Below are positions 1 through 64,000 of a DNA stretch of 64,000 nt, piece by piece (position 1 is the first letter of the stretch; every line of letters begins with the position of its first letter). The stretch is from assembly GCF_010728725.1 (NCBI RefSeq), contig NZ_AP022606.1, forward strand, positions 2,170,001 to 2,234,000, read 5' to 3'. Under the pieces are notes generated by a model. It was not told the DNA's origin and ran no database searches. It saw only the letters and a program-made list of their open reading frames with translations. Both the position numbers and the translations under genes were made by a program. Source of the DNA: Mycobacterium branderi (GTDB taxonomy: Bacteria; Actinomycetota; Actinomycetes; Mycobacteriales; Mycobacteriaceae).

Positions 1-1964
1 GCGAGCACTTCGGCGGCGCTCGCGGTGGCGGCAAGCCCGATGACGGTGCCGCCGTTGTTACGCCACGCTTCGGCGAGCGGGGCCATGGCGGTTGTTTTTC
101 CGGTGGCGGCCGGGGCGAGCGCGAGTTGAACGCGGGCGCCGGAGGTGGCCATTTCGCGGACGAGCGCGACTTGCCCATCATTGAGTTTGATGCCGTGTTT
201 GGCGTGGTGGTCCAGCAGCGCGAGGCGAATGCTGGTGTCGTCGACGACGCGGCCGCCGCGCCGCCCGGCGGCGGCCAGGATACGGCGCTCAGCGGCCATG
301 ATGTCGGCGCCGGTGTAAACGGTGGCATCGTGGCGGGTGTAGACGCTGGCGCCGCCGCGTCGGCGTAGCGCGGCGGGTTCGCCCATCTCGGTGTCGGCGT
401 GTGAGGTCAAGGCGATGCTGTGATCGCCGAGCGCGGCGGACACGATGCGATCCACAACATCGGGTCCGCCGACGTGGTCGGTGTAGCGCAGCAGGCGTTG
501 GGCCTCGGCACGCACATGGTTGATCTGCCAGTTCGCTCGGGTTTGGGAGACCGTGGCGATGACTTTGGCGGCCTGTTCGTACACCCACTTGTCGGTGATC
601 GCAACCCGCTGCCGGTCGGCTTGTTGGGTGACTTCGGCGATCATCGCGGTCAGTTCACGCTGACCGCCGACAACCTCGATCGCTTCGCCACGCCACATGT
701 GGCGCTGCTCAGCCAGAGAGCGTGGCTCGTGTTTGGCTTGCCGCGTATCCAGGGTGGCCCGCTGGGACAAGGCGACCATCTCGACGGCGGTGGGTTCGCG
801 GCCGTGCTCGACTTGAAACTCCTTGGCCAACTGGCCCACTCGATGCTCGATCGCACTTCGCCGTGACGACCACCGCTCAAGGAGCCTTGTCGGTATTCCG
901 ACAATTTCACGCACCGGCCGTTTGCCGGCTTTGGCGGCCACGGCGGCGAAGAGCACACCGACCTTCTCGATCAACAGGGCTTCGATGCGGGTGTTGTAGA
1001 ACTCCGAGGCCGCAACCTTGATCTTGTACAGCGGCTCACCGTCGAGGGCGAGCCAGCGGGGAATGCCATCGGGCCCAATGGCCAGTACTTTGTTGCTGAT
1101 CGCAACATGGGTGTGCAGGTTGGGGTCACCGGCGCGCGAGTCCCGGTGATCGAAGACCGCCGCGATCAACCCGGTGGTGTTGACCTGGGCGATGCCGTCG
1201 GCGCCCATCCGGGAAAAGCAAGCGTGTTCTTCAATGAAGGCAAGGGTTTCGGCGACGGCTTGATGGTGGCATTCCTCGATCTTGGTGGCGATCGAGCGCG
1301 GCGCGATGGCCCACAGCGCCGACACCGACTTGACCGGGGTGAATGTCAGGTCGTAGCCGGCAACCGCGGTGGTTTGCGAACGGATATGGCGGGCGATAAA
1401 CCCGGACAGTTCGCGCTCGTCGGCCGGTGCGCGACCGTGGGTTTCGGTGAACATGTCGCGCCCGACGGCGGTGCGGATGCGCGCGCGGACCTCGGGGTCC
1501 AGACTGGTGTTGCGCTCACGGCCCAACGTGGCGTTGTAATCACCGTAGGCGCCGCGCAACCGGCGGATGAACTCGTTTTCGGCGGCGTTGACGCGAAACG
1601 GCCGGCCCAGCCGGGCCGCGGCGATCGCACCGGCTTTGGCGACACCGAAGCCGGTCAGGTGCTTGGTGATTCGCTCGGCGTTGGGGTGCAGCCCTTCGCC
1701 GAACAGGGCTTTCATCTGCTCCTCGGTGACCTCGGAGCCCTGCCGAACCGACCACAGTTGGGCGATCAGCGGGTCGGACGGGTCGCGGGACACCGGGCGG
1801 CCGAGACCGGCCAGGCCGCGACCCATCCACCGGCCCGGGGTTTCACCTTTGGAGCTGTAGTAGTCGGCCAGGCCGGGACGGCCGCGGTGGCTGTCGTCAG
1901 CGGCGGCGACCTGCCGGATCAGGTAGACATACCCGTCCCCGGCGGTCAATTTGTGCAGACCCAT
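1..1964 (-). CDS. MobF-family conjugative relaxase-helicase (TrwC/TraA type), 3' end outside window
   Basis: The minus strand is open from an ATG at 1964 to the window edge, about 654 codons, with no stop. The N-terminus has the MobF layout: an early tyrosine pair (ADYYSSKG) and a metal-binding histidine triad at about H273, H284 and H286 (DHRD, then NLHTHV). A Walker A motif (ATGKTT, lysine near residue 623) opens the helicase domain just before the edge. Family proteins nick oriT, stay bound to the 5' end through the tyrosine, and unwind the transferred strand. The gene is divergent from a small HTH protein. It marks the left end as plasmid- or ICE-derived. An in-frame GTG one codon upstream is an alternative start. 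All plus-strand reading frames over this stretch are shadows. Confidence 0.88.
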   Translation of the reverse strand, partial: MGLHKLTAGDGYVYLIRQVAAADDSHRGRPGLADYYSSKGETPGRWMGRGLAGLGRPVSRDPSDPLIAQLWSVRQGSEVTEEQMKALFGEGLHPNAERITKHLTGFGVAKAGAIAAARLGRPFRVNAAENEFIRRLRGAYGDYNATLGRERNTSLDPEVRARIRTAVGRDMFTETHGRAPADERELSGFIARHIRSQTTAVAGYDLTFTPVKSVSALWAIAPRSIATKIEECHHQAVAETLAFIEEHACFSRMGADGIAQVNTTGLIAAVFDHRDSRAGDPNLHTHVAISNKVLAIGPDGIPRWLALDGEPLYKIKVAASEFYNTRIEALLIEKVGVLFAAVAAKAGKRPVREIVGIPTRLLERWSSRRSAIEHRVGQLAKEFQVEHGREPTAVEMVALSQRATLDTRQAKHEPRSLAEQRHMWRGEAIEVVGGQRELTAMIAEVTQQADRQRVAITDKWVYEQAAKVIATVSQTRANWQINHVRAEAQRLLRYTDHVGGPDVVDRIVSAALGDHSIALTSHADTEMGEPAALRRRGGASVYTRHDATVYTGADIMAAERRILAAAGRRGGRVVDDTSIRLALLDHHAKHGIKLNDGQVALVREMATSGARVQLALAPAATGKTTAMAPLAEAWRNNGGTVIGLAATASAAEVL

Positions 1965-2218
1965 CACCGCAAATCACCTGGGCCCGAAGCTATGGGCGGC
2001 CCGACCCTTACGCGACGGTGCGTTACCGTTTCGTGACCTGAATGCACTAGGTGTGGTCGGCGGTAGACGGTCGGTAGGCGGTTGTGGTGAGGGCGGCCTC
2101 AATGGCGGGCGGCTCCGGCCGGTGCGGTTCGGGTGTGGGCCGGTGCGGTAGGAGGTCGCGTGAGGTTTTTGGTTTCGGGTGCGGCGTAAGGGGTTTGGGG
2201 GGCTTAGCGTGTGGATCT
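1965..2218. other. Intergenic region between divergent transfer genes, candidate oriT/promoter region
   Basis: The 254 bp separate the relaxase from the divergent HTH gene. A small inverted repeat (ACGGT, 5-nt spacer, ACCGT) lies at 2015-2029. MobF relaxases often act at an oriT beside their own gene, so this is the natural place to look. The sequence itself shows no convincing nic site. Confidence 0.3.
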
Positions 2219-2725
2219 ATGGGCAATAGTGCAACGACGAAGGCGGCCCGGCGGGCCGCGCGGGAGGCCGCGGTGGCGGCCCAGGAGGAGCTGGCCCGGC
2301 GGATCCGGGCGAACGTGGAGGATTTGGCGACGTTCTTTTCGGCGCACGAGCGCGCCGAAGCGGTCGAGGAGTGGCTGGGCGAGCGGACGGCGGCGTTGCG
2401 CGAGCAGGCCGCGCAACGGCGCGCGCAGCAGCGCCGTCAGTGCGGTGCCGCGCTGGCGTCGATGCGCGATCGCGGCGAGAGTCTGCGGGAGATCGCCAAA
2501 ATGGCTGGGATTCCCGAAAAGTCGGTGCGCGAGCTGATCAAGACAGTCGATACGAGCGCAGCGCCGGGAGCGCCGGCCGAAGGCAACGGCGCCTCAGCCG
2601 AGGCGGCAAGGCCGGAACAGGCTGAAACGGTGACGGAACCAGGTGAAGTTGAGGCGGCGGGGCCGCCGCGCGGGTCCAGTGTGGAGGCGCCGACGGTGAC
2701 CGCGATGCCGGCAACGGCGCCGTAA
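2219..2725 (+). CDS. Small HTH protein divergent from relaxase, putative mobilisation accessory factor
   Basis: I start this 168-aa protein at ATG 2219 (MGNSATTKAARR). An upstream extension reads as low-complexity Gly/Cys/Arg sequence and is unlikely to be translated. Residues about 8-75 are Ala/Arg/Glu-rich and predicted helical. Residues about 82-105 (DRGESLREIAKMAGIPEKSV) look like a helix-turn-helix. The C-terminal 60 residues are Ala/Pro/Glu-rich and probably disordered. Its position across a short gap from a MobF relaxase suggests a DNA-binding partner or regulator of transfer. That role is inferred from context; I do not recognise a named family. Confidence 0.6.
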   Translation: MGNSATTKAARRAAREAAVAAQEELARRIRANVEDLATFFSAHERAEAVEEWLGERTAALREQAAQRRAQQRRQCGAALASMRDRGESLREIAKMAGIPEKSVRELIKTVDTSAAPGAPAEGNGASAEAARPEQAETVTEPGEVEAAGPPRGSSVEAPTVTAMPATAP

Positions 2726-3023
2726 CCCGCGAGTATCCGACCTTCGGGTTCGAATGTGTCAGTGACGGCGCGATGTATGAGTACGAGTCATGGGTTACAC
2801 ATGAGTCGCGTCATCGGTTACAGATTCACCGGCCATCGGCCAGGGTTCTGCTTTGGTTGCGCCGGTAGTTGTGGTGGGGGCGATGCGGTGTCCGGCGATG
2901 AGTTGGTTATCGGTTTTGCTGACGACGGTGACGGTCGGCGGTGACGAGGATGAGCACGGTTGTGCGACTCGCTTGCGTCCATGTCCTGCACCCAGGCGCA
3001 GCTCCGTTTTCGTCGTCGAACGC

Positions 3024-3155
3024 TGCGAGCGATCCCGCGATTCCGAGGCCCCGGACGGCTACCGCGACGGACTGGCCCTGTGCGTCATCGACTCGATCCA
3101 GTCGACCGGCGCGACGTACTCCAGCATCATCAGCCGTCAGGCCGTCCGTGGCTAG
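3024..3155 (+). pseudogene. N-terminal fragment of an actinobacterial hypothetical protein
   Basis: In the plus frame ending at 3155 the peptide PDGYRDGLALCVIDSIQSTG resembles the opening of a conserved actinobacterial hypothetical family (DxxYRxxLALCVIDSI). The reading stops after about 40 residues. The 2726-3277 stretch around it holds no other supportable gene. I read it as a truncated remnant; the family match is from memory and weak. Confidence 0.3.
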
Positions 3156-3277
3156 AGAAATTCAACCGTCGTACCTCTGAAGCCTTTGTCTAGCGACATT
3201 GTTTCGTGCTCAGAGATGTGCCCACGGATCGATCAGCCGATAGCCGATGGGCTGTTGCATCAGATGAAAACCGAGAC

Positions 3278-3305
3278 TTGATGGATATCCGCAGTTATCA
3301 ATCAA
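3278..3305. repeat. Inverted repeat with 8-bp spacer upstream of recombinase copy A, putative crossover site
   Basis: Arms TTGATGGATA (3278-3287) and TATCAATCAA (3296-3305) pair at 9 of 10 positions around the 8-nt spacer TCCGCAGT. Arms of 10-13 bp around a 6-8 bp centre are the standard architecture of a tyrosine-recombinase core site. A related repeat lies at the same distance upstream of recombinase copy B (28526-28555). Confidence 0.55.
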
Positions 3306-3317
3306 AAATCCCGCCTT

Positions 3318-3330
3318 TTCATCTGATGAA
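3318..3330. promoter_or_regulatory. Palindrome TTCATCTGATGAA, copy A
   Basis: This is a perfect 6+1+6 palindrome ending about 206 nt before the recombinase start codon. The identical 13-mer precedes copy B at 28500-28512 with the same spacing. It is probably an operator for the small HTH protein or an accessory recombinase arm site. A looser relative (GCATCAGATGAA) lies at about 3258. Confidence 0.5.
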
Positions 3331-3536
3331 TCACACCCGGGGCTTCGCTTCCGATTGGCGGTGGCCTTGCTCTGGTGATCAAATCCGTTGTTGATCTGGG
3401 GATTTGGACTCAGTTGGGGTAGGTCCGGGGTGCTCACCCGTGGGGTGCTGTCGACACGCCGGGGCAAGTCGCCTCAAATTGGCCCCAGCTACGTGCGCCG
3501 ATGTGGTAATGATTCACTGAATGATCCAATGATTCA

Positions 3537-4670
3537 TTGGATCAGACGGGTCTGGAGGCTGATTTGGCGGTCGATAACAGCGGTCGCGTGTACGTCATCG
3601 GTTCGGTTCCTGTACTACATCCGGAGGCCCAGACTGTCGACGAGATGCTCGAGGGTTGGCGCAATCAGCAAAGGTGCCGCAACTTGAGTCATGACACGAT
3701 CGCCGGGCGAGTGCGGCTCGTCGAGCGCTTCATCGAGCACACCAACGAATTCCCCTGGATGTGGACGCCGGCCTTGGTTGAGGAGTTCTTCAGCGATCTA
3801 CGGTCGGTGAAAAGACGCAGGCAGTCGACCGTGCGGGGCTACCAGAATGCGTTGCGATTGTTCTGTTCTTAATGTCAGCGACCCCGATTACGGTTGGGAT
3901 CGGGTGTGCGAACAGCGATTCGGCACACACCCGGCCCAGGAGTTTTTCGAATGGAACACCGCGGCACACGTGCAGGACAACGAGCAGTCCCCGACGAAGC
4001 GCGCGTTCACCAAACGAGAGCTGCAGGATTTCTTCGACCATGCCGACGACCAGGTGTCGCTGATCGCAGCCTCAACGCGTAAGGGCTGGCTACCGGCCGA
4101 CCGGGACGCGGCAATGTTCAGGGTCGCCTCCTCATACGGGCTGCGGTTCAACGAACTGCGCCATCTGCAGACCGTGGATTTCTCCGGCAACGTCCACGCC
4201 CGCGAGTTCGGCCGCTACGGCGTTGTTCAGATCCGCTACGGCAAGGCCAAGAAGGGATCCCCACACAAACGGCGCGGCGTGCTGACGGTCTTCAAGTGGA
4301 CTCCCGAGGTGATCGCCGATTGGCTTGCCCATGGCCAGCCGGGTATGACCGAGGGGATTGATCTATTCCCCAGCGAGCTAGGCGCGTTGGTCGCCGGAAA
4401 TACGCTGTTGCGCCGGTTCCGTCGGTATTGTCGCAATCTCGAGTTGCCAGATGGATTGGACCTGCACTCGCTGCGCCGCTCGTATGCCACCCATTTAATC
4501 GAAGACGGCTGGGATGCCAAGTTCGTCCAGGACCAGATGGGTCACGACATGCCAGCACGACGTCGCTGTATACCTGCGTGTCCAGCGACTACCGCGTCAG
4601 CACGTTGCGCCGGGTGTTGGACACCACCATCAACACCGCACTGTCGTTGGGGGAGGAGGAGAGTTCATGA
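3537..4670 (+). pseudogene. Tyrosine recombinase, copy A, broken by two frameshifts
   Basis: The sequence aligns end to end with the intact recombinase of copy B (27162-28292) and shares its TTG start in the same TGATTCATTGGAT context. Two indels break it. One extra base near 3871 turns the codon after FCS into TAA (intact copy: FCSYVSDPDYGW). One base is missing near 4546, inside the MGHxHAS motif, and moves the catalytic tyrosine segment (LYTCVSSDY) out of frame. The conserved arginine (GLRFNELR), lysine region and HSLRRSY motif are still readable in the middle frame at about 3870-4545. It cannot make a full enzyme unless frameshifting occurs. Confidence 0.85.
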
Positions 4671-5020
4671 AGCGGCGAGTCGACTACACCTGAAGATTGG
4701 CCGAGCTGATGGCCGCTCGTGGGATGTACAACAGTACCGATCTAATTCCTCTTCTTGTTGAGCGAGGGATCCAACTATCGCGGCCACAGGTGTATCGAGT
4801 GGTTCATCAACGCCACCCCGAACGGGTTTCGCTTCAAATGATCGCCGCACTGTGCGATATCTTGGGCTGCGGCGTAGACGATCTGGTCACCGTGACCGCG
4901 GCCGATGTCCGCCGACGCAAAGCATCCGCCGGCTCGCCGAGCGCGCCGAGGCCCAACGTGGTCGAGCTCACCAAAGCGGTGCGACCGCGCCGAGCCAGAG
5001 TGATCAGCGATGACGATTAG
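4668..5020 (+). pseudogene. Small Cro/C1-like HTH protein, copy A, early nonsense codon
   Basis: The original start, ATG 4668, gives MKRRVDYT and then TGA, where copy B has TGG (Trp9). From TTG 4697 the frame is open for 107 codons and matches copy B throughout, including the HTH segment (SRPQVYRVVHQR) and the basic tail (RPRRARV). The protein may survive through re-initiation, but the intended start is lost. In the intact module this small protein is encoded between recombinase and zinc-ribbon gene with short overlaps, so it probably regulates the module or directs the recombinase. Confidence 0.7.
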
Positions 5021-6521
5021 CCCCAACCGGCGCTCCACCAAACGGGGCCGCCCGCCGGTTATCGGTGAGCGGTTCCGCTGCAGCCGATGCCAGCGAATGG
5101 CCAACCAGCGCAGGGCGTCCTGGCCCGGCGAGCAACTGTGCTACAGCTGCTTCTACACAGCGATGCGCACTCGCGGGATCTGCCCCCGGTGCGGCCACAA
5201 CGGGGTGCTTCCCGGCCTGGGCAGCGACGCAGACCGGCAGCCGATCTGTTTATCGTGCGCAGGGATTCCCGCAGACTTCATCTGCCGAAGTTGCCAAACC
5301 GAAGGCAATTTCTACCGGCGCCGAACGTGTGCCCGTTGCGCCCTTCGTCAGGACCTGACCGCGTTGATAGTCGACAACGCTCAATGCCCTGAAGCCATCG
5401 CCCCGATCGTCGACGCGCTGTGCCGGGTCGAGCGGCCAGCCACCATCCTGAGCTGGAAGCGCTCGCCCCGCGTTCGGGAACTGCTGACCGGACTGGCCTG
5501 CGGGCAGATTCCGCTGACACACCAGGGTCTCGATAAAGCGGGTACCGACGGAGCCGTCAACCATCTGCGGAGTCTGCTCGAACACGCCGGCATCTTGGCT
5601 GCCCGCGACGAACCGCTGGCCCGGTTCGAGCATTGGCTCACCCAGAAACTCGAGGCGGTCACCCAACCGGCCGTGCGCGCCCCAGTGGAACAATTCGCCA
5701 CCTGGCATCACCTTCGTCGGCTACGCAGAGCATCCTTTCCAGGACAGAACTCCGATGCCGCCGCGCGAGACGCCAAACAAGAGATCACCGAGACGATCAA
5801 GTTTCTCACCCGGCTGCACAGCACACATAGCCGCACCCTGGCCAGCTGCCGACAACACGATGTCGATGAGTGGCTGGCATCGGGTCCGACCACCCGACGA
5901 AAGATCCGAAACCTGTTGGCCTGGGCCAAGAAAGCCCGGGTGAACAAGTCAGTGCAGATTACTCATCAGCAGCCTCCTCCCAGCAGCGCGCTCACCCAAG
6001 AACAGCGGCTGGCATGGCTTCGAGAACTTCTTACCGGAGATTCCGAGACCCTGACTTACCGTGTTGCGGGAAGCCTTCTGCTGCTGTTCGCTCAGCCCAT
6101 GACCAAGATCGCAGCACTACCGACATCGGCGATCACACTTGCGGAAAACGAAGTACGGATCACCCTGGCGCAAGAACCGATCCCCGTGCCGCGGCCGTTC
6201 GCAGACATGCTCGTCAACCACATGGGCAACCGACCGAATCTCCGAGCGACAGGTGGAGTCAAGGACAGCCCGTGGCTGTTTCCCAGTCTCCGGCCCGGCC
6301 GGCATCTTCGCCCACAAGACATCAGGGAAAGACTCGAACAGCTGGGCATCAATCTGCTTGGCGCGCGCAACACCACGTTGCAGAGCCTCGTTGCCTCCGC
6401 GCCAACGCCGTTGGTCGCCGAACTACTCGGCTACAGCTACAACACAGCCCAGCTCCACGCAGAGATCGCAGCCCAGCCCTGGGCCCGCTACGTGACCAAA
6501 ACAGCCGTCGGATCGAACTGA
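5010..6521 (+). CDS. Zinc-ribbon protein with degenerate recombinase-like C-terminus, copy A
   Basis: The protein has 503 aa. The first 115 residues carry paired cysteines (CSRCQ, CYSC, CPRCG, CLSC, CRSC, CARC), enough for three zinc ribbons. The middle is helical with an SPRVRELL segment. The C-terminal 180 residues follow the order of a tyrosine-recombinase core (LLLLFAQPMTKIAALP at the box I position, then SPWLFPSLRPGRHL), but lack the HxxR motif and the nucleophilic tyrosine context. It reads as a catalytically dead, DNA-binding recombinase relative. It starts 11 bp inside the preceding gene, as in copy B. It is the only gene of copy A that is intact. Family members are sometimes labelled Fis-like regulators; that label is not supported by what I see. 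Confidence 0.75.
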   Translation: MTISPNRRSTKRGRPPVIGERFRCSRCQRMANQRRASWPGEQLCYSCFYTAMRTRGICPRCGHNGVLPGLGSDADRQPICLSCAGIPADFICRSCQTEGNFYRRRTCARCALRQDLTALIVDNAQCPEAIAPIVDALCRVERPATILSWKRSPRVRELLTGLACGQIPLTHQGLDKAGTDGAVNHLRSLLEHAGILAARDEPLARFEHWLTQKLEAVTQPAVRAPVEQFATWHHLRRLRRASFPGQNSDAAARDAKQEITETIKFLTRLHSTHSRTLASCRQHDVDEWLASGPTTRRKIRNLLAWAKKARVNKSVQITHQQPPPSSALTQEQRLAWLRELLTGDSETLTYRVAGSLLLLFAQPMTKIAALPTSAITLAENEVRITLAQEPIPVPRPFADMLVNHMGNRPNLRATGGVKDSPWLFPSLRPGRHLRPQDIRERLEQLGINLLGARNTTLQSLVASAPTPLVAELLGYSYNTAQLHAEIAAQPWARYVTKTAVGSN

Positions 6522-6933
6522 CCCAGGATTTTATCCAGTCTGTGCTGCAGAGGTTTTGGCTTCTATCGCCAAACACCAGCAAACGGGACAGTGTCTTCGT
6601 AGAGCGATGACACCGACGCTACCCCGGGCACGCAACCAAGACGATCGGGCATCAACCGCTTGGCAGTGCTGAGCCCCGGCACCTTCCCGACACGACCGAA
6701 TACGGCGAGATTGAATACGGAGGGTTACCGGTATGCGCACCGGCGCGTCGCCCTGTGTCGACGGCGGGGGGCGGGGGTCAGGCGCTTTGTTCAAACGACA
6801 CGGGTATATCGTTGGAGCACACCATATTTGAGGCGCAGATTTACTGCGGGGGAGGCGTTGCGGTGGCGAGCGAAGCGTGGACACCAAACGTCTATTGGTG
6901 TACGCTGTCGGCGTCGTCTGAAAACTGATCACG
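6522..6933 (+). other. Stretch without a supportable gene between copy A and the IS21 element
   Basis: Only short, compositionally odd reading frames occur here. The longest plus frame with an ATG near 6733 gives about 32 residues. No tRNA or terminator was recognised. The right end of copy A presumably lies here, but I see no counterpart of the upstream inverted repeat. Confidence 0.4.
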
Positions 6934-6998
6934 TGTCGACGCCCGAATTTTGACCCCCTTCGACCGACTCTCGGTTTCTAGCCGAGAGGAGAAGGGAG

Positions 6999-8258
6999 TT
7001 GTTGGCTGTGGAGGACTGGGCTGAGATCCGCAGGTTGCACCGAGCGGAGGGGCTGCCGATCAAGACGATTGCCAAGACGCTGAAGATCTCGCGCAACACG
7101 GTGCGCTCCGCGCTGGCTTCCGATGCTCCGCCGAAGTATGTGCGCAAGCCGGCGGGGTCGGCGGTGGATGTGTTTGAGGATGCGATCCGTGCCGAGCTCA
7201 AGCAGGTGCCGACGATGCCGGCCACGGTCATCGCTGAGCGAGTCGGTTGGACGCGAGGGATGACGGTGTTCAAAGAACGTGTCCGCGAGTTGCGCCCGGC
7301 TTACCTGCCGCCGGATCCGGCGAGCCGCACGAGCTATGAGGCCGGTGATATCGGGCAGTGCGACTTGTGGTTTCCGCCAGTCACGATCCCGGTCGGGTAC
7401 GGGCAAAGACGCACCGCCACGCAGCTTCCGGTGCTGACCATGGCGTTGGGCTATTCGCGGTGGTTGTCGGGGATGCTGATCCCCTCGCGCCGTGCTGAGG
7501 ATCTATTCGCCGGCTGGTGGCAGCTGATCTGCGGACTCGGTGCGGTGCCGCGCACCCTGGTCTGGGATGGCGAAGGCGCGATCGGGCGGTGGCGATCGGG
7601 ACGCATCGAACTCACCGAGGACTGCCAGGCATTCCGCGGGGTGCTGGGGGCCAAGGTGGTGGTGCTCAAACCGGCCGAGCCGGAACACAACGGCATCATC
7701 GAACGGGCCCATGACTATCTGGAGCGGTCGTTTCTGCCGGGCCGAACCTTCAGCGGTCCCGGCGATTTCAACCACCAACTGCAGCACTGGCTGAACACCG
7801 TCAATGCGCGGACCCGCCGGGTGCTGGGATGTGCTCCGACCGACCGGATCGGCGCGGACCGCCAAGCGATGCTCACTTTGCCGCCGGTACCACCGGTGAC
7901 CGGTTGGCGTCACACCACCCGGTTGGCGCGCGATCACTACATCCGGTTGGACTCCAATGACTACTCGGTGCATCCGGGGGTGATCGGGCGGCGCATTGAA
8001 GTCGTCGCCGACCTCGACCGTGTCCAGGTGTTTTGTGAGGGCAAGGTGGTCGCCGACCATGAGCGGGTGTGGGCCTGGCATCAGACCATCACCGACCCCG
8101 AGCACCGCGCAGCCGCCAACATGCTGCGCCGCAACCGGATTGGCGCCCTGCGCCCGGTGCGTGAACCCGAGGACCCAATCACGGTCGAACAGCGGTCTTT
8201 GACCGACTACGACAGCGCGTTGGGTATCGACCTCGGCGAAGACGGGTTGGTGTCATGA
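6999..8258 (+). CDS. istA: IS21-family transposase IstA
   Basis: The 419-aa protein starts with an HTH (LPIKTIAKTLKISRNTVRSAL). An integrase-core DDE domain follows (DIGQCDLWFPP carrying the first Asp, LVWDGEGAI the second, EPEHNGIIERAHDYLE the Glu). It catalyses cut-and-join of the element. The TTG start at 6999 follows a purine-rich GAGAGGAGAAGGGAG ribosome site; GTG 7008 is an alternative. The stop overlaps the istB start by 4 bp, the usual translational coupling. Confidence 0.93.
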   Translation: MLAVEDWAEIRRLHRAEGLPIKTIAKTLKISRNTVRSALASDAPPKYVRKPAGSAVDVFEDAIRAELKQVPTMPATVIAERVGWTRGMTVFKERVRELRPAYLPPDPASRTSYEAGDIGQCDLWFPPVTIPVGYGQRRTATQLPVLTMALGYSRWLSGMLIPSRRAEDLFAGWWQLICGLGAVPRTLVWDGEGAIGRWRSGRIELTEDCQAFRGVLGAKVVVLKPAEPEHNGIIERAHDYLERSFLPGRTFSGPGDFNHQLQHWLNTVNARTRRVLGCAPTDRIGADRQAMLTLPPVPPVTGWRHTTRLARDHYIRLDSNDYSVHPGVIGRRIEVVADLDRVQVFCEGKVVADHERVWAWHQTITDPEHRAAANMLRRNRIGALRPVREPEDPITVEQRSLTDYDSALGIDLGEDGLVS

Positions 8259-9064
8259 CCACCAAAACACGGGCGACCGCGGTGTCATCGAACAACCGCG
8301 ACCTGACCGCCGAAATCAGCTTTCTCACCCGCGCCCTCAAAGCACCCACCCTGCGCGAAGCAGTCACACGACTGGCCGAGCGGGCCCGCGCCGAATCCTG
8401 GACCCATGAGGAGTTCCTGGTGGCCTGCCTGCAGCGCGAGGTTTCGGCCCGCGAATCCCACGGCGGCGAGGGCCGCATCCGCGCTGCCCGGTTCCCGTCC
8501 CGAAAATCGTTGGAGGAGTTCGACTTCGACCACGCCCGCGGACTCAAACGCGACACCATCGCCCACCTGGGCACCCTGGACTTCGTCGCCGCCCGTGACA
8601 ACCTCGTGTTCCTCGGCCCGCCGGGCACCGGCAAAACCCACCTTGCCATCGGCATCGCAATCCGCGCCTGCCAAGCCGGCCACCGCGTGCTGTTCGCCAC
8701 CGCCGCCGAATGGGTCGCCCGACTCGCCGAAGCCCACCACGCCGGACGACTCCAACAAGAACTCATCCGGCTGGGCCGCTACCCGCTGCTCGTCGTCGAC
8801 GAGGTCGGCTACATCCCGTTTGAACCTGAAGCCGCTAACTTGTTCTTCCAGCTGGTTTCCTCCCGCTACGAACGGGCCAGCCTGATCGTCACCTCCAACA
8901 AACCTTTCGGCCGCTGGGGCGAAGTGTTCGGCGACGACGTCGTGGCCGCCGCCATGATCGACCGACTCGTCCACCACGCCGAAGTCATCGCCCTCAAAGG
9001 CGACTCCTACCGCATCAAAGACCGCGACCTCGGGCGAGTCCCGGGATCAACCACCGACGAATGA
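8255..9064 (+). CDS. istB: IS21-family transposition ATPase IstB
   Basis: This 269-aa AAA+ protein has Walker A GPPGTGKTH and Walker B LLVVDEVGY, then the sensor segment LIVTSNKPFGRWGEVF. IstB binds target DNA and activates IstA. Length and motif order are normal. The gene is complete and followed directly by the nested right end of the element. Confidence 0.93.
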   Translation: MTTKTRATAVSSNNRDLTAEISFLTRALKAPTLREAVTRLAERARAESWTHEEFLVACLQREVSARESHGGEGRIRAARFPSRKSLEEFDFDHARGLKRDTIAHLGTLDFVAARDNLVFLGPPGTGKTHLAIGIAIRACQAGHRVLFATAAEWVARLAEAHHAGRLQQELIRLGRYPLLVVDEVGYIPFEPEAANLFFQLVSSRYERASLIVTSNKPFGRWGEVFGDDVVAAAMIDRLVHHAEVIALKGDSYRIKDRDLGRVPGSTTDE

Positions 9065-9231
9065 ACACCAAGGGGGTCAATTTTCAACCGTCGAAAAGGG
9101 GTCAATTTTCAGCCGCCGTTGACAAGGTCGGCCATTCCGCTGTTGAGCTAGCACGGGTCACAGCCGGGCGTTCGTCGGTGACATCGGCCAAAGGTGATCG
9201 GCGGTTCAGCGATCCGGCGCGGAGCTCAAAC

Positions 9232-9470
9232 CCCGCCTACCGACCATGCGTGCCAGCGCGGGCTGGGACATGAAGAGACTGGCGGAAAGTTCACCGCGAG
9301 CACGGTGTACCAGTCCTGGTCAGTCATCTTGGCCACCGTTTTGTCGATGGTGATGCCGACGTAGTTGACCTAGATGTCGGTCCGCCCGGGCTGATCAGTC
9401 ACCTCACGGATGGTGCGCCAACAATCCTCCGCGGAGGCGACGTTCCCGGCGTGCAGGCTCGGCCGTACAC
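9232..9470 (-). pseudogene. Remnant of a FabG/PhaB-like short-chain reductase
   Basis: Reading minus from about 9470 gives NVASAEDCWRTIREV, then GRTDI-stop-VNYVGITIDKTV, AKMTDQDWYTVLAVNF and, in a shifted frame, FMSQPALARMV. This order matches the central part of acetoacetyl-CoA reductase-like SDRs (LVNNAGI, then LxVNL, then FxxSQ). There is an in-frame TAG at about 9370 and a frameshift near 9280; neither end is preserved. The rest of 9125-9640 shows nothing else. Confidence 0.6.
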
Positions 9471-9640
9471 AGCGGGGGATGGCCGAAGCTAACGGGGACG
9501 CTGTGTCAGCGTGTAGTCGCCTGAGCTCAGCACGAGTAGCCGCTACGGTTCAGCAAGGTGCGACACCGCGCTGTACTTGATGATTCACCCAGCCGCATCG
9601 CAGGAGGGTTCCGTTTGCGACTCAACAAGGAGGTACGGGC

Positions 9641-10393
9641 ATGGGGGGTCGTCTTGAGGGCAAGGTAGCGATAGTGACGGGCGCCGGTTCTGGTATCGGA
9701 AAGGCGATCGCTACCGCTTATCGCAAAGAGGGCGCTAGCGTCATAGTCGCAGACGTGTCGGGTGCCGAAGAATCAACGGCAAAAACTCTTGGTGATAAGG
9801 CATTGGCCGTACACGTCGATGTGTCTCGCTCGACGAACATAGAAGAAATGGTCCGAACTGCTGTCGACACCTTTGGTTCGCTTCATATTCTTTGCAGCTG
9901 CGCTGCAGTGCCCGGCGATCCCGCTCCCCTCGCTGAGTACACCGATGAGCAGTTGGAGCGTGTGATCGGCATCAACCTCAAGGGAACGTTCCTCGCAATG
10001 CGGGCTGCGTTGCCCGAGATCGTGAAATCAGGAGGTGGCTCGATCATCAATATCGCCTCAACTCAAGCACTTGTGGCGTTTCCCGAGACTTCCGGTTATG
10101 CGGCCACTAAGGGCGGCGTTGTGGCGCTCAGTCGGGTCGCCGCAGCCGAGTACGGGCCCGCTGGCGTGAGGGTCAATGTAATCTGTCCGGGCCTGACAGA
10201 CACGCCGATGCTGCGCGGTTTCGAGAAAGCCGCCCCTCCTGGGGCCCTCGAACGAGTGAACGCTATAACCCCGCTCGGCCGTGTAGCCCAACCCGAGGAG
10301 ATAGCCAATGCCGCCGTCTTCCTGGCCTCCGATGAGGCCTCCTACATCAGTGGTGTCGTTCTGCCCGTGGACGGCGCATATACAGCGGTTTAG
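9641..10393 (+). CDS. Short-chain dehydrogenase/reductase (SDR)
   Basis: This complete 250-aa classical SDR follows a strong ribosome site (AAGGAGG, 7 nt before ATG). It shows the NAD(P)-binding motif TGAGSGIG (residues about 13-20), the Asp at the end of beta-2 (VADVSG), SIINIAS with the catalytic Ser region, YAATK with the catalytic Tyr and Lys, and PGLTDTPM after the substrate loop. The usual NAG motif is changed to CAA (LCSCAAVPG). The acidic residue after beta-2 suggests NAD preference. It stands alone among IS remnants, about 4 kb before the aromatic dioxygenase genes. A role as alcohol or dihydrodiol dehydrogenase is possible; the substrate cannot be read from sequence. Confidence 0.85.
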   Translation: MGGRLEGKVAIVTGAGSGIGKAIATAYRKEGASVIVADVSGAEESTAKTLGDKALAVHVDVSRSTNIEEMVRTAVDTFGSLHILCSCAAVPGDPAPLAEYTDEQLERVIGINLKGTFLAMRAALPEIVKSGGGSIINIASTQALVAFPETSGYAATKGGVVALSRVAAAEYGPAGVRVNVICPGLTDTPMLRGFEKAAPPGALERVNAITPLGRVAQPEEIANAAVFLASDEASYISGVVLPVDGAYTAV

Positions 10394-10745
10394 TTGACGC
10401 TTCCAGCCATTAGTGACAGGGTCGGCGGACAAACCTGAGCGGATGCTGCAAACCATGTCACGTCTTCGTGGACGACGACCACGAAGTTCTAATTCAACCA
10501 TTGAAGTTGCTGTTTTGGAGTTGGATTCTTCACCAAGCTACTTCCTGAGCCACCGTGAGCGAGCTTGTCGTGGACATCCGAAACCTGCTGGTGAGGCCAC
10601 CGCCCAAAACATTGGTAAGCGCTGAACCAAGGCCCCGCCCCACTTCACCCTTCGCCGGCCCGGGTAGGCACTTTCCGCGGTAGCGGCGGGGAACAGCCGC
10701 CGTCAGTTCAGCGAGAGCTGAGGCGGCCATCTCGACCCTGCCAGC
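10394..10745. other. Stretch without a supportable gene
   Basis: No reading frame with coding character or ribosome site was found on either strand. Likely debris between the SDR gene and the IstB remnant. Confidence 0.4.
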
Positions 10746-11078
10746 TCACAATTCCTGGGCGCCGCCCCGAGGGGTTGCGCGAATGGATTCCCAGCGACCG
10801 CTGCGAAGGCGACCCCTTTCGGTCGCCGGGCCGTGTGGTGATGTTGCCGATGGGGACCTGCGGTCAATCCGTGGGAGCTGGATGGGCTGGCTCGCGGGGC
10901 AGGGTTTTTGGCGTTGCTGATAGGACTCGCCCTCGACGACGAGTCCGTAGGCCGCTGATTGCAGTCGGTCCATCGCGGATTGGGCCAGCAGCGGGTCGGC
11001 CATCATGGTCAGGATTGCCGGCGGCTCTCGGTTGCTGGTGATGATCGTGGGTGAAGTACCCCAGGTTCCGATCTTCAT
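10746..11078 (-). pseudogene. C-terminal remnant of a second IstB-type ATPase
   Basis: The first 70 residues match the C-terminal end of IstB proteins: TIITSNREPPAILTMMADPL, then SAMDRLQSAAYGLVVEGESY and QRQKP. All N-terminal motifs, including Walker A and B, are missing. The break at about 11060-11080 coincides with the start of the IS3-type remnant, so that element probably truncated it. It is a different IstB lineage from the intact one at 8255-9064. Confidence 0.7.
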
Positions 11079-11084
11079 AGGAGG

Positions 11085-12182
11085 ATCGGAAGTTACGCCC
11101 CGTCACTATTCGCCGGAGTTCCGCGCGCGTTGCGTTTGTTGGACACCACAATGGAGGCCTCGGAAGTGTCGGAGTTCGAGGCGATCAAGCCTGTGGCCAG
11201 CAAACTCGATGTGTCAGAGGCGTCGGTGAGCCATTGGCGGCGTAAGGCTCAAGTCGATGCCCGGGAACGGCCTGGAACGAGTAGTTCGGGACATGCTGAG
11301 ATTCGCCGGCTCAATCGTGGGGTCGCTGAATTGCGTACAACTAACGAGGTTCTCAAGGCCGCATCAGCGTTTTTCGCAGCGAACTCGATCGCCCCGCGAC
11401 GAAATGATCGCCTTCATCGAAAATCTACCGCGATCAGTTCGGGGTCGAGTTCATCTGCCGTGGCCTGCGGGCAGCAATCACAATCTCACCGGTTTCCTCA
11501 CGTCTCGAGGCTATCGAGCCGCCAAGACCCGTTCGCCCTCTGACCGGGCCATGCGCGACGAGCTGCTCATTCAAGAGCTCAAGACCGTCTATGAGCACAA
11601 CCACTCGGTCTACGGCGTCAAGAAGATGCAGGGGCGATGAAACGCCGAGGCGGGCAGATCGGCCGCGAACAGACACGCCGGCTAATGAAACGTGCACCGC
11701 CTTTGTTACCGACTTTGTTACCGACGCCTGCTCCAGGGCCATCAAAGGCTGGGCGGTCGCCGCCACGATGCGCACCGAGGATTTGCTGTTGCAGGCATTC
11801 AATCACGTTGTATGGCAAGCGGATCAGAACTTTCCGAGTTGGCCCATCATTCCGACCGCGGATCGCACTACCTATCGCTGGTCTACACCGAGCGGCTGGC
11901 AAGCTCGGGATCGCCCCTTCGTTTGGGTCGCGCGGCGACGGTTATGACAAGGCACTCGCCGAGGCCGGTCATCGCCGCCTACAAGAGCGAACTGATCAAC
12001 TGCGGCAAACCCTGGCGCAGCGTCGACGACGTCGAACTGGCCACCGCACCTGGGTGGCGTGGTACACCCAGGAACGCCTGCACGAAGCCCTCGGCTACAA
12101 GACCCCAGCCGAGTACGAGGCCGCCCTCACCGGCGCCTCACATCTTGCGAGCCAGCCAACCCCGGCCCTCGCAACCGACTAG
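11085..12182 (+). pseudogene. IS3-family transposase remnant (OrfA/OrfB), multiply frameshifted
   Basis: Pieces in several frames read in order. RHYSPEFRARC (11100) and EFEAIKPVASKLDVSEASVSHWRRKAQVD (11170) are the OrfA HTH. EIRRLNRGVAELRTTNEVLKAASAFFAA (11300) is the OrfA leucine-zipper tail. GFLTSRGYRAAKTRSPSDRA, then YGVKKMQ (11490-11630) and QIGREQTRRLMKRA start OrfB. WYTQERLHEALGYKTPAEYEA (12060-12130) is its C-terminus. At least four frame changes and an internal deletion of the DDE region are needed. It is non-functional. Confidence 0.8.
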
Positions 12183-12264
12183 GAAAACCTGGGATAGTGT
12201 AACGCCGGGTGGCCCCATAACTGGGAAAACCTGGGGTAGTTTAACGCCGGGTGGCCCCATAACT
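12182..12264. repeat. Two direct repeats of 41 bp, period 42
   Basis: Copies at 12182-12222 and 12224-12264 share GGAAAACCTGGG, then AACGCCGGGTGGCCCCATAA, and differ at two positions. They lie right after the IS3 remnant stop and before the 12440 gene. They may be element ends or regulatory repeats. Only two copies are present. Confidence 0.7.
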
Positions 12265-12439
12265 CGCAAGACATCCAATGAGGCCAGCCTCGGACCGCCG
12301 AGGTAGGTGGGCGGATTCGGAGGGATCGTTGCGGTTGGTTGCTGCTTGATAAGCGGTCCGAGCCTGCCCTTCGATGATCGCGGCGTCGCTGTGACGCTGC
12401 GCGCTGGTCAAGCGGGCATATTGGGGCCACGCTTCGTAG

Positions 12440-14058
12440 ATGGCTGCGGTGGTGACGGTAAACGATGTGCTCGATGGACACGTCGATCTCGATGTGGAGT
12501 GCCTGGACCGGATCTACCTGAACGGCTATGTCCCCAACCTGCAAGTGGGCGGGCAGGTGGTGTCGTTTATGACCGCACATCTGGGATATCCCATCCCCTC
12601 ACCGGCGATCATGGAAAAAATCGGCACCGCGTTTCGCAAGGCAGTGGACCGCTACGCCGCCGACAACCACATCCCGGTGGTGCGGTTCGGCAAGAACGAC
12701 CGCAAGACCGACGTGATGGGCCCGTATCTGGCGCGCCAGGCGCACACCGGCCGCTCCGGGGTGGCTGCGATCGGCATCGCCCAGGAGTTTCAGAATGTGT
12801 TTTCCTCAGCACAGCGCAACGGCAACCCCGTGCCGTGGTTTTCGTTCTTCAAGGCCGACCGGCGGGTGACGTGTTTTTACTTCTACCTCTGGGACATCGA
12901 TTTCGGGCCGGCGTTCATCAAGAACTGTGCGTATTTTCCGTACCCGATCAAGGTGTGGCTCAATGGCCACGAGTGGGCCAAACGCCAGGCCACGCAGGCC
13001 GGCATCGGGTTCACCGAGCTGTCCAATGGGTTCGCCAGCTGTGCGGATTCGGCTGCGCTGCAGGAGATCTGTGATCGGCTGGGGCCGGGCACGATCGGGG
13101 TGTTCTTCGAGCGTTGGATGAGCTTGCTGCCGCTGCCGCTGACCGAGCACGACCGCGACGCGGGCTACTGGTGGGAGCTGTCGATGCGCCAAGTCGAGGT
13201 CTCGCGCACCCTGGTCTTCGACGCGCCGCGACACGCCCGCGGGTTCTTCGAAGCGTTGGTCGCTGACAATCTCGATATCGGCCGCCCCGATAGTGTGGAG
13301 CTGATCTTTCACAGGCCCCGAGGACTTGGCCAGCCCATCAAACTCGGCTGTGTGCCCAGGACCCGGATCGTCACGTGCGGTACCGAAGTCACCGTCAACG
13401 CCTTCTACAAGAACTCCCGCATCAAGCAGTACCTCAAAAACGGGCGGGCGCTGCGCATCGAGACCGTCATCAACTCGCCTGATGACCTGCAGTGCCACCG
13501 CCGCCTGCCTCATCTCGATGAGCTGCAGGTCCGCGCGCGTGCGGTCAACCGCCGCCTGCTCGATACTGAACGTGTCGGCCAGGGCTGCGTCCTTGCGAGT
13601 CCAGCCTTTGAGCGGATCGCACAGCCCAACCTCACCGAGGATGGCAGGAGGGCCCCGGCCTTACGGTTCGGCGACCCTCGGGTCCAAGCCCTGGCCGGCG
13701 CCTTATGCACCAGCGTGCTCGCCGTCACCGCCATCACCAACAAGAGCCTGCGCGCCTTGATGACCCGGACTGCTCAGCGGCAGCGCCTACTCGATGAACC
13801 AGGCCAGCTAAGACCTGGCCCGACTGCGCCTCAACGGGCTCATCGAGCGCGTCCCCGGCAAGAACCGCTACCACCTGACCAGCGACGGGCTGCGGTTCGC
13901 GATCTTCTACACCAAAGTCCACGACCGCCTACTACGTCCCCTCCTAGCCGCCGACCGGCCACCAGCACCGCCACCACTACGAAATGCCTTGCACAGCATT
14001 GATATTCACATAACCCAAACCATCGATCGGGCCCGCCTGTTGCCCAAAGCGGCCTGAA
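12440..14058 (+). pseudogene. Conserved actinobacterial protein of unknown function, C-terminus broken
   Basis: The frame from ATG 12440 is well conserved in character for about 440 residues (LDRIYLNGYVPNLQVGGQVV; YYFY-type segment CFYFYLWDIDFGPAFIK; GHEWAKRQATQAGIGF; YWWELSMRQVEVSRTLVFDA). I recall it as a family repeated in actinobacterial genomes without an assigned function. Near 13766 one extra base shifts the frame. In the restored frame a TAA replaces a likely TAC at 13809, after which a winged-helix-like tail is readable (DLARLRLNGLIERVPGKNRY, then LTSDGLRFAIFYTK) to a TGA at 14056. The natural product would be about 540 aa with a C-terminal DNA-binding domain. The 520-aa open frame therefore ends in nonsense sequence. 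The copy-number behaviour hints at a selfish or mobile gene. Confidence 0.65.
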
Positions 14059-14082
14059 AACTCGGCACAATTCTCAAAGATC

Positions 14083-14103
14083 TAGCGACCAAGGGTCGCT
14101 AGC
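14083..14103. terminator. Stem-loop downstream of the 12440 gene
   Basis: CTAGCGACC and GGTCGCTAG form a perfect 9-bp stem with a 3-nt loop, 25 nt after the ancestral stop at 14058. There is no T-run, which is common for mycobacterial terminators. No gene was seen in the rest of 14059-14363. Confidence 0.5.
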
Positions 14104-14363
14104 CACGCGGTCCCATCACGGGCAACAGGGCGTTCCCATGCCCATGGCAAACCCCCGCCGAGCTGGTCCCTTTCCTGGCAACCGACGACGCGGCGAAGTG
14201 GGTGTCGGCGTCACGGCTTGGGTTTGGTGCGGTAGTGGCTGGCAGGCAATTTGGGTAGTGACTACGCGTGACCGTGGGCGCATACCAAGGTGTGCTTAAG
14301 GGTGGATTAGGCGCCGTGCATCGGCTGAGGCGACATCGGCTGAGGCGATTGGAAGCGAGAAAT

Positions 14364-15749
14364 ATGACGAGGGGTTCTGTGTATCAGCCCGAAACCCAGT
14401 TCGAGAGGGCAAGCACTAACGGTTCTCGGCTATCGGATGGTGTGCGGGTCGCCGACCTGATCGACCTCGACGAACGCACCGTCTGCGCCAGGCTTCACTC
14501 GGACGAGGAAATATACCGTCTTGAGATGGAGCGGATCTTTGGCCGGTGCTGGATCGCTGTGGCTCATGAAAGTGAGATTCCCAACCCGGGCGATTACGTC
14601 ACCAGAGCCATCGGCGAAGACCCGGTCATAGTCTCGCGCGATCGCTCCGGGGACATCAATATCCTGTTGAATTCGTGCTCGCACCGCGGCATGAATGTGT
14701 GCCGAGCCGAAATGGGCAACACCAAGTTTTTCCGCTGCCCCTATCATGCCTGGAGCTACGACGCGACCGGACGTTTGGTTAGCGTTAGCGCCGAACAGGA
14801 AATGTATGACGGCAAGCTGGAGAAGGAAAAATACGGACTGCGGCGCGCGCGCGTGGCAACCTACGCCGGCATGATATTTGGGACTTGGTCCGATGAAACC
14901 CCTCCGCTGGAGGAGGAGCTAGGCGGCATCGCCTTCTACCTGGACATAGCGTTCAACCGGTCACGAAGCGGTCTTGAGGTGATCGGGCCGCCGCAACGAT
15001 GGACTTTCGACGCCAACTGGAAACTCGCCGCGGAGCAGTTTTCCGGCGACGCCTATCACACCGTGATGTTGCACAATTCGCTCATCGAGCTGGGCGTGGC
15101 CCCCAAGGATCCGGCCGCGTTTTTGCTGGGCGTTAACGTCGGCACTGAGCGCGCGCACACGTTGAGGTGCCTAGACATGGAAGCGGTGATGGCGGGATTG
15201 GGCGCCGCGGCGAACGAAGGCATGCTAGAGCAGGCGCCGCCACCGGGAATGGATGCCGAGCTGGTCGCCCAAGCAAAGGAGTTGCTAAGCCCAGAGCAGA
15301 TGGCCGTACTGGTCAAGACGCCACCTATTGTGGGGCAGGTCTTCCCAACGCTTGCCTGGATCAACATCATGCTGCCCAGCGCGGCAGTGGAAACGAAGGG
15401 TGGAGTCATAACCTTCCGCACCTGGGTACCGCGCGGTCTTGACCACATGGAAATCATGTCGTGGACCCTTGTGGAGAAAGACGCTCCCGAAGAGATCCGT
15501 CGAGCCACGGCACGCTCAACGATCCAGACCTTCAGCGACAGTGGCATCTATGAGCAAGACGATGCCGAATCCTGGGCCGGCGTGTACCGAGCGATCCGCG
15601 GGCCACAGGGCAAGAAACGGAACCTTCTGTACTTCTCCACCTGTGGTGAGCCCACTAAGGAGAACGGCTGTCTTAGCTGGCATGGAATGGGCCGCGACGA
15701 TATTCAATGGCTGTTTTGGAAGCGCTACCGCCAACTGATGGACGGCTGA
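14364..15749 (+). CDS. Rieske non-haem iron ring-hydroxylating dioxygenase, alpha subunit
   Basis: I start at ATG 14364 (GGAAG ribosome site 8 nt upstream), giving 461 aa. The Rieske [2Fe-2S] motif is complete: CSHRGMNVC at the first C-x-H and CPYHAW at the second C-x-x-H. The mononuclear iron segment is also present (EQFSGDAYHTVMLHNSLIEL, with the bridging Asp and two His). The enzyme adds both atoms of O2 to an aromatic ring to form a cis-dihydrodiol. The beta subunit, an SDR and an extradiol dioxygenase follow on the same strand, so this is a biphenyl/naphthalene/benzoate-type upper pathway. No ferredoxin or ferredoxin reductase is nearby; electrons must come from elsewhere. The substrate is not determined. 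Confidence 0.92.
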   Translation: MTRGSVYQPETQFERASTNGSRLSDGVRVADLIDLDERTVCARLHSDEEIYRLEMERIFGRCWIAVAHESEIPNPGDYVTRAIGEDPVIVSRDRSGDINILLNSCSHRGMNVCRAEMGNTKFFRCPYHAWSYDATGRLVSVSAEQEMYDGKLEKEKYGLRRARVATYAGMIFGTWSDETPPLEEELGGIAFYLDIAFNRSRSGLEVIGPPQRWTFDANWKLAAEQFSGDAYHTVMLHNSLIELGVAPKDPAAFLLGVNVGTERAHTLRCLDMEAVMAGLGAAANEGMLEQAPPPGMDAELVAQAKELLSPEQMAVLVKTPPIVGQVFPTLAWINIMLPSAAVETKGGVITFRTWVPRGLDHMEIMSWTLVEKDAPEEIRRATARSTIQTFSDSGIYEQDDAESWAGVYRAIRGPQGKKRNLLYFSTCGEPTKENGCLSWHGMGRDDIQWLFWKRYRQLMDG

Positions 15750-15852
15750 CGTTCCCCCGTTGCCTGGGCGGACTTTCGGAAATTTCAATTGAAGGTATTT
15801 GAAGCGGCTTCGCCATCGTCCGCGAGGCGGCGGCTAGGAGAGGGATACTCGT

Positions 15853-16458
15853 ATGCAAAGCACGGCAACCGGGCGCCCCCCCGTCGAACCGATGGCGGGA
15901 ACCACTCAACGCCCACGACCCGAACCCGACTCGCTTCCGGCAGTTCCGTATTCGGATCCGAGGTTCACTGCGGCTCAGCAGTTTTTGATCCGAGAAGCGT
16001 TCCTCCTCGATCATGGCCGCTTCCACGAGTGGCTGGAAATGTTGGACGAAGACCTTGAGTATCGCATGCCGGTGCGGGTAACAGCTTGGCGCGCCGACGG
16101 TGAAGGATTCACCGGTGCAATGCATTTCGATGACACGTACGCATCGATGCAGGGCCGGGTGGCACGCCTTGACACAGACTACGCCTGGAGCGAAGACCCG
16201 CCCTCCAGAACCCGTCGATTCGTCAGCAATATCACCGTCACGGCACCAGCTGAGGGCAATGGGGAACTGCACGTAGTCAGTTACCTGTTCGTGGCGCGGA
16301 GTCGATGGGACAATCCCGCCTACCAATTCATTTCTGCCGAACGGCGCGACATCTTGCGTCCCCTGCCCAGCAAGGACGGGGTGTACAAGTTGCTGGACCG
16401 AGAGATCCTCGTCGATCAATCCAACCTTGGAACGGTCAACCTGGCCATTTTCCTGTAA
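15853..16458 (+). CDS. Ring-hydroxylating dioxygenase, beta subunit
   Basis: The 201-aa protein is of the SnoaL/NTF2-like fold used for dioxygenase beta subunits: FLIREAFLLDHGRFHEWLEM, then EDLEYRMPVRVT, TRRFVSNITVT, and a C-terminal RREI-type segment (KLLDREILVDQSNL). It forms the alpha3beta3 hexamer with the upstream alpha subunit and has a mainly structural role. GAGAGGGA precedes ATG 15853 by 8 nt. The N-terminal 40 residues are Pro-rich and longer than in many homologues. Confidence 0.9.
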   Translation: MQSTATGRPPVEPMAGTTQRPRPEPDSLPAVPYSDPRFTAAQQFLIREAFLLDHGRFHEWLEMLDEDLEYRMPVRVTAWRADGEGFTGAMHFDDTYASMQGRVARLDTDYAWSEDPPSRTRRFVSNITVTAPAEGNGELHVVSYLFVARSRWDNPAYQFISAERRDILRPLPSKDGVYKLLDREILVDQSNLGTVNLAIFL

Positions 16459-16519
16459 GCGCTGCTGAGCCGGGGGCGATAGCTCAGCCACAGTTTTATA
16501 CAGAGACGGCGGAAAGACT

Positions 16520-17341
16520 ATGGGCGCTTTAGAAGGAAGCGGGGTGCTGCTAAGTGGCGGTGGCTCTGGCTTAGGGCGTGCGCTTGTCCAGCGGTTCCTC
16601 GGAGAAGGCTCCAAGGTGGCCTGCCTGGAATACAGCACCGCCAAGGTCGACAGGCTGCGGGCTGAGTTCGGCGATTCTGTACTTGCCATCGAGGGCGATA
16701 TCCGTGATCCGGCAGCCTCGGAGTCGGCCGTCGCTGAAGTATTGCGGAATTGTGGTCGTCTGGATGCTCTCATCGGTACGGCTGCTATCTTTGACAACGT
16801 CCCAGCATTCAAGCTTTACGCCCGAAACCACATTCTGCCCGCTTTCGACGAGATCATGAGAACAAATGTGGCTGGCCACATTTTGATCGCGACCGCGGCT
16901 CGAGAAGCACTTGAGGCCACCGGCGGCAGCATCACGTTCACATTGTCGACCTCTGGTATGTACCCGGGCACGGGTCCAATGTATTCAGCGTCGAAAGCCG
17001 CGCTTACCATGGTTGTCAAGCAACTCGCGTTCGAGCTTGCCCCGCGGGTTCGCGTGAACGGAGTGGTACCCGGCACGATCCGCGACAGCGGTATAGCCGG
17101 CCCAAAAGCATTAGACCAGCAAGACACTACGCCGTCGGCAATTTTCCCGGGATTTTACGACGCCGCTAAATGTATGAGTCCACAGCGCACGTGTCCCAGC
17201 GCCACGGAATACACCGGCATTTATGTGCTGCTGGCTTCGAAGACAGATGCGGCTGTGGCGACCGGCGCCATTATCAACTGGGACACAGGTTTAGGAATGA
17301 TTGGGCACGGCATGGCGCTGGCCCCGACGCTCGTTCAATAA
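16520..17341 (+). CDS. SDR, probable cis-dihydrodiol dehydrogenase
   Basis: The 273-aa SDR has the glycine motif SGGGSGLG (residues about 11-18), acidic end of beta-2 (CLEYST), IEGDIRD, and the catalytic STSGMYPG with YSASK. The order resembles BphB/NahB-type dihydrodiol dehydrogenases, which oxidise the dioxygenase product to a catechol with NAD+. An atypical GTAAIFDN replaces NAG, as in this subfamily (GNAGIWD). It sits 61 nt after the beta-subunit gene and 14 nt before the extradiol dioxygenase, consistent with one operon. Confidence 0.85.
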   Translation: MGALEGSGVLLSGGGSGLGRALVQRFLGEGSKVACLEYSTAKVDRLRAEFGDSVLAIEGDIRDPAASESAVAEVLRNCGRLDALIGTAAIFDNVPAFKLYARNHILPAFDEIMRTNVAGHILIATAAREALEATGGSITFTLSTSGMYPGTGPMYSASKAALTMVVKQLAFELAPRVRVNGVVPGTIRDSGIAGPKALDQQDTTPSAIFPGFYDAAKCMSPQRTCPSATEYTGIYVLLASKTDAAVATGAIINWDTGLGMIGHGMALAPTLVQ

Positions 17342-17355
17342 GGAGGGTTTGAAAA

Positions 17356-18270
17356 ATGTCTATTGCCAGTCTTGGCTATCTAGGAGTACAGACACCGGAT
17401 CCGGGGATCTGGACTACTTTCGGTCCGGAAGTTCTCGGGCTGACCGTGTCCCGGACGGGGGATGACGGTTCGGTCTACCTGCGAGCTGACCTACGCCATC
17501 ATCGGATTGCGATTCATCCTGGCGCGGAGAGCCAAGTTGCCTACGTGGGCTGGGAAGTCGCCGGCGAGTCCGATCTTGATGCGATGATCGAACGGTTGAA
17601 CCGGGCCGGTGTGAGCTGGCGACCCGGTTCGGCTACGGAGTGCGCCGAACGCAAGGTCGAACGGTTCATCGGATTCGCCGACCCTGCGGGGCTTCCGCAA
17701 GAAATCTTCTACGGGGCGCTGGTGTCCTACGAGCCCTTCGTTCCGGGTCGACCGATACAGGGCTTTGTTACTGGTGATCGGGGGCTAGGGCACGTCGTTT
17801 TCATCGTCCCGGACGCCGCGGCGGCGCACGAGTTTTACACAAAAGTGTTGGGTTTCAAGTTGAGCGACATCGTGGACACGGTCTTCAATACCCCCGGCTA
17901 CTTTTATCATTTGAACCGCCGCCATCACAGTCTCGCGATCCTGGAGGCACCGAATAAAGCGGGCCTGCATCACCTGATGCTCGAACTGCAAGACCTCAAC
18001 GACGTCGGCACCGGCTACGACATCGTTCGCGATCGCGGATATCAATTGTCGATGGAATTCGGTCGACACTCGACCGATGAAGTGGTGTCGTTTTACTTCA
18101 TTACCCCAGCTGGTTTCGAGATCGAGTACGGCTGGGGAGGCCGCCAGGTCGACGACGCCACCTGGCACGTGGTGCGAGCTGACCGCGGCGAGCTATGGGG
18201 CCACCAAGTAGTGGGACCCGGGCTGCCGCCAACCGTTCGCCCGGTGGATGCCGGGGTAGCAGCGCAGTGA
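17356..18270 (+). CDS. Extradiol ring-cleavage dioxygenase, BphC type (two-domain VOC)
   Basis: The 304-aa protein carries two vicinal-oxygen-chelate domains. The second domain has the Fe(II) ligands in the expected places: His146 (GLGHVVF), His205 or His206 (LHHLMLE) and Glu257 (FEIEYGW). RRHHSLA supplies the catalytic His. These positions agree with BphC of biphenyl pathways. It would open a catechol next to the hydroxyls using O2. AAGGAGG precedes ATG 17356. The matching hydrolase is not adjacent; the only meta-cleavage hydrolase in the window is at 61293-62162. Confidence 0.92.
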   Translation: MSIASLGYLGVQTPDPGIWTTFGPEVLGLTVSRTGDDGSVYLRADLRHHRIAIHPGAESQVAYVGWEVAGESDLDAMIERLNRAGVSWRPGSATECAERKVERFIGFADPAGLPQEIFYGALVSYEPFVPGRPIQGFVTGDRGLGHVVFIVPDAAAAHEFYTKVLGFKLSDIVDTVFNTPGYFYHLNRRHHSLAILEAPNKAGLHHLMLELQDLNDVGTGYDIVRDRGYQLSMEFGRHSTDEVVSFYFITPAGFEIEYGWGGRQVDDATWHVVRADRGELWGHQVVGPGLPPTVRPVDAGVAAQ

Positions 18271-19151
18271 TTTTGCCGTCCGTGCAGCTGGCGCCGCGTT
18301 TTGATGACGTGCGGGCTCATTACGACCTGTCCGATGATTTCTTCCGGTTGTTCCTGGATCCGACCCAGACATACAGCTGCGCCTATTTTGAGCGTGACGA
18401 TATGACGTTGGAAGAGGCGCAGATCGCGAAGATCGATCTAGCGCTAGGGAAGTTGGGTCTGCAGCCGGGAATGACGCTGCTGGACATTGGCTGTGGCTGG
18501 GGGGCCGCCATGAAGCGCGCCGTCGAAAGATACCAGGTCAATGTTGTGGGCTTGACGTTGTCGGTCAACCAGGCTGCTCACGTGCGGAAGATGTTCGACG
18601 AGATGGACACCTCGTGCTCAAGGCGGGTGTTGCTGGCGGGTTGGGAGCAGTTCGATGAGCCCGTCGACCGGATCGTCTCGATTGGTGCATTCGAACATTT
18701 CGGCCTCGAACGTTACTCGCGCTTCTTCACGATGGCCTACCAAGCGTTGCCAGCAGATGGTGTGATGTTGTTGCACACCATCGTCCGGCCGACTTTCAAG
18801 CAGTTGCGGCGCGCGGGCTTGGCGTTAACGCACGAACTAGTGCATTTCTGTGAGTTCATTTTGGCCGAGATCTTCCCGGGCGGCTGGCTGCCGACAGTCC
18901 CGGTGGTTGAGGAGCATGCCACCAAAGCGGGCTTCACCGTGGCACGCATCCAGTCACTGCAGCTTCACTATGCGCGGACGCTGGATATGTGGGCGGCCGC
19001 CTTGTGGGACAACCAAAAACGGGCCGTCGCGGTGCAATCTCAGGAGGTCTACGACCGCTACATGAAGTATCTGACTGGCTGCGCACGGCTGTTCCACCAG
19101 GGCTACACCGACGTCAACCAATTCACCCTGCAACGAAATTCTGTGAGCTAG
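18267..19151 (+). CDS. Mycolic-acid/cyclopropane fatty acid methyltransferase family (CmaA/MmaA/UmaA type)
   Basis: I choose GTG 18267, which overlaps the preceding stop (GTGA), giving 294 aa and translational coupling to the dioxygenase gene. Longer starts would run deep into bphC. The sequence is family-typical from VRAHYDLSDDFFRLFLDPTQ onward: the SAM motif LDIGCGWGAAMKRA, VVGLTLSVNQAAH, LLAGWEQFDEPVDRIVSIGA, EHFG, and the C-terminal YTDVNQFTL. These enzymes methylate or cyclopropanate double bonds in meromycolate chains. GLERYSRFFTMAYQ and the region around RRAGLALTHELVHF depart from chromosomal paralogues, so its substrate may differ. The place inside an aromatic operon is unusual. Confidence 0.88.
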   Translation: MILPSVQLAPRFDDVRAHYDLSDDFFRLFLDPTQTYSCAYFERDDMTLEEAQIAKIDLALGKLGLQPGMTLLDIGCGWGAAMKRAVERYQVNVVGLTLSVNQAAHVRKMFDEMDTSCSRRVLLAGWEQFDEPVDRIVSIGAFEHFGLERYSRFFTMAYQALPADGVMLLHTIVRPTFKQLRRAGLALTHELVHFCEFILAEIFPGGWLPTVPVVEEHATKAGFTVARIQSLQLHYARTLDMWAAALWDNQKRAVAVQSQEVYDRYMKYLTGCARLFHQGYTDVNQFTLQRNSVS

Positions 19152-19163
19152 AGGGGATTTCGC

Positions 19164-20252
19164 ATGGGTAAGGCAATCCGGGTGGAGGGACTGACTAAGT
19201 CCTTCGGTTCCCAGCGAATCTGGGAAGACGTCACAATGGATATCCCGCCGGGCGAGGTCAGCGTGCTGCTGGGCCCGTCGGGTACCGGTAAGTCGGTGTT
19301 CTTGAAGTCGCTGATCGGACTGCTGCGCCCGGAGCGCGGCTCGATCATCATCGACGACACCGACATCACCGAGTGCTCGGCCAAGGAGCTCTACGAGATC
19401 CGCACGCTGTTCGGGGTGATGTTTCAGGACGGCGCTCTGTTCGGGTCGATGAACATCTTCGACAACACCGCGTTCCCGTTGCGCGAGCACACCAAGAAGA
19501 AGGAAAGCGAGATCCGTGACATCGTCATGGAGAAGCTGTCGATCGTGGGTCTGGCCGGGGACGAGAAGAAGTTCCCCGGTGAGATCTCCGGCGGTATGAA
19601 AAAGCGTGCCGGCCTGGCGCGCTCGCTGGTGTTGGACCCGCAGATCATCCTTTGTGACGAGCCGGACTCGGGTCTTGACCCGGTGCGTACCGCGTATCTG
19701 AGCCAGCTGCTGATCGACATCAACGCGCAGATCGACGCCACGATCCTGATCGTCACGCACAACATCAACATCGCCCGCACGGTGCCGGACAACATGGGCA
19801 TGCTGTTCCGCCGCAAGCTGGTCATGTTCGGCCCGCGTGAGGTGCTGCTGACTTCCGACGAGCCGGTCGTCAAACAGTTCCTCAACGGCCGGCGGATCGG
19901 TCCGATCGGCATGTCGGAGGAAAAGGACGAGGCCACCATGGCCGAGGAGCAGGCCCACCTGGAGGCCGGCCACCACGGCGGCGGTGTCGAGGAGATCGAG
20001 GGCGTGCCCCCGCAGATCACCGCCACCCCGGGCATGCCGGAGCGCAAGGCCGTCGCCCGTCGGCAGGCCAGGGTCCGGGAGAACCTGCACCTGCTGCCCA
20101 AGAACGCGCAGCAAGCAATCCTCGACTCCTTCGAGGGCAGCGCCCAGGACTACCCGGCACACGAGCGCGACTTCGGCGGCGACGACGACAGCGGCCGCCA
20201 CCGCGACTACGACGCCCCCACCGAAACCATCCGCACTCAGCCGGAGTCCTGA
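19164..20252 (+). CDS. mceG: ABC transporter ATPase MceG/Mkl paralogue
   Basis: The 362-aa ATPase has Walker A GPSGTGKS, Q-loop MFQDGALFG, signature ISGGM, Walker B IILCDEPDSG and the H-loop VTHNINIA. The sequence and the long C-terminal extension (MSEEKDEATMAEEQ, then GMPERKAVARRQARVRENLH) are those of mycobacterial Mkl/MceG, the shared ATPase of Mce lipid importers. The gene normally lies alone on the chromosome, so a copy here is likely a second one carried on the island. The last 40 residues (GDDDSGRHRDYDAP) look different from the M. tuberculosis protein as I recall it. No yrbE or mce gene is in the window. Confidence 0.9.
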   Translation: MGKAIRVEGLTKSFGSQRIWEDVTMDIPPGEVSVLLGPSGTGKSVFLKSLIGLLRPERGSIIIDDTDITECSAKELYEIRTLFGVMFQDGALFGSMNIFDNTAFPLREHTKKKESEIRDIVMEKLSIVGLAGDEKKFPGEISGGMKKRAGLARSLVLDPQIILCDEPDSGLDPVRTAYLSQLLIDINAQIDATILIVTHNINIARTVPDNMGMLFRRKLVMFGPREVLLTSDEPVVKQFLNGRRIGPIGMSEEKDEATMAEEQAHLEAGHHGGGVEEIEGVPPQITATPGMPERKAVARRQARVRENLHLLPKNAQQAILDSFEGSAQDYPAHERDFGGDDDSGRHRDYDAPTETIRTQPES

Positions 20253-20296
20253 GCCCAGCACCGGTTGCGGTATCCATGGAAAGGAGATTCGCCACG

Positions 20297-21400
20297 ATGG
20301 CGCGTCACCGCTGGGTGGATCCCGCTACCAAACCACCTTTGGTGTGCCGACTGTTTACCGCCTTAGCCGTTCGGCCGCACAACCGTCTCGACCTTGCGTC
20401 GTGCCAGCGGGTAATTCGCGCGACGCGGACTCCAGCGTTCGGCATCGCGGTGATCACGCCCCTGATTTTGGCTGGTGCCGTCAGCGCCGCGGCTCCCCGA
20501 ATCCCCGCGCACATACCGGCTTTGCATGACACCCCCATCTCGCCGGTGGCGGCTGTTACGGCCGCCACGAGTGAACAGTCTGGCCCAGCGCTGGTCGCGG
20601 TCGAGCGAATGCCGATCGGCTTGCATATCGCAGCCGCCACTGTCTCGGCACCACCGCCACCAGCCATGGTAGTGAATTCTCCTGGTGCACTAGGGATCCC
20701 GGCGATGGCGCTATCGGCGTACCGCAATGCCGCGCAGATGATGGCAGACTCCTCCCCAGGCTGCGGAATCAGCTGGAACCTGTTGGCCGGGATCGGGCGC
20801 ATCGAATCGGGGCACGCCAACAGCGGCGCCACCGACGCCCGCGGAACAGCGATCCAACCCATCTATGGCCCCGCGCTGGACGGCACGCTGCCCGGAAACG
20901 AGGTCATCGTCCAACGCAGCGTCGGCAGCCAGGTCACCTACGCGCGGGCGCTGGGGCCGATGCAATTCCTGCCCGGCACCTGGGCGCACTACGCCTCCGA
21001 CGGCGACGCCGACGGCGTGACCGACCCGCAAAACCTCTATGACTCCACGCTTGCGGCCGCGCGTTATCTGTGCAGCGGCGGGTTAGATCTTCGAGACCCG
21101 TCACAGGTGATGTCCGCCATCCTGCGCTACAACCACTCCCTGCCGTATGCCCACAACGTGCTCGGTTGGGCCGCGGCATACGCCAGTGGTGTCGTGCCGG
21201 TCGACCTGCCGCCGCTGACCGGGCCGACACCGCCTCTCGCCGACGCCCGTCTTGAGCATTTGGACGATCCCAGGGGCATCGGACCGGACCTGCCACTCAA
21301 CATCCATGGCTTGCCTTCCACCGATCTGCTGGCCCAGACGCCGCTAATCGATCTCGGCCAACCCGCTGGAATCACCACCCAAGCCCCCACGGAGCCTTAG
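20297..21400 (+). CDS. Secreted or membrane-anchored lytic transglycosylase
   Basis: I start at ATG 20297, 8 nt after AAAGGAGA; the upstream in-frame ATG 20276 overlaps that site. The 367-aa product has one hydrophobic segment (AFGIAVITPLILAGAVSAAA, residues about 47-66) acting as anchor or late signal, then a Pro/Ala linker. The transglycosylase domain follows: LLAGIGRIESGHANSG with the catalytic Glu, ALGPMQFLPGTWAHYASDGD, DPQNLYDSTLAAARYLC, and ILRYNHSLPYAHNVLGWA. It should cleave peptidoglycan glycan strands. It follows the mceG copy by 44 nt. Its role with the catabolic genes is not obvious; cell-wall remodelling for an envelope transporter is a guess. Confidence 0.8.
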   Translation: MARHRWVDPATKPPLVCRLFTALAVRPHNRLDLASCQRVIRATRTPAFGIAVITPLILAGAVSAAAPRIPAHIPALHDTPISPVAAVTAATSEQSGPALVAVERMPIGLHIAAATVSAPPPPAMVVNSPGALGIPAMALSAYRNAAQMMADSSPGCGISWNLLAGIGRIESGHANSGATDARGTAIQPIYGPALDGTLPGNEVIVQRSVGSQVTYARALGPMQFLPGTWAHYASDGDADGVTDPQNLYDSTLAAARYLCSGGLDLRDPSQVMSAILRYNHSLPYAHNVLGWAAAYASGVVPVDLPPLTGPTPPLADARLEHLDDPRGIGPDLPLNIHGLPSTDLLAQTPLIDLGQPAGITTQAPTEP

Positions 21401-21576
21401 CAATTGCGCACCCAGCCAATGCCGAGTCGCAAGGTGACACAAAGCCTGCCACGGTCGGGCCGCTGTCCGGTGTCTTCCCGGGTGCGCCACCTCGCAGGTC
21501 AGCCGCATCACCAGCGGTCAGTACGCTTACGTACGAGCGTGCTCGACAACTCGCACGACTTACCGGAGATACCACC

Positions 21577-21843
21577 ATGATCACCACAACCAACCAACAG
21601 ATCGCACTCGGCGCGCTGCGCTGCTGCCGCAGCAGACTTCTGGAAATCCGCCGAGACGCGCTGACAGCGGCCACGGCGTTGTCTGGTGTCCGCGCCAACC
21701 GTGCATATGAACTTGCTGACAAGCTGGCGGACGTGCTGGCCCACTGCGAACGCCTATCCTTCATCGTTGAAGGCGACGTTTACAGTGACGCGCCTGGGCC
21801 GCTCAGCCCTCCCGTAAATTCTGTTTGCCGTCCGTCCTGGTAA
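21577..21843 (+). CDS. Small hypothetical protein
   Basis: This 88-aa frame starts at ATG 21577 with CGGAGA 7 nt upstream. Residues 1-65 look like a helical soluble protein (ALRCCRSRLLEIRRDALTAA; AYELADKLADVLAHCERLSF). The tail after VEGDVYSD is poor and may follow a frame change. No family recognised. Confidence 0.45.
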   Translation: MITTTNQQIALGALRCCRSRLLEIRRDALTAATALSGVRANRAYELADKLADVLAHCERLSFIVEGDVYSDAPGPLSPPVNSVCRPSW

Positions 21844-22203
21844 CCCACCACAGACCGATTGACTGCGGCGCCTCCAGTAGCACACATGTCAGGAATCGTC
21901 CCGGCGAGCGCGGTTGCGCAACCTCGGGCCTGCATCGGCGTCGGTCAGGCCAGCATCGTTGCCGCCCGAATAGCCAGCGTGGCGACCGATAACGGCTCTT
22001 CGCGGTTCAGCGACGGGTAAGCGCGGGGGAGACCGAAATCCAGCCGAGACTTCGGCTATCCGACACAGTCGGCCCACTGACCTGCAGGGTCATTGCGCAA
22101 TCAACCCAGCTTGACCCAACAAATGCCCCGGTTGTCTCGTTCGCATCGAGTAGGTCGCGACTCAGCGTCGGCTGTCCAAGTCCCGCCCTTCCATGTCGAC
22201 GTG
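21844..22203. other. Stretch without a supportable gene
   Basis: A 62-codon minus frame (21889-22077) has no ribosome site and no recognisable content. Nothing else was seen. Confidence 0.4.
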
Positions 22204-22647
22204 TTAGCCGCTCAGAACGTTTCCACCTGCTCCGCCGAGGGCACCGATCGCGACCTGTGTGGCGAATGAGCCAAGATAGCTCGCAGCTTGTCTGAACTTG
22301 CTTCGCTCCTCGGGCGCGCGAGTGTCATCATCGGCTGCCGTTTCCAGCGCATTGATGAGCCTTTGGAGTAGTTGCTCAGGAGATGGCCATGCACCGGCGA
22401 CTCGGAGGGCGTCTGCGGTGGGCGGGCCCACCATAATGATCTGTCCTCCTGATGCGCCGACCAACTTCTCGAAGCAGGATGGTTGGGAGTTGAGCCGACG
22501 GAGAGCCCGCTGGACCGTGTCATGATCCAGTCCGGTCCGCTGCTCGATAGCCGTGGCGCGGGTGAGGTACGCGCCCGACTCGTCGCAGATGTCGACAACC
22601 GCACGCAACACGGGAAGGTCGCGGCTGGTCCATGTGTCTTCGGTCAT
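22204..22647 (-). CDS. Winged-helix-like hypothetical protein
   Basis: From ATG 22647 the product is 147 aa: MTEDTWTSRDLPVLRAVVDI begins a helical N-terminus. AYLTRATAIEQRTGLDHDTV and QRALRRLN look like a winged helix in which one protein or DNA segment is read by the second helix. The C-terminus ends in Gly/Ala-rich sequence (VAIGALGGAGGNVLSG). ATG 22719 is an alternative start, but the extra residues are poor. I do not recognise a named family. The protein resembles small actinobacterial accessory proteins that sense or sort replicons; this is only an impression. Confidence 0.55.
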   Translation of the reverse strand: MTEDTWTSRDLPVLRAVVDICDESGAYLTRATAIEQRTGLDHDTVQRALRRLNSQPSCFEKLVGASGGQIIMVGPPTADALRVAGAWPSPEQLLQRLINALETAADDDTRAPEERSKFRQAASYLGSFATQVAIGALGGAGGNVLSG

Positions 22648-22803
22648 CCTTGGAGTATCGCCATAGATGCCGACATCCAGGACGATGTGAATGTTGATGT
22701 CATCAACACGCCTCGGCATAGCCGCACGTCACACCGCGTCGCCGCACGTCGTTTCACGCTGTGATTCTGGGCGTTTCGCCAGTTCAACACGATTTTGGCG
22801 TCT

Positions 22804-22825
22804 GGTTCGATTCCCGGCAGCTCCA
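22804..22825 (+). other. Possible tmRNA (ssrA) 3'-end fragment, attachment-site scar
   Basis: The 22 nt read as a T-arm (GGTTCGATTCC) followed by CGGCAGCTCCA, which fits the 3' acceptor of tmRNA (CAGCTCCA pairing with the GGGGCTG start). No 5' partner is present and the terminal CCA is replaced by TTG. The ssrA 3' end is a common integration target. A small excisionase-like gene starts 190 bp downstream. Confidence 0.4.
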
Positions 22826-23013
22826 TTGGCGCAAACCGTCGTTGAGCGCTGGGTTCCGTCTAGGGCAGTACGTATCAACATGCCATCAACATCGTTGGTG
22901 TCGCGACAAGGCCTCGCCGCCGAAGGCCTGGGACCCTCGCGGGCACCGCAGAAGCGGGCGCGGCGGTCGTCGGTGCTGAGCCTCGCAGGCGCCTCCCAAG
23001 CCAGACTTGAGCT

Positions 23014-23304
23014 ATGGACAATAACGAAGCCGAGTTCAAGACGTACTCGCTCGCCGAAGTGGCGGAACGAATCCTGCCGGACATGGCGGACGGCGTGCGC
23101 TGGCTTTCACGTCGGCTGAACCGCGGTGAGCTGTCTGGATACCGGCTCGGCCGCGCTTGGCGAATGACGCGCGAAGATGTCGCAGGCCTGATCGAGCGCC
23201 ATCGGAACCGCTCAAAAGTACCGGACGATGTCGAGATGCCACGATCGAAATTTTCGGGCTTGACGCCAACATCGCGCCGGCGGCGGGAGCGCGGGGGGTT
23301 GTGA
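23014..23304 (+). CDS. Excisionase-like helix-turn-helix protein
   Basis: The 96-aa protein starts at ATG 23014. The segment FKTYSLAEVAERILPDMADG then RWLSRRLNRGELSGYRLGRA and WRMTREDVAGLIERHRN has the MerR/Xis fold order: a short HTH choosing from a model, a basic wing (GYRLGRAWRM) and a final helix. Such proteins act as excisionases or small regulators of integrated elements. The C-terminal tail is basic (SRRRRERGG). It lies next to the putative tmRNA fragment. No integrase gene is adjacent, so it is a phage- or ICE-remnant at most. The 23305-23532 gap holds nothing recognisable. Confidence 0.65.
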   Translation: MDNNEAEFKTYSLAEVAERILPDMADGVRWLSRRLNRGELSGYRLGRAWRMTREDVAGLIERHRNRSKVPDDVEMPRSKFSGLTPTSRRRRERGGL

Positions 23305-23532
23305 TCGATTTATGGAAGCAAGAGTTACCGGTAAAGCTGCATATTCGAACTTGTCGTATTCCCTCCGTCAATGGCCAGACTTGAGGGCGAGGCCTGCTCA
23401 AGCAGAGGAAGCTGTAGCTCGTCTGGGCGGGGGATGGCCCGTTGGTCCTCGTCTAGGCCGTTAGGTATTTGCTGTGCCAGCGCCGACGGCGCCGGGCGCG
23501 CCGTGAAGCGCCGAGTTTGGCCCGGGACAGCC

Positions 23533-24306
23533 TCAGTTCCGCAGCGAAGACAGGTTGAACATCACGCCCGTTGGGTCGGCCGCTGCCGCGAGGCGACCGT
23601 ACGGGGTGTCCTCAGCGGGCCGGAGCACGATCCCGGCGTTGTCGGTGATCACCTGCAGCGTCTTGTCGACGTCCTCGGCGCCGAAAAAGGTGGTCCACTG
23701 CGACGGCATACCTTCGGGCAGAATCTTCGCACCGTCCATCACGCCCAGCAGCTGCTGGTCACCGAACCATGCAGTGGTGTAGCGGAATTCGTCGGCTTCG
23801 GAGACCTGCTCGGTGCGCCAGCCGAAAACCTCGCAATAAAAGTCGATGGCGGCCCGATAGTCGCGCGTGGTCAACTGATGCCAGACCGGGGCGCCCGCCT
23901 CGCCAATCACTTCGAAGCCACGGACATTCAATGGCTGCCACAAGCGAAACGCAGCGCCTGATGGGTCGGTCGCCGCGCCCATCACGCCTTTGGCCGGCAG
24001 CTGCATCGGCGGGAGGTGCAGCGAAGCACCGGCCGCAGTCAGGGCCGACACGGTGGCGTCGATATCGGCGGTGTGGAAGTAGGTGGACCACCCATCCGGG
24101 AAGGGCCACCGGCGGACGTTGGCCACCATGCCCGCGACCGGGTGCCCGTTCTTGGCGGCGGTGATGTAGCCGCCGACCGCCGGCCCCCCCGAGTCGAACG
24201 TCCAGCCGAACACCGTGCCGTAGAAATCTTGGGCCTGGTCGAGGTCGGATGATGTCAGATCGATCCAGGTCGGAGCGCCCAGCGGCGCGCCGTCACAAAT
24301 GGGCAC
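23533..24306 (-). CDS. Tandem-VOC glyoxalase-family protein (TB27.3/CFP30B-like)
   Basis: GTG 24306 is chosen because AAGGAAG lies 5 nt upstream, giving 257 aa. Two vicinal-oxygen-chelate repeats follow each other: GAPTWIDLTSSDLDQAQDFY with VFGWTFD, and GAPVWHQLTTRDYRAAIDFY with VFGWRTE. Each ends with AxxDPxGxxFxLW/NL. This is the build of the mycobacterial 27-kDa glyoxalase-like antigen family (Rv0577). Metal-ligand His/Glu residues are only partly present, so catalytic activity is uncertain. It is divergent from the methyltransferase at 24429. Confidence 0.8.
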   Translation of the reverse strand: MPICDGAPLGAPTWIDLTSSDLDQAQDFYGTVFGWTFDSGGPAVGGYITAAKNGHPVAGMVANVRRWPFPDGWSTYFHTADIDATVSALTAAGASLHLPPMQLPAKGVMGAATDPSGAAFRLWQPLNVRGFEVIGEAGAPVWHQLTTRDYRAAIDFYCEVFGWRTEQVSEADEFRYTTAWFGDQQLLGVMDGAKILPEGMPSQWTTFFGAEDVDKTLQVITDNAGIVLRPAEDTPYGRLAAAADPTGVMFNLSSLRN

Positions 24307-24428
24307 AGTGGCTTCCTTGGCGTGCGGGATGGAATCCGGCGGAGGCTTCACGATTATCGACTGTCACCAGGTCGGCGTCAAAGGCCAAAAGCTCCCTGAC
24401 GGTTTGGGTCGTGAGGCAGACTTCTCGC

Positions 24429-25271
24429 ATGACGACAACGGGATCCATCGCGAACGTCTCCGACACGGCCCATTTGATTGCGGCGCACCGAGCGATGGAA
24501 TCGGCGCGCCCGGATGCACTTTTTCACGATGCTCTCGCCGATCGGCTCGCCGGTGATAAGGGCCAGGCGATAGTCGCGGCGGCTCCGCGAATACTGCGCA
24601 ACAGCTGGCCGGTTGTGGCGCGCACCAGAATCATTGACGACATTATCGGTCAGGCGATCGGACAGGGCTGTGACCGGGTGCTCAATCTGGCGGCGGGTCT
24701 GGATACTCGTCCTTACCGGCTCGACTTGAGTCCTGACTTCACCTGGGTGGAGGCTGATCTGCCGGGGCTGCTCACCGACAAGGAGCGGTTGCTCGCCGAC
24801 GAGAAGGCGCGCTGCCGGTTGACGCGCCATGCCGTCGACCTTGCTGATCCGCGTGCCCGTGACGCGTTCTTGAATGAGGCGCTCACCGGCGCCACCAAGG
24901 CGCTGGTTCTGACCGAGGGCCTGCTGATCTACCTGGACCACCGCGATGTCGACGCCTTATCGGCCGCCTTGAAGCGGCCCGAAGTGGCGTGGTGGATGTT
25001 TGATCTCTTCTCTCCAGGTCTTCGCCGCCGAATGATCAAGAAATCCGCCACCATGCTAGACAGCGCGCCGTTCAAATTTGCCCCGGCGGACGGCGTGGCG
25101 TACTTCGAAAACCTCGGCTGGACAACCCTCGACGTGGAATCGGTGTTGGCGGGCGCGTATCGATTTCATAGGTTGCCGCCATTGATGCGGCTTGTGGCGC
25201 ACCTACCGCTACCCAATCCGCGCAAGCCCGGCAACATGCTGTGGAATGCGGTCGTCCGCATGTCACACTGA
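24429..25271 (+). CDS. LCM-family SAM-dependent methyltransferase
   Basis: I take ATG 24429 (280 aa). Longer starts would overlap the divergent glyoxalase gene and read poorly. The order is typical of the expanded mycobacterial family of leucine-carboxylmethyl-transferase-like proteins: VSDTAHLIAAHRAMESARPD, then RTRIIDDIIGQAI, the SAM motif VLNLAAGLDTRPYRL, WVEADLPGLLTDKERLL, LVLTEGLLIYLD, and a C-terminal FENLGWTTLDVESV. Substrates of these enzymes are mostly unknown; some act on lipids or polyketides. The gene lies between the copy B module and the glyoxalase gene and could be an older chromosomal gene carried along. Confidence 0.82.
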   Translation: MTTTGSIANVSDTAHLIAAHRAMESARPDALFHDALADRLAGDKGQAIVAAAPRILRNSWPVVARTRIIDDIIGQAIGQGCDRVLNLAAGLDTRPYRLDLSPDFTWVEADLPGLLTDKERLLADEKARCRLTRHAVDLADPRARDAFLNEALTGATKALVLTEGLLIYLDHRDVDALSAALKRPEVAWWMFDLFSPGLRRRMIKKSATMLDSAPFKFAPADGVAYFENLGWTTLDVESVLAGAYRFHRLPPLMRLVAHLPLPNPRKPGNMLWNAVVRMSH

Positions 25272-25334
25272 TGTCGCGCCCCTTCCTGCGCCGGGTTGGA
25301 CGGTTAATTTGGTCGGGAACTCGTTGCGGCGCAA

Positions 25335-26831
25335 TCAACGTGTGATGTACCGCGACCACGGTTGAGCCGCCAGTTGGGCGTGCCGCTGAACGCAGTTGTC
25401 GCTGAAGCCTAAAAGCTTGGCCACGATAGGAGGGGGCATCTCAGCGACAAGCGTGCGCAGCGCCGAGTTGCGTGCAGCGAGGACACTGACGCCTGCGTGA
25501 GTGAGTTCATGTGCCAAAGTCATTGCGTCCAGGTGCTTTCCGGGCCGATGGGCTGGGAATAGCCACGGGTTGGGGACCGTACCGCCACCCGTTCGGAGGT
25601 TGGGTCTGCGGTGTACGAGCTCGACAAGAATGCTTGCGAAGGGTTCCGGCACCGGCACGGGTTCGTTCCCGAGGGATATACGCACTTCGTCGGTAGTCAC
25701 CGCGACCGCGGTGGCTGGCAGTGCGGCGATTCTGACCAGTGGTTGTGCGTAGAGCAGCAGCAGAAGGCCGGCGACTCGATAGTGGAGGGATCCCGGGTTG
25801 CCGGTGAGGAGCGCCTTGATCCAGGTCAACCGTTGCTCCTGGGTGAGCATAGGAACGTGCTTGGGCTGTTGGTTGACGAATCGCACCGTGGTGTTGATCT
25901 TGCTTTTGTTGGCCCAGGCGAAGAACGCGCGGGTTTTGTGGCGTGTCGTGGGTCCGCTGGCGAGCCATTCGTCGAGATCCTGCTGACGGCAGTCGGCTGC
26001 GGTCCGATGGTGGGTGTCGTGCAGCCAGGTGAGGAGTTTGATCGTCTCGGTCACTTGCTGTTTGGCCGATTGCATCGATCTTTCAGAGGCTTGCCCTGGT
26101 GTGGAGTTGCCGCGCAGCCGGCGCAGATGGTGCCAGGTGGCGAACTGTTCAACGGGAGCTCGGACGGCCGGCTCGGTGATGGTATCGAGTTTGGCGGCAA
26201 GCCAGACCTCGAAGCGTGCTAGATATTCATCGCGGTCGGGGAGTAGACCATGGTGCTCGAGCAGGCTGCGCAGATGCGAAACGACTCGAGTGCGTTGACT
26301 GACGGCGTCGAGGCCGTCGTGGCTGAGGGGAATTTCGCCGCTCGAAAGGCCGGACAGCAGTGCCCGCACTCTGGGGGAGCGTTTCCAGGTGAGGATGCTC
26401 TCGGGGCGCTCGACCCCACAGAGGATTTCGACGATCGTGCTCATCGTGGCCGGATCTGCGGCCCCGTCGACGATCAGCGCCGTCAGGTCATCACGCAGGG
26501 CGCAGCGTGCACATCGACCGCCACGGTAAATCTGGCCTTCGGTGTCACAGGTTCGGCATCGGTAGTCCTCGGGGATGCCCGCGCATGTCAGACATACCGG
26601 CCGCGGATCGATATGGTTGGCGCGTCCAGGTAGCAGGCCATCGTGTCCGCAGAAGGGGCAGACGCCGTGGGTGCGCATCGCCGTGTAAAAGCAGCTGTTG
26701 CACAGTTGCTCGCCAGGCCAGGACGGGGTGCGGTTCTGGACCGACATGCGGCCGCAGCGTGTACAGGCGATTTCTCCCTTGACGTGAGGTCGTCCGCGTC
26801 CGCGAGCGTGGCCGCTACGGTTATTCGTCAT
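25335..26831 (-). CDS. Zinc-ribbon protein with degenerate recombinase-like C-terminus, copy B
   Basis: The 498-aa protein is colinear with the one at 5010-6521. The six cysteine pairs (CTRCG, CNSC, CPFCG, CLTC, CRTC, CARC) at about residues 23-117 predict three zinc ribbons. A conserved middle follows (ERPESILTWKRSPRVRALLS; RAPVEQFATWHHLRRLRG). The C-terminal part mimics a tyrosine-recombinase core (LLLLYAQPLVRIAALPATAV; NPWLFPAHRPGKHL), but the HxxR motif reads AARNSALR and no nucleophilic tyrosine follows a GH motif. It starts 11 bp before the regulator gene ends, so translation is coupled. I infer a targeting or architectural partner of the recombinase encoded two genes upstream. Confidence 0.78.
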   Translation of the reverse strand: MTNNRSGHARGRGRPHVKGEIACTRCGRMSVQNRTPSWPGEQLCNSCFYTAMRTHGVCPFCGHDGLLPGRANHIDPRPVCLTCAGIPEDYRCRTCDTEGQIYRGGRCARCALRDDLTALIVDGAADPATMSTIVEILCGVERPESILTWKRSPRVRALLSGLSSGEIPLSHDGLDAVSQRTRVVSHLRSLLEHHGLLPDRDEYLARFEVWLAAKLDTITEPAVRAPVEQFATWHHLRRLRGNSTPGQASERSMQSAKQQVTETIKLLTWLHDTHHRTAADCRQQDLDEWLASGPTTRHKTRAFFAWANKSKINTTVRFVNQQPKHVPMLTQEQRLTWIKALLTGNPGSLHYRVAGLLLLLYAQPLVRIAALPATAVAVTTDEVRISLGNEPVPVPEPFASILVELVHRRPNLRTGGGTVPNPWLFPAHRPGKHLDAMTLAHELTHAGVSVLAARNSALRTLVAEMPPPIVAKLLGFSDNCVQRHAQLAAQPWSRYITR

Positions 26832-27165
26832 CGCGGATCACCCGTGCCCGGCGCGGGCGCACCGATTTGTTGAGATCCACGACATTGGGAGCAGAGGCTG
26901 TGGCTGAGGCGGCTTTCTTGCGCCGCACATCAGTGGCGGTGACGGTAACCAAGTCCTCGACTCCGCAGCCGAAGATGTCACACAACGCGGCGATCATTTG
27001 CAGTGAAACCCGCTCTGGCCGTTGGTGAACGACTCGATACACTTGCGGACGCGACAACTGGATGCCGCGTTCGGCAAGGCGGGGAATCAGCTCGGTGCTG
27101 TTGTGCATCCCGTGGGCGGCCATGATTTCGGAAAGCCGCCACGCATAGTCGACTCGCCGCTTCAT
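26821..27165 (-). CDS. Small Cro/C1-type HTH protein, copy B
   Basis: The 114-aa protein begins at ATG 27165, overlapping the recombinase stop (ATGA). Residues 8-75 form a five-helix Cro/C1 domain: WRLSEIMAAHGMHNSTELIP, GIQLSRPQVYRVVHQRPERV as recognition segment, and LQMIAALCDIFGCGVEDLV. The tail is basic (RRKKA; VRPRRARV). It probably controls the module through the palindromes upstream of the recombinase. It could also act as a directionality factor, as its gene is fixed between the two recombinase-type genes in both copies. Confidence 0.82.
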   Translation of the reverse strand: MKRRVDYAWRLSEIMAAHGMHNSTELIPRLAERGIQLSRPQVYRVVHQRPERVSLQMIAALCDIFGCGVEDLVTVTATDVRRKKAASATASAPNVVDLNKSVRPRRARVIRDDE

Positions 27166-28292
27166 GAGGACTCCTCACCCAACGCAAGAGCATCGGCGAT
27201 AGTGGCATCGAGCACCCGGCGCAGGGTTCGAGTGCGAAAATCACTGGACACGCAAGTGTAAAGCGCTGTGGTACTTGCATGTTCGTGGCCCATTTGATGC
27301 TGCACGAACATCGGATCCCAGCCATCTTCAATAAGATGGGTGGCATAGGAGCGGCGCAACGAGTGGATATCGAGCCCCGCCGATAACTCGAGATCAGTGC
27401 AGTAGCGGCGAAACCGCCGCAACAGGGTGTCTTCGGAGACCAAGGCTCCGCGCTCGCTGGGGAACAGATCAATGCCGTCATCCATATTGGGCTGCCCGTA
27501 GGCCAGCCAGTCACCGATGACCTCGGGTGTCCAATCGAAAACCGTCAGCACACTACGCCTTTTGTGCGGCGAACCCTTCTTGGCCTTGCCATAGCGCACG
27601 TGAACCAGGCCGTAGCGGCCGAACTCGCGGCCATGCGGATTACGAGCGAAGTCCACCGTCTGCAAATGGCGTAGCTCGTTAAACCGTAGGCCATAGGAGT
27701 AGGCCAGCTTAAACATCACTGAATCGCGGTAGGCCGGTAACCAGCCCTTCCGGGCGGAGGCGGCGATCAGCGCCACCCGGTCATCGGCGTGATCGAAGAA
27801 GTCCTGCAACTCGCGCTTGGTGAACGCTCGTTTGGTCGGCGCTTGCTCGTTGTCCTGGACGTGCGTGGCAGTGTTCCACTCGAAAAACACCTGGGCGGGA
27901 TGGGTACTAAACCGCTGCTCGCACAACCGATCCCAGCCATAGTCGGGATCGCTGACGTAAGAACAAAACAGCCGCAGCGCGTTCTGATAACCGCGGATCG
28001 TCGACTGCCTACGTCCGGACACCGAGCGCAGGTCGCTGAAGAACTCCTCAACCATCGCCGGCGTCCACGTCCACGGAAACTCATTCGTGTAGGAGATGAA
28101 CCGCTCCACCAGCCGAATCCGGCCCTCGATCGTGTCATGCGCCAAGTTCCGGCACAATTGCTGGTTACGCCAACCCTCCAGCATCTCCTGCACCGTCTGG
28201 ACTTCTGGATGCAGCAGCGGAACCGAACCCACGACGTACACGCGGCCACTCTTGTCGACGGCCAAAACGACCTCCACAACGGTCTCATCCAA
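27162..28292 (-). CDS. Tyrosine recombinase (phage-integrase family), copy B, intact
   Basis: The 376-aa enzyme has a SAM-like core-binding domain (residues about 32-115) and a catalytic domain with all active-site residues: Arg203 (GLRFNELR), the lysine region YGKAKKGS (235-241), His310 and Arg313 (HSLRRSY), His336 (MGHEHAS) and nucleophile Tyr345 (LYTCVS). The start is TTG 28292, also used by copy A. Directly upstream are TGATTCA-type repeats and, at about 208 and 234 bp, the palindrome and inverted repeat shared with copy A. It should cut and rejoin DNA at such a repeat, moving or inverting the module. Confidence 0.9.
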   Translation of the reverse strand: MDETVVEVVLAVDKSGRVYVVGSVPLLHPEVQTVQEMLEGWRNQQLCRNLAHDTIEGRIRLVERFISYTNEFPWTWTPAMVEEFFSDLRSVSGRRQSTIRGYQNALRLFCSYVSDPDYGWDRLCEQRFSTHPAQVFFEWNTATHVQDNEQAPTKRAFTKRELQDFFDHADDRVALIAASARKGWLPAYRDSVMFKLAYSYGLRFNELRHLQTVDFARNPHGREFGRYGLVHVRYGKAKKGSPHKRRSVLTVFDWTPEVIGDWLAYGQPNMDDGIDLFPSERGALVSEDTLLRRFRRYCTDLELSAGLDIHSLRRSYATHLIEDGWDPMFVQHQMGHEHASTTALYTCVSSDFRTRTLRRVLDATIADALALGEESS

Positions 28293-28499
28293 TGAATCAT
28301 TGAATCACCTGATGAATCAATACCACATCGGTACAGGTCCGTCCAGCCCATCGGAGCCGACATGTTGTGCGTGCCGCCGGTGCGCCACCTCAAGCAACCA
28401 CCGCGCGCACTGCCCTGATGACCTCAAACCAGCTGCTCGAAGCCAGTTTTCGTGTGAGCTGATCGACTCAGCGGCCGTGCCGCGAAGAGGCGGGATTGA

Positions 28500-28512
28500 T
28501 TCATCTGATGAA
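28500..28512. promoter_or_regulatory. Palindrome TTCATCTGATGAA, copy B
   Basis: Identical to the 13-mer at 3318-3330 and at the same distance (about 208 nt) from the recombinase start. The preservation of this site while flanking sequence has diverged argues for a function such as operator or recombinase arm site. Confidence 0.5.
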
Positions 28513-28525
28513 ATATGCGGTACTT

Positions 28526-28555
28526 TTTCATGGATATTGTAGATTATCCATGAAA
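28526..28555. repeat. Perfect 11-bp inverted repeat with 8-bp spacer, putative crossover site of copy B
   Basis: Arms TTTCATGGATA (28526-28536) and TATCCATGAAA (28545-28555) flank TTGTAGAT. Arm and spacer lengths fit a tyrosine-recombinase core. Position relative to the recombinase start (about 234 bp) equals that of the related repeat in copy A. Confidence 0.6.
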
Positions 28556-28694
28556 GGGCTTCGAAGTATGCTGCAGCACAGCATGTTTGCCTCTTCGTGA
28601 ATATCGAGTCGTACGCCCACTGTCCCGTTGGCGCGTAGCTCTCGGACAACGCCCTGTCCGCCTCTGAATGAGTCGTCGCCGTTGATTCTTACTC

Positions 28695-28771
28695 GGTAGC
28701 CGACCGAACAGGACTTGAACCCGCGCTCCCGCTGTATCAACCCGGCGCTTTACCAACTGCGCTATTAGCCC
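28695..28771 (-). tRNA. Degenerate tRNA-like sequence (possible Ile-GAT remnant)
   Basis: On minus, GGGCTAATA is followed by a D-arm (GCGC, AGTTGGTAAA, GCGC), a loop TTGATAC with GAT at the anticodon place, and a T-arm GCGGG-TTCAAGT-CCTGT. The anticodon stem pairs at three of five positions and the acceptor stem does not close. It is probably a decayed or plasmid-borne tRNA rather than a working one. Confidence 0.35.
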
Positions 28772-28842
28772 TAGACGCGGCAACCCGCGCAGGCCAGTCA
28801 CGGTGCACGGCCTGTGTCAGACGCAGATGGGACGATTGACAC

Positions 28843-29811
28843 GTGGAGGACGACCCGACCGACGACCAGGAGACCGTAACGTCCTGGACGAATCCATGGA
28901 TTGCCGAGTACAACAGCCGCCAAGCGATGCTGATGGAGATGCGAGCGTTTGAGGTCATCGCGATGACGCGCGATTTGAACTTGACCTCCTACGCGTTCAG
29001 CAAGAACGCCGAGGAGCTACAGAACCACATTTGGCGATACCCCGAGATTGGCCAGAGCCAGCCGTTCAACCCCGATGTGGGCGACCCATTCGGCATCGAG
29101 CTAGCCCGGCTGTTGGCGAACTTTCTCGCCTCGGTGAAGTCGCTTGTCTCAGGCCAGCGAGCGGTCCTACGCGACATCTGGCCGAAAATTGGAAAACAGC
29201 TCTCGGAGTTCGAGAGCGGCGAGTACACCACCAAGCGGCTCGCAGTATTCGAAGCAGACGAGGCGAAATTGCTTGAGGAACTGCGCAACTACTCCCAGCA
29301 CAAGTTCCTACCCTACTTGAATCCAGCATGGCAGTTCTCGCAGGCGATGCCGATGACGGAGTTTCAATTTCGGTTGCATGTTGAGCCGCTGCTGAAGTGG
29401 GATAGTCTGAACGCAGAAGTTCGCAAATATCTTCAGCGACAAGGTGATTCGATTGATCTGCTTCCGATCATCGGGCGCTACACGGCTGCGGTCCGAGAGT
29501 TCTACGGTTGGTTCTGGCTCAAGATCGATGAGAAGACGAAGCCTGAGCGCGTCGAATACGATGCGCACGTGGCCGAGTTGATGGTCTTCGGCGAAGAAGT
29601 GTTCTTGACACCCGATTGGATCCGGCGGCCTGGTGGAGAACAGCCGCCCGGTTGGAATGGTAAGCGATGGCGTCGCCGGTCGCTAGCGGAGATTCGCCAG
29701 AGACGCTGGGCGCTCGGACACCGATCGTTTCGTGGCATCACCGTAGACAATCAAGGCGGCGCTGAGGTTGGCGAGCACCCATGGACGCCGATCCTGTTGC
29801 GGGTTCCATAA
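28843..29811 (+). CDS. Hypothetical protein, unknown function
   Basis: The 322-aa frame starts at GTG 28843. It is soluble and rich in aromatic and charged residues (AFEVIAMTRDLNLTSYAFSK; ELQNHIWRYPEIGQSQPF; VREFYGWFWLKIDEKTKPER), mostly helical, with a basic C-terminus (GKRWRRRSLAEIRQRRWALG). No transmembrane segment, enzyme motif or repeat is seen. GC content is visibly lower than in neighbours, which suggests recent transfer. It lies between a recombinase module and a toxin-antitoxin pair, a typical place for defence or cargo genes; this is context only. Confidence 0.65.
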   Translation: MEDDPTDDQETVTSWTNPWIAEYNSRQAMLMEMRAFEVIAMTRDLNLTSYAFSKNAEELQNHIWRYPEIGQSQPFNPDVGDPFGIELARLLANFLASVKSLVSGQRAVLRDIWPKIGKQLSEFESGEYTTKRLAVFEADEAKLLEELRNYSQHKFLPYLNPAWQFSQAMPMTEFQFRLHVEPLLKWDSLNAEVRKYLQRQGDSIDLLPIIGRYTAAVREFYGWFWLKIDEKTKPERVEYDAHVAELMVFGEEVFLTPDWIRRPGGEQPPGWNGKRWRRRSLAEIRQRRWALGHRSFRGITVDNQGGAEVGEHPWTPILLRVP

Positions 29812-29871
29812 GCGGCGGTATATCCCGGAAGAGGTCGCCGCGAGCCGTGCGGAGAGCTTATAGGTCAGCTT

Positions 29872-29926
29872 TCTGGTGTAGTTTTCTGGTATATTGTTGG
29901 CTAGGTACGTGGTAGTGTCTGGTGTA
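29872..29926 (+). promoter_or_regulatory. Three TCTGGTRTA repeats upstream of the RES-Xre operon
   Basis: TCTGGTGTA at 29872, TCTGGTATA at 29885 and TCTGGTGTA at 29918 precede the antitoxin start by 36-90 nt. The AT-rich segment between them contains promoter-like TATATTG. Antitoxins of this class usually repress their own promoter, so these are likely operator iterons. Confidence 0.5.
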
Positions 29927-29961
29927 GACTAGGCGCCGAACTGGGAAATTGGAGATGTGAG

Positions 29962-30357
29962 ATGCCCGTCTTGACCGCCTCAGCAGCACAGCGACTCGAC
30001 GACGAGGCGGCGACGCGTTCGATCCGCGAGGTCGCCGCGTACTTGCAGGACGCGGTGGGTCAGCGGGTGGCCGCCGCCCTTGGGGGGCTGGCCGACGCTA
30101 AGCAAATCGGCCGCTACGCCCGCGAGAGCGGTCCTGAGCCCCACGGCGCGACCGAACGCCGGCTGCGCGAAGGCTACAAAGTCGTGAAAATGATCGTCGA
30201 CGCCTACGACGCCAAGACAGCGCGCGCGTGGCTGTTCGGCACTAACACGCGGCTAGATGACCGCGCGCCGATCGAGGTGCTCGGCGCCGCGACCGACACC
30301 GCGCAGTTCGCCATGGTTGTACGCGCCGCGCGGCAGGTCGCCAGCTTTCAGTCGTGA
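29962..30357 (+). CDS. Xre/MbcA/ParS-type antitoxin of a RES toxin
   Basis: The 131-aa protein follows GGAGATGTG 5 nt before ATG 29962. The N-terminal part is an Xre-like HTH (SIREVAAYLQDAVGQRVAAA; DAKQIGRYARESGPEPHGAT). The C-terminal part is the toxin-binding domain (REGYKVVKMIVDAYDAKTAR, AWLFGTNTRLDDRAPIEVLG) that inserts a helix into the RES active site. It overlaps the toxin gene by 4 bp. It should neutralise the toxin and repress the operon. Confidence 0.88.
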   Translation: MPVLTASAAQRLDDEAATRSIREVAAYLQDAVGQRVAAALGGLADAKQIGRYARESGPEPHGATERRLREGYKVVKMIVDAYDAKTARAWLFGTNTRLDDRAPIEVLGAATDTAQFAMVVRAARQVASFQS

Positions 30358-31031
30358 CCCAAAAGCCCAGCGACCTGCCAGCTCTGTGGCGGGTGGGCTA
30401 CTACGCCGATCCGTTCGGCTTCACCCCGTTGGATCTTTATTCGTTCAACCACCGGTTTGACGACATCCACCACCGATTCCGCACGCTCTACTGCGCCGCA
30501 TTGCCGGAAACGTGTCTGCGCGAGGTACTCGCTGACTTTCGCCCCGACCTCGACGCGATGCGCCGCCACGTTGAGCGCTATGGGCCTGAGGCCGCCGACG
30601 ACTTCACACCGGCGCCGGTGACCGCTAGGTGGCGCGCACAGCACGTCCTCGTTCCCGTCGATCTGCGGCTCGACGGCCCCCTCATCGATCTCACCGACTT
30701 GTCCACCCGCCAGAAGATCGAGGAACGTCACATCGAACTGCTGGTCGAGCACGGCCTGGAACACCTCGATCTACACGAGATCACAACAAGCCGCCGCGTG
30801 ATCACCCAGACGATCGCCGCGGACCTATTCGACCGAGGCGCCAGTGCCGTGCGCTTTCCGTCTCGCCTGGACGGCAACCCGTGCGTTGCGCTTTTCGAAA
30901 AGCGTGGCACCGTCAGCGCGGCCGGCGACCCCATCGCACTCACCGACCCACCGCCCGAAGCGCTCGCAACGGTTGCCGCGGCATGGGGGCTGGTGCTGGA
31001 GCCCGCGGCCGCAGCCAACTACGACAACTGA
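30354..31031 (+). CDS. RES-domain toxin (NAD+-degrading family)
   Basis: The 225-aa protein starts GTG 30354 inside the antitoxin stop. It has the three name-giving residues of the RES family: Arg13 (LWRVGYYADPFGFTPL), Glu57 (CLREVLADF) and a Ser in the C-terminal SRLDGNPCVALF segment. Known relatives (MbcT, ParT, Res) consume NAD+ by phosphorolysis or hydrolysis, or ADP-ribosylate a host enzyme. The pair could stabilise the island or abort infection. Confidence 0.88.
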   Translation: MTQKPSDLPALWRVGYYADPFGFTPLDLYSFNHRFDDIHHRFRTLYCAALPETCLREVLADFRPDLDAMRRHVERYGPEAADDFTPAPVTARWRAQHVLVPVDLRLDGPLIDLTDLSTRQKIEERHIELLVEHGLEHLDLHEITTSRRVITQTIAADLFDRGASAVRFPSRLDGNPCVALFEKRGTVSAAGDPIALTDPPPEALATVAAAWGLVLEPAAAANYDN

Positions 31032-31186
31032 ACTCCATGGCTGGCGTCAGCTAACGAACATCCGATGTGCTGAGATTGACCGCTTGCATCCTGCGGAGGG
31101 GAGGCGAGCGCAACTGACAGAGGTTCGAATCAGGCGATCAAACTCAGTCTGGACTTCGAATCCATGGGGCCAAAATGGGGCCAACG

Positions 31187-31217
31187 AATCAGATGAGCTG
31201 ATCCAACTCGTCTGATT
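31187..31217. repeat. Inverted repeat AATCAGATGAG / CTCGTCTGATT
   Basis: Arms of 11 bp pair at 10 positions around a 9-nt spacer, 54 bp before the tRNA-Phe fragment. The core AATCAGATGA resembles half of the palindrome found at both recombinase modules. It may be a terminator or an integrase arm site. Confidence 0.45.
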
Positions 31218-31270
31218 GACGGTCTCACGTCCGTCCTGACCAGCTGAAACACAAAGATGTAAGCCACAAC

Positions 31271-31320
31271 TCCGCCTGAAAAGCGGAAGGTCGCCGGTTC
31301 GATCCCGGCCCTGGCCACCA
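31271..31320 (+). other. 3' part of tRNA-Phe(GAA), island attachment-site scar
   Basis: The 50 nt run from the anticodon stem (TCCGC-CTGAAAA-GCGGA, anticodon GAA) through the T-arm (GCCGG-TTCGATC-CCGGC) to CCTGGCCACCA. As far as I recall this is identical to the mycobacterial tRNA-Phe 3' part. The D-arm and 5' half are missing. Integration into a tRNA gene leaves exactly such a 3' duplicate at the distal end of an island, so the island lies to the left. Confidence 0.8.
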
Positions 31321-32134
31321 AACATCAGTGCAGGTAGTGGGCTCAGCAGCATCACTCGACACCACCCGTGGCCGGGCCTTCGGCGATTTCATGCGGCCAA
31401 TATACGGCCAAGTCGCGGATTGGCCGCATGGCGGAAGATCGCCCACCATCAAACGAGCGGTTGTCAGGCCGCGACCGCTCTGGATTGCGCGCCAACCACA
31501 TCGCTAAGCGCGAGAACCGGTAGTGCTGCCATTGCTCGCTTCGGCTTCGTGGTGGATCCGGCGAGTGTGCTGGACGATCCTGTCCGATCGCGCTAGTCGT
31601 GCCATGGCCTACGTCGGCGGCCGTCACCAACGAAGCCGACCAATACCACCGCGGCGATGACACCGGTATCCACCAGATGCGCCGCGGCACCAAACACGCC
31701 GCCGCCCACGCCTTACACACGATCGCGACCGCCAACGACGACCGGGCCCGCACCATGCACACCGTCGCCGCGGCCACCGCGCGCAAGCCTGGAGCCGACA
31801 CACCGCCCAAAACCGCGCCCGCGAAGTCTCCTACCAACGCTTCATCGACGCCCGCCAGCAGGCCACTCGGCGCCAGCACAGCCGCAGCTGTGGCCGCAGC
31901 CAGGGATACGGGCTCGAATTGTGAACGCGGGGAACAACTTCAGGCAACAGAACCGGAAACCGTCTTGTGTTACCGCTCGCGCCGTGGCCTCGGCTCATCG
32001 ACGCGGAACACGTTTACCGGCAGACCCCGCATCGGAATCGCGCGGACCGCACCTGTTTCCTGCCAGGACAATGACTGCGACCCCAGCCTCTCGGCGCAAC
32101 CGCCCCTTCGATGACCTCGCTGGCCAGGGTGGGA
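31321..32134 (+). other. No confident gene; coding remnants at about 31599-31930
   Basis: From 31599 a plus frame reads TNEADQYHRGDDTGIHQMRR, then HALHTIATANDDRARTMHTV, and after a frame change at about 31790 NRAREVSYQRFIDARQQATR to a TGA at about 31923. It looks like a decayed gene of unknown family. A minus frame over the same bases is its antisense image. Nothing else was recognised. Confidence 0.3.
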
Positions 32135-32619
32135 GGTGAGGAGTTTGGTCGCTGATATCGAGCCTGGCTTTAGCTGCCGGGTCGTTAGCTGCCGCCTCGG
32201 TCACGGCGGCGACCGCGCGTACTGGGAGCTGAACACGGTGACGAAATCCAGTAGCGCCGCCTCGAGGGTCGCGCGATCGTCGAGCGCTGCACTCCATAGC
32301 ACAGAGACTGGCGGCGCCAGCCGCTCGCGGATGTGATCGCTCAGGCGAAGCACGAATGCCGAGCGAGCGGAAAATACAGATAGAACGTTGCCCGCCCAAG
32401 GCCTGCCTCGCGGACCAGCCGGGCGATGCTCACCTCGGCGAACGGCGTCCCGTCAGCGCACAACGTGTCAACGGCCGCAAACAGTCGCCGCTCGACGTCC
32501 GGGCGGCGTTCATCACGCGGCGCCCTGCCGCTGATCGCAGGATGCCCGCTGGTGAAGACATCTCGTCGAGGAGAATGCCCGGGGTGCAGCAGATTGCGGC
32601 TTCTCTCAGTCGCAGGCAA
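32135..32619 (-). pseudogene. TetR-family regulator, frameshifted
   Basis: The HTH is intact in the first frame: RPDVERRLFAAVDTL, then FAEVSIARLVREAGLGRATF and YLYFP. At about 32360 one base is missing. The next frame continues RSAFVLRLSDHIRERLAPPV, SVLWSAALDDRATLEAALLD, FVTVFSSQYARSPP and meets TGA; a second shift near 32210 restores VTEAAANDPAAKAR. The product would lack its ligand domain. The intended start is unclear (ATG 32619 is the first in frame). Confidence 0.7.
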
Positions 32620-33514
32620 TCACTTTGAAATGCCGGCCACTCATGATCATCCCCGGGTGAAACCCGAACATCTCCTTGTATGCATGGCTGAAGTGCGACG
32701 AATCGTGAAAACCGAACTCGTGGGCGAGCTCGGTGAGTAGCTGGCCTTCCGACCAGGCTGAAAGCGCTTTCCAGACCGCAGTTGTGCGGGCGAAGTGAGA
32801 CACCGTGTAGCCAACCTGTTCTTTGAACAGGTGCCGCAGGCGGTCGGGGGAGAGGTGGACCTCCTCGGCAATCGCGTTCAACGACACATCCTCCAGTCGG
32901 CGCTGCTGGATTACTCCCAACGCGGGCTCGACGCGAGGGTCGTAGTCCGGAGTGCATGGGTACACACCGGTTATGGCGTGCACCATGTCTCGCCGAAGAT
33001 CGGGAATCCCTTCACCGTCTAGCTCACCCACGTACGCCTGTTCCAGGCGCGGCATCAATGTGTCGAACACCTCCAGATCCAGCGGCACAACTGACTGGCC
33101 AGCCATGAACAGCGACAGCGTGGTGTACTCCGGCGTCGATACCGCCATGTCAAGCAGGACGTACCCGGAATTCCTGGCGATGATCTGGCGGCGACGAACG
33201 TCCGAAGACATCAGGACCGCGCGTGTTTTCAGCCATGAGCCGTTCGAGAACTCGATTTCGAAGGGCGCTCGCAGGGCGATCATCACCCGGATGGACGGGC
33301 GCCGGTTGGGTTGTTCCCCGTGGTCGACGATGAAACTGGGTGCCAGCAAAAGGATGCCGCGCGGCCAGTAGTAAATGACCGCACCTTCCGGGAACGACGC
33401 CTTGGCCTTTTGCCCTGGGTTGACGCGAGTGGCTGGCGCTCGTCCCGCTGTCTGACCGGAGTTGGTCTTCGCCACAGACGCAATTGTTAGCCACGCAGTG
33501 GCCGAGAGATGCAA
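32606..33514 (-). CDS. AraC-family transcriptional regulator
   Basis: The 302-aa protein has an unfamiliar N-terminal sensory part (residues about 40-190, with PRGILLLAPSFIVDHGEQPN and SVVPLDLEVFDTLMPRLEQA). The C-terminal double HTH is typical: LNAIAEEVHLSPDRLRHLFK, then the second HTH ELAHEFGFHDSSHFSHAYKE, MFGFHPG. It is divergent from the esterase-CoA transferase pair at 33635 and probably controls it. Upstream in-frame starts near 33494 and 33400 are possible. Confidence 0.85.
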   Translation of the reverse strand: MHLSATAWLTIASVAKTNSGQTAGRAPATRVNPGQKAKASFPEGAVIYYWPRGILLLAPSFIVDHGEQPNRRPSIRVMIALRAPFEIEFSNGSWLKTRAVLMSSDVRRRQIIARNSGYVLLDMAVSTPEYTTLSLFMAGQSVVPLDLEVFDTLMPRLEQAYVGELDGEGIPDLRRDMVHAITGVYPCTPDYDPRVEPALGVIQQRRLEDVSLNAIAEEVHLSPDRLRHLFKEQVGYTVSHFARTTAVWKALSAWSEGQLLTELAHEFGFHDSSHFSHAYKEMFGFHPGMIMSGRHFKVIACD

Positions 33515-33634
33515 AAAGCGGCTGACTTTTCTGATGGCCGGGGTCCTAGCCGCCTTCTACAAGCCCGCACTGCAAACCGCTGCATACGGTCGCCATTAGA
33601 AGTGCTGGACCTGTTGCCGCCGCGGAGGACATCA

Positions 33635-34585
33635 ATGACACAACGTAAGCAGTGCGTGGTCGGATCCGCGGGCAGGCTACGTCCAGACGTAGTGGCGCCG
33701 CAGGGGTCGCTGACCATCGGCGGGCGGCGCCGCACATTCATCACCGTCTCGGGCCGCATCCGACAGCGCCGCCCGGCGCTGGTGTTGATGTTGCACGGCA
33801 CGATGCAGACCGCCCGCAACATTCGTCCGTTTGCCGGATACAGCTTCGATACCTATGCGGTCGGTGGGCGGGTCGTGGTGATCTATCCCGATGCGATTCG
33901 CCGCGAATGGAACGGTGCCCGCAAGGCAATGATGCTGTCAGAACGCGCCAAGCACATCGACGACCTGGGCTTCATCCGTGGTGTCATCGGCCATGCAGTC
34001 GCTGCCGAAAACGTCGATCCCACAAAGGTTTTCGTGGCTGGGTTTTCGCTTGGCGGTCAGATGGCAATCCGGCTCATTCACGAAATCCCTGAACTACTCG
34101 CGGGAGCCGCGGTGCTGAGCGCAAATTTGCCCAGCCCGGACAACTTTGTCGTTGACCGAGACGCCGAACTTGCTTTGCCCGTATTGACAATCCACGGCAC
34201 CGCCGACCCACTTGCACCGTTCAACGGTGGTGCGGTCGGCTTCCACGGACATCTCCTGAAGGGCATACACCTATCAGCGCCGGAAACCGCCAGATACTTC
34301 GCCGCACGCAACGGCATCACCGGCGCGCCGACCATCACGCAGCTGCCGCATCAGCGCGTTCCCGGTAAACCAACGTCCGTGGCTCGCCACGACTACGCGA
34401 GGCCCGGTGGTCTGCCTGTCCGGTTCTATACCGTGCACGGCGGGGGCCATGTGCTCCCAAATCCCACACACACATTCGCGCAATGGTTTTGGGGACCGTC
34501 GACCCGCGATATTTGTGCCGCCGATGCGGTTGCCGACTTCTTCGGCCTACCTGTAGCAATCCCCGGAAGAGAGGCGACAACATGA
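33635..34585 (+). CDS. Secreted-type esterase/PHB-depolymerase-like alpha/beta hydrolase (LpqC family)
   Basis: ATG 33635 follows GGAGG by 6 nt and gives 316 aa. The fold markers are LVLMLHGTMQTARNIRPFAG (oxyanion strand), the nucleophile elbow GFSLGG, LTIHGTADPLAPFNG with the Asp, and HGGGHVLP with the His. This set is typical of feruloyl-esterase/PHB-depolymerase-like enzymes. No clear signal peptide is seen, unlike many relatives. The stop overlaps the following CoA-transferase start (ATGA), so the two are co-translated. The substrate would be an ester yielding an acid that the next enzyme activates. Confidence 0.82.
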   Translation: MTQRKQCVVGSAGRLRPDVVAPQGSLTIGGRRRTFITVSGRIRQRRPALVLMLHGTMQTARNIRPFAGYSFDTYAVGGRVVVIYPDAIRREWNGARKAMMLSERAKHIDDLGFIRGVIGHAVAAENVDPTKVFVAGFSLGGQMAIRLIHEIPELLAGAAVLSANLPSPDNFVVDRDAELALPVLTIHGTADPLAPFNGGAVGFHGHLLKGIHLSAPETARYFAARNGITGAPTITQLPHQRVPGKPTSVARHDYARPGGLPVRFYTVHGGGHVLPNPTHTFAQWFWGPSTRDICAADAVADFFGLPVAIPGREATT

Positions 34586-36039
34586 ACAGCAACGCCGCAT
34601 TCGACCCCACCCACGCGCTCAATGCGTTGCTCGCTGAGGTGGGCCTGTCGACCGCCGATGCCGGCGGCGTCGTCACTTTCGCGGGGCGAGACCCTATCCT
34701 GCCGGCACGCCACCGCCTCGGTGCCTGTATCGGCATTCCCATGATGGGCAACGCTGTTGCCGCAGCTGCCATGCTGCGCCACCGCGGCGGTCCCGATCAA
34801 GACCTGCACTTAGACCTGCGCCAAGCGGTACACCACATCACCCCGCACGCATACTGGCATCCGACCGTGGCGGGTGAGCTTCCGTCGTTCGCGCTGGTGC
34901 CCGATAACCCGTTTCTGTTGCTTCCCTACCGCTCTCGCGACGGGCGCATTGTGATGGCCTCCGGGGTCTACCCGCACCTGGCCGCCAAATGGTGCCGGTT
35001 TCTAGATGTGCCACCAGATTTCGATAAGGTCGCATCCGCGTTCGCCGGTTGGGACGCCTTCGAACTTGAAGAAGCCGCCAATAAGGCGACGCTGCCACTG
35101 TGTGTGGCGCGCACGCCCGACGAGTGGCTGGCTCACCCACAGGGCGCGCTGCTCGCCACGCAGCCCGTCATCGGGTTGACCCGCATCGGTGACGCGCAAC
35201 CGCGTCGGCTTGGTCCCGCCGAGCGCGCCTTCGATGGGGTGCGGGTGCTCTCGTTTACCCACGCCATCGCTGGGCCGACCGTGGGCCGCACCTTGGCCGA
35301 GCACGGCGCCGACGTGCTGTGTGCAACGCGCCCGATGGACTACGAGCACGACTTCATCTACGCCGAGGCCAACATCGGATCGCGCAGCGCCAACCTCGAT
35401 CTCACGACTGAAAAGGGCAAAGGCCAGGTCGAGCGGCTGCTGGCCGACGCGCACGTCGTCGTCAACAACCATCGCGGCTCGAAACTGGAAAAACTCGGCA
35501 TCGACCCTAATCAGCTCGCCGAAACCCATCCCGGCCTAGTCCATGTCTCGGTGACCTGCTACGGGTCGTCAGGCCCGTGGGCACAACGCGGCGGATTCGA
35601 CATGAACGGCTCAGCCGCGTCGGGACTCATGACCATCGAAGGCGGCGACGGCGACCCCAAGTTGCCACCGACGGGCATGATCAATGACTTCATCACCGGA
35701 TATATGGGCGCACTCGGTGCCGCGGCCGGTCTGATAAAACAAGCCAACGAAGGCGGCAGTTGGCACGTCACCGTCAATCTCACCCGCACCGCGATGTGGT
35801 ATCAAACCCTCGGGCTCGTGGACCCGAGCGCGGCCGGAGCCGACGGCGAGCACAGCCTCCGTGAGCCTGCTGCCTGCGACGCGCAAACTCCCCTCGGCGA
35901 TATCCACATGCTCGCTCCACCAGTCACTTTCAGCCACACCACCCCGCGCTGGGCCGACCCCATCCTGGTGCCGAAAGGATCGAGCCGCCCGGAGTGGATG
36001 ACCCAGAGTGCCGATAAGTCGGCGGTCGGCGGAGAGTAG
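34582..36039 (+). CDS. Class III CoA transferase (CaiB/BaiF family)
   Basis: The 485-aa protein starts at ATG 34582, overlapping the esterase stop. The family core lies in the second half: AFDGVRVLSFTHAIAGPTVG, RTLAEHGADVLC, SRSANLDLTTEKGKGQVERL, and DAHVVVNNHRGSKLEKLGID. MDYEHDF is in place of the usual RP-ED-GD region. The catalytic Asp is expected in the segment NGSAASGLMTIEGGD to VNLTRTAMWYQ. The N-terminal 220 residues are an extra, partial copy of the fold (HLDLRQAVHHITPHAYWHPT), a layout seen in some actinobacterial transferases. It moves CoA between acids. Confidence 0.82.
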   Translation: MNSNAAFDPTHALNALLAEVGLSTADAGGVVTFAGRDPILPARHRLGACIGIPMMGNAVAAAAMLRHRGGPDQDLHLDLRQAVHHITPHAYWHPTVAGELPSFALVPDNPFLLLPYRSRDGRIVMASGVYPHLAAKWCRFLDVPPDFDKVASAFAGWDAFELEEAANKATLPLCVARTPDEWLAHPQGALLATQPVIGLTRIGDAQPRRLGPAERAFDGVRVLSFTHAIAGPTVGRTLAEHGADVLCATRPMDYEHDFIYAEANIGSRSANLDLTTEKGKGQVERLLADAHVVVNNHRGSKLEKLGIDPNQLAETHPGLVHVSVTCYGSSGPWAQRGGFDMNGSAASGLMTIEGGDGDPKLPPTGMINDFITGYMGALGAAAGLIKQANEGGSWHVTVNLTRTAMWYQTLGLVDPSAAGADGEHSLREPAACDAQTPLGDIHMLAPPVTFSHTTPRWADPILVPKGSSRPEWMTQSADKSAVGGE

Positions 36040-36077
36040 TCGAATGACCGATTTCTGGATCGATGTGCTGCGCGAGG

Positions 36078-36386
36078 TCAGTAATCGGCGGGCTGATTGA
36101 AGATGACCGCAAGGCTGACGACCTTGCCGTCACGCACGCTGAAGTAGTTTGTCAGGACAAGATCGTCGGGCAGGTTGGTCCGGTCGAAAGTGCCGTCGCA
36201 GGCGCCGCGCACCACGGTATCGCCGTAGTGATCGAGCACCCCGCGCACTTCGATCGTCACCTTGTCGCCGACCATCTCCTTGGCCACCCAGCGCGTGGCG
36301 GCGGCGACGGCGGGCTTGGCCGACGCAGCCGACGCCCGCCGCTGACCCGCCGGGCGGTTTTCGCGAGACAATGCTGAAATGCTCAT
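36078..36386 (-). pseudogene. C-terminal remnant of a SnoaL-like protein
   Basis: Residues about 28-102 match the second half of NTF2/SnoaL-like proteins (EMVGDKVTIEVRGVLDHYGD, TVVRGACDGTF, NYFSVRDGKVVSLAVIFNQP). The expected N-terminal helices are missing and the leading 27 residues are the antisense of the next gene. It overlaps the plus-strand dipeptidase start. Most likely truncated. The 18-codon plus frame at 36044 before it is also too short to be a gene. Confidence 0.5.
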
Positions 36387-37050
36387 TGCCCGACGCGCAC
36401 TGGTCGCACTGCTACTCGTAGCGTGCAGCACCTTTTGTGGACGCGCCAACGCCGACGTGCCACCGGTCAGCGCGAAAGCGCAGGCGGCGGGTTTCGTCGA
36501 CGTCCGCAGCTATGTTCCGGACGCCATCATCGACTTGCGCTACGCGACGCCCAACAATTTCACCGGCGCACCACTGTATCCGGCCGACGCGCGCTGCCTG
36601 GTACACGAATCCATGGCGCCGGGCCTCGCAACGGCCGCCAATGCTTTGCGTCAGCAGGGTCAGGCCCTGGTGTTCTGGGACTGCTATCGGCCGCACGACG
36701 TCCAGGTCCGAATGTTCCAAGTTATGCCGAACCCCGCCTGGGTGGCGCGGCCCGGCCAGTACGCACACAGCCACGAGGCCGGCCGCTCGGTCGACGTGAC
36801 GACGGCAAGCACGCAGTGCCCACCTCAGAGACGCTGCTTCGCCGACATGGGAACCGATTTCGACGATTTCACGCCCCGAGCCCATGCCTCGGCCACCGAC
36901 GGAGTCAGCCCCGACGCGCAGGCGAACCGGGCACGGCTGCGCAACGCGATGAACGCCGGCGGGCTGACCGTGTACTCCGGCGAGTGGTGGCATTTCGACG
37001 GCGACGGTGCCTACGCGGACCGGCCGATCCTCGACGTCCCGGTGAACTGA
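36379..37050 (+). CDS. VanX-type D-Ala-D-Ala dipeptidase (M15D), lipoprotein
   Basis: The 223-aa precursor has a lipoprotein signal (residues 1-16, lipobox LVAC, Cys16). The zinc site is complete: SHEAGRSVDVT (His, Asp) and GEWWHFD (catalytic Glu, His). The substrate-site segment WDCYRPHDVQ contains the conserved Arg. The family hydrolyses D-Ala-D-Ala or related dipeptides. In mycobacteria it is attached to the outer face of the membrane and likely recycles cell-wall peptides. It is a single gene, not a van cluster; no vanA/H is near. Confidence 0.88.
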   Translation: MLIARRALVALLLVACSTFCGRANADVPPVSAKAQAAGFVDVRSYVPDAIIDLRYATPNNFTGAPLYPADARCLVHESMAPGLATAANALRQQGQALVFWDCYRPHDVQVRMFQVMPNPAWVARPGQYAHSHEAGRSVDVTTASTQCPPQRRCFADMGTDFDDFTPRAHASATDGVSPDAQANRARLRNAMNAGGLTVYSGEWWHFDGDGAYADRPILDVPVN

Positions 37051-37069
37051 CTTCACATACGGTAGGGCC

Positions 37070-37879
37070 ATGACCCGCGACGCCGTCTATACCCACGGCC
37101 ACCACGAGTCGGTGCTGCGCTCTCATCGCCAGCGCACGGCGGAGAACTCCGCGGGCTACCTCTTACCGCATCTGCGCCAGGGGATCTCCCTGTTGGACAT
37201 TGGCTGCGGGCCCGGGACCATCACCGTCGACCTCGCCGCACGCGTCGCGCCCGGTCAGGTCACCGCCGTCGACACCGCTGACGACGCATTGGCCGCGGCA
37301 CGCGCGGAAGCACGGGCGCGCAACCTCTCCAACATCTCCTTCGCCACCGCCGACGTGCACGCGCTCGAATTCGACGACGGCACATTCGATGTCGTGCACG
37401 CCCATCAAGTGTTGCAGCACGTCGCCGATCCGGTTCAGGCGCTACGGGAGATGCGACGCGTGTGCGCGCCGGGCGGTATCGTCGCCGCGCGCGACGCCGA
37501 CTACGCCGGATTCACCTGGTATCCGCAGCTTCCCACACTCGACCGCTGGCTGGACCTCTACGAACAGGCGGCTCGCGCCAACGGCGGTGAGCCCGACGCC
37601 GGCCGGCGCCTGCTGTCCTGGGCTCAACAGGCCGGATTCGACGACATCACCCCTACCGCCGGAATCTGGTGCTTCGCCACGCCAGACGACCGAGACTGGT
37701 GGGGTGGCATGTGGGCCGACCGAATTCTCGAGTCGGCCCTGGCCCGCCAGCTCGTCGAGTCAGGGATGGCGACCACTGCAGAACTCACCGAAATCGCCTC
37801 CGCCTGGCGCCAGTGGGCCGCAGCCCCTGACGGCTGGCTGGCGATCCCGCATGGCGAAATCCTTTGCCGGAAGACCTAA
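37070..37879 (+). CDS. Class I SAM-dependent methyltransferase (UbiE/MenG-like)
   Basis: The 269-aa protein has SAM motif LLDIGCGPGTITVDLA (residues about 41-56), VTAVDTADDALAAAR, ATADVHALEFDDGTFDVVHA and HQVLQHVADPVQALREMRRV. The C-terminal substrate part contains aromatic segments (DRDWWGGMWADRIL). Similar proteins methylate small molecules or quinones. It starts 19 nt after the dipeptidase stop and overlaps the convergent SDR gene by 4 bp. The true substrate is not recognisable. Confidence 0.85.
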   Translation: MTRDAVYTHGHHESVLRSHRQRTAENSAGYLLPHLRQGISLLDIGCGPGTITVDLAARVAPGQVTAVDTADDALAAARAEARARNLSNISFATADVHALEFDDGTFDVVHAHQVLQHVADPVQALREMRRVCAPGGIVAARDADYAGFTWYPQLPTLDRWLDLYEQAARANGGEPDAGRRLLSWAQQAGFDDITPTAGIWCFATPDDRDWWGGMWADRILESALARQLVESGMATTAELTEIASAWRQWAAAPDGWLAIPHGEILCRKT

Positions 37880-38682
37880 TCCAAAAACAGGTCCGGAATC
37901 GGCTCTTCTCCGCCGCCATACCGCGACAGGTCGCCGCCGAGCACGTCCGCGTCGATGAAGCAGTTGCCGGTCGCCTCTCGTGCGGGACGCGAGATGATCT
38001 CGACGGCCGCATCGCCCATGATCTCCGGACTGCGCGACGACAACGCCAGCCGGTCGCCGTCGGGCATGTTCGTCACCGCGGCGGTCGCGATATATGTCTG
38101 CGGCCACAGGCAATTCACCGCAATCCCGTCGTCGGCGTATTCGGCCGCCCAGCCCAGCGACAGCAGCGTCATCCCGTATTTCGATAGCGTGTAGGCCGGG
38201 TGAGCGCCCAGCCAGCGCGGGTTCATGTTGACCGGCGGCGAAATCGTCAGCACATGCGGGTTCGACGACGTCCGCAGGTGCGGCAGGCACGCTCGGGTCA
38301 GCAGAAACGTGCCGCAGATGTTGACGTCCTGCATCAGGTCGAACTTCTTGGCCGACAGGTTCTCGGTGGGGTCGGTCGCGATCGCGCTGGCGTTGTTCAC
38401 GCAGACGTCCACCCCACCGAACCGCTCGACCGCCGCGTCGACGGCCCACTGCACGTCCTCTTCGCGGCGCACGTCGCCGACGACCGCCAGCGCCTTGCCG
38501 CCGGCGGCCTCCACCTCCGCGGCCGCGGTGTGCACAGTGCCGGGCAACCGGGGGTGGGGCTGGTCGGTCTTGGCCAGCAGCACCACGTTGGCGCCCCGCC
38601 GCGCGGCCGCAACACCGATCGCCAGGCCGATCCCGCGGCTGGCGCCGGAGATCACCACCGTGCGGTCACTAAAAGTGCTCAT
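37876..38682 (-). CDS. SDR of the HSDL2-like group
   Basis: I take ATG 38682 (AAAGGAG 6 nt upstream) rather than ATG 38685, giving 268 aa. Motifs are SGASRGIG, GDVRREEDVQ, VNNASAI, ISPPVNM in place of the usual serine strand, and YTLSK with catalytic Tyr and Lys. An extended loop (TDQPHPRLPGTVHTAAAEVE) after beta-2 and the C-terminal DLFLD are hallmarks of the HSDL2-like subgroup in fatty-acid and sterol metabolism. The gene is divergent from the acyl-CoA mutase operon. Confidence 0.82.
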   Translation of the reverse strand: MSTFSDRTVVISGASRGIGLAIGVAAARRGANVVLLAKTDQPHPRLPGTVHTAAAEVEAAGGKALAVVGDVRREEDVQWAVDAAVERFGGVDVCVNNASAIATDPTENLSAKKFDLMQDVNICGTFLLTRACLPHLRTSSNPHVLTISPPVNMNPRWLGAHPAYTLSKYGMTLLSLGWAAEYADDGIAVNCLWPQTYIATAAVTNMPDGDRLALSSRSPEIMGDAAVEIISRPAREATGNCFIDADVLGGDLSRYGGGEEPIPDLFLD

Positions 38683-38716
38683 CATTCTCCTTTGGCCTGG
38701 TCAGCAGGACCCGGTA

Positions 38717-38745
38717 TTGGCATTCTCTTTTTTTGCAAGTACGTT
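38717..38745 (+). promoter_or_regulatory. Sigma-A-like promoter of the mutase operon, likely leaderless
   Basis: TTGGCA (38717-38722), a 17-nt spacer and TACGTT (38740-38745) match -35 and -10 boxes. The ATG at 38754 begins 8 nt after the -10 box and lacks a ribosome site, so transcription would start at or next to the first codon. Confidence 0.5.
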
Positions 38746-38753
38746 ATCAGTCG

Positions 38754-40331
38754 ATGGACAACCAGACTCAGACCTCATCCGGCATCCCGCTGGAACCCGT
38801 ATACGGGCCGGGGGAGCGTGGTGCCGAGCCGCCGCCACCGGGCACCTATCCATTCACCCGGGGCAACTTCGCCAGCGGTTACCGCGGCAAGCTCTGGACG
38901 TTCCGCCAGTACTCCGGGTTCGGCACCGCCGAGGAATCCAACCGCCGCTATCGGTACCTGCTGGAGCAGGGCGGAACGGGCCTGTCGGTGGCGCTCGACC
39001 TGCCCACCCAGTGCGGCTTCGACTCCGACGACCCCGAGGTCGGCGAGGAGGTCGGCCGGGTCGGCGTCGCGGTGGACACCCTCGCCGACGCCGAGATCCT
39101 GTTCGACGGCATCCCGCTGGAGCGGATCAGTACCAGCTTCACCATCAACGGCACGGCGGCGATCTTGCTGGCGTTCTACGTGGCTGCCGCCGAACGCAAA
39201 GGGGTGCCGCGGGGCAAGCTGACCGGGACCATCCAGAACGACATCCTCAAGGAATACGCATCGCGCGGCACCTGGATCTGGCCGCCCGAGCCATCGCTGC
39301 GGCTGATCGCCGACACCATCGAGTTCTGCGCGGGGGAAGTCCCCAAGTTCAACGCGATTTCGGTAGCCGGGGCGCATTTCCGCGACGCCGGCGCCAACGC
39401 CGTGCAGGAGATGGCGTTCACGCTGGCCGACGGGGTCACCTACTGCGACACCGTGGTCGAGCGTGGGCGCATGACCATCGACGAATTCGCGCCGCAGATC
39501 TCCTTCTTCTTCTACACCCACGGCGACTTCTTCGAAGAGATCGCGAAATACCGTGCGGGACGCCGTCGTTGGGCCACGATCGTGCGGGAACGCTACGGCG
39601 CCAAGACCGACAAGGCATCGATGTTCCGGTTCGGCTGCGTGTGCGGCGGGGCGTCACTGTATGCCCCCCAGGCCCACAACAACGTCGTCCGGGTCGCCTA
39701 CGAGGCAATGGCTGCGGTGCTCGGCGGCGTCCAGTCGATGTTCACCGCCGCCTGGGACGAGCCGTTTGCGCTGCCCACCGAAGAAACGACCACGCTGGCG
39801 CTGCGCACCCAGCAGATCCTGGCCCACGAAACCGGCGTCGCCCGGGTCGCCGATCCGCTCGGCGGCTCCTACTTCGTCGAGGCACTCACCGACGAGACCG
39901 AGGCCCGCATCATCGAGATCATGCACGATCTCGAACAGCACGGCGGAATGGTGCGTGCCATCGAGGACGGCTACCTGCAGGGCCTGATCGCCGACGAGGC
40001 CTACCGGATCCACCAGGAAATCGAGTCGGGCGAGCGACCGGTGGTCGGCGTCAACCGGTTCGTCACGCCCGAGCCGCCGCCCGAAATTCACACCTACGAA
40101 CTCGACCCGGAAGGCCGCGATCTGCAACTGAAGCGGCTGTCCAAGGTAAAGGCCGAAAGAGATTCGGCCGCAGTCCAATCCAGCCTCGCCGCATTGTCCC
40201 GCGCCGCCGAACGAACCGACAACCTCATGCACAAACTGATCGACTGTGCCAACGCCTACTGCACGGTCGGCGAGATGGTCTCCGCGCTGAAAGCGGTGTG
40301 GGGCGAATTCGAACAGCCGGTGGTGTTTTAG
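38754..40331 (+). CDS. B12-dependent acyl-CoA mutase, large (catalytic) subunit
   Basis: The 525-aa protein is the TIM-barrel subunit of the methylmalonyl/isobutyryl/ethylmalonyl-CoA mutase group and lacks the B12 domain, which is the next gene. Substrate-pocket markers are Tyr53 (RQYSGF) and Arg171 (YASRGTWIW), as in carboxyl-binding mutases. In the catalytic GYH motif tyrosine is replaced: SVAGAHFRDAG (Ala207, His208). Other landmarks are ALDLPTQCGFDSDDP, GTIQNDILKEY and DPLGGSYFVE. Enzymes of this kind shift a carbonyl-CoA group between neighbouring carbons by a radical route. The pocket suggests an acid-bearing or otherwise polar acyl-CoA with more room than methylmalonyl-CoA. Confidence 0.9.
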   Translation: MDNQTQTSSGIPLEPVYGPGERGAEPPPPGTYPFTRGNFASGYRGKLWTFRQYSGFGTAEESNRRYRYLLEQGGTGLSVALDLPTQCGFDSDDPEVGEEVGRVGVAVDTLADAEILFDGIPLERISTSFTINGTAAILLAFYVAAAERKGVPRGKLTGTIQNDILKEYASRGTWIWPPEPSLRLIADTIEFCAGEVPKFNAISVAGAHFRDAGANAVQEMAFTLADGVTYCDTVVERGRMTIDEFAPQISFFFYTHGDFFEEIAKYRAGRRRWATIVRERYGAKTDKASMFRFGCVCGGASLYAPQAHNNVVRVAYEAMAAVLGGVQSMFTAAWDEPFALPTEETTTLALRTQQILAHETGVARVADPLGGSYFVEALTDETEARIIEIMHDLEQHGGMVRAIEDGYLQGLIADEAYRIHQEIESGERPVVGVNRFVTPEPPPEIHTYELDPEGRDLQLKRLSKVKAERDSAAVQSSLAALSRAAERTDNLMHKLIDCANAYCTVGEMVSALKAVWGEFEQPVVF

Positions 40332-40739
40332 ATGGCAGTACGCGTTCTCATCGCCAAACCCGGTCTGGACGGGCACGACCGCGGCGCCAAGATCGTCGCG
40401 CGCACCCTGCGCGACGCCGGCTTCGAGGTGATATACACCGGCATCCGGCAGCGCATCGAGGACATCGCGTCGATCGCCGTGCAGGAAGACGTCGCGCTCG
40501 TCGGGCTGAGCATCCTGTCCGGCGCGCACGTTGCGCTCACCACCCGCACCATCGAGGCACTGCGTGCGGCCGACGCCGGTGACATCGCCGTCGTCGTCGG
40601 AGGCACTATCCCCGAGGCCGACGTACCCAAGCTATTGGATGCCGGCGCGGCGGCGGTGTTTCCGACCGGCACACCGCTGGACACCCTGGTGCAAGAGATC
40701 CGCAGGCTTACCGAGGAGGAATCGTGCGTCTCGGAGTAA
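40332..40739 (+). CDS. Acyl-CoA mutase, small cobalamin-binding subunit
   Basis: This 135-aa protein starts right after the large-subunit stop. It shows the base-off/His-on B12 motif: DGHDRGAK with the axial His, VGLSILSGAH, and VVVGGTIPEAD. Length equals other stand-alone subunits (IcmB, HcmB). It overlaps the next gene by 16 bp. MeaB at 53348 is the likely chaperone for cofactor loading. Confidence 0.93.
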   Translation: MAVRVLIAKPGLDGHDRGAKIVARTLRDAGFEVIYTGIRQRIEDIASIAVQEDVALVGLSILSGAHVALTTRTIEALRAADAGDIAVVVGGTIPEADVPKLLDAGAAAVFPTGTPLDTLVQEIRRLTEEESCVSE

Positions 40740-41680
40740 TGATCGGCGCCGAGCGTGGCGATTCGGCCCGCAAGGTCACCAAGCTGCTCGACGACATCGA
40801 GTGGGCCGAGTCCGTGGGCATGGACACCGCCTGGATTCCCCAGGTGCCCAACGACTTCGACGCGCTGACGGCCGTTGCGCTGATGACGACGCGCACCACC
40901 CGGATCGAGCTGGGCACTGCGGTCGTGCCGCTGCAGGCCCAGCACCCGATTGCGTTGGCGCGCCAAGCGTTATCGGTGCACGCCGCCGCCGGCGGGCGCC
41001 TGGCGCTGGGCGTGGGGCCGTCGCATCACTGGATCATCGGCGACATGCTGGGCCTGCCCTACGAGCGGCCGGCCGCCTACACCCGCGACTACCTCGACGT
41101 GCTTGCCGCCGCCTTTAGCGGTCCCGGCCCGGTCGACGTCGAGAACGAGACGTTCACCGTGCACAACCCGTTGGACCTCGCGCCGGTCGCCCCGCTGCCG
41201 GTGCTGATCGCCGCGCTGGGCCCGGTGATGCTGACGCTCGCGGGGGAGCGCGCCGACGGAACCGTGCTGTGGATGGCCGACGAGCGGGCGTGCGCCGAAC
41301 ACGTGGTCCCGCGCATCACCAAGGCGGCCGACAATGCGGGCCGCCCCGCTCCGCGGATCATTGCCGGGATCCCGGTATGTGTCTGCGCACCAAGCCAAGT
41401 CGACGCCGCACGGGAGCGCGCCAACCGGATCCTCGGCGAGGCCGAGGTGTCGCCGAACTATCAGCGGCTGCTGAGTTACGGCGATGCCAAGGACGTCGGC
41501 GACATCTGCGCGGCCGGCGACGAGGAGGCCATCCTGGCGCGGTTCCGCCGGTTCGCCGACGCCGGGGTGACCGACCTGTCGGTGCGGTTGCTGCCTTTGG
41601 GCGACAACCGCGACGAGCTGATCGCGTCCAAACGCCGCACCCGCGAAGTCATCGCGGCGCTGGGCACCGAGGTGCGATGA
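40724..41680 (+). CDS. LLM-class F420-dependent oxidoreductase (luciferase-like)
   Basis: The 318-aa barrel protein has typical LLM segments: RLGVMIGAERGDSARKVTKL, WAESVGMDTAWIPQV, IELGTAVVPLQAQHPIALAR, LALGVGPSHHWIIGDMLGLP, and LIAALGPVMLTLAGERADGT. In mycobacteria such proteins mostly use F420 and reduce or oxidise C-C or C-O bonds; some use FMN as monooxygenases. Tight overlap with genes on both sides places it in the same pathway as the mutase. Stop overlaps the CoA transferase start (ATGA). Confidence 0.88.
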   Translation: MRLGVMIGAERGDSARKVTKLLDDIEWAESVGMDTAWIPQVPNDFDALTAVALMTTRTTRIELGTAVVPLQAQHPIALARQALSVHAAAGGRLALGVGPSHHWIIGDMLGLPYERPAAYTRDYLDVLAAAFSGPGPVDVENETFTVHNPLDLAPVAPLPVLIAALGPVMLTLAGERADGTVLWMADERACAEHVVPRITKAADNAGRPAPRIIAGIPVCVCAPSQVDAARERANRILGEAEVSPNYQRLLSYGDAKDVGDICAAGDEEAILARFRRFADAGVTDLSVRLLPLGDNRDELIASKRRTREVIAALGTEVR

Positions 41681-42708
41681 CGGCGCCGCTCGCCGGCATC
41701 CGGATCCTCGAGGTCGGCACCATGCTGGCCGGGCCGTACGCCACCATGCTGTTGGCCGACCTGGGCGCGCAAGTCACCAAGATCGAGCCACTCGACGGCG
41801 AGATCTCGCGGAAAGTCAGCGACAGCTATTTCGCCAGCCTGAACCGCAACAAGGACAGCATCCGGCTGGACCTCAATTCCCAAGAGGGCCAAGGCAAGCT
41901 GGGTGAGCTCGTCGCGCAATCCCATGCGCTGCTGGTCAACCTGAAGCCGTCGGCGATCCGCCGACTCGGCCTGGCGTACGAGGCGCTGCGCGGCTACAAC
42001 GAGCGGATTGTGTGCGTCGCGATCACCGGTTTCGGGTTGAACGGCGGCGACGACCCGGCATTCGACTACGTCGTGCAGGCAGCCACCGGGGTGGCTGCGT
42101 TGACCGGTGATCCCGACGGGCCGCCGACGCTGCCGGGCTACTCCTCGGCCGACAACTCCACGGGTCTCGCGGCCGCGCTCGGGCTGCTGGCGCAGATCGT
42201 GTCCGGCCACGGCGGCCAGGTCGACGTGTCGCTGCGCGACGTGATGCTCTCGCAGCTCAACTACCACGCCTCGGCGTATCTCAACGACGGCGTCGAGCCG
42301 CAGCGCCGGGCCTATGGCGCGCACTCGTATTACGTTCCCGCGCAGATGTTCTCGACCGCCGACGGCTACCTTGCCCTGTTCATCACCCACGACGGCTTCT
42401 GGAAATCCTTCGCCGGTGAGGCGGGTATTGCGGGCTTCGAGACAATGGCGGAGCGGGTGGCGCGAGCCGACGAGGTGCGCGCGGTGGTCGCGGCGGCGTT
42501 GGCCACCGACACCGCTGTGAGTTGGGAAGCCCGACTGCGTCCCCTCGGGATACCCGCAGCCGCAGTGCGCACACTGCCCGAGGCACTGAAAGCCACCCCA
42601 GAGATCGTTGTTACTGCAGGCGATTTCCGCCTGGTCGGCAACCCGATCCGCGTCGCTGGCTACGAGCCGGATTACCGGCCGCCACCAAAGTTGGGCGAGC
42701 AGACGTAA
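41677..42708 (+). CDS. Class III CoA transferase (CaiB/BaiF family)
   Basis: The 343-aa protein starts at ATG 41677. Landmarks are GIRILEVGTMLAGPYATMLL, GAQVTKIEPLDGE, SFASLNRNKDS-type SYFASLNRNKDSIRLDLNS, and FDYVVQAATGVAALTGDPDG with the expected catalytic Asp within PPTLPGYSSAD to VDVSLRD. It moves CoA onto or off an acid of the mutase pathway. The gene ends inside a stem-loop shared with the convergent LysR gene. The long upstream continuation of the frame is an artefact. Confidence 0.88.
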   Translation: MTAPLAGIRILEVGTMLAGPYATMLLADLGAQVTKIEPLDGEISRKVSDSYFASLNRNKDSIRLDLNSQEGQGKLGELVAQSHALLVNLKPSAIRRLGLAYEALRGYNERIVCVAITGFGLNGGDDPAFDYVVQAATGVAALTGDPDGPPTLPGYSSADNSTGLAAALGLLAQIVSGHGGQVDVSLRDVMLSQLNYHASAYLNDGVEPQRRAYGAHSYYVPAQMFSTADGYLALFITHDGFWKSFAGEAGIAGFETMAERVARADEVRAVVAAALATDTAVSWEARLRPLGIPAAAVRTLPEALKATPEIVVTAGDFRLVGNPIRVAGYEPDYRPPPKLGEQT

Positions 42709-42752
42709 AAGTCGCCATGTCCTCGGCGTGCCGGATACCTTTACGTCTGCTC
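42697..42752. terminator. Bidirectional stem-loop shared by convergent gene ends
   Basis: GAGCAGACGTAAA (42697-42709) and TTTACGTCTGCTC (42740-42752) are perfect arms around a 30-nt loop. Each arm contains the stop codon of one gene, so both proteins end in EQT. It probably terminates transcription from both sides. Confidence 0.65.
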
Positions 42753-43643
42753 GGGGGGCCCGGTGAGGTGTGCTTCGGCCAGTTTGCGGAAAGCCGCCAC
42801 CAGACGGCTGCGGTCGTCGGCACGACTGGCCAACACAACGTGGCTGGGCTCGATGCCCTCGATGGGAATCGTGGTTAGGTCGGGCCGCAACGCGCTTGCG
42901 CGCACGCCTGCCGAAATGACCACCGCCTGCCCGGCGGCGACCACTTCAAACTTGTCTTCGAGCGCCTCGATGAAGGGACCGTCGGGTGCGCGCCGCCCGT
43001 CAGGCCGCGGATCGACGCGCCAGAACGCGCTCCACGCCGGGTCGGAATCACGCATCCGCGGCATCGGCTCGTCGGCGATGTCGTCAAGGGTGATCGATTC
43101 CTTACCGGCCAGGCGATGGTCCAGCGGCACCACCAATACGCGCGGCTCGTCGTAGAGGATCGTCACGTGCAGCTGGTCGGTCGGAAACGGTAGCCGGGCC
43201 ACTACAGCATCCACCCGGTGATCGAGCAGGGCCTCGCGGGCGCCGGTCCATTCCAGGTGCACAGCCTGCACGTCGGCGTCGGGGTATTGGCGGCGCAATT
43301 CGCGCACCGCCGGCGTGACGATCAGCCCCGACGTGTAGCCGATGGTGATACGGCTGGGCTGGGCGGCAGCGCGAGCCTGTGCCGCTGCGCGGGCGGCTGA
43401 GCGCAACAGTGACTTCGCCGACGGGAGGAACGCTTCGCCGGCCTCGGTGAGTTGGGTGCCCTGCGGAGTGCGGTCCAGCAGCCGGGCACCGAGCTGCTGT
43501 TCTAGCCGGCGGATCTGGCGACTCAGCGACGGCTGCGCCACGCGCAGAGCCGTCGCCGCGCGCCCGAAGTGCCGCTGGTCGGCCACCTCGACGAAATACC
43601 GGACCAGCCGCAGATCGAGATCGACGAACGGCGACTCGGACAT
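42741..43643 (-). CDS. LysR-family transcriptional regulator
   Basis: I prefer ATG 43643 (MSESPFVDLDLRLVRYFVEV, 300 aa); GTG 43670 would add nine residues. The HTH is standard (RHFGRAATALRVAQPSLSRQ; IRRLEQQLGARLLDRTPQG). The effector domain follows (ITIGYTSGLIVTPAVRELRR; PRVLVVPLDHRLAG). It faces the divergent SDR gene at 43809 across a LysR-type palindrome and may also act on the convergent mutase operon. Low-molecular acids or aromatic compounds are typical effectors. Confidence 0.88.
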   Translation of the reverse strand: MSESPFVDLDLRLVRYFVEVADQRHFGRAATALRVAQPSLSRQIRRLEQQLGARLLDRTPQGTQLTEAGEAFLPSAKSLLRSAARAAAQARAAAQPSRITIGYTSGLIVTPAVRELRRQYPDADVQAVHLEWTGAREALLDHRVDAVVARLPFPTDQLHVTILYDEPRVLVVPLDHRLAGKESITLDDIADEPMPRMRDSDPAWSAFWRVDPRPDGRRAPDGPFIEALEDKFEVVAAGQAVVISAGVRASALRPDLTTIPIEGIEPSHVVLASRADDRSRLVAAFRKLAEAHLTGPPEQT

Positions 43644-43711
43644 ACTCGCATCGTAATCGCCGTCAGTCACGCCCGACCGTCCTGCAGCCTGGTTTAGCAG
43701 CGGTGATGCCT

Positions 43712-43729
43712 AATTGGTATTGGCCAATT
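43712..43729. promoter_or_regulatory. LysR-type palindrome AATTGG-N6-CCAATT
   Basis: Perfect 6-bp arms lie between the divergent LysR and SDR genes and include a T-N-A box of the family (TTGG, spacer, CCAA). Likely binding site of the adjacent regulator. Confidence 0.55.
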
Positions 43730-43808
43730 CGAAACGGGACTTGGACACCGCACATCGCCGAGACGCATCTTGGTTTACAGCATCACTGCGACATGGAGGG
43801 AGCCAACC

Positions 43809-44693
43809 ATGCGTGTCTTTGTCACTGGCGCAACAGGATTCATCGGATCGGCAGTTGTCCGCGAGCTCGTCGATGCCGGCCACGAGGTGGTCGGGTTGAC
43901 CCGCTCTGACGCGGGCGCTGCGGCGCTGACGGCCGTCGGTGCCGAGGCGCATCACGGCACCCTTGAAGACCTGGACAGCTTGGGCGGCGGCGCCGCGGCA
44001 AGCGACGGCGTCATCCATACCGCGTTCATCCATGATTTCTCCGACTATGCAGCTGCCGCCGAGACGGATCGACGCGCGATCGAGGCCATCGGCGACACAC
44101 TCGCCGGATCCGACCGGCCGCTGGTCGTCGCATCTGGGATGGCGATGCGCACACCGGGCCGGCTCGCGACCGAAGAAGACGCAGTTGACCCAAACTTCCC
44201 CCGCGCATCGGAACAAACGGCGCTGCAGCTCGTCACACGCGGGGTGCGGGTGTCGGTGTTGCGGCTCCCTCCGTCGGTGCACGGCAAGGGTGATCATGGT
44301 TTCGTCCCGCACCTCATCAGTACCGCTCGCGCCAAAGGTGTTTCGGCCTACTTGGGCGACGGGTCCAACCGCTGGCCCGCCGTGCACCGGCTCGACGCCG
44401 CGCAGCTGTTCCGGCTGGCCCTGGAAAACGCCCCGGCGGGCGCACGACTGCATGCCGTCGGCGACGAGGGCGTCGCCGTTCGCGACATCGCTGAGGCCAT
44501 TGGCCGGCATCTGCGGTTGCCGGTGAATCCCATCCCGGTGGATCAGGCGTTGGAGCATTTCGGCTTCATTGGCGCCGTCTTCGCGATGGACCTCGCCGCG
44601 TCGAGCACCCTCACCCAAGAGCAGCTGGACTGGCATCCCGTACAGCCAGGGCTCATCGACGACCTCGAAAAAGGTCACTACTTCAAGGACTGA
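43809..44693 (+). CDS. Extended SDR/NAD(P)-dependent epimerase-like protein
   Basis: ATG 43809 (GGAGGGAG 7 nt upstream) gives 294 aa. The N-terminus is MRVFVTGATGFIGSAVVREL, with the TGxxGxxG motif of extended SDRs. GVIHTAF and VVASGMAMRTPGR follow. The usual YxxxK is not obvious, as in atypical SDR5-like proteins; FPRASEQTAL stands at that place. Proteins of this kind often detoxify or reduce small carbonyls. It is under the divergent LysR regulator. Confidence 0.82.
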   Translation: MRVFVTGATGFIGSAVVRELVDAGHEVVGLTRSDAGAAALTAVGAEAHHGTLEDLDSLGGGAAASDGVIHTAFIHDFSDYAAAAETDRRAIEAIGDTLAGSDRPLVVASGMAMRTPGRLATEEDAVDPNFPRASEQTALQLVTRGVRVSVLRLPPSVHGKGDHGFVPHLISTARAKGVSAYLGDGSNRWPAVHRLDAAQLFRLALENAPAGARLHAVGDEGVAVRDIAEAIGRHLRLPVNPIPVDQALEHFGFIGAVFAMDLAASSTLTQEQLDWHPVQPGLIDDLEKGHYFKD

Positions 44694-44695
44694 CC

Positions 44696-44845
44696 ATGGA
44701 ATACTCCACCTGCCAGCCATTGGGGCCGGTCGGCGTGCGTCTGCCGGTTTCATTCACCAGTGCTCCATCCACCGACCTGCAGCGCGAAGCAGTGGTGCGG
44801 ATGGAACATGCGGGCTATCAAGCTATTTGGACCAATGAAGTCATT
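44696..44845 (+). pseudogene. N-terminal fragment of an LLM oxidoreductase
   Basis: LGPVGVRLPVSFTSAPSTDL, then RMEHAGYQAIWTNEVIGKDA matches the first 50 residues of the F420-type LLM family, which continue with a barrel. Sequence after LLQ is unrelated. The 88-codon frame is therefore a truncated gene. It starts directly after the SDR gene and may once have been in its operon. Confidence 0.6.
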
Positions 44846-44974
44846 GGTAAGGATGCCCTCCTGCAACGGGCGTGGTCACTGCCGGTGATTTCCGCGTGTG
44901 GGCAGCCCGATAAGTGTCGCAGCGTCGCGACGGCCAGTCCTCCCTGGCGGCCCTTGCGTTAGTAGAACGTTTTA

Positions 44975-44980
44975 TATAAT
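44975..44980 (+). promoter_or_regulatory. -10 box TATAAT of a leaderless enoyl-CoA hydratase mRNA
   Basis: A perfect TATAAT lies 8 nt before ATG 44989, and no ribosome site is present. This repeats the spacing seen at 38740-38754. An AACGTT palindrome directly upstream could bind the TetR protein of the operon. Confidence 0.5.
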
Positions 44981-44988
44981 CTGCGTGG

Positions 44989-45777
44989 ATGGATAGGGCC
45001 GAAGGCCACGTCAGGTATCACAAGCAGGATCGCATTGCGACCATCACCCTGAACCGACCGCAGGCGCGTAACGCCATCGACCCCGCGATGGACCAACGGC
45101 TGCGGGAGATTTGGGCGGACTTCCGTGATGACGACGACGTCGACGTGGCGATCCTGACCGGCGCCGGCACGGCATTCTGTGCCGGGGCCGACCGCAACAC
45201 CTGGTTTGCGCAATGGCTCGACGCCGACGCCGCGGCGGTGCGCCGCAACGCCAAAAATGTGGGTTTCGGCGGGCTGACGCGGGGGATGGGTATTGCCAAG
45301 CCGGTGATCGGCGCGATCAACGGCTGGGCGCTGGGCGCCGGTTTGGAGCTGGCGCTGGCCTGCGACATCCGAATCGCTTCGGAGCAGGCGATGTTCGGCG
45401 CGCCGCTGGTGGGTCTGGGCTTTCATCACGGAGACGGCGGGATTTCGCGGCTGGTCGACGCGTGCGGCATGGCGGTCGCGCTGGATTTGGAACTGAGCGG
45501 CGAACCGATCGACGCCGCGCGTGCACTGCACGTCAACCTGGTCACCCGCGTGGTCGCCCATGACGTGTTGATGAGCCACGCCCGGGCTCTGGCTGAGCGT
45601 ATCGCCGGCCACCAACAGTCCGCGGTGCGTTCTGCCAAGCAGACCGTGCTCGATGTCATCGGCCGCCGACTGGACGACCAACTCGAGTGCGAAGCCCTCA
45701 GTGCCTATGCGATAGACCGACAAACCGCGCGGCGCATCGTCGATGCGATTCCGCTGCGATCGGGAGCCGAGCCGTGA
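44989..45777 (+). CDS. Enoyl-CoA hydratase/isomerase (crotonase family)
   Basis: The 262-aa protein has the crotonase order: ITLNRPQARNAIDPAMDQRL, VAILTGAGTAFCAGADRNTW (oxyanion hole), KPVIGAINGWALGAGLELAL (second oxyanion loop) and ACDIRIASEQAMFGAPLVGL. The second catalytic Glu region reads FHHGDGGISRLVDA instead of the usual E-x-GLLP, so hydratase activity is not assured. It overlaps the TetR gene by 4 bp. Confidence 0.88.
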   Translation: MDRAEGHVRYHKQDRIATITLNRPQARNAIDPAMDQRLREIWADFRDDDDVDVAILTGAGTAFCAGADRNTWFAQWLDADAAAVRRNAKNVGFGGLTRGMGIAKPVIGAINGWALGAGLELALACDIRIASEQAMFGAPLVGLGFHHGDGGISRLVDACGMAVALDLELSGEPIDAARALHVNLVTRVVAHDVLMSHARALAERIAGHQQSAVRSAKQTVLDVIGRRLDDQLECEALSAYAIDRQTARRIVDAIPLRSGAEP

Positions 45778-46346
45778 GCCCGCCGACGCGTGAACGCTTC
45801 TTGACGGCAGCCGCCGGATTGTTCCGCCGGCAGGGCTACAGCGGCACCGGCCTCAAACAAATCGTCGCGGAGAGCGGCGGTCCGATCGGCTCGCTGTACT
45901 ACTTCTTTCCGGGCGGGAAGGAAGACCTTGCACTGCAAGCCATTGCGCATACGGCCGAGCGGTACGAAGAGCTGCTCGACCGGGTGTTCGCCGAATCCGC
46001 CGATATCGGCCAGGCCGCGACCAAATGGTTCGGTTGGGCCGGCCACGCTCTGGAGGAGTCCGACTTCGCCGACGGCTGCCCGGTGGGGACGCTAGCGTGT
46101 GAGATCGCAAGCACCAACGAAGCGTTGCGCCGGGCGAGTGACGCGGTTTTCGACTCGTGGCGCTCGCGGGTGGCGGCCCAGCTGATCAGCGAAGGAGTCA
46201 AACCGGCCGCGGCGCGCCGCCTCGCAATGTTCGCGCTGGCCAGCCTGGAAGGCGCAATCATGCTGAGCCGCAGCCAACGAAGCCCCCAGCCCTTGCGCGA
46301 CACCGGACGCGTCGTCGCCGACACACTCAGGGCCGCAACGGGTTAG
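45774..46346 (+). CDS. TetR-family regulator (LmrA/YxaF-like)
   Basis: GTG 45774 overlaps the hydratase stop and gives 190 aa. The HTH is TRERFLTAAAGLFRRQGYSG, TGLKQIVAESGGPIGSLYYF, FPGGKEDLA. The C-terminal core has DGCPVGTLACEIASTNEALR, a signature of the LmrA/YxaF subgroup. It is co-transcribed with the hydratase and likely represses that operon through the region at 44950-44980. Confidence 0.88.
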   Translation: MSPPTRERFLTAAAGLFRRQGYSGTGLKQIVAESGGPIGSLYYFFPGGKEDLALQAIAHTAERYEELLDRVFAESADIGQAATKWFGWAGHALEESDFADGCPVGTLACEIASTNEALRRASDAVFDSWRSRVAAQLISEGVKPAAARRLAMFALASLEGAIMLSRSQRSPQPLRDTGRVVADTLRAATG

Positions 46347-46789
46347 GCCGGGTTGGCATAGATGCGGCCGGGCGAGACGAGGACGGCGGTTCGACGCTGC
46401 TCGCGCATTACCCTGTCGTAGGTGTCCCAATCGTCGTGGGTTCCGCCTGCGGCGGTGAAGATTTCGCGAAGCAGCAGCCGAAGCCGCTCGTCGTCGACGT
46501 CGGGGTGCGGGTCGTCCGGGCCGATCAGCTGCGCCGAGCCTTCGACTGCGGCCCATTGCCAGCCGCTGCGTGCGACGAGGTTGGCTCGGGGATCGGCACG
46601 AAGGTTGTGCAGCTTGCGGGAGCCCCCGATGGCCACCAGCCCGACAACCGTCGCGTCGGTCAGCGGGTGTTGCAGGACACCGGCATTCACCACCGACGAC
46701 TGGATACTGCCGTCACCGCGCAAGGTGCTGAAGACGCACAGCCCGTGATCGGCCGACATCAGATCAGCGAAGGCAGACAGCTCGGTCAT
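46343..46789 (-). CDS. Pyridoxamine-phosphate-oxidase-like/F420-binding split-barrel protein
   Basis: From ATG 46789 the protein is 148 aa: FADLMSADHGLCVFSTLRGD, then SVVNAGVLQHP, VAIGGSRKLHNLRADPRANL, and RSGWQWAAVEGSAQLIGPDD. This is the split-barrel fold of mycobacterial F420- or flavin-dependent reductases. The C-terminus YDRVMREQRRTAVLVSPGRI is family-typical. It overlaps the convergent TetR gene by 4 bp and follows the reductase gene at 46801 on the same strand. Confidence 0.83.
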   Translation of the reverse strand: MTELSAFADLMSADHGLCVFSTLRGDGSIQSSVVNAGVLQHPLTDATVVGLVAIGGSRKLHNLRADPRANLVARSGWQWAAVEGSAQLIGPDDPHPDVDDERLRLLLREIFTAAGGTHDDWDTYDRVMREQRRTAVLVSPGRIYANPA

Positions 46790-46800
46790 GCCTGCCGACG

Positions 46801-47802
46801 CTACTCGTAACGCACCGTCACGTTCGCCGTGTCCGGCACACCCTGGCAGGTGAGGATGTAGCCGTCGGCCACCTCGTCCTCCTCCAGCGCGTCGTTGACC
46901 CGCATCGTCGCACTGCCCTCGGTGAGCCTGGCCATGCACGTCCCGCAGTTGCCCGCCTCGCAGGAAAACGGCGGCGCCAGCCCGGCCCGTCGCGCGCTCT
47001 CGAGCAGAGTCTCACCCGCGACGCGGGGCACCGAAACCTTCTTGCGCTCAAGGTAAATCGTGACCGTGCCGCCTACCTCGGCGCCGTCGACGGCGGCAGG
47101 TGGCTTGACGGCGGGCGTCGCGTCGAAGTCTTCGACGAACACCCGTCCCGGCCCCGGCAATGCGGCGCGCACCACGGCCATGAAGCCCTCCGGCCCGCAC
47201 ACATAATTGTCGGCGTCGGCGTCGGCTCCGACGAAATCGCGGACCGCGGCCGCGTCAATCAGGCCGTGCTCGTCGTCGAGATGACGCACCACCGACAACC
47301 GACCCAGGTAACGCTCGGCAAGCTCGTCGAGCACCGCGTCGAAGATCACCGACGCACGATCACGGTCGGCGCACAGCACCCGCACCGAGCGGTCCGTCGT
47401 CGCCAACGCGCTTTTGACCAGCGACAGAATCGGGGTGACACCACTGCCGCCGGCGAAGGCCAACAGCGGCGCGGCGGTCGGCGTCAGGCAGAAGGTGCCG
47501 GCCGCGCGGGTCATCGTCAGCTCGTCGCCCTCGGAGACGTTGTCGATCAGCCAGTTGGACACCTTGCCGCCGGGCACCCGCTTGACCGTAGTCATCAGCT
47601 CGTCGTCGGTCTCCGGCGCGCTCGACATCGAATACGACCGATACAGCTGCTCGCCGTCGACGGTCACCCGAAACGTGCAGAACTGGCCCGCGCGATAGGA
47701 AAAGGGCTGGTCATGCGGGGCGAGCACGAAGGTGCGCGCGTCGGCGGTCTCCTTGACGATCCGGGTCACCGTCGCCTGGTGAAACGCGTGCAGCTCCGCC
47801 AT
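46801..47802 (-). CDS. Oxygenase reductase with FAD, NAD and plant-type [2Fe-2S] domains (KshB/HmpA-like)
   Basis: ATG 47802 (AAAGGGGG 6 nt upstream) gives 333 aa. Domains in order are an FAD domain (RSYSMSSAP for FAD phosphate), an NAD domain (LAFAGGSGVTPILSLVKSAL; NYVCGPEGFM) and a C-terminal ferredoxin (CEAGNCGTC then C of LTCQG). It passes electrons from NADH to an oxygenase. KshB of ketosteroid 9-hydroxylase has this build. It could also serve the alpha/beta dioxygenase at 14.3 kb, which lacks its own reductase. It is divergent from the FadD gene. Confidence 0.88.
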   Translation of the reverse strand: MAELHAFHQATVTRIVKETADARTFVLAPHDQPFSYRAGQFCTFRVTVDGEQLYRSYSMSSAPETDDELMTTVKRVPGGKVSNWLIDNVSEGDELTMTRAAGTFCLTPTAAPLLAFAGGSGVTPILSLVKSALATTDRSVRVLCADRDRASVIFDAVLDELAERYLGRLSVVRHLDDEHGLIDAAAVRDFVGADADADNYVCGPEGFMAVVRAALPGPGRVFVEDFDATPAVKPPAAVDGAEVGGTVTIYLERKKVSVPRVAGETLLESARRAGLAPPFSCEAGNCGTCMARLTEGSATMRVNDALEEDEVADGYILTCQGVPDTANVTVRYE

Positions 47803-47838
47803 TGCCACCCCCTTTCCATACTTGCGTTCTTCAGTATA

Positions 47839-47853
47839 GAGAATACTATTCTC
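47839..47853. promoter_or_regulatory. Perfect 15-bp palindrome between divergent reductase and fadD genes
   Basis: GAGAATACTATTCTC (7+1+7) sits 22 nt before the FadD start and 36 nt before the reductase start. A TetR-type repressor is the most likely ligand. It does not match the KstR or KstR2 motifs I know. Confidence 0.6.
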
Positions 47854-47875
47854 CCAAAGCGATAGGATCTTCTCA

Positions 47876-49285
47876 ATGCCATCACACGATGCCCCGGTGC
47901 TCGCGTTCGAGGAGCGGCAGTACAGCCTGCCGCAGCTCGACGCGCTGGCCTACGGCCTGGCGTCGATCCTGCGCAAAAGGGGAGTGACGGCCGGAGCGCG
48001 GGTGGCGTTGATGGCGTCCAACCGGCCCGAGTTCGTCGTCGCGCTGCACGCCATCTGGCGGCTGGCTGCGGCCGTGGTGCTGATCAGTCCGGCGTGGAAG
48101 CGCGCCGAGGTCGAGCACGCGCTGGGCCTGACGAACCCGTCGCATGCGGTCGGGGACCACCCGGTGCTCGCCGAGCTGATGCCGATGCTGCATCTCGACG
48201 AGGCGATCACACCCGGGCAGCCGGTATCCGGGTCGCCGCCGCGTGACACCGACGCGCTGCTGGTGTTCAGCTCGGGCACCACCGGTCTGCCCAAGGCCGT
48301 CCGGCACACCCATGCGTCGTTGTGCGCCGCCATCCGGCACTGGCGCGACGCGCTGCAGTTGACGTCGCGTGACCGCATCCAAATCGCCACGCCCCCATCG
48401 CACATCCTCGGGCTGCTCAACATCGTCACCGCGCTCGAGACCGGTGTGTGGATGCGGCTACACCGCCGGTTCGACGTCGACACCATGCTGCGGCACATCG
48501 AGACTGACCGCCTCACCGTCGAGATGGCCGTTGCGCCAATCGCTTTGGCCCTCGCGTCGCATCCACGGCTGGAGTCCTATGACCTGTCGTCGCTGCGGTT
48601 CATCATGTGGGGCGCCACTCCGGTCAGCCGAACCGCCGCCGAAACCGTCACCCGGCGCACCGGCGTCGGATGGGTGCCCGCCTACGGCACCACCGAGTTG
48701 CCGGTCATCGCCTGCAATCCGCTCGACGGTGCGCGGCTCGACTCGGTGGGGCGGCCGGTGGCGGGTGTCGAGGTGCGGGTGGTGTCGCTGGACACCGGTG
48801 CGCCCGTTGGTCCTGGCGAGGTGGGCGAGATTCAGGCTCGTTCGGAGTCGCTGATGGCCGGCTACCTGCCGCGCGCGGCCACACGAGATGCGTTGTGCGA
48901 CGGCTGGTATCGCACCGGGGACGTCGGTTATCTCGACGGCGATGGCTGGCTGCGGATCACCGACCGGTCCAAGGAGATGATCAAGGTGCGCGGCTTCCAG
49001 GTCGCGCCCGCCGAGATCGAAGCGGTGCTGCACGGGCACCCGGCGGTCAGGGACTGCGCGGTGTTCGGTGTTCCGGACGGGCTCAATGGGGAGGCGATCG
49101 TCGCCGCTGTGTCGACGCACACCCCTGTGGAGACCACCGAACTCGCTGCATGCGTGGAAAAGCAGCTGGCGTCGTACAAACGGCTGAGCCGCGTGGTGTT
49201 CGTGTCCGATATTCCTCGGCTGCCTTCGGGCAAGGTGCTGCGCCGAGTGCTGAAGGAGAAGTATGGATGTACGTCTGACCGCTGA
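47876..49285 (+). CDS. Acyl-CoA synthetase (AMP-forming, FadD-like)
   Basis: The 469-aa ligase has motif A5 VFSSGTTGLPKAVRHTH, the A-motif YGTTELPV, YRTGDVGYLDGDGWLRITDR and the C-terminal lysine loop LPSGKVLRRVL. It is a short member of the family. It starts a tight run of acyl-CoA genes (fadE, fadE, echA, fadA, meaB) and overlaps the next gene by 23 bp. It activates the free acid entering this pathway; chain type is not evident. Confidence 0.9.
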   Translation: MPSHDAPVLAFEERQYSLPQLDALAYGLASILRKRGVTAGARVALMASNRPEFVVALHAIWRLAAAVVLISPAWKRAEVEHALGLTNPSHAVGDHPVLAELMPMLHLDEAITPGQPVSGSPPRDTDALLVFSSGTTGLPKAVRHTHASLCAAIRHWRDALQLTSRDRIQIATPPSHILGLLNIVTALETGVWMRLHRRFDVDTMLRHIETDRLTVEMAVAPIALALASHPRLESYDLSSLRFIMWGATPVSRTAAETVTRRTGVGWVPAYGTTELPVIACNPLDGARLDSVGRPVAGVEVRVVSLDTGAPVGPGEVGEIQARSESLMAGYLPRAATRDALCDGWYRTGDVGYLDGDGWLRITDRSKEMIKVRGFQVAPAEIEAVLHGHPAVRDCAVFGVPDGLNGEAIVAAVSTHTPVETTELAACVEKQLASYKRLSRVVFVSDIPRLPSGKVLRRVLKEKYGCTSDR

Positions 49286-50162
49286 GCAACAGCAACTGCG
49301 CGACGCCGCCGCCAAACTGGCCGACGATCTGGGACCCGGGTCGGTTCAGGCGCTCGAGGATGCCGAGCGAATTGCGCGGCTGGACAAGCAGATTGCGGCG
49401 GCGGGTTGGCGGTCGCTGCGCGCCGACGGCGCCTCCGGCGTCGAGGTGGCGATCGTTGCCGAAGAATTCGGCCGCGGGCTGGTGGACGCGCCGTTCCTCG
49501 GGCCGGTGCTGGCCGACGAGCTGGCCCGGCACGTTGGCAGCGACGCGGCGACGATCGTCTACGGCGATCATGCGGTCGACGCGCGGGGATACCGGCGTGC
49601 GTTGTTGTTGCGGGATACGACAGTGTTGGCCGTCGACCTCGGCGACGTCCGGGCCGGTGCGGATTTGACCAGAGTCAACGCCGATCTGCACGGCGCTGCG
49701 GTTCCCGTCGGCGAAGTCTCTGCCGACGTCGCCGGACGATGGCTGGCTCTTGCGCTGGCCGCCACCGCCGCGGACTTGGTCGGCACCGCGCGCGGGGCGC
49801 ACGCCCTGGCCTGTGACTACGCGAAAATCCGTGAGCAGTACGGCAAACCGATCGGCTCGTATCAGGCCGTCGCGCACCTGCTGGCCGAAAGCCTTGCGTT
49901 GATCGAGGGCTCGGTGAGCGTGTCGCGGCACGCCGCCTGGGCGGTCGACGAACTCGCACCGGCGGAGGCGATCCGGGCCGCCCGCGTCGCCAAGATCTAC
50001 TGCGCGCGGGCCGCACAAACCGTCTGCGAGACCGCCATTCAGGTACACGGCGGCATCGGCAATACCTGGGAATGCCTGGCGCATGTCTTTCTGCGGCGGG
50101 CACTGACATCAACCGAGCTGTGGCCCGTCAAGCTGGAGGAGATCGACATTGGACTTTCGTGA
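49263..50162 (+). CDS. Acyl-CoA dehydrogenase subunit, short form (FadE)
   Basis: This 299-aa protein is about 80 residues shorter than usual. It retains LTAEQQQLRDAAAKLADDLG, CDYAKIREQYGKPIGSYQAV (FAD/substrate helix) and QVHGGIGNTWECLAHVFLRR. The middle beta domain is reduced. The next gene encodes a second, longer FadE and overlaps by 14 bp. In mycobacteria such pairs form alpha2beta2 enzymes that oxidise bulky acyl-CoAs such as sterol side chains. Confidence 0.87.
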   Translation: MDVRLTAEQQQLRDAAAKLADDLGPGSVQALEDAERIARLDKQIAAAGWRSLRADGASGVEVAIVAEEFGRGLVDAPFLGPVLADELARHVGSDAATIVYGDHAVDARGYRRALLLRDTTVLAVDLGDVRAGADLTRVNADLHGAAVPVGEVSADVAGRWLALALAATAADLVGTARGAHALACDYAKIREQYGKPIGSYQAVAHLLAESLALIEGSVSVSRHAAWAVDELAPAEAIRAARVAKIYCARAAQTVCETAIQVHGGIGNTWECLAHVFLRRALTSTELWPVKLEEIDIGLS

Positions 50163-51231
50163 CTCGCCGGCGGAAGCCGCCTTCCGCGACCGGCTGCGAT
50201 CCTGGCTTGCCCTGCACGCCAGGGAGTTTGCGAGCTCCGGCGACGAGTACTGGACCCGCCAGGGTGAATGGCACCGCGCCCTGTATGAGGGTGGTTTCTT
50301 CGGGTTGTCGTGGCCTAAGCAGTTCGGTGGTCAGGAGTTGCCGCCGGTCTACGACGTCATCGTCGACGAAGAACTGGCCCGTGCCGGTGCCCCGCCGCGG
50401 CCCAGCCTGGGCTATCTCGTGGTGGGGCTGGGCCGGCATGGCAGTAAGGAGCTGCAGCAGCGCTTCCTGCCCGGCATGATCAACGGCACCGAGCGGTGGT
50501 GCCAGGGCTTTTCCGAGCCCGGCGCCGGCTCGGATCTCGCGTCGCTGACCACCACCGCCACCCGCGACGGCGACAACTACGTCGTGCACGGGCACAAGAT
50601 CTGGACCAGCTACTCCGACGTCGCCGACTGGTGCCTGCTGCTGGCCCGCACCGACCCGGAGGCGCCCCGGCACAAGGGCCTGTCGGCGTTCGTCATCGCG
50701 ATGAAACAACCTGGCGTGCAACAACGTCCGCTTCGGATGATTAACGGCGTCACCACCGAGTTCGGCCAGGTTTTCTTCGACGGCGCGACCGTGCCCGCCG
50801 ACCAGATGGTCGGCGGCCCCGGCGAGGGCTGGGCCATCGCCATGACGGTGGTCGGACACGAACGCGAACCGTCGACACTGGGCTATGCCGCCCGCTACGG
50901 CAAGCTCGTGCGGGAGATGGCTGCGCGCTGCGACGGTCCGGTGTCTCCCGAATTAGCTTGGGCAGCAGTGCAAACCGAGATGCTGACCCACCACGTGCGC
51001 CGGCGGTTGTCCGAACAGCTCGACGGTGTGTCGCACGGCTCGGACGGATCGCTGGACAAGCTGCTGATGACCTGGGTCGAGCAGTCCGTCGGCCACGCCG
51101 CGCTGGCCGTCGGCGGCACCGAGGATCCCGACCTGTTCAGTGCCTACCTATATAGCCGGGCGCAAAGCGTGATGGGTGGGACATCGCAAATCCAGAAGAA
51201 CATCATCGCCTCACGAATCTTGGGGCTGTAG
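50149..51231 (+). CDS. Acyl-CoA dehydrogenase subunit, long form (FadE)
   Basis: TTG 50149 with GGAGGA 7 nt upstream gives 360 aa. Landmarks are CQGFSEPGAGSDLASLTTTA, GHKIWTSYSDVADWCLLLAR, FDGATVPADQMVGGPGEGWA and GGTSQIQKNIIASRILGL. The usual catalytic Glu of the YEGT motif is replaced (VMGGTSQIQ), as in other heteromeric mycobacterial FadE subunits where only one partner keeps the base. It is the partner of the preceding gene. Confidence 0.88.
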   Translation: MDFRDSPAEAAFRDRLRSWLALHAREFASSGDEYWTRQGEWHRALYEGGFFGLSWPKQFGGQELPPVYDVIVDEELARAGAPPRPSLGYLVVGLGRHGSKELQQRFLPGMINGTERWCQGFSEPGAGSDLASLTTTATRDGDNYVVHGHKIWTSYSDVADWCLLLARTDPEAPRHKGLSAFVIAMKQPGVQQRPLRMINGVTTEFGQVFFDGATVPADQMVGGPGEGWAIAMTVVGHEREPSTLGYAARYGKLVREMAARCDGPVSPELAWAAVQTEMLTHHVRRRLSEQLDGVSHGSDGSLDKLLMTWVEQSVGHAALAVGGTEDPDLFSAYLYSRAQSVMGGTSQIQKNIIASRILGL

Positions 51232-51336
51232 GAGTGATCGCGAACGCGGGCGAAGCCCGGGTGAAGCGGGTCACGACCATCGAAATAGGAGTGATCGCGA
51301 ACGCGGGCGAAGCCCGGGTGAAGCGGGTCACGACCA
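51231..51336. repeat. Two identical 49-bp direct repeats
   Basis: Copies at 51231-51279 and 51288-51336 are identical, with an 8-nt spacer. Each starts GGAGTGATCGCGAACGCG and contains GGGCGAAGCCC and CCCGGGTGAAGCGGG, which can fold. The first copy begins on the last base of the fadE stop. The echA start follows 16 nt after the second. Confidence 0.85.
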
Positions 51337-51351
51337 CAAAAGGAGTCTGAC

Positions 51352-52119
51352 GTGTACGACATGCCGGCAGAAATCGACGTCGCGGCCGACGGGCCGCTGC
51401 GCATCATCACGCTGAACCGGCCCGACGCGCTGAACGCGGTCAACGACGACCTGCACAACGGGCTGGCGCGGCTGTGGCAGCGGATGAGCGACGACCGGAC
51501 GGCGCGCGCCGCCGTGATCACCGGCCGCGGCCGGGCCTTCTCGGCCGGCGGCGACTTCCACTACCTGGCCGAGCTGGCGGCCGACGCCGACCTGCGGGCC
51601 AAGACCATCGCCGACGGACGCGAGATCGTGCTGGGCATGGCTCGTTGCCGAATCCCGGTGGTAGCGGCGGTGAATGGGCCGGCGGTCGGGCTCGGCTGCA
51701 GCCTGGTCGCGCTCTCCGACATCGTCTACATTGCCGAAGACGCCTACCTTGCGGATCCGCATGTGCAGGTCGGGCTGGTCGCGGCGGACGGCGGGCCGCT
51801 GACGTGGCCGCTGCACATCAGCCTGCTGCTCGCCAAGGAATATGCGCTGACCGGTGCGCGGATCTCCGCGCAGCGGGCCGTCGAGCTCGGGCTGGCCAAC
51901 CACGTAGCCGATGATCCGGTGGCCGAGGCGGTGGCCTGCGCCAAGCGGATCATGGAACTGCCACAGCAGGCCGTCGAGAGCACCAAGCGGGTGCTCAACG
52001 TGCACCTCGAACGCGCGGTGCTGGCCACCCTGGACTTCGCCCTGACCGCCGAGAACCAGTCGTTCCAGACCGAGGATTTCCGCAACATCGTCGCCAAGCT
52101 GACCGCCGGCAAGAACTGA
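51352..52119 (+). CDS. Enoyl-CoA hydratase (crotonase family)
   Basis: GTG 51352 follows AGGAGT by 5 nt and gives 255 aa. Landmarks are ITLNRPDALNAVNDDLHNGL, AVITGRGRAFSAGGDFHYLA, IPVVAAVNGPAVGLGCSLVA, and LADPHVQVGLVAADGGPLTW. A His/Asp-rich second site instead of E-x-G suggests an isomerase or a special hydratase. The gene follows fadE across the 49-bp repeats. Confidence 0.88.
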   Translation: MYDMPAEIDVAADGPLRIITLNRPDALNAVNDDLHNGLARLWQRMSDDRTARAAVITGRGRAFSAGGDFHYLAELAADADLRAKTIADGREIVLGMARCRIPVVAAVNGPAVGLGCSLVALSDIVYIAEDAYLADPHVQVGLVAADGGPLTWPLHISLLLAKEYALTGARISAQRAVELGLANHVADDPVAEAVACAKRIMELPQQAVESTKRVLNVHLERAVLATLDFALTAENQSFQTEDFRNIVAKLTAGKN

Positions 52120-52123
52120 TGCC

Positions 52124-52176
52124 GCCGAGCGTGAAGCTAAGTTCACGCTCGGCGCCCAACGTGAAACTAGTTTCAC
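52124..52176. terminator. Two adjacent hairpins in the echA-fadA gap
   Basis: GCCGAGCGTGAA / TTCACGCTCGGC (52124-52153, 12-bp stem, 6-nt loop) is followed by the 16-nt palindrome GTGAAACTAGTTTCAC (52161-52176). The shared GTGAA...TTCAC core suggests related operator or terminator elements. Similar sequences recur between mycobacterial genes as far as I recall. Confidence 0.55.
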
Positions 52177-52197
52177 ACTCGACGAAGGAGAGGCCCC

Positions 52198-53337
52198 ATG
52201 CCTGAAGCCGTCATCGTGTCCGCCCTGCGCACGCCCATCGGCACCGCGCGCAAGGGAACGCTGCGCGACACCAGCGCCTACGAGCTGGCCCATCACGTGG
52301 TGTCGGAGGCCGCGGCGGGCCTGGACTCGGTGCCAGTCGACGACGTGATCTTGGGCGAGGGCCTCTACGGCGGCGGGGTGCTGGCCCGACATGCCGCCCT
52401 GACCGCCGGGCTGACCTCGGTGCCGGGCCTGGCCCAAAACCGGCATTGCGCGGCCGGCCAGGCGGCGGTGCAGAGCGCGGCGGCCAGCGTGCGCGCCGGC
52501 ATGGATCAGCTGATCATCGCCGGGGGAGTCAACTCCGCGTCCACGTCCCCGCGGTCGCGAATGCAAGTCGACGGCGAATGGGTCGACTGGTTTCCGCCGA
52601 CCCATCCCGATCGCCCCGACGCGCCCAACATGGACATGTCGATCACGGTCGGCTGGAATGCGGCCGTCACAGCCGGAATCAGCCGCGAGGAGATGGACGG
52701 CTGGGCGCTGCGCTCACACCGCAACGCGATCGCCGCGATCGACGAGGGCAGGTTCAAAGAGGAGATCGTCCCGATTGAGACGCCGCACGGTCTGTTCGAG
52801 GTCGACGAGCATCCCCGTCGCGACACCACCATGGAGAAGCTGGCCGCGCTCAAGCCGCTGCACCCCGAGATCGAAGGCTTCTCGATCACCGCGGGCAACG
52901 CCTGCGGCGCCAACGACGGCGCTGCCGTGCTCACGATCGCCAGCGACCGGTTGGGACTGCCGGCGCTCGCGACGATCCGGGCCTGGGCGTCGGTGGGTGT
53001 CGACCCCGCCGCGACCGGCCTGGCGCCCGTCGAGGCAATCCCGAAAGCGCTTGCCCGGGCGGGACTTTCGCTGGCCGACATCGACCTGTTCGAAATCAAC
53101 GAGGCGTTCGCTTCGATGTGTGTGGCCACCGTCAAACTGCTCGACATCGATCCCGACTTGGTCAATGTCAGCGGCAGCGGCTGCTCGCTGGGACATCCGG
53201 TGGCGGCCACCGGAGCCCGAATGCTGGTGACGCTGGTGCACGAATTGCGGTGGCGCGGTGGCGGTTTCGGCGTGGCAGCGATGTGTGCGGGCGGCGGAAT
53301 GGGCTCCGCGACGGTCATCGAGGTACCGGCGCCATAA
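52198..53337 (+). CDS. Thiolase (acetyl-CoA acyltransferase, FadA-like)
   Basis: The 379-aa thiolase has the nucleophile region NRHCAAGQAAVQSAA, NEAFASMCVATVK (His/Asn site variant), SGSGCSLGHPVAATGARM (catalytic His) and MCAGGGMGSATVIE (second Cys). It cleaves 3-ketoacyl-CoA to a shorter acyl-CoA plus acetyl- or propionyl-CoA. GAAGGAGA precedes the start. It completes the beta-oxidation set. Confidence 0.9.
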   Translation: MPEAVIVSALRTPIGTARKGTLRDTSAYELAHHVVSEAAAGLDSVPVDDVILGEGLYGGGVLARHAALTAGLTSVPGLAQNRHCAAGQAAVQSAAASVRAGMDQLIIAGGVNSASTSPRSRMQVDGEWVDWFPPTHPDRPDAPNMDMSITVGWNAAVTAGISREEMDGWALRSHRNAIAAIDEGRFKEEIVPIETPHGLFEVDEHPRRDTTMEKLAALKPLHPEIEGFSITAGNACGANDGAAVLTIASDRLGLPALATIRAWASVGVDPAATGLAPVEAIPKALARAGLSLADIDLFEINEAFASMCVATVKLLDIDPDLVNVSGSGCSLGHPVAATGARMLVTLVHELRWRGGGFGVAAMCAGGGMGSATVIEVPAP

Positions 53338-53347
53338 ACTCTCCTAG

Positions 53348-54214
53348 ATGAACATCGCCGAGCTGATCGCCGCGGCGCGCAACGGATCACCGCGGGCGGC
53401 CGGCCGATTGCTCAGCCTGGTCGAGGGTGAGCGCCGCGACGAAGTGCTGGAAAGCCTCGGCTCGTCGTCGGTGCAGGTCGTGGGGATCACCGGACCGCCG
53501 GGCGCCGGCAAGTCGACAACGGTCGCGGCATTAGTGGGCGCCTACCGGCAACGGGAGTTGCGGGTGGCGGTGCTGGCCGTCGACCCGTCGTCGCCGTTCA
53601 GCGGCGGGGCGCTGCTGGGCGACCGGATTCGAATGACCAGACATATCAACGATTCCCAGGTGTTGATCCGTTCGCTGGCGACCCGTGGCCACCTGGGCGG
53701 TCTGGCCGCCGCGGTACCCGCAGCCATCCGGCTGCTCGGCGCGCTGGCCTACGACGTGGTCCTGCTAGAAACTGTGGGCGTGGGCCAGTCGGAGATCGAG
53801 ATCGCGGCGGTCGCGGATCCGACCGTCGTCATCCTCAACCCGGGCGCCGGCGACGCGGTGCAGGCGGCCAAGGCGGGCCTGCTGGAAGTCGCCGACATCG
53901 TGGTGGTCAACAAGGCCGACCGGGAGGGTGCGGAGCAGACGATCCGCGACCTGCGTGCGGAAACCAAAGCGCCGATCCTTCCGCTCGTTGCTGCCAAAGG
54001 TGAAGGCCTCGCGGAGTTGATGGACGCGATCGATGCCCATCATCGCGCCGACAGCCGCGAACGTCGGTTGGCCCGCGCCCGGGCCCAGATCCTGTCGCTG
54101 GCGCAAACTCGGCTGCGGACTCATCCCGACCTCGACCGGCTGGCCGAGGCGGTCGCCGATGGCCGCGACGATCCCTATTCCGCCGCTGATGGGTTGCTCA
54201 CCAAAGGTAAATGA
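53348..54214 (+). CDS. meaB: MeaB/ArgK-type G-protein chaperone of B12 mutases
   Basis: The 288-aa GTPase has Walker A GPPGAGKST, switch region LLGDRIRMTRH, ETVGVGQSE and VVNKADRE. MeaB loads and protects the cobalamin of acyl-CoA mutases. Residues RSLATRGHLGGLA are also characteristic. Its presence 13 kb after the mutase genes suggests a common pathway. It starts 10 nt after the thiolase stop and overlaps the convergent subunit-IV-like gene by 17 bp. Confidence 0.92.
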   Translation: MNIAELIAAARNGSPRAAGRLLSLVEGERRDEVLESLGSSSVQVVGITGPPGAGKSTTVAALVGAYRQRELRVAVLAVDPSSPFSGGALLGDRIRMTRHINDSQVLIRSLATRGHLGGLAAAVPAAIRLLGALAYDVVLLETVGVGQSEIEIAAVADPTVVILNPGAGDAVQAAKAGLLEVADIVVVNKADREGAEQTIRDLRAETKAPILPLVAAKGEGLAELMDAIDAHHRADSRERRLARARAQILSLAQTRLRTHPDLDRLAEAVADGRDDPYSAADGLLTKGK

Positions 54215-54461
54215 CCAGCACCGTCCCCCACAGCACCACGAGCCACGCGTCGGTGAACAACTTCAGCCAGCCGGGAGCGGTGCGCACCTCCATGAACTGC
54301 TGAATCACCAAGCGCACCTTGACCAATGCCATCGCCAGGACAGCAATCGTGATCGCCACACTGGCAGTCGCGTGGGAGGGCCCTGGCGCGAGCCACCATG
54401 CGGCGATGGTGATCGCCGACAGAATCAGCCACACGGAGGTGAGCCGGACGGTTGCGGTCAT
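54198..54461 (-). CDS. Cytochrome oxidase subunit IV-like small membrane protein
   Basis: I start at ATG 54461, overlapping the preceding stop, for 87 aa. Three hydrophobic stretches are seen (SVWLILSAITIAAWWLA; ASVAITIAVLAMALVKVRLV; AWLVVLWGTVLVIYLW), with IQQFMEVRTAPGWLK between them. This matches bacterial oxidase subunit IV (COX4-pro). It is the last gene of a four-gene minus operon without subunit I. Confidence 0.8.
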   Translation of the reverse strand: MTATVRLTSVWLILSAITIAAWWLAPGPSHATASVAITIAVLAMALVKVRLVIQQFMEVRTAPGWLKLFTDAWLVVLWGTVLVIYLW

Positions 54462-55042
54462 CGCATCACGTAGAGCAGCGCGAAAATGACGATCCACAGC
54501 AGATCGACCATGTGCCAATAGGTTGCGCCGGCCTCGGCCATCGACACCCGCCGACGTCGCGGATCTCGCAGATTGGCCACCACCACGCCCAGGATCACCA
54601 GACCGAGCAGCACATGGAATAGATGCACGCCGGTCAACAGGTAGTAGAACATGAAGAAGTCATTGTGCGGAAACGTCAGTCCCTGACCGATTTTCGTCGA
54701 CCATTCGTATGCCTTGATCGCGATGAACAGCACACCGCAGGCGCCGCCGCCGACGATGAACCGTGTGGCGCGGGTGTACTCGGCAGCCGCGGCCGATTGA
54801 ACGCCGCGCGCGACAAACCAGGAGCTGGCGATTAGGACCAACGTATTGACGACGCCGACGTTGAGGCTCAGATGTTGTTGCGACGCCAGGAACAACGCTC
54901 GCTCCTGCGTGCGGTACACCATGAAGATGACGAAGTAGGCGCCGAAGATGATGAGGTCGCCGAGCACGAACACCCACATGCTGCCGTCGCCGGGCAGATG
55001 CGGTTGGGGCTTGCGGCTGACGCCAGTTCGGGTATCGGTCAT
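54458..55042 (-). CDS. Haem-copper oxidase subunit III-like protein (NorE/CoxC type)
   Basis: The 194-aa protein starts at ATG 55042, overlapping the preceding stop. Five membrane segments are seen, including MWVFVLGDLIIFGAYFVIFM, VVNTLVLIASSWFVARGV, FFMFYYLLTGVHLFHVLLGL and WHMVDLLWIVIFALLYVMR. This is the five-helix subset of subunit III known as NorE in denitrifiers. No subunit I or II gene accompanies it. Confidence 0.87.
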   Translation of the reverse strand: MTDTRTGVSRKPQPHLPGDGSMWVFVLGDLIIFGAYFVIFMVYRTQERALFLASQQHLSLNVGVVNTLVLIASSWFVARGVQSAAAAEYTRATRFIVGGGACGVLFIAIKAYEWSTKIGQGLTFPHNDFFMFYYLLTGVHLFHVLLGLVILGVVVANLRDPRRRRVSMAEAGATYWHMVDLLWIVIFALLYVMR

Positions 55043-55761
55043 CAGTCCTGCACCAACTCGCCAACGGGCTGACGCTCCACGGCGATTTTCAGCAGAACGA
55101 TCAGGCACACTTCCCAGAACCCGAAGATGGCCGTGCCCATCCAGAAGCTGATCGAACCGTTCCAGGCCAGTGGTCCGGATCTGAAGATGAACACCGGGGC
55201 CGCGAGCAGCTCGGTCACGATCTGCCAAATCGATATGTATCCCAGCCATTTCGGGAACACGCCGTTGGTGTCCAGCAGAATGGCGATCGCGAACACCAGG
55301 TATGCGGCGGAGAAGCAGCCCAGCGATCCGACGAACGAGAGGAACGTCAAGTCATACAGCAGTGCCACGATCTGCGGGTCGCGGTCAGGACGAAAAACGG
55401 CCGCCAGGAAGGAGATTGCGGCCATCAGGCATCCCGGCAGCGCACCGACGGCCAGGGTGCCCAGATAGGCGTACGCGAACACCGGGCTGACCGACATCCG
55501 TTTGATCTCGAAGGCGACGATGCCGTTCGTGACGCCCGCAAAGCCGATGATGACCATCAACAGCGCGAAGCCGATCTGGATCGTCACCGCATGCTGATGA
55601 AGGAAATGCCCCATTTGGGCGGCGGTAACATCCGGCCGTGGCGGCGGCATCACCCGGGTCAGCGGAACGAAGATCAGCCCGAACAAGGTGTAAAAAGTGG
55701 GAACCACCCAAAAGGCAATCCGCAGATCGATATTGCGCGGTGGCGCTGCCGTATCGGTCAT
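55042..55761 (-). CDS. Polytopic membrane protein, paralogue of next gene
   Basis: ATG 55761 gives 239 aa. About seven hydrophobic segments are present (WVVPTFYTLFGLIFVPLT; IQIGFALLMVIIGFAGV; YLVFAIAILLD and others). It shares with the next protein the blocks RPDRDPQIVALLYDL and FRSGPLAWNGSISFW. No family recognised. Its ends overlap both neighbours by 4 bp, so the four genes are one operon. Residues before this ATG belong to another gene's shadow. Confidence 0.78.
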   Translation of the reverse strand: MTDTAAPPRNIDLRIAFWVVPTFYTLFGLIFVPLTRVMPPPRPDVTAAQMGHFLHQHAVTIQIGFALLMVIIGFAGVTNGIVAFEIKRMSVSPVFAYAYLGTLAVGALPGCLMAAISFLAAVFRPDRDPQIVALLYDLTFLSFVGSLGCFSAAYLVFAIAILLDTNGVFPKWLGYISIWQIVTELLAAPVFIFRSGPLAWNGSISFWMGTAIFGFWEVCLIVLLKIAVERQPVGELVQD

Positions 55762-56495
55762 GGTGCTTCCTCGGCGGCCTGGCGACGCAACGCCGCTCGC
55801 AGTACGAAGAACATCACCACGACGTCCAACGTGAACGCGCCGATCCGCAGCCAGAACGACACCACGCCGTTCCACGCCAGCGGCCCCGTACGAAATATCG
55901 CCGCGCCTGCCGCGGGTGTCATCGCGGCGGCGATGAGGACGCTGAACGCGCCCACCCACCGCGGAAAGACGGGCCGCGCACCGGCATCCAGGTAGACCGC
56001 CAGCGCCACGCAGAGATTCTGTACGACAAGGAAGCCCACCGGTGCGACGAACGTGATCCAGGCCAGGTCGTTGAGCAGTTGAATCAACTGCGGATTGCGT
56101 TCGGGCCGAAAAGCGGCCACCAGCCAGAAGATATCGGCGAGCGCGAACAGCGTCGCACCGCTGACCGCCGCGGTCAGATAACAGTAGGCGAGTACCTGGT
56201 TCGGCGTGGCCATCCGCTTCATCTGGACGACGATCAGCGCGAAGAGCGGGACCAGCATGATGCCGAACAGGTTGTAGGTGATCATGCTGAACCGGATCAT
56301 CGTCGTGTTGTGCGCGTAGAAGTCGGCGACCTGGCCCGCGGTCAGCTGAGGTGACATCGGCGGAAAGAAACCCGGGAACGCCAAGAAGGCGACGAGCAGC
56401 ACGGCGCCGACGACCGGAGTCATCCACAAACAGATCCACTGCCCGCGAAGACTCAACGCCACAGGCGCCTGCTGTGCTTCGGCAACAGTCGACAT
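55758..56495 (-). CDS. Polytopic membrane protein, first gene of the oxidase-like operon
   Basis: The 245-aa protein has about seven hydrophobic segments (PVVGAVLLVAFLAFPGFF; YNLFGIMLVPLFALIVV; WVGAFSVLIAAAMTPAAGA). It shares RPERNPQLIQLLNDLAWITF and FRTGPLAWNGVVSFW with its downstream paralogue. Fixed charged residues inside predicted membrane-adjacent loops may bind a ligand. It faces the TetR gene across two palindromes. Confidence 0.78.
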   Translation of the reverse strand: MSTVAEAQQAPVALSLRGQWICLWMTPVVGAVLLVAFLAFPGFFPPMSPQLTAGQVADFYAHNTTMIRFSMITYNLFGIMLVPLFALIVVQMKRMATPNQVLAYCYLTAAVSGATLFALADIFWLVAAFRPERNPQLIQLLNDLAWITFVAPVGFLVVQNLCVALAVYLDAGARPVFPRWVGAFSVLIAAAMTPAAGAAIFRTGPLAWNGVVSFWLRIGAFTLDVVVMFFVLRAALRRQAAEEAP

Positions 56496-56506
56496 GCCGG
56501 TGAACC

Positions 56507-56546
56507 TAGCCGATCGGCTAGCCCGCGGTCAATAGCCGATCGGCTA
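56507..56546. promoter_or_regulatory. Two copies of the palindrome TAGCCGATCGGCTA
   Basis: Perfect 14-bp palindromes at 56507-56520 and 56533-56546, centres 26 bp apart, lie between divergent genes for a membrane protein and a TetR regulator. This is the clearest operator in the window. Confidence 0.88.
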
Positions 56547-56556
56547 CCCTTACGGG

Positions 56557-57132
56557 ATGGTGGCTACCCGGGCCGTGAGGCTCCGCTCAATCCAGCGCAG
56601 CGCGGCGCAGACCCGCATCCTCGATGCCGCGCTGAACCTGATCGCCGAAAACGGTGTGGGCGGAACGTCGTTGCAGATGATCGCCGACGCCATCGGTGTC
56701 ACGAAGGCCGCGGTATACCACCAGTTCAAGACCAAGGACGAGATCGTCATCGCCCTCACCGAACGGGAACTCGGCGGCCTCGAGGAGGCACTGGAGGCCG
56801 CCGAAGCCGAGCGATCCCAACCGCGGGCACGCGAAATGTTGCTGGAGCGGGTGATCGATGTGGCGATCGAGCGCCGCGGCGCGGCGAGCACGCTGCAGTT
56901 CGATCCCGTCATCGTGCGCCTGCTCGCGCAGCACCAACCGTTCCAGGAGTTGATCCAACGGCTCTACAGCGTGCTGGTCGGCGACGCCGGCGACGACGCC
57001 CGGGTGACCGCGGCGATGTTGTCGGGCGCCATCGCCGTCGGCGTGATGCATCCCCTCGTCGCCGACGTCGACGACGACACGCTACGTTCTCAACTGATTC
57101 GTCTGACCCGCCGATTCATGGAGGCGTCGTAG
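56557..57132 (+). CDS. TetR-family regulator of the membrane operon
   Basis: The 191-aa protein has a typical HTH: QTRILDAALNLIAENGVGGT, SLQMIADAIGVTKAAVYHQF, KTKDEI. ATG 56557 lies 10 nt after the second palindrome, so binding would block its own transcription and that of the divergent operon. The C-terminal part is a usual ligand domain. It is followed at once by the phosphotransferase gene. Confidence 0.9.
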   Translation: MVATRAVRLRSIQRSAAQTRILDAALNLIAENGVGGTSLQMIADAIGVTKAAVYHQFKTKDEIVIALTERELGGLEEALEAAEAERSQPRAREMLLERVIDVAIERRGAASTLQFDPVIVRLLAQHQPFQELIQRLYSVLVGDAGDDARVTAAMLSGAIAVGVMHPLVADVDDDTLRSQLIRLTRRFMEAS

Positions 57133-58194
57133 ATGAGTGGCGTACCAGAGTTGATACCGGTCCTGCCGGCCCACCGGTTCGACGAGGCCGCGCTGCGACG
57201 CTATCTGAACGGCCGGCTGCCGGGGTTCGACACCGGGATGGAGGTTCGCCAGTTTCAGGGCGGCCAGAGCAATCCGACCTTTCATCTGACTACCGCTGCC
57301 GGCGAGTACGTGCTGCGCAAGAAGCCACCCGGCACGCTACTGCCACGGGCGCACGAAGTAGAGCGCGAACACCGCGTGATGGCCGCGTTGGCCGACACCG
57401 ACGTTCCGGTGCCACGGATGCGGCTGTTGTGCGACGACGAATCGGTCATCGGCACAACGTTTTTCGTCATGGACCACGTGCCAGGGCGGATCTTTCCCGA
57501 CCGCGTCATGCGCGAGTGCACACCCGAGCACCGCGCCGCGATCTACGAGGACCTCGCCCGGGTGCTCGCGGCGCTGCACCGCGTCGATTGGCGCGCGGTC
57601 GGCCTCGAGGGATTCGGCAAGCCCGACGGTTACATGCAGCGGCAGGTCGCGCTGTGGACGCGGCAGTGGCAGGCCGCGCGGGTGGAGGACACCCCGGCGA
57701 TGGACTCGCTGGCGCAGTGGCTGCCCGAGCACCTGCCGACCGACGACGAGCCGGCCTGCATCGCCCACGGCGACTACCGGTTGGGCAATGTGCTGATCCA
57801 TCCGAGGCAGCCGCGCGTGGTTGCGGTGCTGGACTGGGAACTCGCGACCATCGGGCATCCGTTGGCCGACTTGGCCTATGCCTGTCTGACGTACCATCTC
57901 CCCGCCGACGACGCCGGTGGCCGCAGTGGAGTGGCGGGCGAGGACTTGACCGGCACCGGCATTCCCGACGAGGAGGCGTTCGTCGCCAGCTATTGCCGGC
58001 ACGTGGGCCGGGAGGTTCCGGCCTCGCTCGACGTCTTCGTCGTGTTCTCCATGTTCCGGCTGGCGTCGATTGGGGCAGGGGTATATCGGCGCGGAATCGA
58101 GGGCAACGCCGCGGATTCGCGTGCGGCTACGTTCCGCGAGCGCTATCGCGAGCTCGCGCAAATGGCCTGGACGCTGGCGCAGGAGATGAACTAG
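57133..58194 (+). CDS. Aminoglycoside-phosphotransferase-like kinase (acyl-CoA associated type)
   Basis: ATG 57133 directly follows the TetR stop. The 353-aa protein has the APH kinase motifs: GGQSNPTFHLTTAAGEYVLR (phosphate loop), HGDYRLGNVLIHP (catalytic loop) and VLDWELATIGHPLADLAYAC (metal-binding Asp). In actinobacteria this branch (FadE36-like) occurs with acyl-CoA genes and may phosphorylate a hydroxyacyl-CoA before dehydration. Antibiotic resistance is not implied. Confidence 0.85.
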   Translation: MSGVPELIPVLPAHRFDEAALRRYLNGRLPGFDTGMEVRQFQGGQSNPTFHLTTAAGEYVLRKKPPGTLLPRAHEVEREHRVMAALADTDVPVPRMRLLCDDESVIGTTFFVMDHVPGRIFPDRVMRECTPEHRAAIYEDLARVLAALHRVDWRAVGLEGFGKPDGYMQRQVALWTRQWQAARVEDTPAMDSLAQWLPEHLPTDDEPACIAHGDYRLGNVLIHPRQPRVVAVLDWELATIGHPLADLAYACLTYHLPADDAGGRSGVAGEDLTGTGIPDEEAFVASYCRHVGREVPASLDVFVVFSMFRLASIGAGVYRRGIEGNAADSRAATFRERYRELAQMAWTLAQEMN

Positions 58195-58230
58195 TCAGCG
58201 AGATAAGGCATCACCGCCCAACCACCTCAA

Positions 58231-58248
58231 TGTGCTACAGTTAGCACA
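58231..58248. promoter_or_regulatory. Palindrome TGTGCTA-N4-TAGCACA over the antitoxin start
   Basis: Perfect 7-bp arms around CAGT; the last base is the A of the antitoxin ATG. Likely autoregulatory operator of the VapBC pair. Confidence 0.7.
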
Positions 58249-58523
58249 TGAGTTCGGTGGGTGTGCGTGAGCTTCGGCAGCGGGCAAGCGAACTCCTCCG
58301 GCGCGTCGAGGCCGGTGAAACGATTGAGATCACCGATCGCGGTCGGCCCGTCGCCCTGCTCTCGCCGATGCCGGAGGGCAGCCCATACGAGCGGATGTTG
58401 GCAAGCGGCGAGATCGAGCCCGCGACCGGAAGCCTTGACGATTTGCCCGAGCCGATCGAGCTAGAACCGGGTGTCGAGCTGCCATCGGTAACGCTCGCGC
58501 GCCTGCGTGAGCGCGAGCGTTGA
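58248..58523 (+). CDS. vapB: Phd/YefM-type antitoxin (VapB)
   Basis: The 91-aa protein opens with the Phd fold: SVGVRELRQRASELLRRVEA, GETIEITDRGRPVALLSP. The acidic C-terminal half (GSLDDLPEPIELEPGVELP) should wrap the toxin. The stop overlaps the toxin start (TGATG). It may be leaderless, as the operator runs into the ATG. Confidence 0.9.
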   Translation: MSSVGVRELRQRASELLRRVEAGETIEITDRGRPVALLSPMPEGSPYERMLASGEIEPATGSLDDLPEPIELEPGVELPSVTLARLRERER

Positions 58524-58915
58524 TGGCAGCCACCTACCTCGATTCGTCCGCCGTCGTCAAGCTCGCAGTGCGTGAGCCGGAGTCGGACGCCCTGCGTCGC
58601 TACCTTCGGAGCCACCGGCCGTGGGTATCGAGCGCTCTTACTCGGACGGAAGTCATGCGGGCGGTCCTCGACAAGGGCGAACCGGCGCGGAAAGCCGGAC
58701 GCCGAGCGCTCGCTGATTTAGACCTAATTCGCGTCGATAATCGAGTGCTTGATCTTGCTGGCGCACTCCTGCCATCCGAACTGCGCTCGCTCGATGCGAT
58801 TCACATGGCTACGGCGCAGCGGCTCGGCAACGACCTCCGCGAGGTTGTTACTTACGATGTGCGTATGACGGAGGCCGCCGAGTTGCTGGGCTTTCGCGTT
58901 ATGGCACCGACCTAA
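58523..58915 (+). CDS. vapC: PIN-domain ribonuclease toxin (VapC)
   Basis: The 130-aa PIN protein from ATG 58523 has the acidic residues in place: YLDSSAVVKL (Asp), ALTRTEVMRA (Glu), SLDAIHMATA (Asp) and VTYDVRM (Asp). VapC toxins cleave RNA, often tRNA or rRNA. The pair lies between the kinase and a convergent flavoprotein gene. Confidence 0.92.
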   Translation: MAATYLDSSAVVKLAVREPESDALRRYLRSHRPWVSSALTRTEVMRAVLDKGEPARKAGRRALADLDLIRVDNRVLDLAGALLPSELRSLDAIHMATAQRLGNDLREVVTYDVRMTEAAELLGFRVMAPT

Positions 58916-60513
58916 ATCTCGACCGACTCACCCGTCGCCGCATAGTGCCCAGCGCGATACCCGAAAACCATAGCCGGGCCGATGGTTCCGCCGGCACCGC
59001 CATAGGCACGCCCGGTCACCCCTGCCATCGCGTTGCCGGCGGCCAACAGGCCCGGTATCGGCGAACCGTTGACGTGCAGCACCCGCCCGTCGCGGTCGGT
59101 GCGCGGTCCGCCCTTGGTGCCCATCGCGCCCACCGACACCGGCACCGCATAGTAGGGGGCGGTGTCGATGGGGCCCAGTGTTTTTCCGGCCAGCGTGGTG
59201 GCGCGTTCGTCGCCCCAGTAGCCGTCGTATGCGCTTGAGCCGCGCCCGAATTCGGGATCGGCTCCGTCCGCGACATTGCGGTTCCAGTGTTCGACGGTGC
59301 GGGCCAGCCCGTCGGCGTCGATGCCGGTCTTGGCGCCCAGCTCGGCGAAATCTGCTGAGGCGCAGAACCAGTCGGGCACCGGATCTCCGGGTGCGACGCC
59401 GAGGAACCCGTAGCGTTTGAGGTGCAGCGAGTCGAAAACGATCCACGCGGGGTCGTTGACGTAGCCGTCGCGGGGATCCAGGTAGTGGAAGGCGCCGGCC
59501 ATCGAATTGTAATCGCAGGCCTCGTTGACAAACCGGCGGCCGGCCCGGTTGACGATGATGCTGCGCGGACGCGTGCGTTCCAGCCGCACACTGCGGCTGC
59601 GCTGATGCCCGTCGATGGTGTCGCCCGGGATCTGCACGATCGGCACCCACCAGGCTTCGCCCATGTTGGCCAGCTCCGCACCGTGCGCCATTGCCATGCG
59701 CAGCCCGTCGCCGGTGTTGTTTGGCGGCGAGACCGCGCCGTGCATCGGTCCGCGCAGAAACGCCTTGACCCACGCCGGATTCCATTCGAATCCGCCGGTG
59801 CCAAGGATGACACCGCGACGAGCGCGGACCGCCCGTGGGCCCACCCGCACGCCGGCGATGCCGTCGCCGTCGGCAACCAGCTCCTCGGCGCGCGCGTTGG
59901 TGCAGGGCACGACACCCAGATCCAACAGACCCTTGAGCAGCCCGGCGATCAGCGCGGTGCCGGCCACACACAAGTCGGCACCTTCGTCGACGTCTGCGTG
60001 CAGCCGCGCGCGGGTCTCGGCGTCGAACCCGACGTTGGACCAGTCCGCGGGAAACGACGTGATCCGATCACGCCACTCGCCCAACTGCGCCAGATCGTAG
60101 GGTGCGGCGGAAAAAGACCTTCCGCCGGAAGGCTGCCCACCCGGCAGCTCCGGTTTGTAGTCGGGAAAGCCGGTCGCGATCTCGAAACGCAGACCGCTGT
60201 GCGCCTCGACGAAGTCGAGCATCGCCGCGCCGGTCCGCACGAACGTCTCCACCAGCGGCTCGTCCATCGACCCGAAAGACTGTGCCCGCAGGTAGCTCAA
60301 CGCGTCGTCAACCGTCAATTCGCCGTCCGGACAACGGTTATGGGCCGGAATCCACACCACGCCGCCCGACACCGCGGTGGTGCCGCCGACCGTCGGTGCC
60401 TTCTCGTACACCGCCACCGACGCTCCGTTGACCGCCGCCGTCAGCGCCACGGTGAGGCCGGCGCCGCCGGTTCCCAACACGACGACGTCGACTTCCTGGT
60501 CCCACAAAGGCAT
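58912..60513 (-). CDS. FAD-dependent oxidoreductase, 3-ketosteroid Delta1-dehydrogenase-like
   Basis: ATG 60513 gives 533 aa. The FAD motif is VVVLGTGGAGLTVALTAA, then VYEKAPTVGGTTAVSGGVVW. The C-terminal closure is GLLAAGNAMAGVTGRAYGGA, GGTIGPAMVFGYRAG. PYYAVPV holds the conserved active-site Tyr of KstD enzymes. The rest of the pocket is not typical enough to fix a steroid. It is next to an IclR regulator and close to the meta-cleavage genes, so another ring-containing substrate is possible. Confidence 0.85.
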   Translation of the reverse strand: MPLWDQEVDVVVLGTGGAGLTVALTAAVNGASVAVYEKAPTVGGTTAVSGGVVWIPAHNRCPDGELTVDDALSYLRAQSFGSMDEPLVETFVRTGAAMLDFVEAHSGLRFEIATGFPDYKPELPGGQPSGGRSFSAAPYDLAQLGEWRDRITSFPADWSNVGFDAETRARLHADVDEGADLCVAGTALIAGLLKGLLDLGVVPCTNARAEELVADGDGIAGVRVGPRAVRARRGVILGTGGFEWNPAWVKAFLRGPMHGAVSPPNNTGDGLRMAMAHGAELANMGEAWWVPIVQIPGDTIDGHQRSRSVRLERTRPRSIIVNRAGRRFVNEACDYNSMAGAFHYLDPRDGYVNDPAWIVFDSLHLKRYGFLGVAPGDPVPDWFCASADFAELGAKTGIDADGLARTVEHWNRNVADGADPEFGRGSSAYDGYWGDERATTLAGKTLGPIDTAPYYAVPVSVGAMGTKGGPRTDRDGRVLHVNGSPIPGLLAAGNAMAGVTGRAYGGAGGTIGPAMVFGYRAGHYAATGESVEI

Positions 60514-60524
60514 CGAGAATCCCT

Positions 60525-61193
60525 TCAGCTCAGAATTGCCGACAATTCCTTGGCCGCCTTGATCACTGCGTCCTTGCCGCGCAGCACGACGTCCTCGCGG
60601 TGCGAGATCAGGTTGATACACGTTGGCGGCGAGGGTGGTTGGCGACGGACCGGCACGGCCAGGCCGTAGGTGTTCGGCTCGATCTCGCCGTGGGTGACGA
60701 CCCAGCCCTGCTCGCGGGCCCGCGCGACGAGGTCGCGTTCCCCGGGCCGCGGCGGCATGCTCGCCAACAGCGCGATGCCGGCGGCGCCGCGGTGCAGCGG
60801 ATAGCGGCTGCCCTCGTGGAACGCCAGCTGGTAGGCGACCTGAGTGGGCACGATCACGGCGAGCGCCACCTGCTGGTCGCCCTCGGCCACCAGCAGCGAC
60901 ACAGTGGTGCCCAGCTCGTCAGCCAATGCCCGCAACGTGGGCACGCTCAGTTGGCGCATGTTGCGGTCGAACGAAGCGCCCAAAACCGCCAGTCCCGCCG
61001 CCGGGCGGTACCGGCCGTCGTCACCCTTGGCGATCAACCGGTACTCGGCCAGGGTGCCGAGCAGCCGGTAGGCGATTGTGCGGTGCACCCCGACGCCGTC
61101 GGCAACCTGTTGGACTGTCAGGCCCGTTGGTGCGCCCGCCACTAATTGCAGGGCGCTGAGCCCCCTGGCCAGCGTCTGCGAACCGTTCACCAC
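60525..61193 (-). CDS. IclR-family transcriptional regulator
   Basis: The 222-aa protein has the N-terminal winged helix (LTVQQVADGVGVHRTIAYRL, LGTLAEYRLIAKGDDGRY) and the GAF-like effector domain (TVSLLVAEGDQQVALAVIVP; HRGAAGIALLAS). The C-terminus is shorter than usual. It is divergent from the mhp-type genes and 11 nt upstream of the flavoprotein gene, so it likely controls both sides, as MhpR does in other bacteria. Confidence 0.87.
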   Translation of the reverse strand: MVNGSQTLARGLSALQLVAGAPTGLTVQQVADGVGVHRTIAYRLLGTLAEYRLIAKGDDGRYRPAAGLAVLGASFDRNMRQLSVPTLRALADELGTTVSLLVAEGDQQVALAVIVPTQVAYQLAFHEGSRYPLHRGAAGIALLASMPPRPGERDLVARAREQGWVVTHGEIEPNTYGLAVPVRRQPPSPPTCINLISHREDVVLRGKDAVIKAAKELSAILS

Positions 61194-61292
61194 CTTGACA
61201 GGCCACCGGCTGAGAGTGATGCTCTACAGATAATGCACATTAGTGTTCGATATTAGCACGCACGCTGTAAAAATACGAGAGCGGGATTTCCG

Positions 61293-62162
61293 GTGAGGGA
61301 GCACGAGAGCGTCTGGAGCGACCTGCAGGGCGTCGCGTTCGAACAGGGCTACCTGGACGCCGGCGGCGTTCGAACCCGCTATCTGCATGCCGGCGACGCG
61401 GATGACAAGCCGGTCCTGATCCTGCTGCACGGTTCGGGCGGGCACGCCGAGGCGTACGTCCGCAACCTGGAGGCGCACGCCGAGCACTTCTCCACCTGGT
61501 CGATCGACATGCTGGGCCACGGCTACACCGACAAGCCCGGCCATCCGCTCGAAATACCGCACTACGTCGAGCATCTGGTGGCCGTCCTGGATGCGATCGG
61601 CGCGAAGCGGGCTCACCTGTCCGGTGAGTCGCTCGGCGGCTGGGTGGCTGCCCGCGCTGCCGTCGACCACCCCGACCGGGTCGACCGCCTGGTGCTCAAC
61701 ACCGCCGGCGGCTCACAGGCCGATCCCGAAGTGATGCAACGGATTATCACGCTGTCGATGGCAGCCGCCGAGAACCCGACCTGGGAGACCGTGCAGGCGC
61801 GGATCAAGTGGCTGATGGCCGACAAGTCCAAGGACTACGACGATCTCGTGGCCAGCCGCCAACGCGTCTACCGGCAACCGGGTTTCGTCGCCGCGATGCG
61901 CGACATCATGGCGCTGCAGGACCCGCAGATCCGGGCCCGCAACCTGCTCGGCCCGGCCGAGTACGGCGCCATCGCCGCGCCCACCCTGGTGCTGTGGACC
62001 AGCGACGACCCCACCGCCGACGTCGACGAGGGCCGCCGGATCGCCTCGATGATTCCCGGCGCGCGCTTCGAGGTGATGCCCGGCTGCGGGCACTGGCCGC
62101 AGTACGAGGATGCCAAGACGTTCAACCGGCTGCACCTCGACTTCCTGCTGGGACGCTTATGA
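61293..62162 (+). CDS. mhpC: Meta-cleavage product hydrolase (MhpC/BphD-like)
   Basis: The 289-aa alpha/beta hydrolase starts at GTG 61293. Markers are [20 protein letters not shown] (oxyanion), [14 protein letters not shown] (nucleophile Ser), [14 protein letters not shown] (Asp) and [10 protein letters not shown] (His). This class hydrolyses the C-C bond of ring-opened dienoates. The following genes fit 3-hydroxyphenylpropionate degradation. Stop overlaps the next start (ATGA). Confidence 0.88.
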
Positions 62163-63823
62163 CAACCGAAGTCGACGTCGTCGTGGTCGGGGCCGGCCCG
62201 GTCGGGTTGACGTTGGCCAACATCCTTGGGCTGCACGGGGTTCGCACGGTGGTAGTCGACGAGCGGGCGTCGCTGATCGACTATCCGCGCGGCGTCGGCC
62301 TGGACGACGAGGCGCTTCGCACCTTCCAATCAATCGGGCTGGTCGACGCGATCCTGCCGCACACCGTACCCAACCAGATTCTGCGGTTCGTCGACGCCAA
62401 GCGACGGGTGCTGGCCGAGATGGCCCCGGCCGACGCCCGATTCGGCTGGCCCAAACGCAACGGCTTCGTGCAGCCGCTGGTCGACGCCGAATTGCTGTGC
62501 GGCTTGGACAGATTCGAGCACGTCGAGGTGTGGTGGGACCACCCGATGACATCGTGTACGCAGACCTCCGAGGCGGTGACGGTCGAACTCGGCGGCGACG
62601 GGGGGCCGCTGCGCGCACGTTACGTCGTCGGCTGCGATGGCGGGCGCAGCACCACCCGGCGGCTGATGGGGGTGTCCTTCGACGGCACCACCTCCTCGAC
62701 CCGCTGGCTGGTCATCGACCTGGCCAACGACCCGCTCGGGCACCCCAACAGCGAGGTGGGCGCCGCCCCGGAACGTCCCTATGCGTCGATCTCCATCGCG
62801 CACGGAATTCGCCGGTTCGAGTTCATGATTCACGCTGACGAGTCCGACGAGCTGGCCGAGGATCCGGCGTTTCTCGCACGTATGCTCGCGCCGTTCGTCC
62901 CGCACCCCGAGCGTGTCGACGTGATCCGCCGCCGGGTGTACACCCACCACTCACGCATCGCCGGCGCGTTCCGCCGCGGCCGGTTGCTGCTGGCCGGCGA
63001 CGCCGCGCACCTGATGCCGGTGTGGCAGGGCCAGGGCTACAACAGCGGCATCCGGGACGCCGCCAATCTCGGCTGGAAGCTGGCGGCAGTGGTGAACGGT
63101 CAGGCCGACGACGCGCTGCTCGACACCTACGACGTGGAACGGCGCAAGCACGCCCGGGCGATGATCGACCTGTCCACGATGGTCGGCCGGGTCATCTCCC
63201 CGACCAACCGCCGGGTCGCCGCCGTCCGTGACCTGCTGGTGCGATCGGCGTCAATTGTGCCGTCGCTCAAGCGGTATGTGCTGGAGATGCGGTTCAAGCC
63301 GATGCCGCGCTACGAGAACGGCGCCGTCGTACACACCACACCCAACTCGCCGGTCGGCACGTTGTTCGTGCAGCCCCGGGTGGACACCCGCGAGCAACAG
63401 AACGTCATGCTCGACGACGTGCTGGGCACCGGGTTCGCCGTGCTGTGCTGGAACAACAACCTCAAGGAAATCCTTGGCGCACGGGCATTCTCGGACTGGA
63501 AAACCCTGGGCGCGCGGTTCATTGCGGCACGGCCCCTCGAACAGCTGCACTGGACCGGCCATGACGACCCCGACGTGGTGATCGTCGGCGACCGCGACGG
63601 TGATCTGAAAGCGTGGTTCGACACCCGTCGGGAATCCGTGCTGTTCCTGCGCCCCGATCGCTGCATCGCCGGTGCCTGCATCGCCCAACTCGCACCCGAG
63701 CTGAGCGCCAAGCTCTTCGACGTCCTCACCTTGACTCCGGGAGGAAACCGTGCCGCTAGCCCTGTGCTGTATGTCTCACAGCCCGCTACTGAATCTGCCA
63801 GGGCCGTCGCAGGACCTCCTTGA
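62159..63823 (+). CDS. mhpA: FAD aromatic-ring hydroxylase (MhpA-like)
   Basis: ATG 62159 gives 554 aa. The p-hydroxybenzoate-hydroxylase fold is shown by [35 protein letters not shown] (DG motif) and [20 protein letters not shown] (GD motif) with [15 protein letters not shown]. It matches 3-(3-hydroxyphenyl)propionate hydroxylase: it adds a hydroxyl next to the phenol using NAD(P)H and O2. The 3' end overlaps mhpB by 74 bp. Upstream extension of the frame is antisense to nothing real and was left out. Confidence 0.88.
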
Positions 63824-64000
63824 TGACATCGACACCGCACTCGCCCAGGCTCGCGACTTCGTCAACGATTTCGACCCCGAACTCGTCGTGGTCTTCGCGC
63901 CGGACCACTACAACGGCTTCTTCTCCACGCTGATGCCGGCGTTCTGCATCGGCACATCCGCCCAAGGGGTGGGCGACTACGGCACCCACGCCGGCCCACT
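63750..64000 (+). CDS. mhpB: Extradiol dioxygenase MhpB-like, partial at window edge
   Basis: GTG 63750 follows GGGAGGAAA by 4 nt, inside the end of mhpA in another frame. The first 83 residues read [20 protein letters not shown], then [40 protein letters not shown]. This is the start of 2,3-dihydroxyphenylpropionate 1,2-dioxygenase (class III extradiol, LigB type), with the catalytic His in the MSHSP and PDHYNG segments. It opens the ring made by MhpA; MhpC then hydrolyses the product. Confidence 0.93.

Follow-up and report, generated by a model that had tools for sequence, protein, structure and literature searches.

An INT-HTH-ZNR recombination module in Mycobacterium branderi and a putative family of cassettes inserted at the edge of dif

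Introduction

What do three overlapping genes, the first of which encodes a tyrosine recombinase, do beside a palindromic site in the genome of Mycobacterium branderi? The genes lie in the window analysed here, a stretch of 64,000 nucleotides of contig NZ_AP022606.1, and an initial annotation had read them as a self-contained mobile or inverting unit. The palindrome resembles dif, the site at which bacteria untangle their chromosomes, which most circular bacterial chromosomes possess and at which elements borrowing XerCD are already known to land. Integrons, in which a tyrosine recombinase gathers rows of gene cassettes at one anchor, are to our knowledge rare in actinobacteria.

Results

The three genes and their products

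The trio of the first copy (element 1; Table 1) lies entirely on the minus strand, INT and HTH overlapping by 4 bp and HTH and ZNR by 11 bp. Coordinates, Pfam matches and invariant residues bore out the annotated set of a complete tyrosine recombinase, a 114-aa HTH protein and a 498-aa six-CxxC protein. The R-K-HxxR-H-Y set of tyrosine recombinases is represented in INT by R203, K236, H310, R313, H336 and Y345 (read from motifs), none of which varies among the 14 aligned sequences, and the best solved-structure relatives of INT by sequence are XerD entries. Of 43 related loci, 40 have the three genes side by side in an unchanged order, INT being sometimes partial at a contig edge, and the co-occurrence on which the initial annotation had rested its proposed check was thus found; two loci (L054 and L055) start within the zinc-ribbon gene at a contig edge, and L056 holds a partial zinc-ribbon gene only.

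The CxxC pairs of ZNR (C23/26, 44/47, 58/61, 80/83, 92/95 and 107/110) are conserved, and a search of Pfam, PHROGs and NCBIfam returned no family above cut-off. In the AlphaFold model, residues ~219-498 match XerA, XerH and XerD, and appear to comprise both a core-binding and a catalytic domain. A motif reading of the alignment, in a region where the model is weak, indicated that the tyrosine and most catalytic residues are missing; the last 40 residues of the model are poorly predicted. As comparison of the ZNR and INT profiles (hhalign) found no relation (probability 1.5%), the kinship of ZNR with recombinases rests on its predicted fold, which would make it a recombinase fold whose catalytic residues seem to have been lost. 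If so, ZNR is not unrelated to recombinases. The separation from recombinase-in-trio (RIT) elements nevertheless holds: these are also three-gene modules with a tyrosine recombinase, and carry three of them (PMC8138268, in part), whereas the full catalytic set was found in INT alone and the trio is therefore not an RIT element.

Table 1. Features of the two elements in the window
Feature	Position	Strand	Evidence
dif-like palindrome TTCATGGATAATCTACAATATCCATGAA, target site of element 1, host side	28527..28554	-	0 matches in 100 shuffles; site 231-269 nt upstream of INT in 29/32 copies
Left end of element 1, AAGTACCGCATAT to TTTCATCAGATGAATCA	28497..28525	-	start as in single-element contig L016; conserved in relatives
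INT, intact tyrosine recombinase, 376 aa, TTG start	27162..28292	-	PF00589, 9.4e-21
HTH, Cro/C1-type DNA-binding protein (HTH_26), 114 aa	26821..27165	-	PF13443, 8e-15
ZNR, six-CxxC zinc-ribbon protein, predicted degenerate tyrosine-recombinase fold, 498 aa	25335..26831	-	CxxC pairs conserved; AlphaFold match
Candidate cargo, LCM-family methyltransferase	24249..25271	+	PF04072, 7.8e-29; between left and right end
Candidate cargo, glyoxalase (VOC) family protein	23533..24351	-	PF00903, 2.6e-23
Right end of element 1, 21-mer GAATATGCAGCTTTACCGGTA	23326..23346	-	0 matches in 100 shuffles
dif-like site of element 2, TTGATGGATATCCGCAGTTATCAATCAA	3278..3305	+	pattern match, 0 in 100 shuffles
Left end of element 2 (first base known to within 1-2 nt)	3306..3333	+	motif TTTCATCTGATGAATCA at 3317
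Recombinase gene of element 2, broken by one TAA and frame changes	3537..4670	+	frame reading
HTH gene of element 2, early in-frame stop if the start is the equivalent ATG	4667..5020	+	frame reading
ZNR gene of element 2, open, 503 aa	5010..6521	+	60% identical
Right end of element 2, GAATACGGAGGGTTACCGGTA	6713..6733	+	right-end pattern match

Ends of the elements

Element 1 extends over approximately 23326-28525, as set by its 21-mer right end, and the methyltransferase and glyoxalase genes lie within it. At the left end the TTTCATCAGATGAATCA motif occupies 28497-28513, with a related motif at 28283-28319, and close variants of the right-end 21-mer terminate the single-element contigs L016, L029, L031 and L032. 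In 100 shuffles of the window no match was obtained for either the palindrome pattern (at most 2 mismatches) or the right-end pattern (at most 1). Similarity to L014 and L049 breaks off where the ZNR gene ends (25335-25342), but a boundary there was ruled out because the 21-mer lies 83 bp further on in these two loci and at 23326 in the window; L014, L016 and L059 are among the relatives in which at most 90 bp separate ZNR from the right end. The annotated limits of 25.3-28.6 kb were accordingly abandoned, the right end lying outside them. The 2 kb that hold the methyltransferase and glyoxalase genes may have been acquired inside element 1, or may be an adjacent cassette whose left end has been lost.

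The second copy reported 22 kb away (element 2, ~3.3-6.7 kb) is indeed present, is inverted relative to element 1 and is 73-78% alike in the aligned stretches. Its description as intact did not survive: the recombinase frame is broken and the HTH frame has an early stop, so that element 1 alone is intact.

The dif-like target

Of 32 copies, 29 have a dif-like palindrome at a distance of 231-269 nt upstream of INT, compared to 3 of 862 control windows; the other three copies failed the test. The copies scored were 28 of the 43 related loci, L058, L059 and both window copies; the other 15 loci have no intact left region. L021 was scored as a miss though its start lies near a contig edge, and in L044 a dif-like site with a shorter spacer was seen on reading. 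No dif-like site was detected at two Streptomyces linear-plasmid copies, at two divergent copies in the M. branderi genome, or at 3 of 10 further ZNR places. Most of the sites have the form of the Frankia dif CACGCCGATAATGCACATTATGTCAAGT (PMC3025954, in part). This enrichment over controls, together with an identical left end that adjoins another palindrome on contig C2, argues that the dif-like palindrome is a target rather than part of the element. The two palindromic sites previously noted upstream of the trio are real, and one of them is not a component of the element. Judged by these sequence comparisons, the trio is part of an actinobacterial element family whose members insert on the outer edge of the XerCD resolution site, dif, or of its dif-like counterparts on plasmids.

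Insertion point, circles and tandem arrays

The exact insertion point was read from one pair of sites. The empty site (G475) runs ...TTATGTCAGATA/ATATCC, and the filled one (G471) ...TTATGTCAGATA/GAATAC ... GGGTTACCAGTA/ATATCC; the right flanks agree at 98.7% of 228 nt and the left flanks at 78% over 127 nt. In the soil strain Paenarthrobacter ureafaciens AT the element occurs in two forms, a circular record of 4,712 bp and a tandem pair. The circle could be an assembly product, a reading weakened by its junction, which is two bases shorter than the tandem junction. Contig ends overlapping by at least 15 nt, a further sign of circles, were seen at none of the loci examined.

A canonical left end directly follows only 18 of 62 right ends, versus 9 of 2,847 controls (L181 and L182, near-duplicates of L178, were excluded from the count). 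One array of 45 kb (L173-L175) contains 15 right ends with at most 2 mismatches. Among the matches listed, array cassettes hold toxin-antitoxin, Lamassu-type defence and metabolic genes; with the top 25 families listed per scan and no background set, these indicate presence and not enrichment. The scan took ORF calls as its input, covered 135 of 183 ORFs chosen by length and GC3, included three trio sets and excluded L161, L163-L166, L182 and L183.

Survey of the genus

Among 148 genomes of the genus, the exact dif pattern was present in 130 and right ends in 45, while reversed-pattern controls gave 0. On contigs with an exact dif, 46 of 47 right ends lie 136-42002 bp downstream and on the strand of dif; one right end in G450 is distant from it. 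For the remaining 25 of the 72 right ends, the contig or the genome has no exact dif. All 11 ZNR genes on exact-dif contigs (counted by hand) are within 15 kb, nine downstream on the strand of dif and two on the other side on the opposite strand. Right ends were commoner alongside the trio, being present in 13 of the 21 genomes that have ZNR (E <= 1e-60) versus 32 of the 127 that lack it (counted by hand), and many stand in tandem and without a trio. On the M. branderi chromosome, two tandem cassettes lacking the trio accompany a dif variant, which lies 226 kb away from the position opposite dnaA. Weak dif-like matches there numbered 113, against 64 for the reversed pattern, and C1:3889050 alone, picked by sequence, was used; C1:2750733 was set aside as the chromosomal dif because C1:3889050 is nearer to the known form and has an element end adjoining it. 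An inverted candidate motif was also seen on the left of dif.

Discussion

We consider it very probable that INT-HTH-ZNR serves as the mobilisation module of site-specific mobile cassettes, which would leave as circles and re-enter at the edge of dif. The ends, the target, the insertion point of one pair, the tandem arrays, the module-less cassettes and one circular record with its tandem pair are read directly from sequence; the mobility proposed in the initial annotation is upheld by the ends, dif-like targets, empty and filled sites, and circle and tandem forms. Each cassette would have ~14 nt followed by TTTCATCNGATGAATCA as its left end and a sequence close to GAATAYGSNGNNTTACCRGTA as its right end, would exit as a circle in which the right end is joined to the left, and would re-enter at the outer edge of chromosomal dif or of a plasmid dif-like resolution site, with dif staying whole. 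INT would perform all strand cutting, ZNR could be a catalytically dead recombinase-fold partner aiding site recognition, HTH may regulate or assist, and module-less cassettes would be moved in trans. The right-end terminus TTACCRGTA may substitute for a dif arm, namely TTATCGGTA, which is the outward reading of the XerC arm in several dif sites, and every insertion would thereby recreate the edge for the next cassette.

The most likely process would be one in which circles recombine site-specifically at the edge of dif, giving integron-like rows. On a wider scale, there is probably an actinobacterial gene-capture platform at dif, in which a cassette-borne recombinase trio would insert circular cassettes alongside dif and plasmid dif-like sites, at their outer edge, forming rows of 0.1-42 kb on either side of a dif that is still usable; many of these cassettes have no recombinase genes, and defence, toxin-antitoxin and metabolic genes are found among them. 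The mycobacterial cassettes stacked in this manner look like an undescribed way to collect foreign genes; a literature search that reached few subscription papers and no preprints found no account of such dif-edge arrays. A separate, self-supplied recombination system would here read the dif landmark without using it up, and actinobacteria would have an integron-like gene store at the replication terminus. The exact ends offer a means of finding otherwise nameless islands, and their occurrence on both plasmids and chromosomes suggests a route of cassette exchange between them. They also raise the question of how a live recombinase, a putatively dead zinc-ribbon one and an HTH protein recognise the edge of a site belonging to another recombinase pair.

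One alternative is an ordinary Tn554-like tyrosine-recombinase transposon favouring palindromic or terminus DNA, with arrays arising by serial insertion and module-less cassettes by decay. Tn554 has a three-gene transposition module (TnpA, TnpB, TnpC) led by a tyrosine recombinase, inserts directionally at one preferred site and has no true terminal inverted repeats. The trio elements share the module type, the preferred site, the directional insertion and the lack of true terminal inverted repeats, and remnants do occur, such as a 150-nt left end on C2. However, Tn554 has two active tyrosine recombinases, TnpA and TnpB, whereas the trio has one, alongside a zinc-ribbon protein whose recombinase fold appears degenerate in a region where the model is weak; the target is dif, and the family includes tandem module-less cassettes. 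Tn554 itself is mentioned in PMC8138268 and PMC8371274. Moreover, module-less cassettes carry different genes between recognisable ends, as in the L173-L175 array, and decay alone would not leave clean ends around new genes, which makes this explanation unlikely.

A second scenario is that the elements are IMEX-type passengers moved at dif by host XerCD, the trio being regulators or cargo. IMEX such as LME-1 of Legionella also live at dif near the terminus; LME-1 integrates there through the host recombinase and a dif-like att (PMC9765430, in part), and mycobacterial XerCD is active on dif cassettes (PMC5364183, in part). Integration of LME-1, however, leaves it with dif at one end and a modified dif at the other (PMC9765430, in part), whereas the right end and filled-site right flank of the dif-edge elements and their tandem and circle junctions contain no dif. 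The cut spares the central spacer of dif and falls on the outer edge instead. INT is of full length and its catalytic residues are invariant; the trio element has a recombinase of its own, with dif no more than a neighbour. We regard XerCD-driven movement as very unlikely. A self-contained inverting or mobile unit confined to 25.3-28.6 kb is barely credible: two inverted copies do lie 22 kb apart in the window, and ZNR is followed by the right end within 90 bp in L014, L016 and L059, but the window right ends are at 23326 and 6733, dif-like targets are present, circle and tandem forms occur elsewhere, and neither an inverted pair of recombination sites nor any pointer to inversion was seen.

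In Acinetobacter, plasmids and chromosomes carry gene modules associated with Xer sites (pdif modules; PMC6449649, in part); unlike the trio cassettes, these have pdif sites on both sides. The rows themselves work like those of integrons, cassettes being lined up at one anchor in both, with the difference that here the recombinase rides inside the cassette; INT scored 46.9 bits against the integron-integrase model TIGR02249, for which the curated cut-off is 265. The gamma-mobile-trio is likewise a three-gene module that includes a tyrosine recombinase, and the score against its GmtY model (NF040693) was 23.4 bits versus a cut-off of 340. Tn5053 and Tn402 resemble the trio elements in seeking plasmid resolution sites, but are DDE transposons and use the res sites of serine resolvases. 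The SCC elements of staphylococci provide a further parallel, as tandem cassettes at one conserved chromosomal site, some without a recombinase; their site is a different one, and they are moved by ccr serine recombinases, whereas INT is a PF00589 tyrosine recombinase.

Recurrence of the trio and its copies in the window

The recombinase gene INT, the HTH gene and ZNR (a 498-aa six-CxxC zinc-ribbon protein with a degenerate recombinase fold) overlap by 4 and 11 bp on the minus strand of the window. INT carries a complete catalytic set, invariant across 14 aligned sequences; among solved structures, XerD entries are closest to it in sequence. The M. branderi genome has contigs of 5.1 Mb and 0.86 Mb; a second trio copy, inverted and with a broken INT frame, lies at 3.3-6.7 kb of the window.

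Coordinates of trio genes and right ends in the window
Feature	Position	Strand
INT, tyrosine recombinase	27162-28292	minus
HTH protein, Cro/C1-type	26821-27165	minus
ZNR, six-CxxC protein	25335-26831	minus
Right end, pattern GAATAYGSNGNNTTACCRGTA	23326-23346	minus
Right end, pattern GAATAYGSNGNNTTACCRGTA	6713-6733	plus

The order INT-HTH-ZNR was identical in 40 of the 43 loci found in GTDB genomes, a count that includes loci with a partial INT at some contig edges. The closest copies found come from mycobacteria, and a search of the genus recovered ZNR at 24 places, spread over 21 of the 148 genomes. Relatives of ZNR were present in 243 of 72,556 plasmid records, chiefly from Streptomyces, Rhodococcus and Arthrobacter, where they are frequently annotated as 'recombinase XerD'. 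In the M. nebraskense copy (L014:1512-5522) a 4-kb insertion, probably a transposon, interrupts the recombinase gene and shows a short overlap (ca. 9 bp).

The left end lies at dif

In 35 of the 37 copies inspected (all except loci L021 and L043), TCATCNGATGAA or a close variant was found approximately 190-230 nt upstream of INT, and this motif is preceded by a palindrome, mostly GCCGATAAnnnnnnTTATGTCAA and elsewhere TGGATAAnnnnnnTTATCCA. A dif-like palindrome was located 231-269 nt before INT in 29/32 copies, as compared to 3/862 control windows. Judged by its sequence, the commoner form GCCGATAAnnnnnnTTATGTCAA is dif, because the Frankia dif is given as CACGCCGATAATGCACATTATGTCAAGT in PMC3025954; according to PMC5364183, mycobacterial XerCD is active on cassettes with the putative dif of M. 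tuberculosis on either side. Eight additional plasmid copies represent other genera or subfamilies further removed; at this position three of them displayed the exact dif pattern and two a near one (a 7-nt spacer in L195, one base off in L198); it was absent from the other three, two of them from Streptomyces and one disrupted by an insertion sequence. Order-wide, the strict pattern of dif plus left end matched five genomes out of 397, spread over four genera, with no match in the control.

In M. branderi, the same left end adjoins one palindrome in the window and another on contig C2; the palindrome is therefore the target and not part of the element. The C2 palindrome is dif-like, a gene for a Xer-like recombinase (L063:6305-7480) begins ca. 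25 bp away from it, and the two probably constitute that plasmid's own dimer-resolution system.

An empty and a filled site were also compared. In the empty site of genome G475, ACGCCGATAAGACACATTATGTCAGATA is directly followed by ATATCCTGG; in the filled site of G471 the same dif is followed by GAATACTG and, 18.7 kb on, GGGTTACCAGTA abuts ATATCCTGG. The two genomes are 98.7% identical over 228 nt of the right flank and 78% over 127 nt of the left. In this pair the insertion point is the outer edge of dif, the 28 bp of which stay whole.

Element ends, circle and extent

Paenarthrobacter ureafaciens AT holds a circular record, 'pD', of 4,712 bp, composed of the trio and three further genes, and a plasmid, pA, with two tandem copies of the element at a spacing of 4,714 bp. 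Taken together, the two flanks and the tandem and circle junctions fix the element ends in this strain. Because pD is missing two bases, AC, that occur at the tandem junction, it is not simply a collapsed tandem repeat.

Contigs that consist of exactly one element (L016, L029, L031, L032) terminate in RAATAYnnnGnnTTACCRGTA, plus or minus one base. The right-end pattern GAATAYGSNGNNTTACCRGTA had two matches in the window and none in 100 shuffles. Delimited by these matches, element 1, with the intact trio, would span approximately 23326-28525 and include LCM methyltransferase and glyoxalase genes, and the inverted element 2 approximately 3306-6733. Between the elements, shortly beyond the element 2 right end, lie two genes (6999-9064) that, judged by their sequence, resemble an IS21-type istA/istB pair. 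Adjoining element 1, a RES-domain protein (30354-31031) is preceded by a small gene without a Pfam match; this stretch (29962-31031) is probably a RES-Xre toxin-antitoxin pair.

Arrays at dif across the genus

The exact dif pattern was found in 130 of the 148 sampled genomes and right ends at 72 places in 45 of the 148, while the reversed dif and right-end patterns had no match in any of the 148. Forty-seven right ends share their contig with an exact dif, and 46 of these lie on the strand of dif, 136-42002 bp downstream (28 genomes), the sole exception being one place in G450; restricted to the 12 contigs with a known length above 4 Mb, 15/16 conform. The remaining right ends are on contigs other than that of dif (14) or in genomes without an exact dif (11). 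Right ends occurred in 13/21 genomes with ZNR (E <= 1e-60) versus 32/127 without it.

The 45-kb array L173-L175 contains 15 right ends (up to two mismatches); ten of these have the next left end about 12 nt further on. Over the arrays retrieved, a canonical left end followed 18/62 right ends, versus 9/2,847 in the control. A second left-end type, near GTAAGTTGGTTATTCGCATGYRATGCGAATACGT, was seen directly after right ends (L024, L037, L166, L173) or dif (L198), and appears to be mixed into the same arrays. On the M. branderi chromosome, two tandem cassettes without the trio come after a dif variant at C1:3889050, ca. 226 kb away from the position opposite dnaA.

The trio was absent from 26 of the 33 array stretches, a count covering only the fetched stretches of genomes that may hold it elsewhere; in G412 it lies about 9 kb beyond the fetched stretch, adjoining a dif variant. 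Trio fragments are present in L173 and L174. L162, L163, L178 and L181 have the trio as the first cassette behind dif, and L167 does not; in L017 (Mycobacterium colombiense GF28), the trio and more right and left ends lie downstream of dif.

ZNR shares a contig with an exact dif at 11 places, every one of them less than 15 kb from it. Nine are downstream of dif on its strand; two (G226, G423), of a subfamily 32% identical, are on the opposite strand and to the other side of it. The other 13 comprise three in the M. branderi genome and ten that were inspected, with a left-end dif-like site in four, none in three, and a contig ending too early in three. Elements in reversed orientation on the XerC side of dif, together with an inverted left-end-like candidate motif ca. 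30 nt left of some dif sites, suggest that one dif can carry cassettes on both sides (loci L036:2806-4242, L180:181-231 and G226:C1:2483608-2486910).

Proposed mechanism and scope

The sequences are most likely explained by conservative site-specific recombination, in which a circle junction (right end joined to left end) would recombine with the dif edge. The terminus TTACCRGTA was found in 56 of at least 64 right ends, the search pattern itself having been of that form. Read as TTACCGGTA, it differs at a single base from TTATCGGTA, which is the outward reading of the XerC arm in several dif sites; the terminus may thus stand in for a dif arm, each junction becoming a new target. INT would carry out all of the strand cutting, with ZNR as a putative catalytically dead partner in site recognition and HTH in a possible regulatory or assisting role.

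A dif-anchored reading is opposed by some right ends that lack an exact dif nearby. The M. branderi genome also holds two divergent trio copies (L065, G000:C1:4892907-4896597; L064, G000:C2:273991-277855; INT 40-43%), at whose left ends no dif-like site was found and one of which lies inside a presumably yraN-like gene, named from its sequence. They may represent another target specificity in the family, and together with the two Streptomyces copies they indicate that dif targeting is a trait of some members of the wider family.

Each of IMEX, Acinetobacter dif modules, Tn554, RIT, integrons and SCC has a feature in common with these elements and departs from them in a defining one. No published description of such dif-edge cassettes was found in the literature covered, which excluded most subscription papers and all preprints.

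Cargo

Presence alone was scored in 135 array ORFs, which included PemK/MazF toxins (4), PIN domains (3) and TetR regulators (3), as well as hydrolases and dehydrogenases; matches to Lamassu-type and other defence models were also found.
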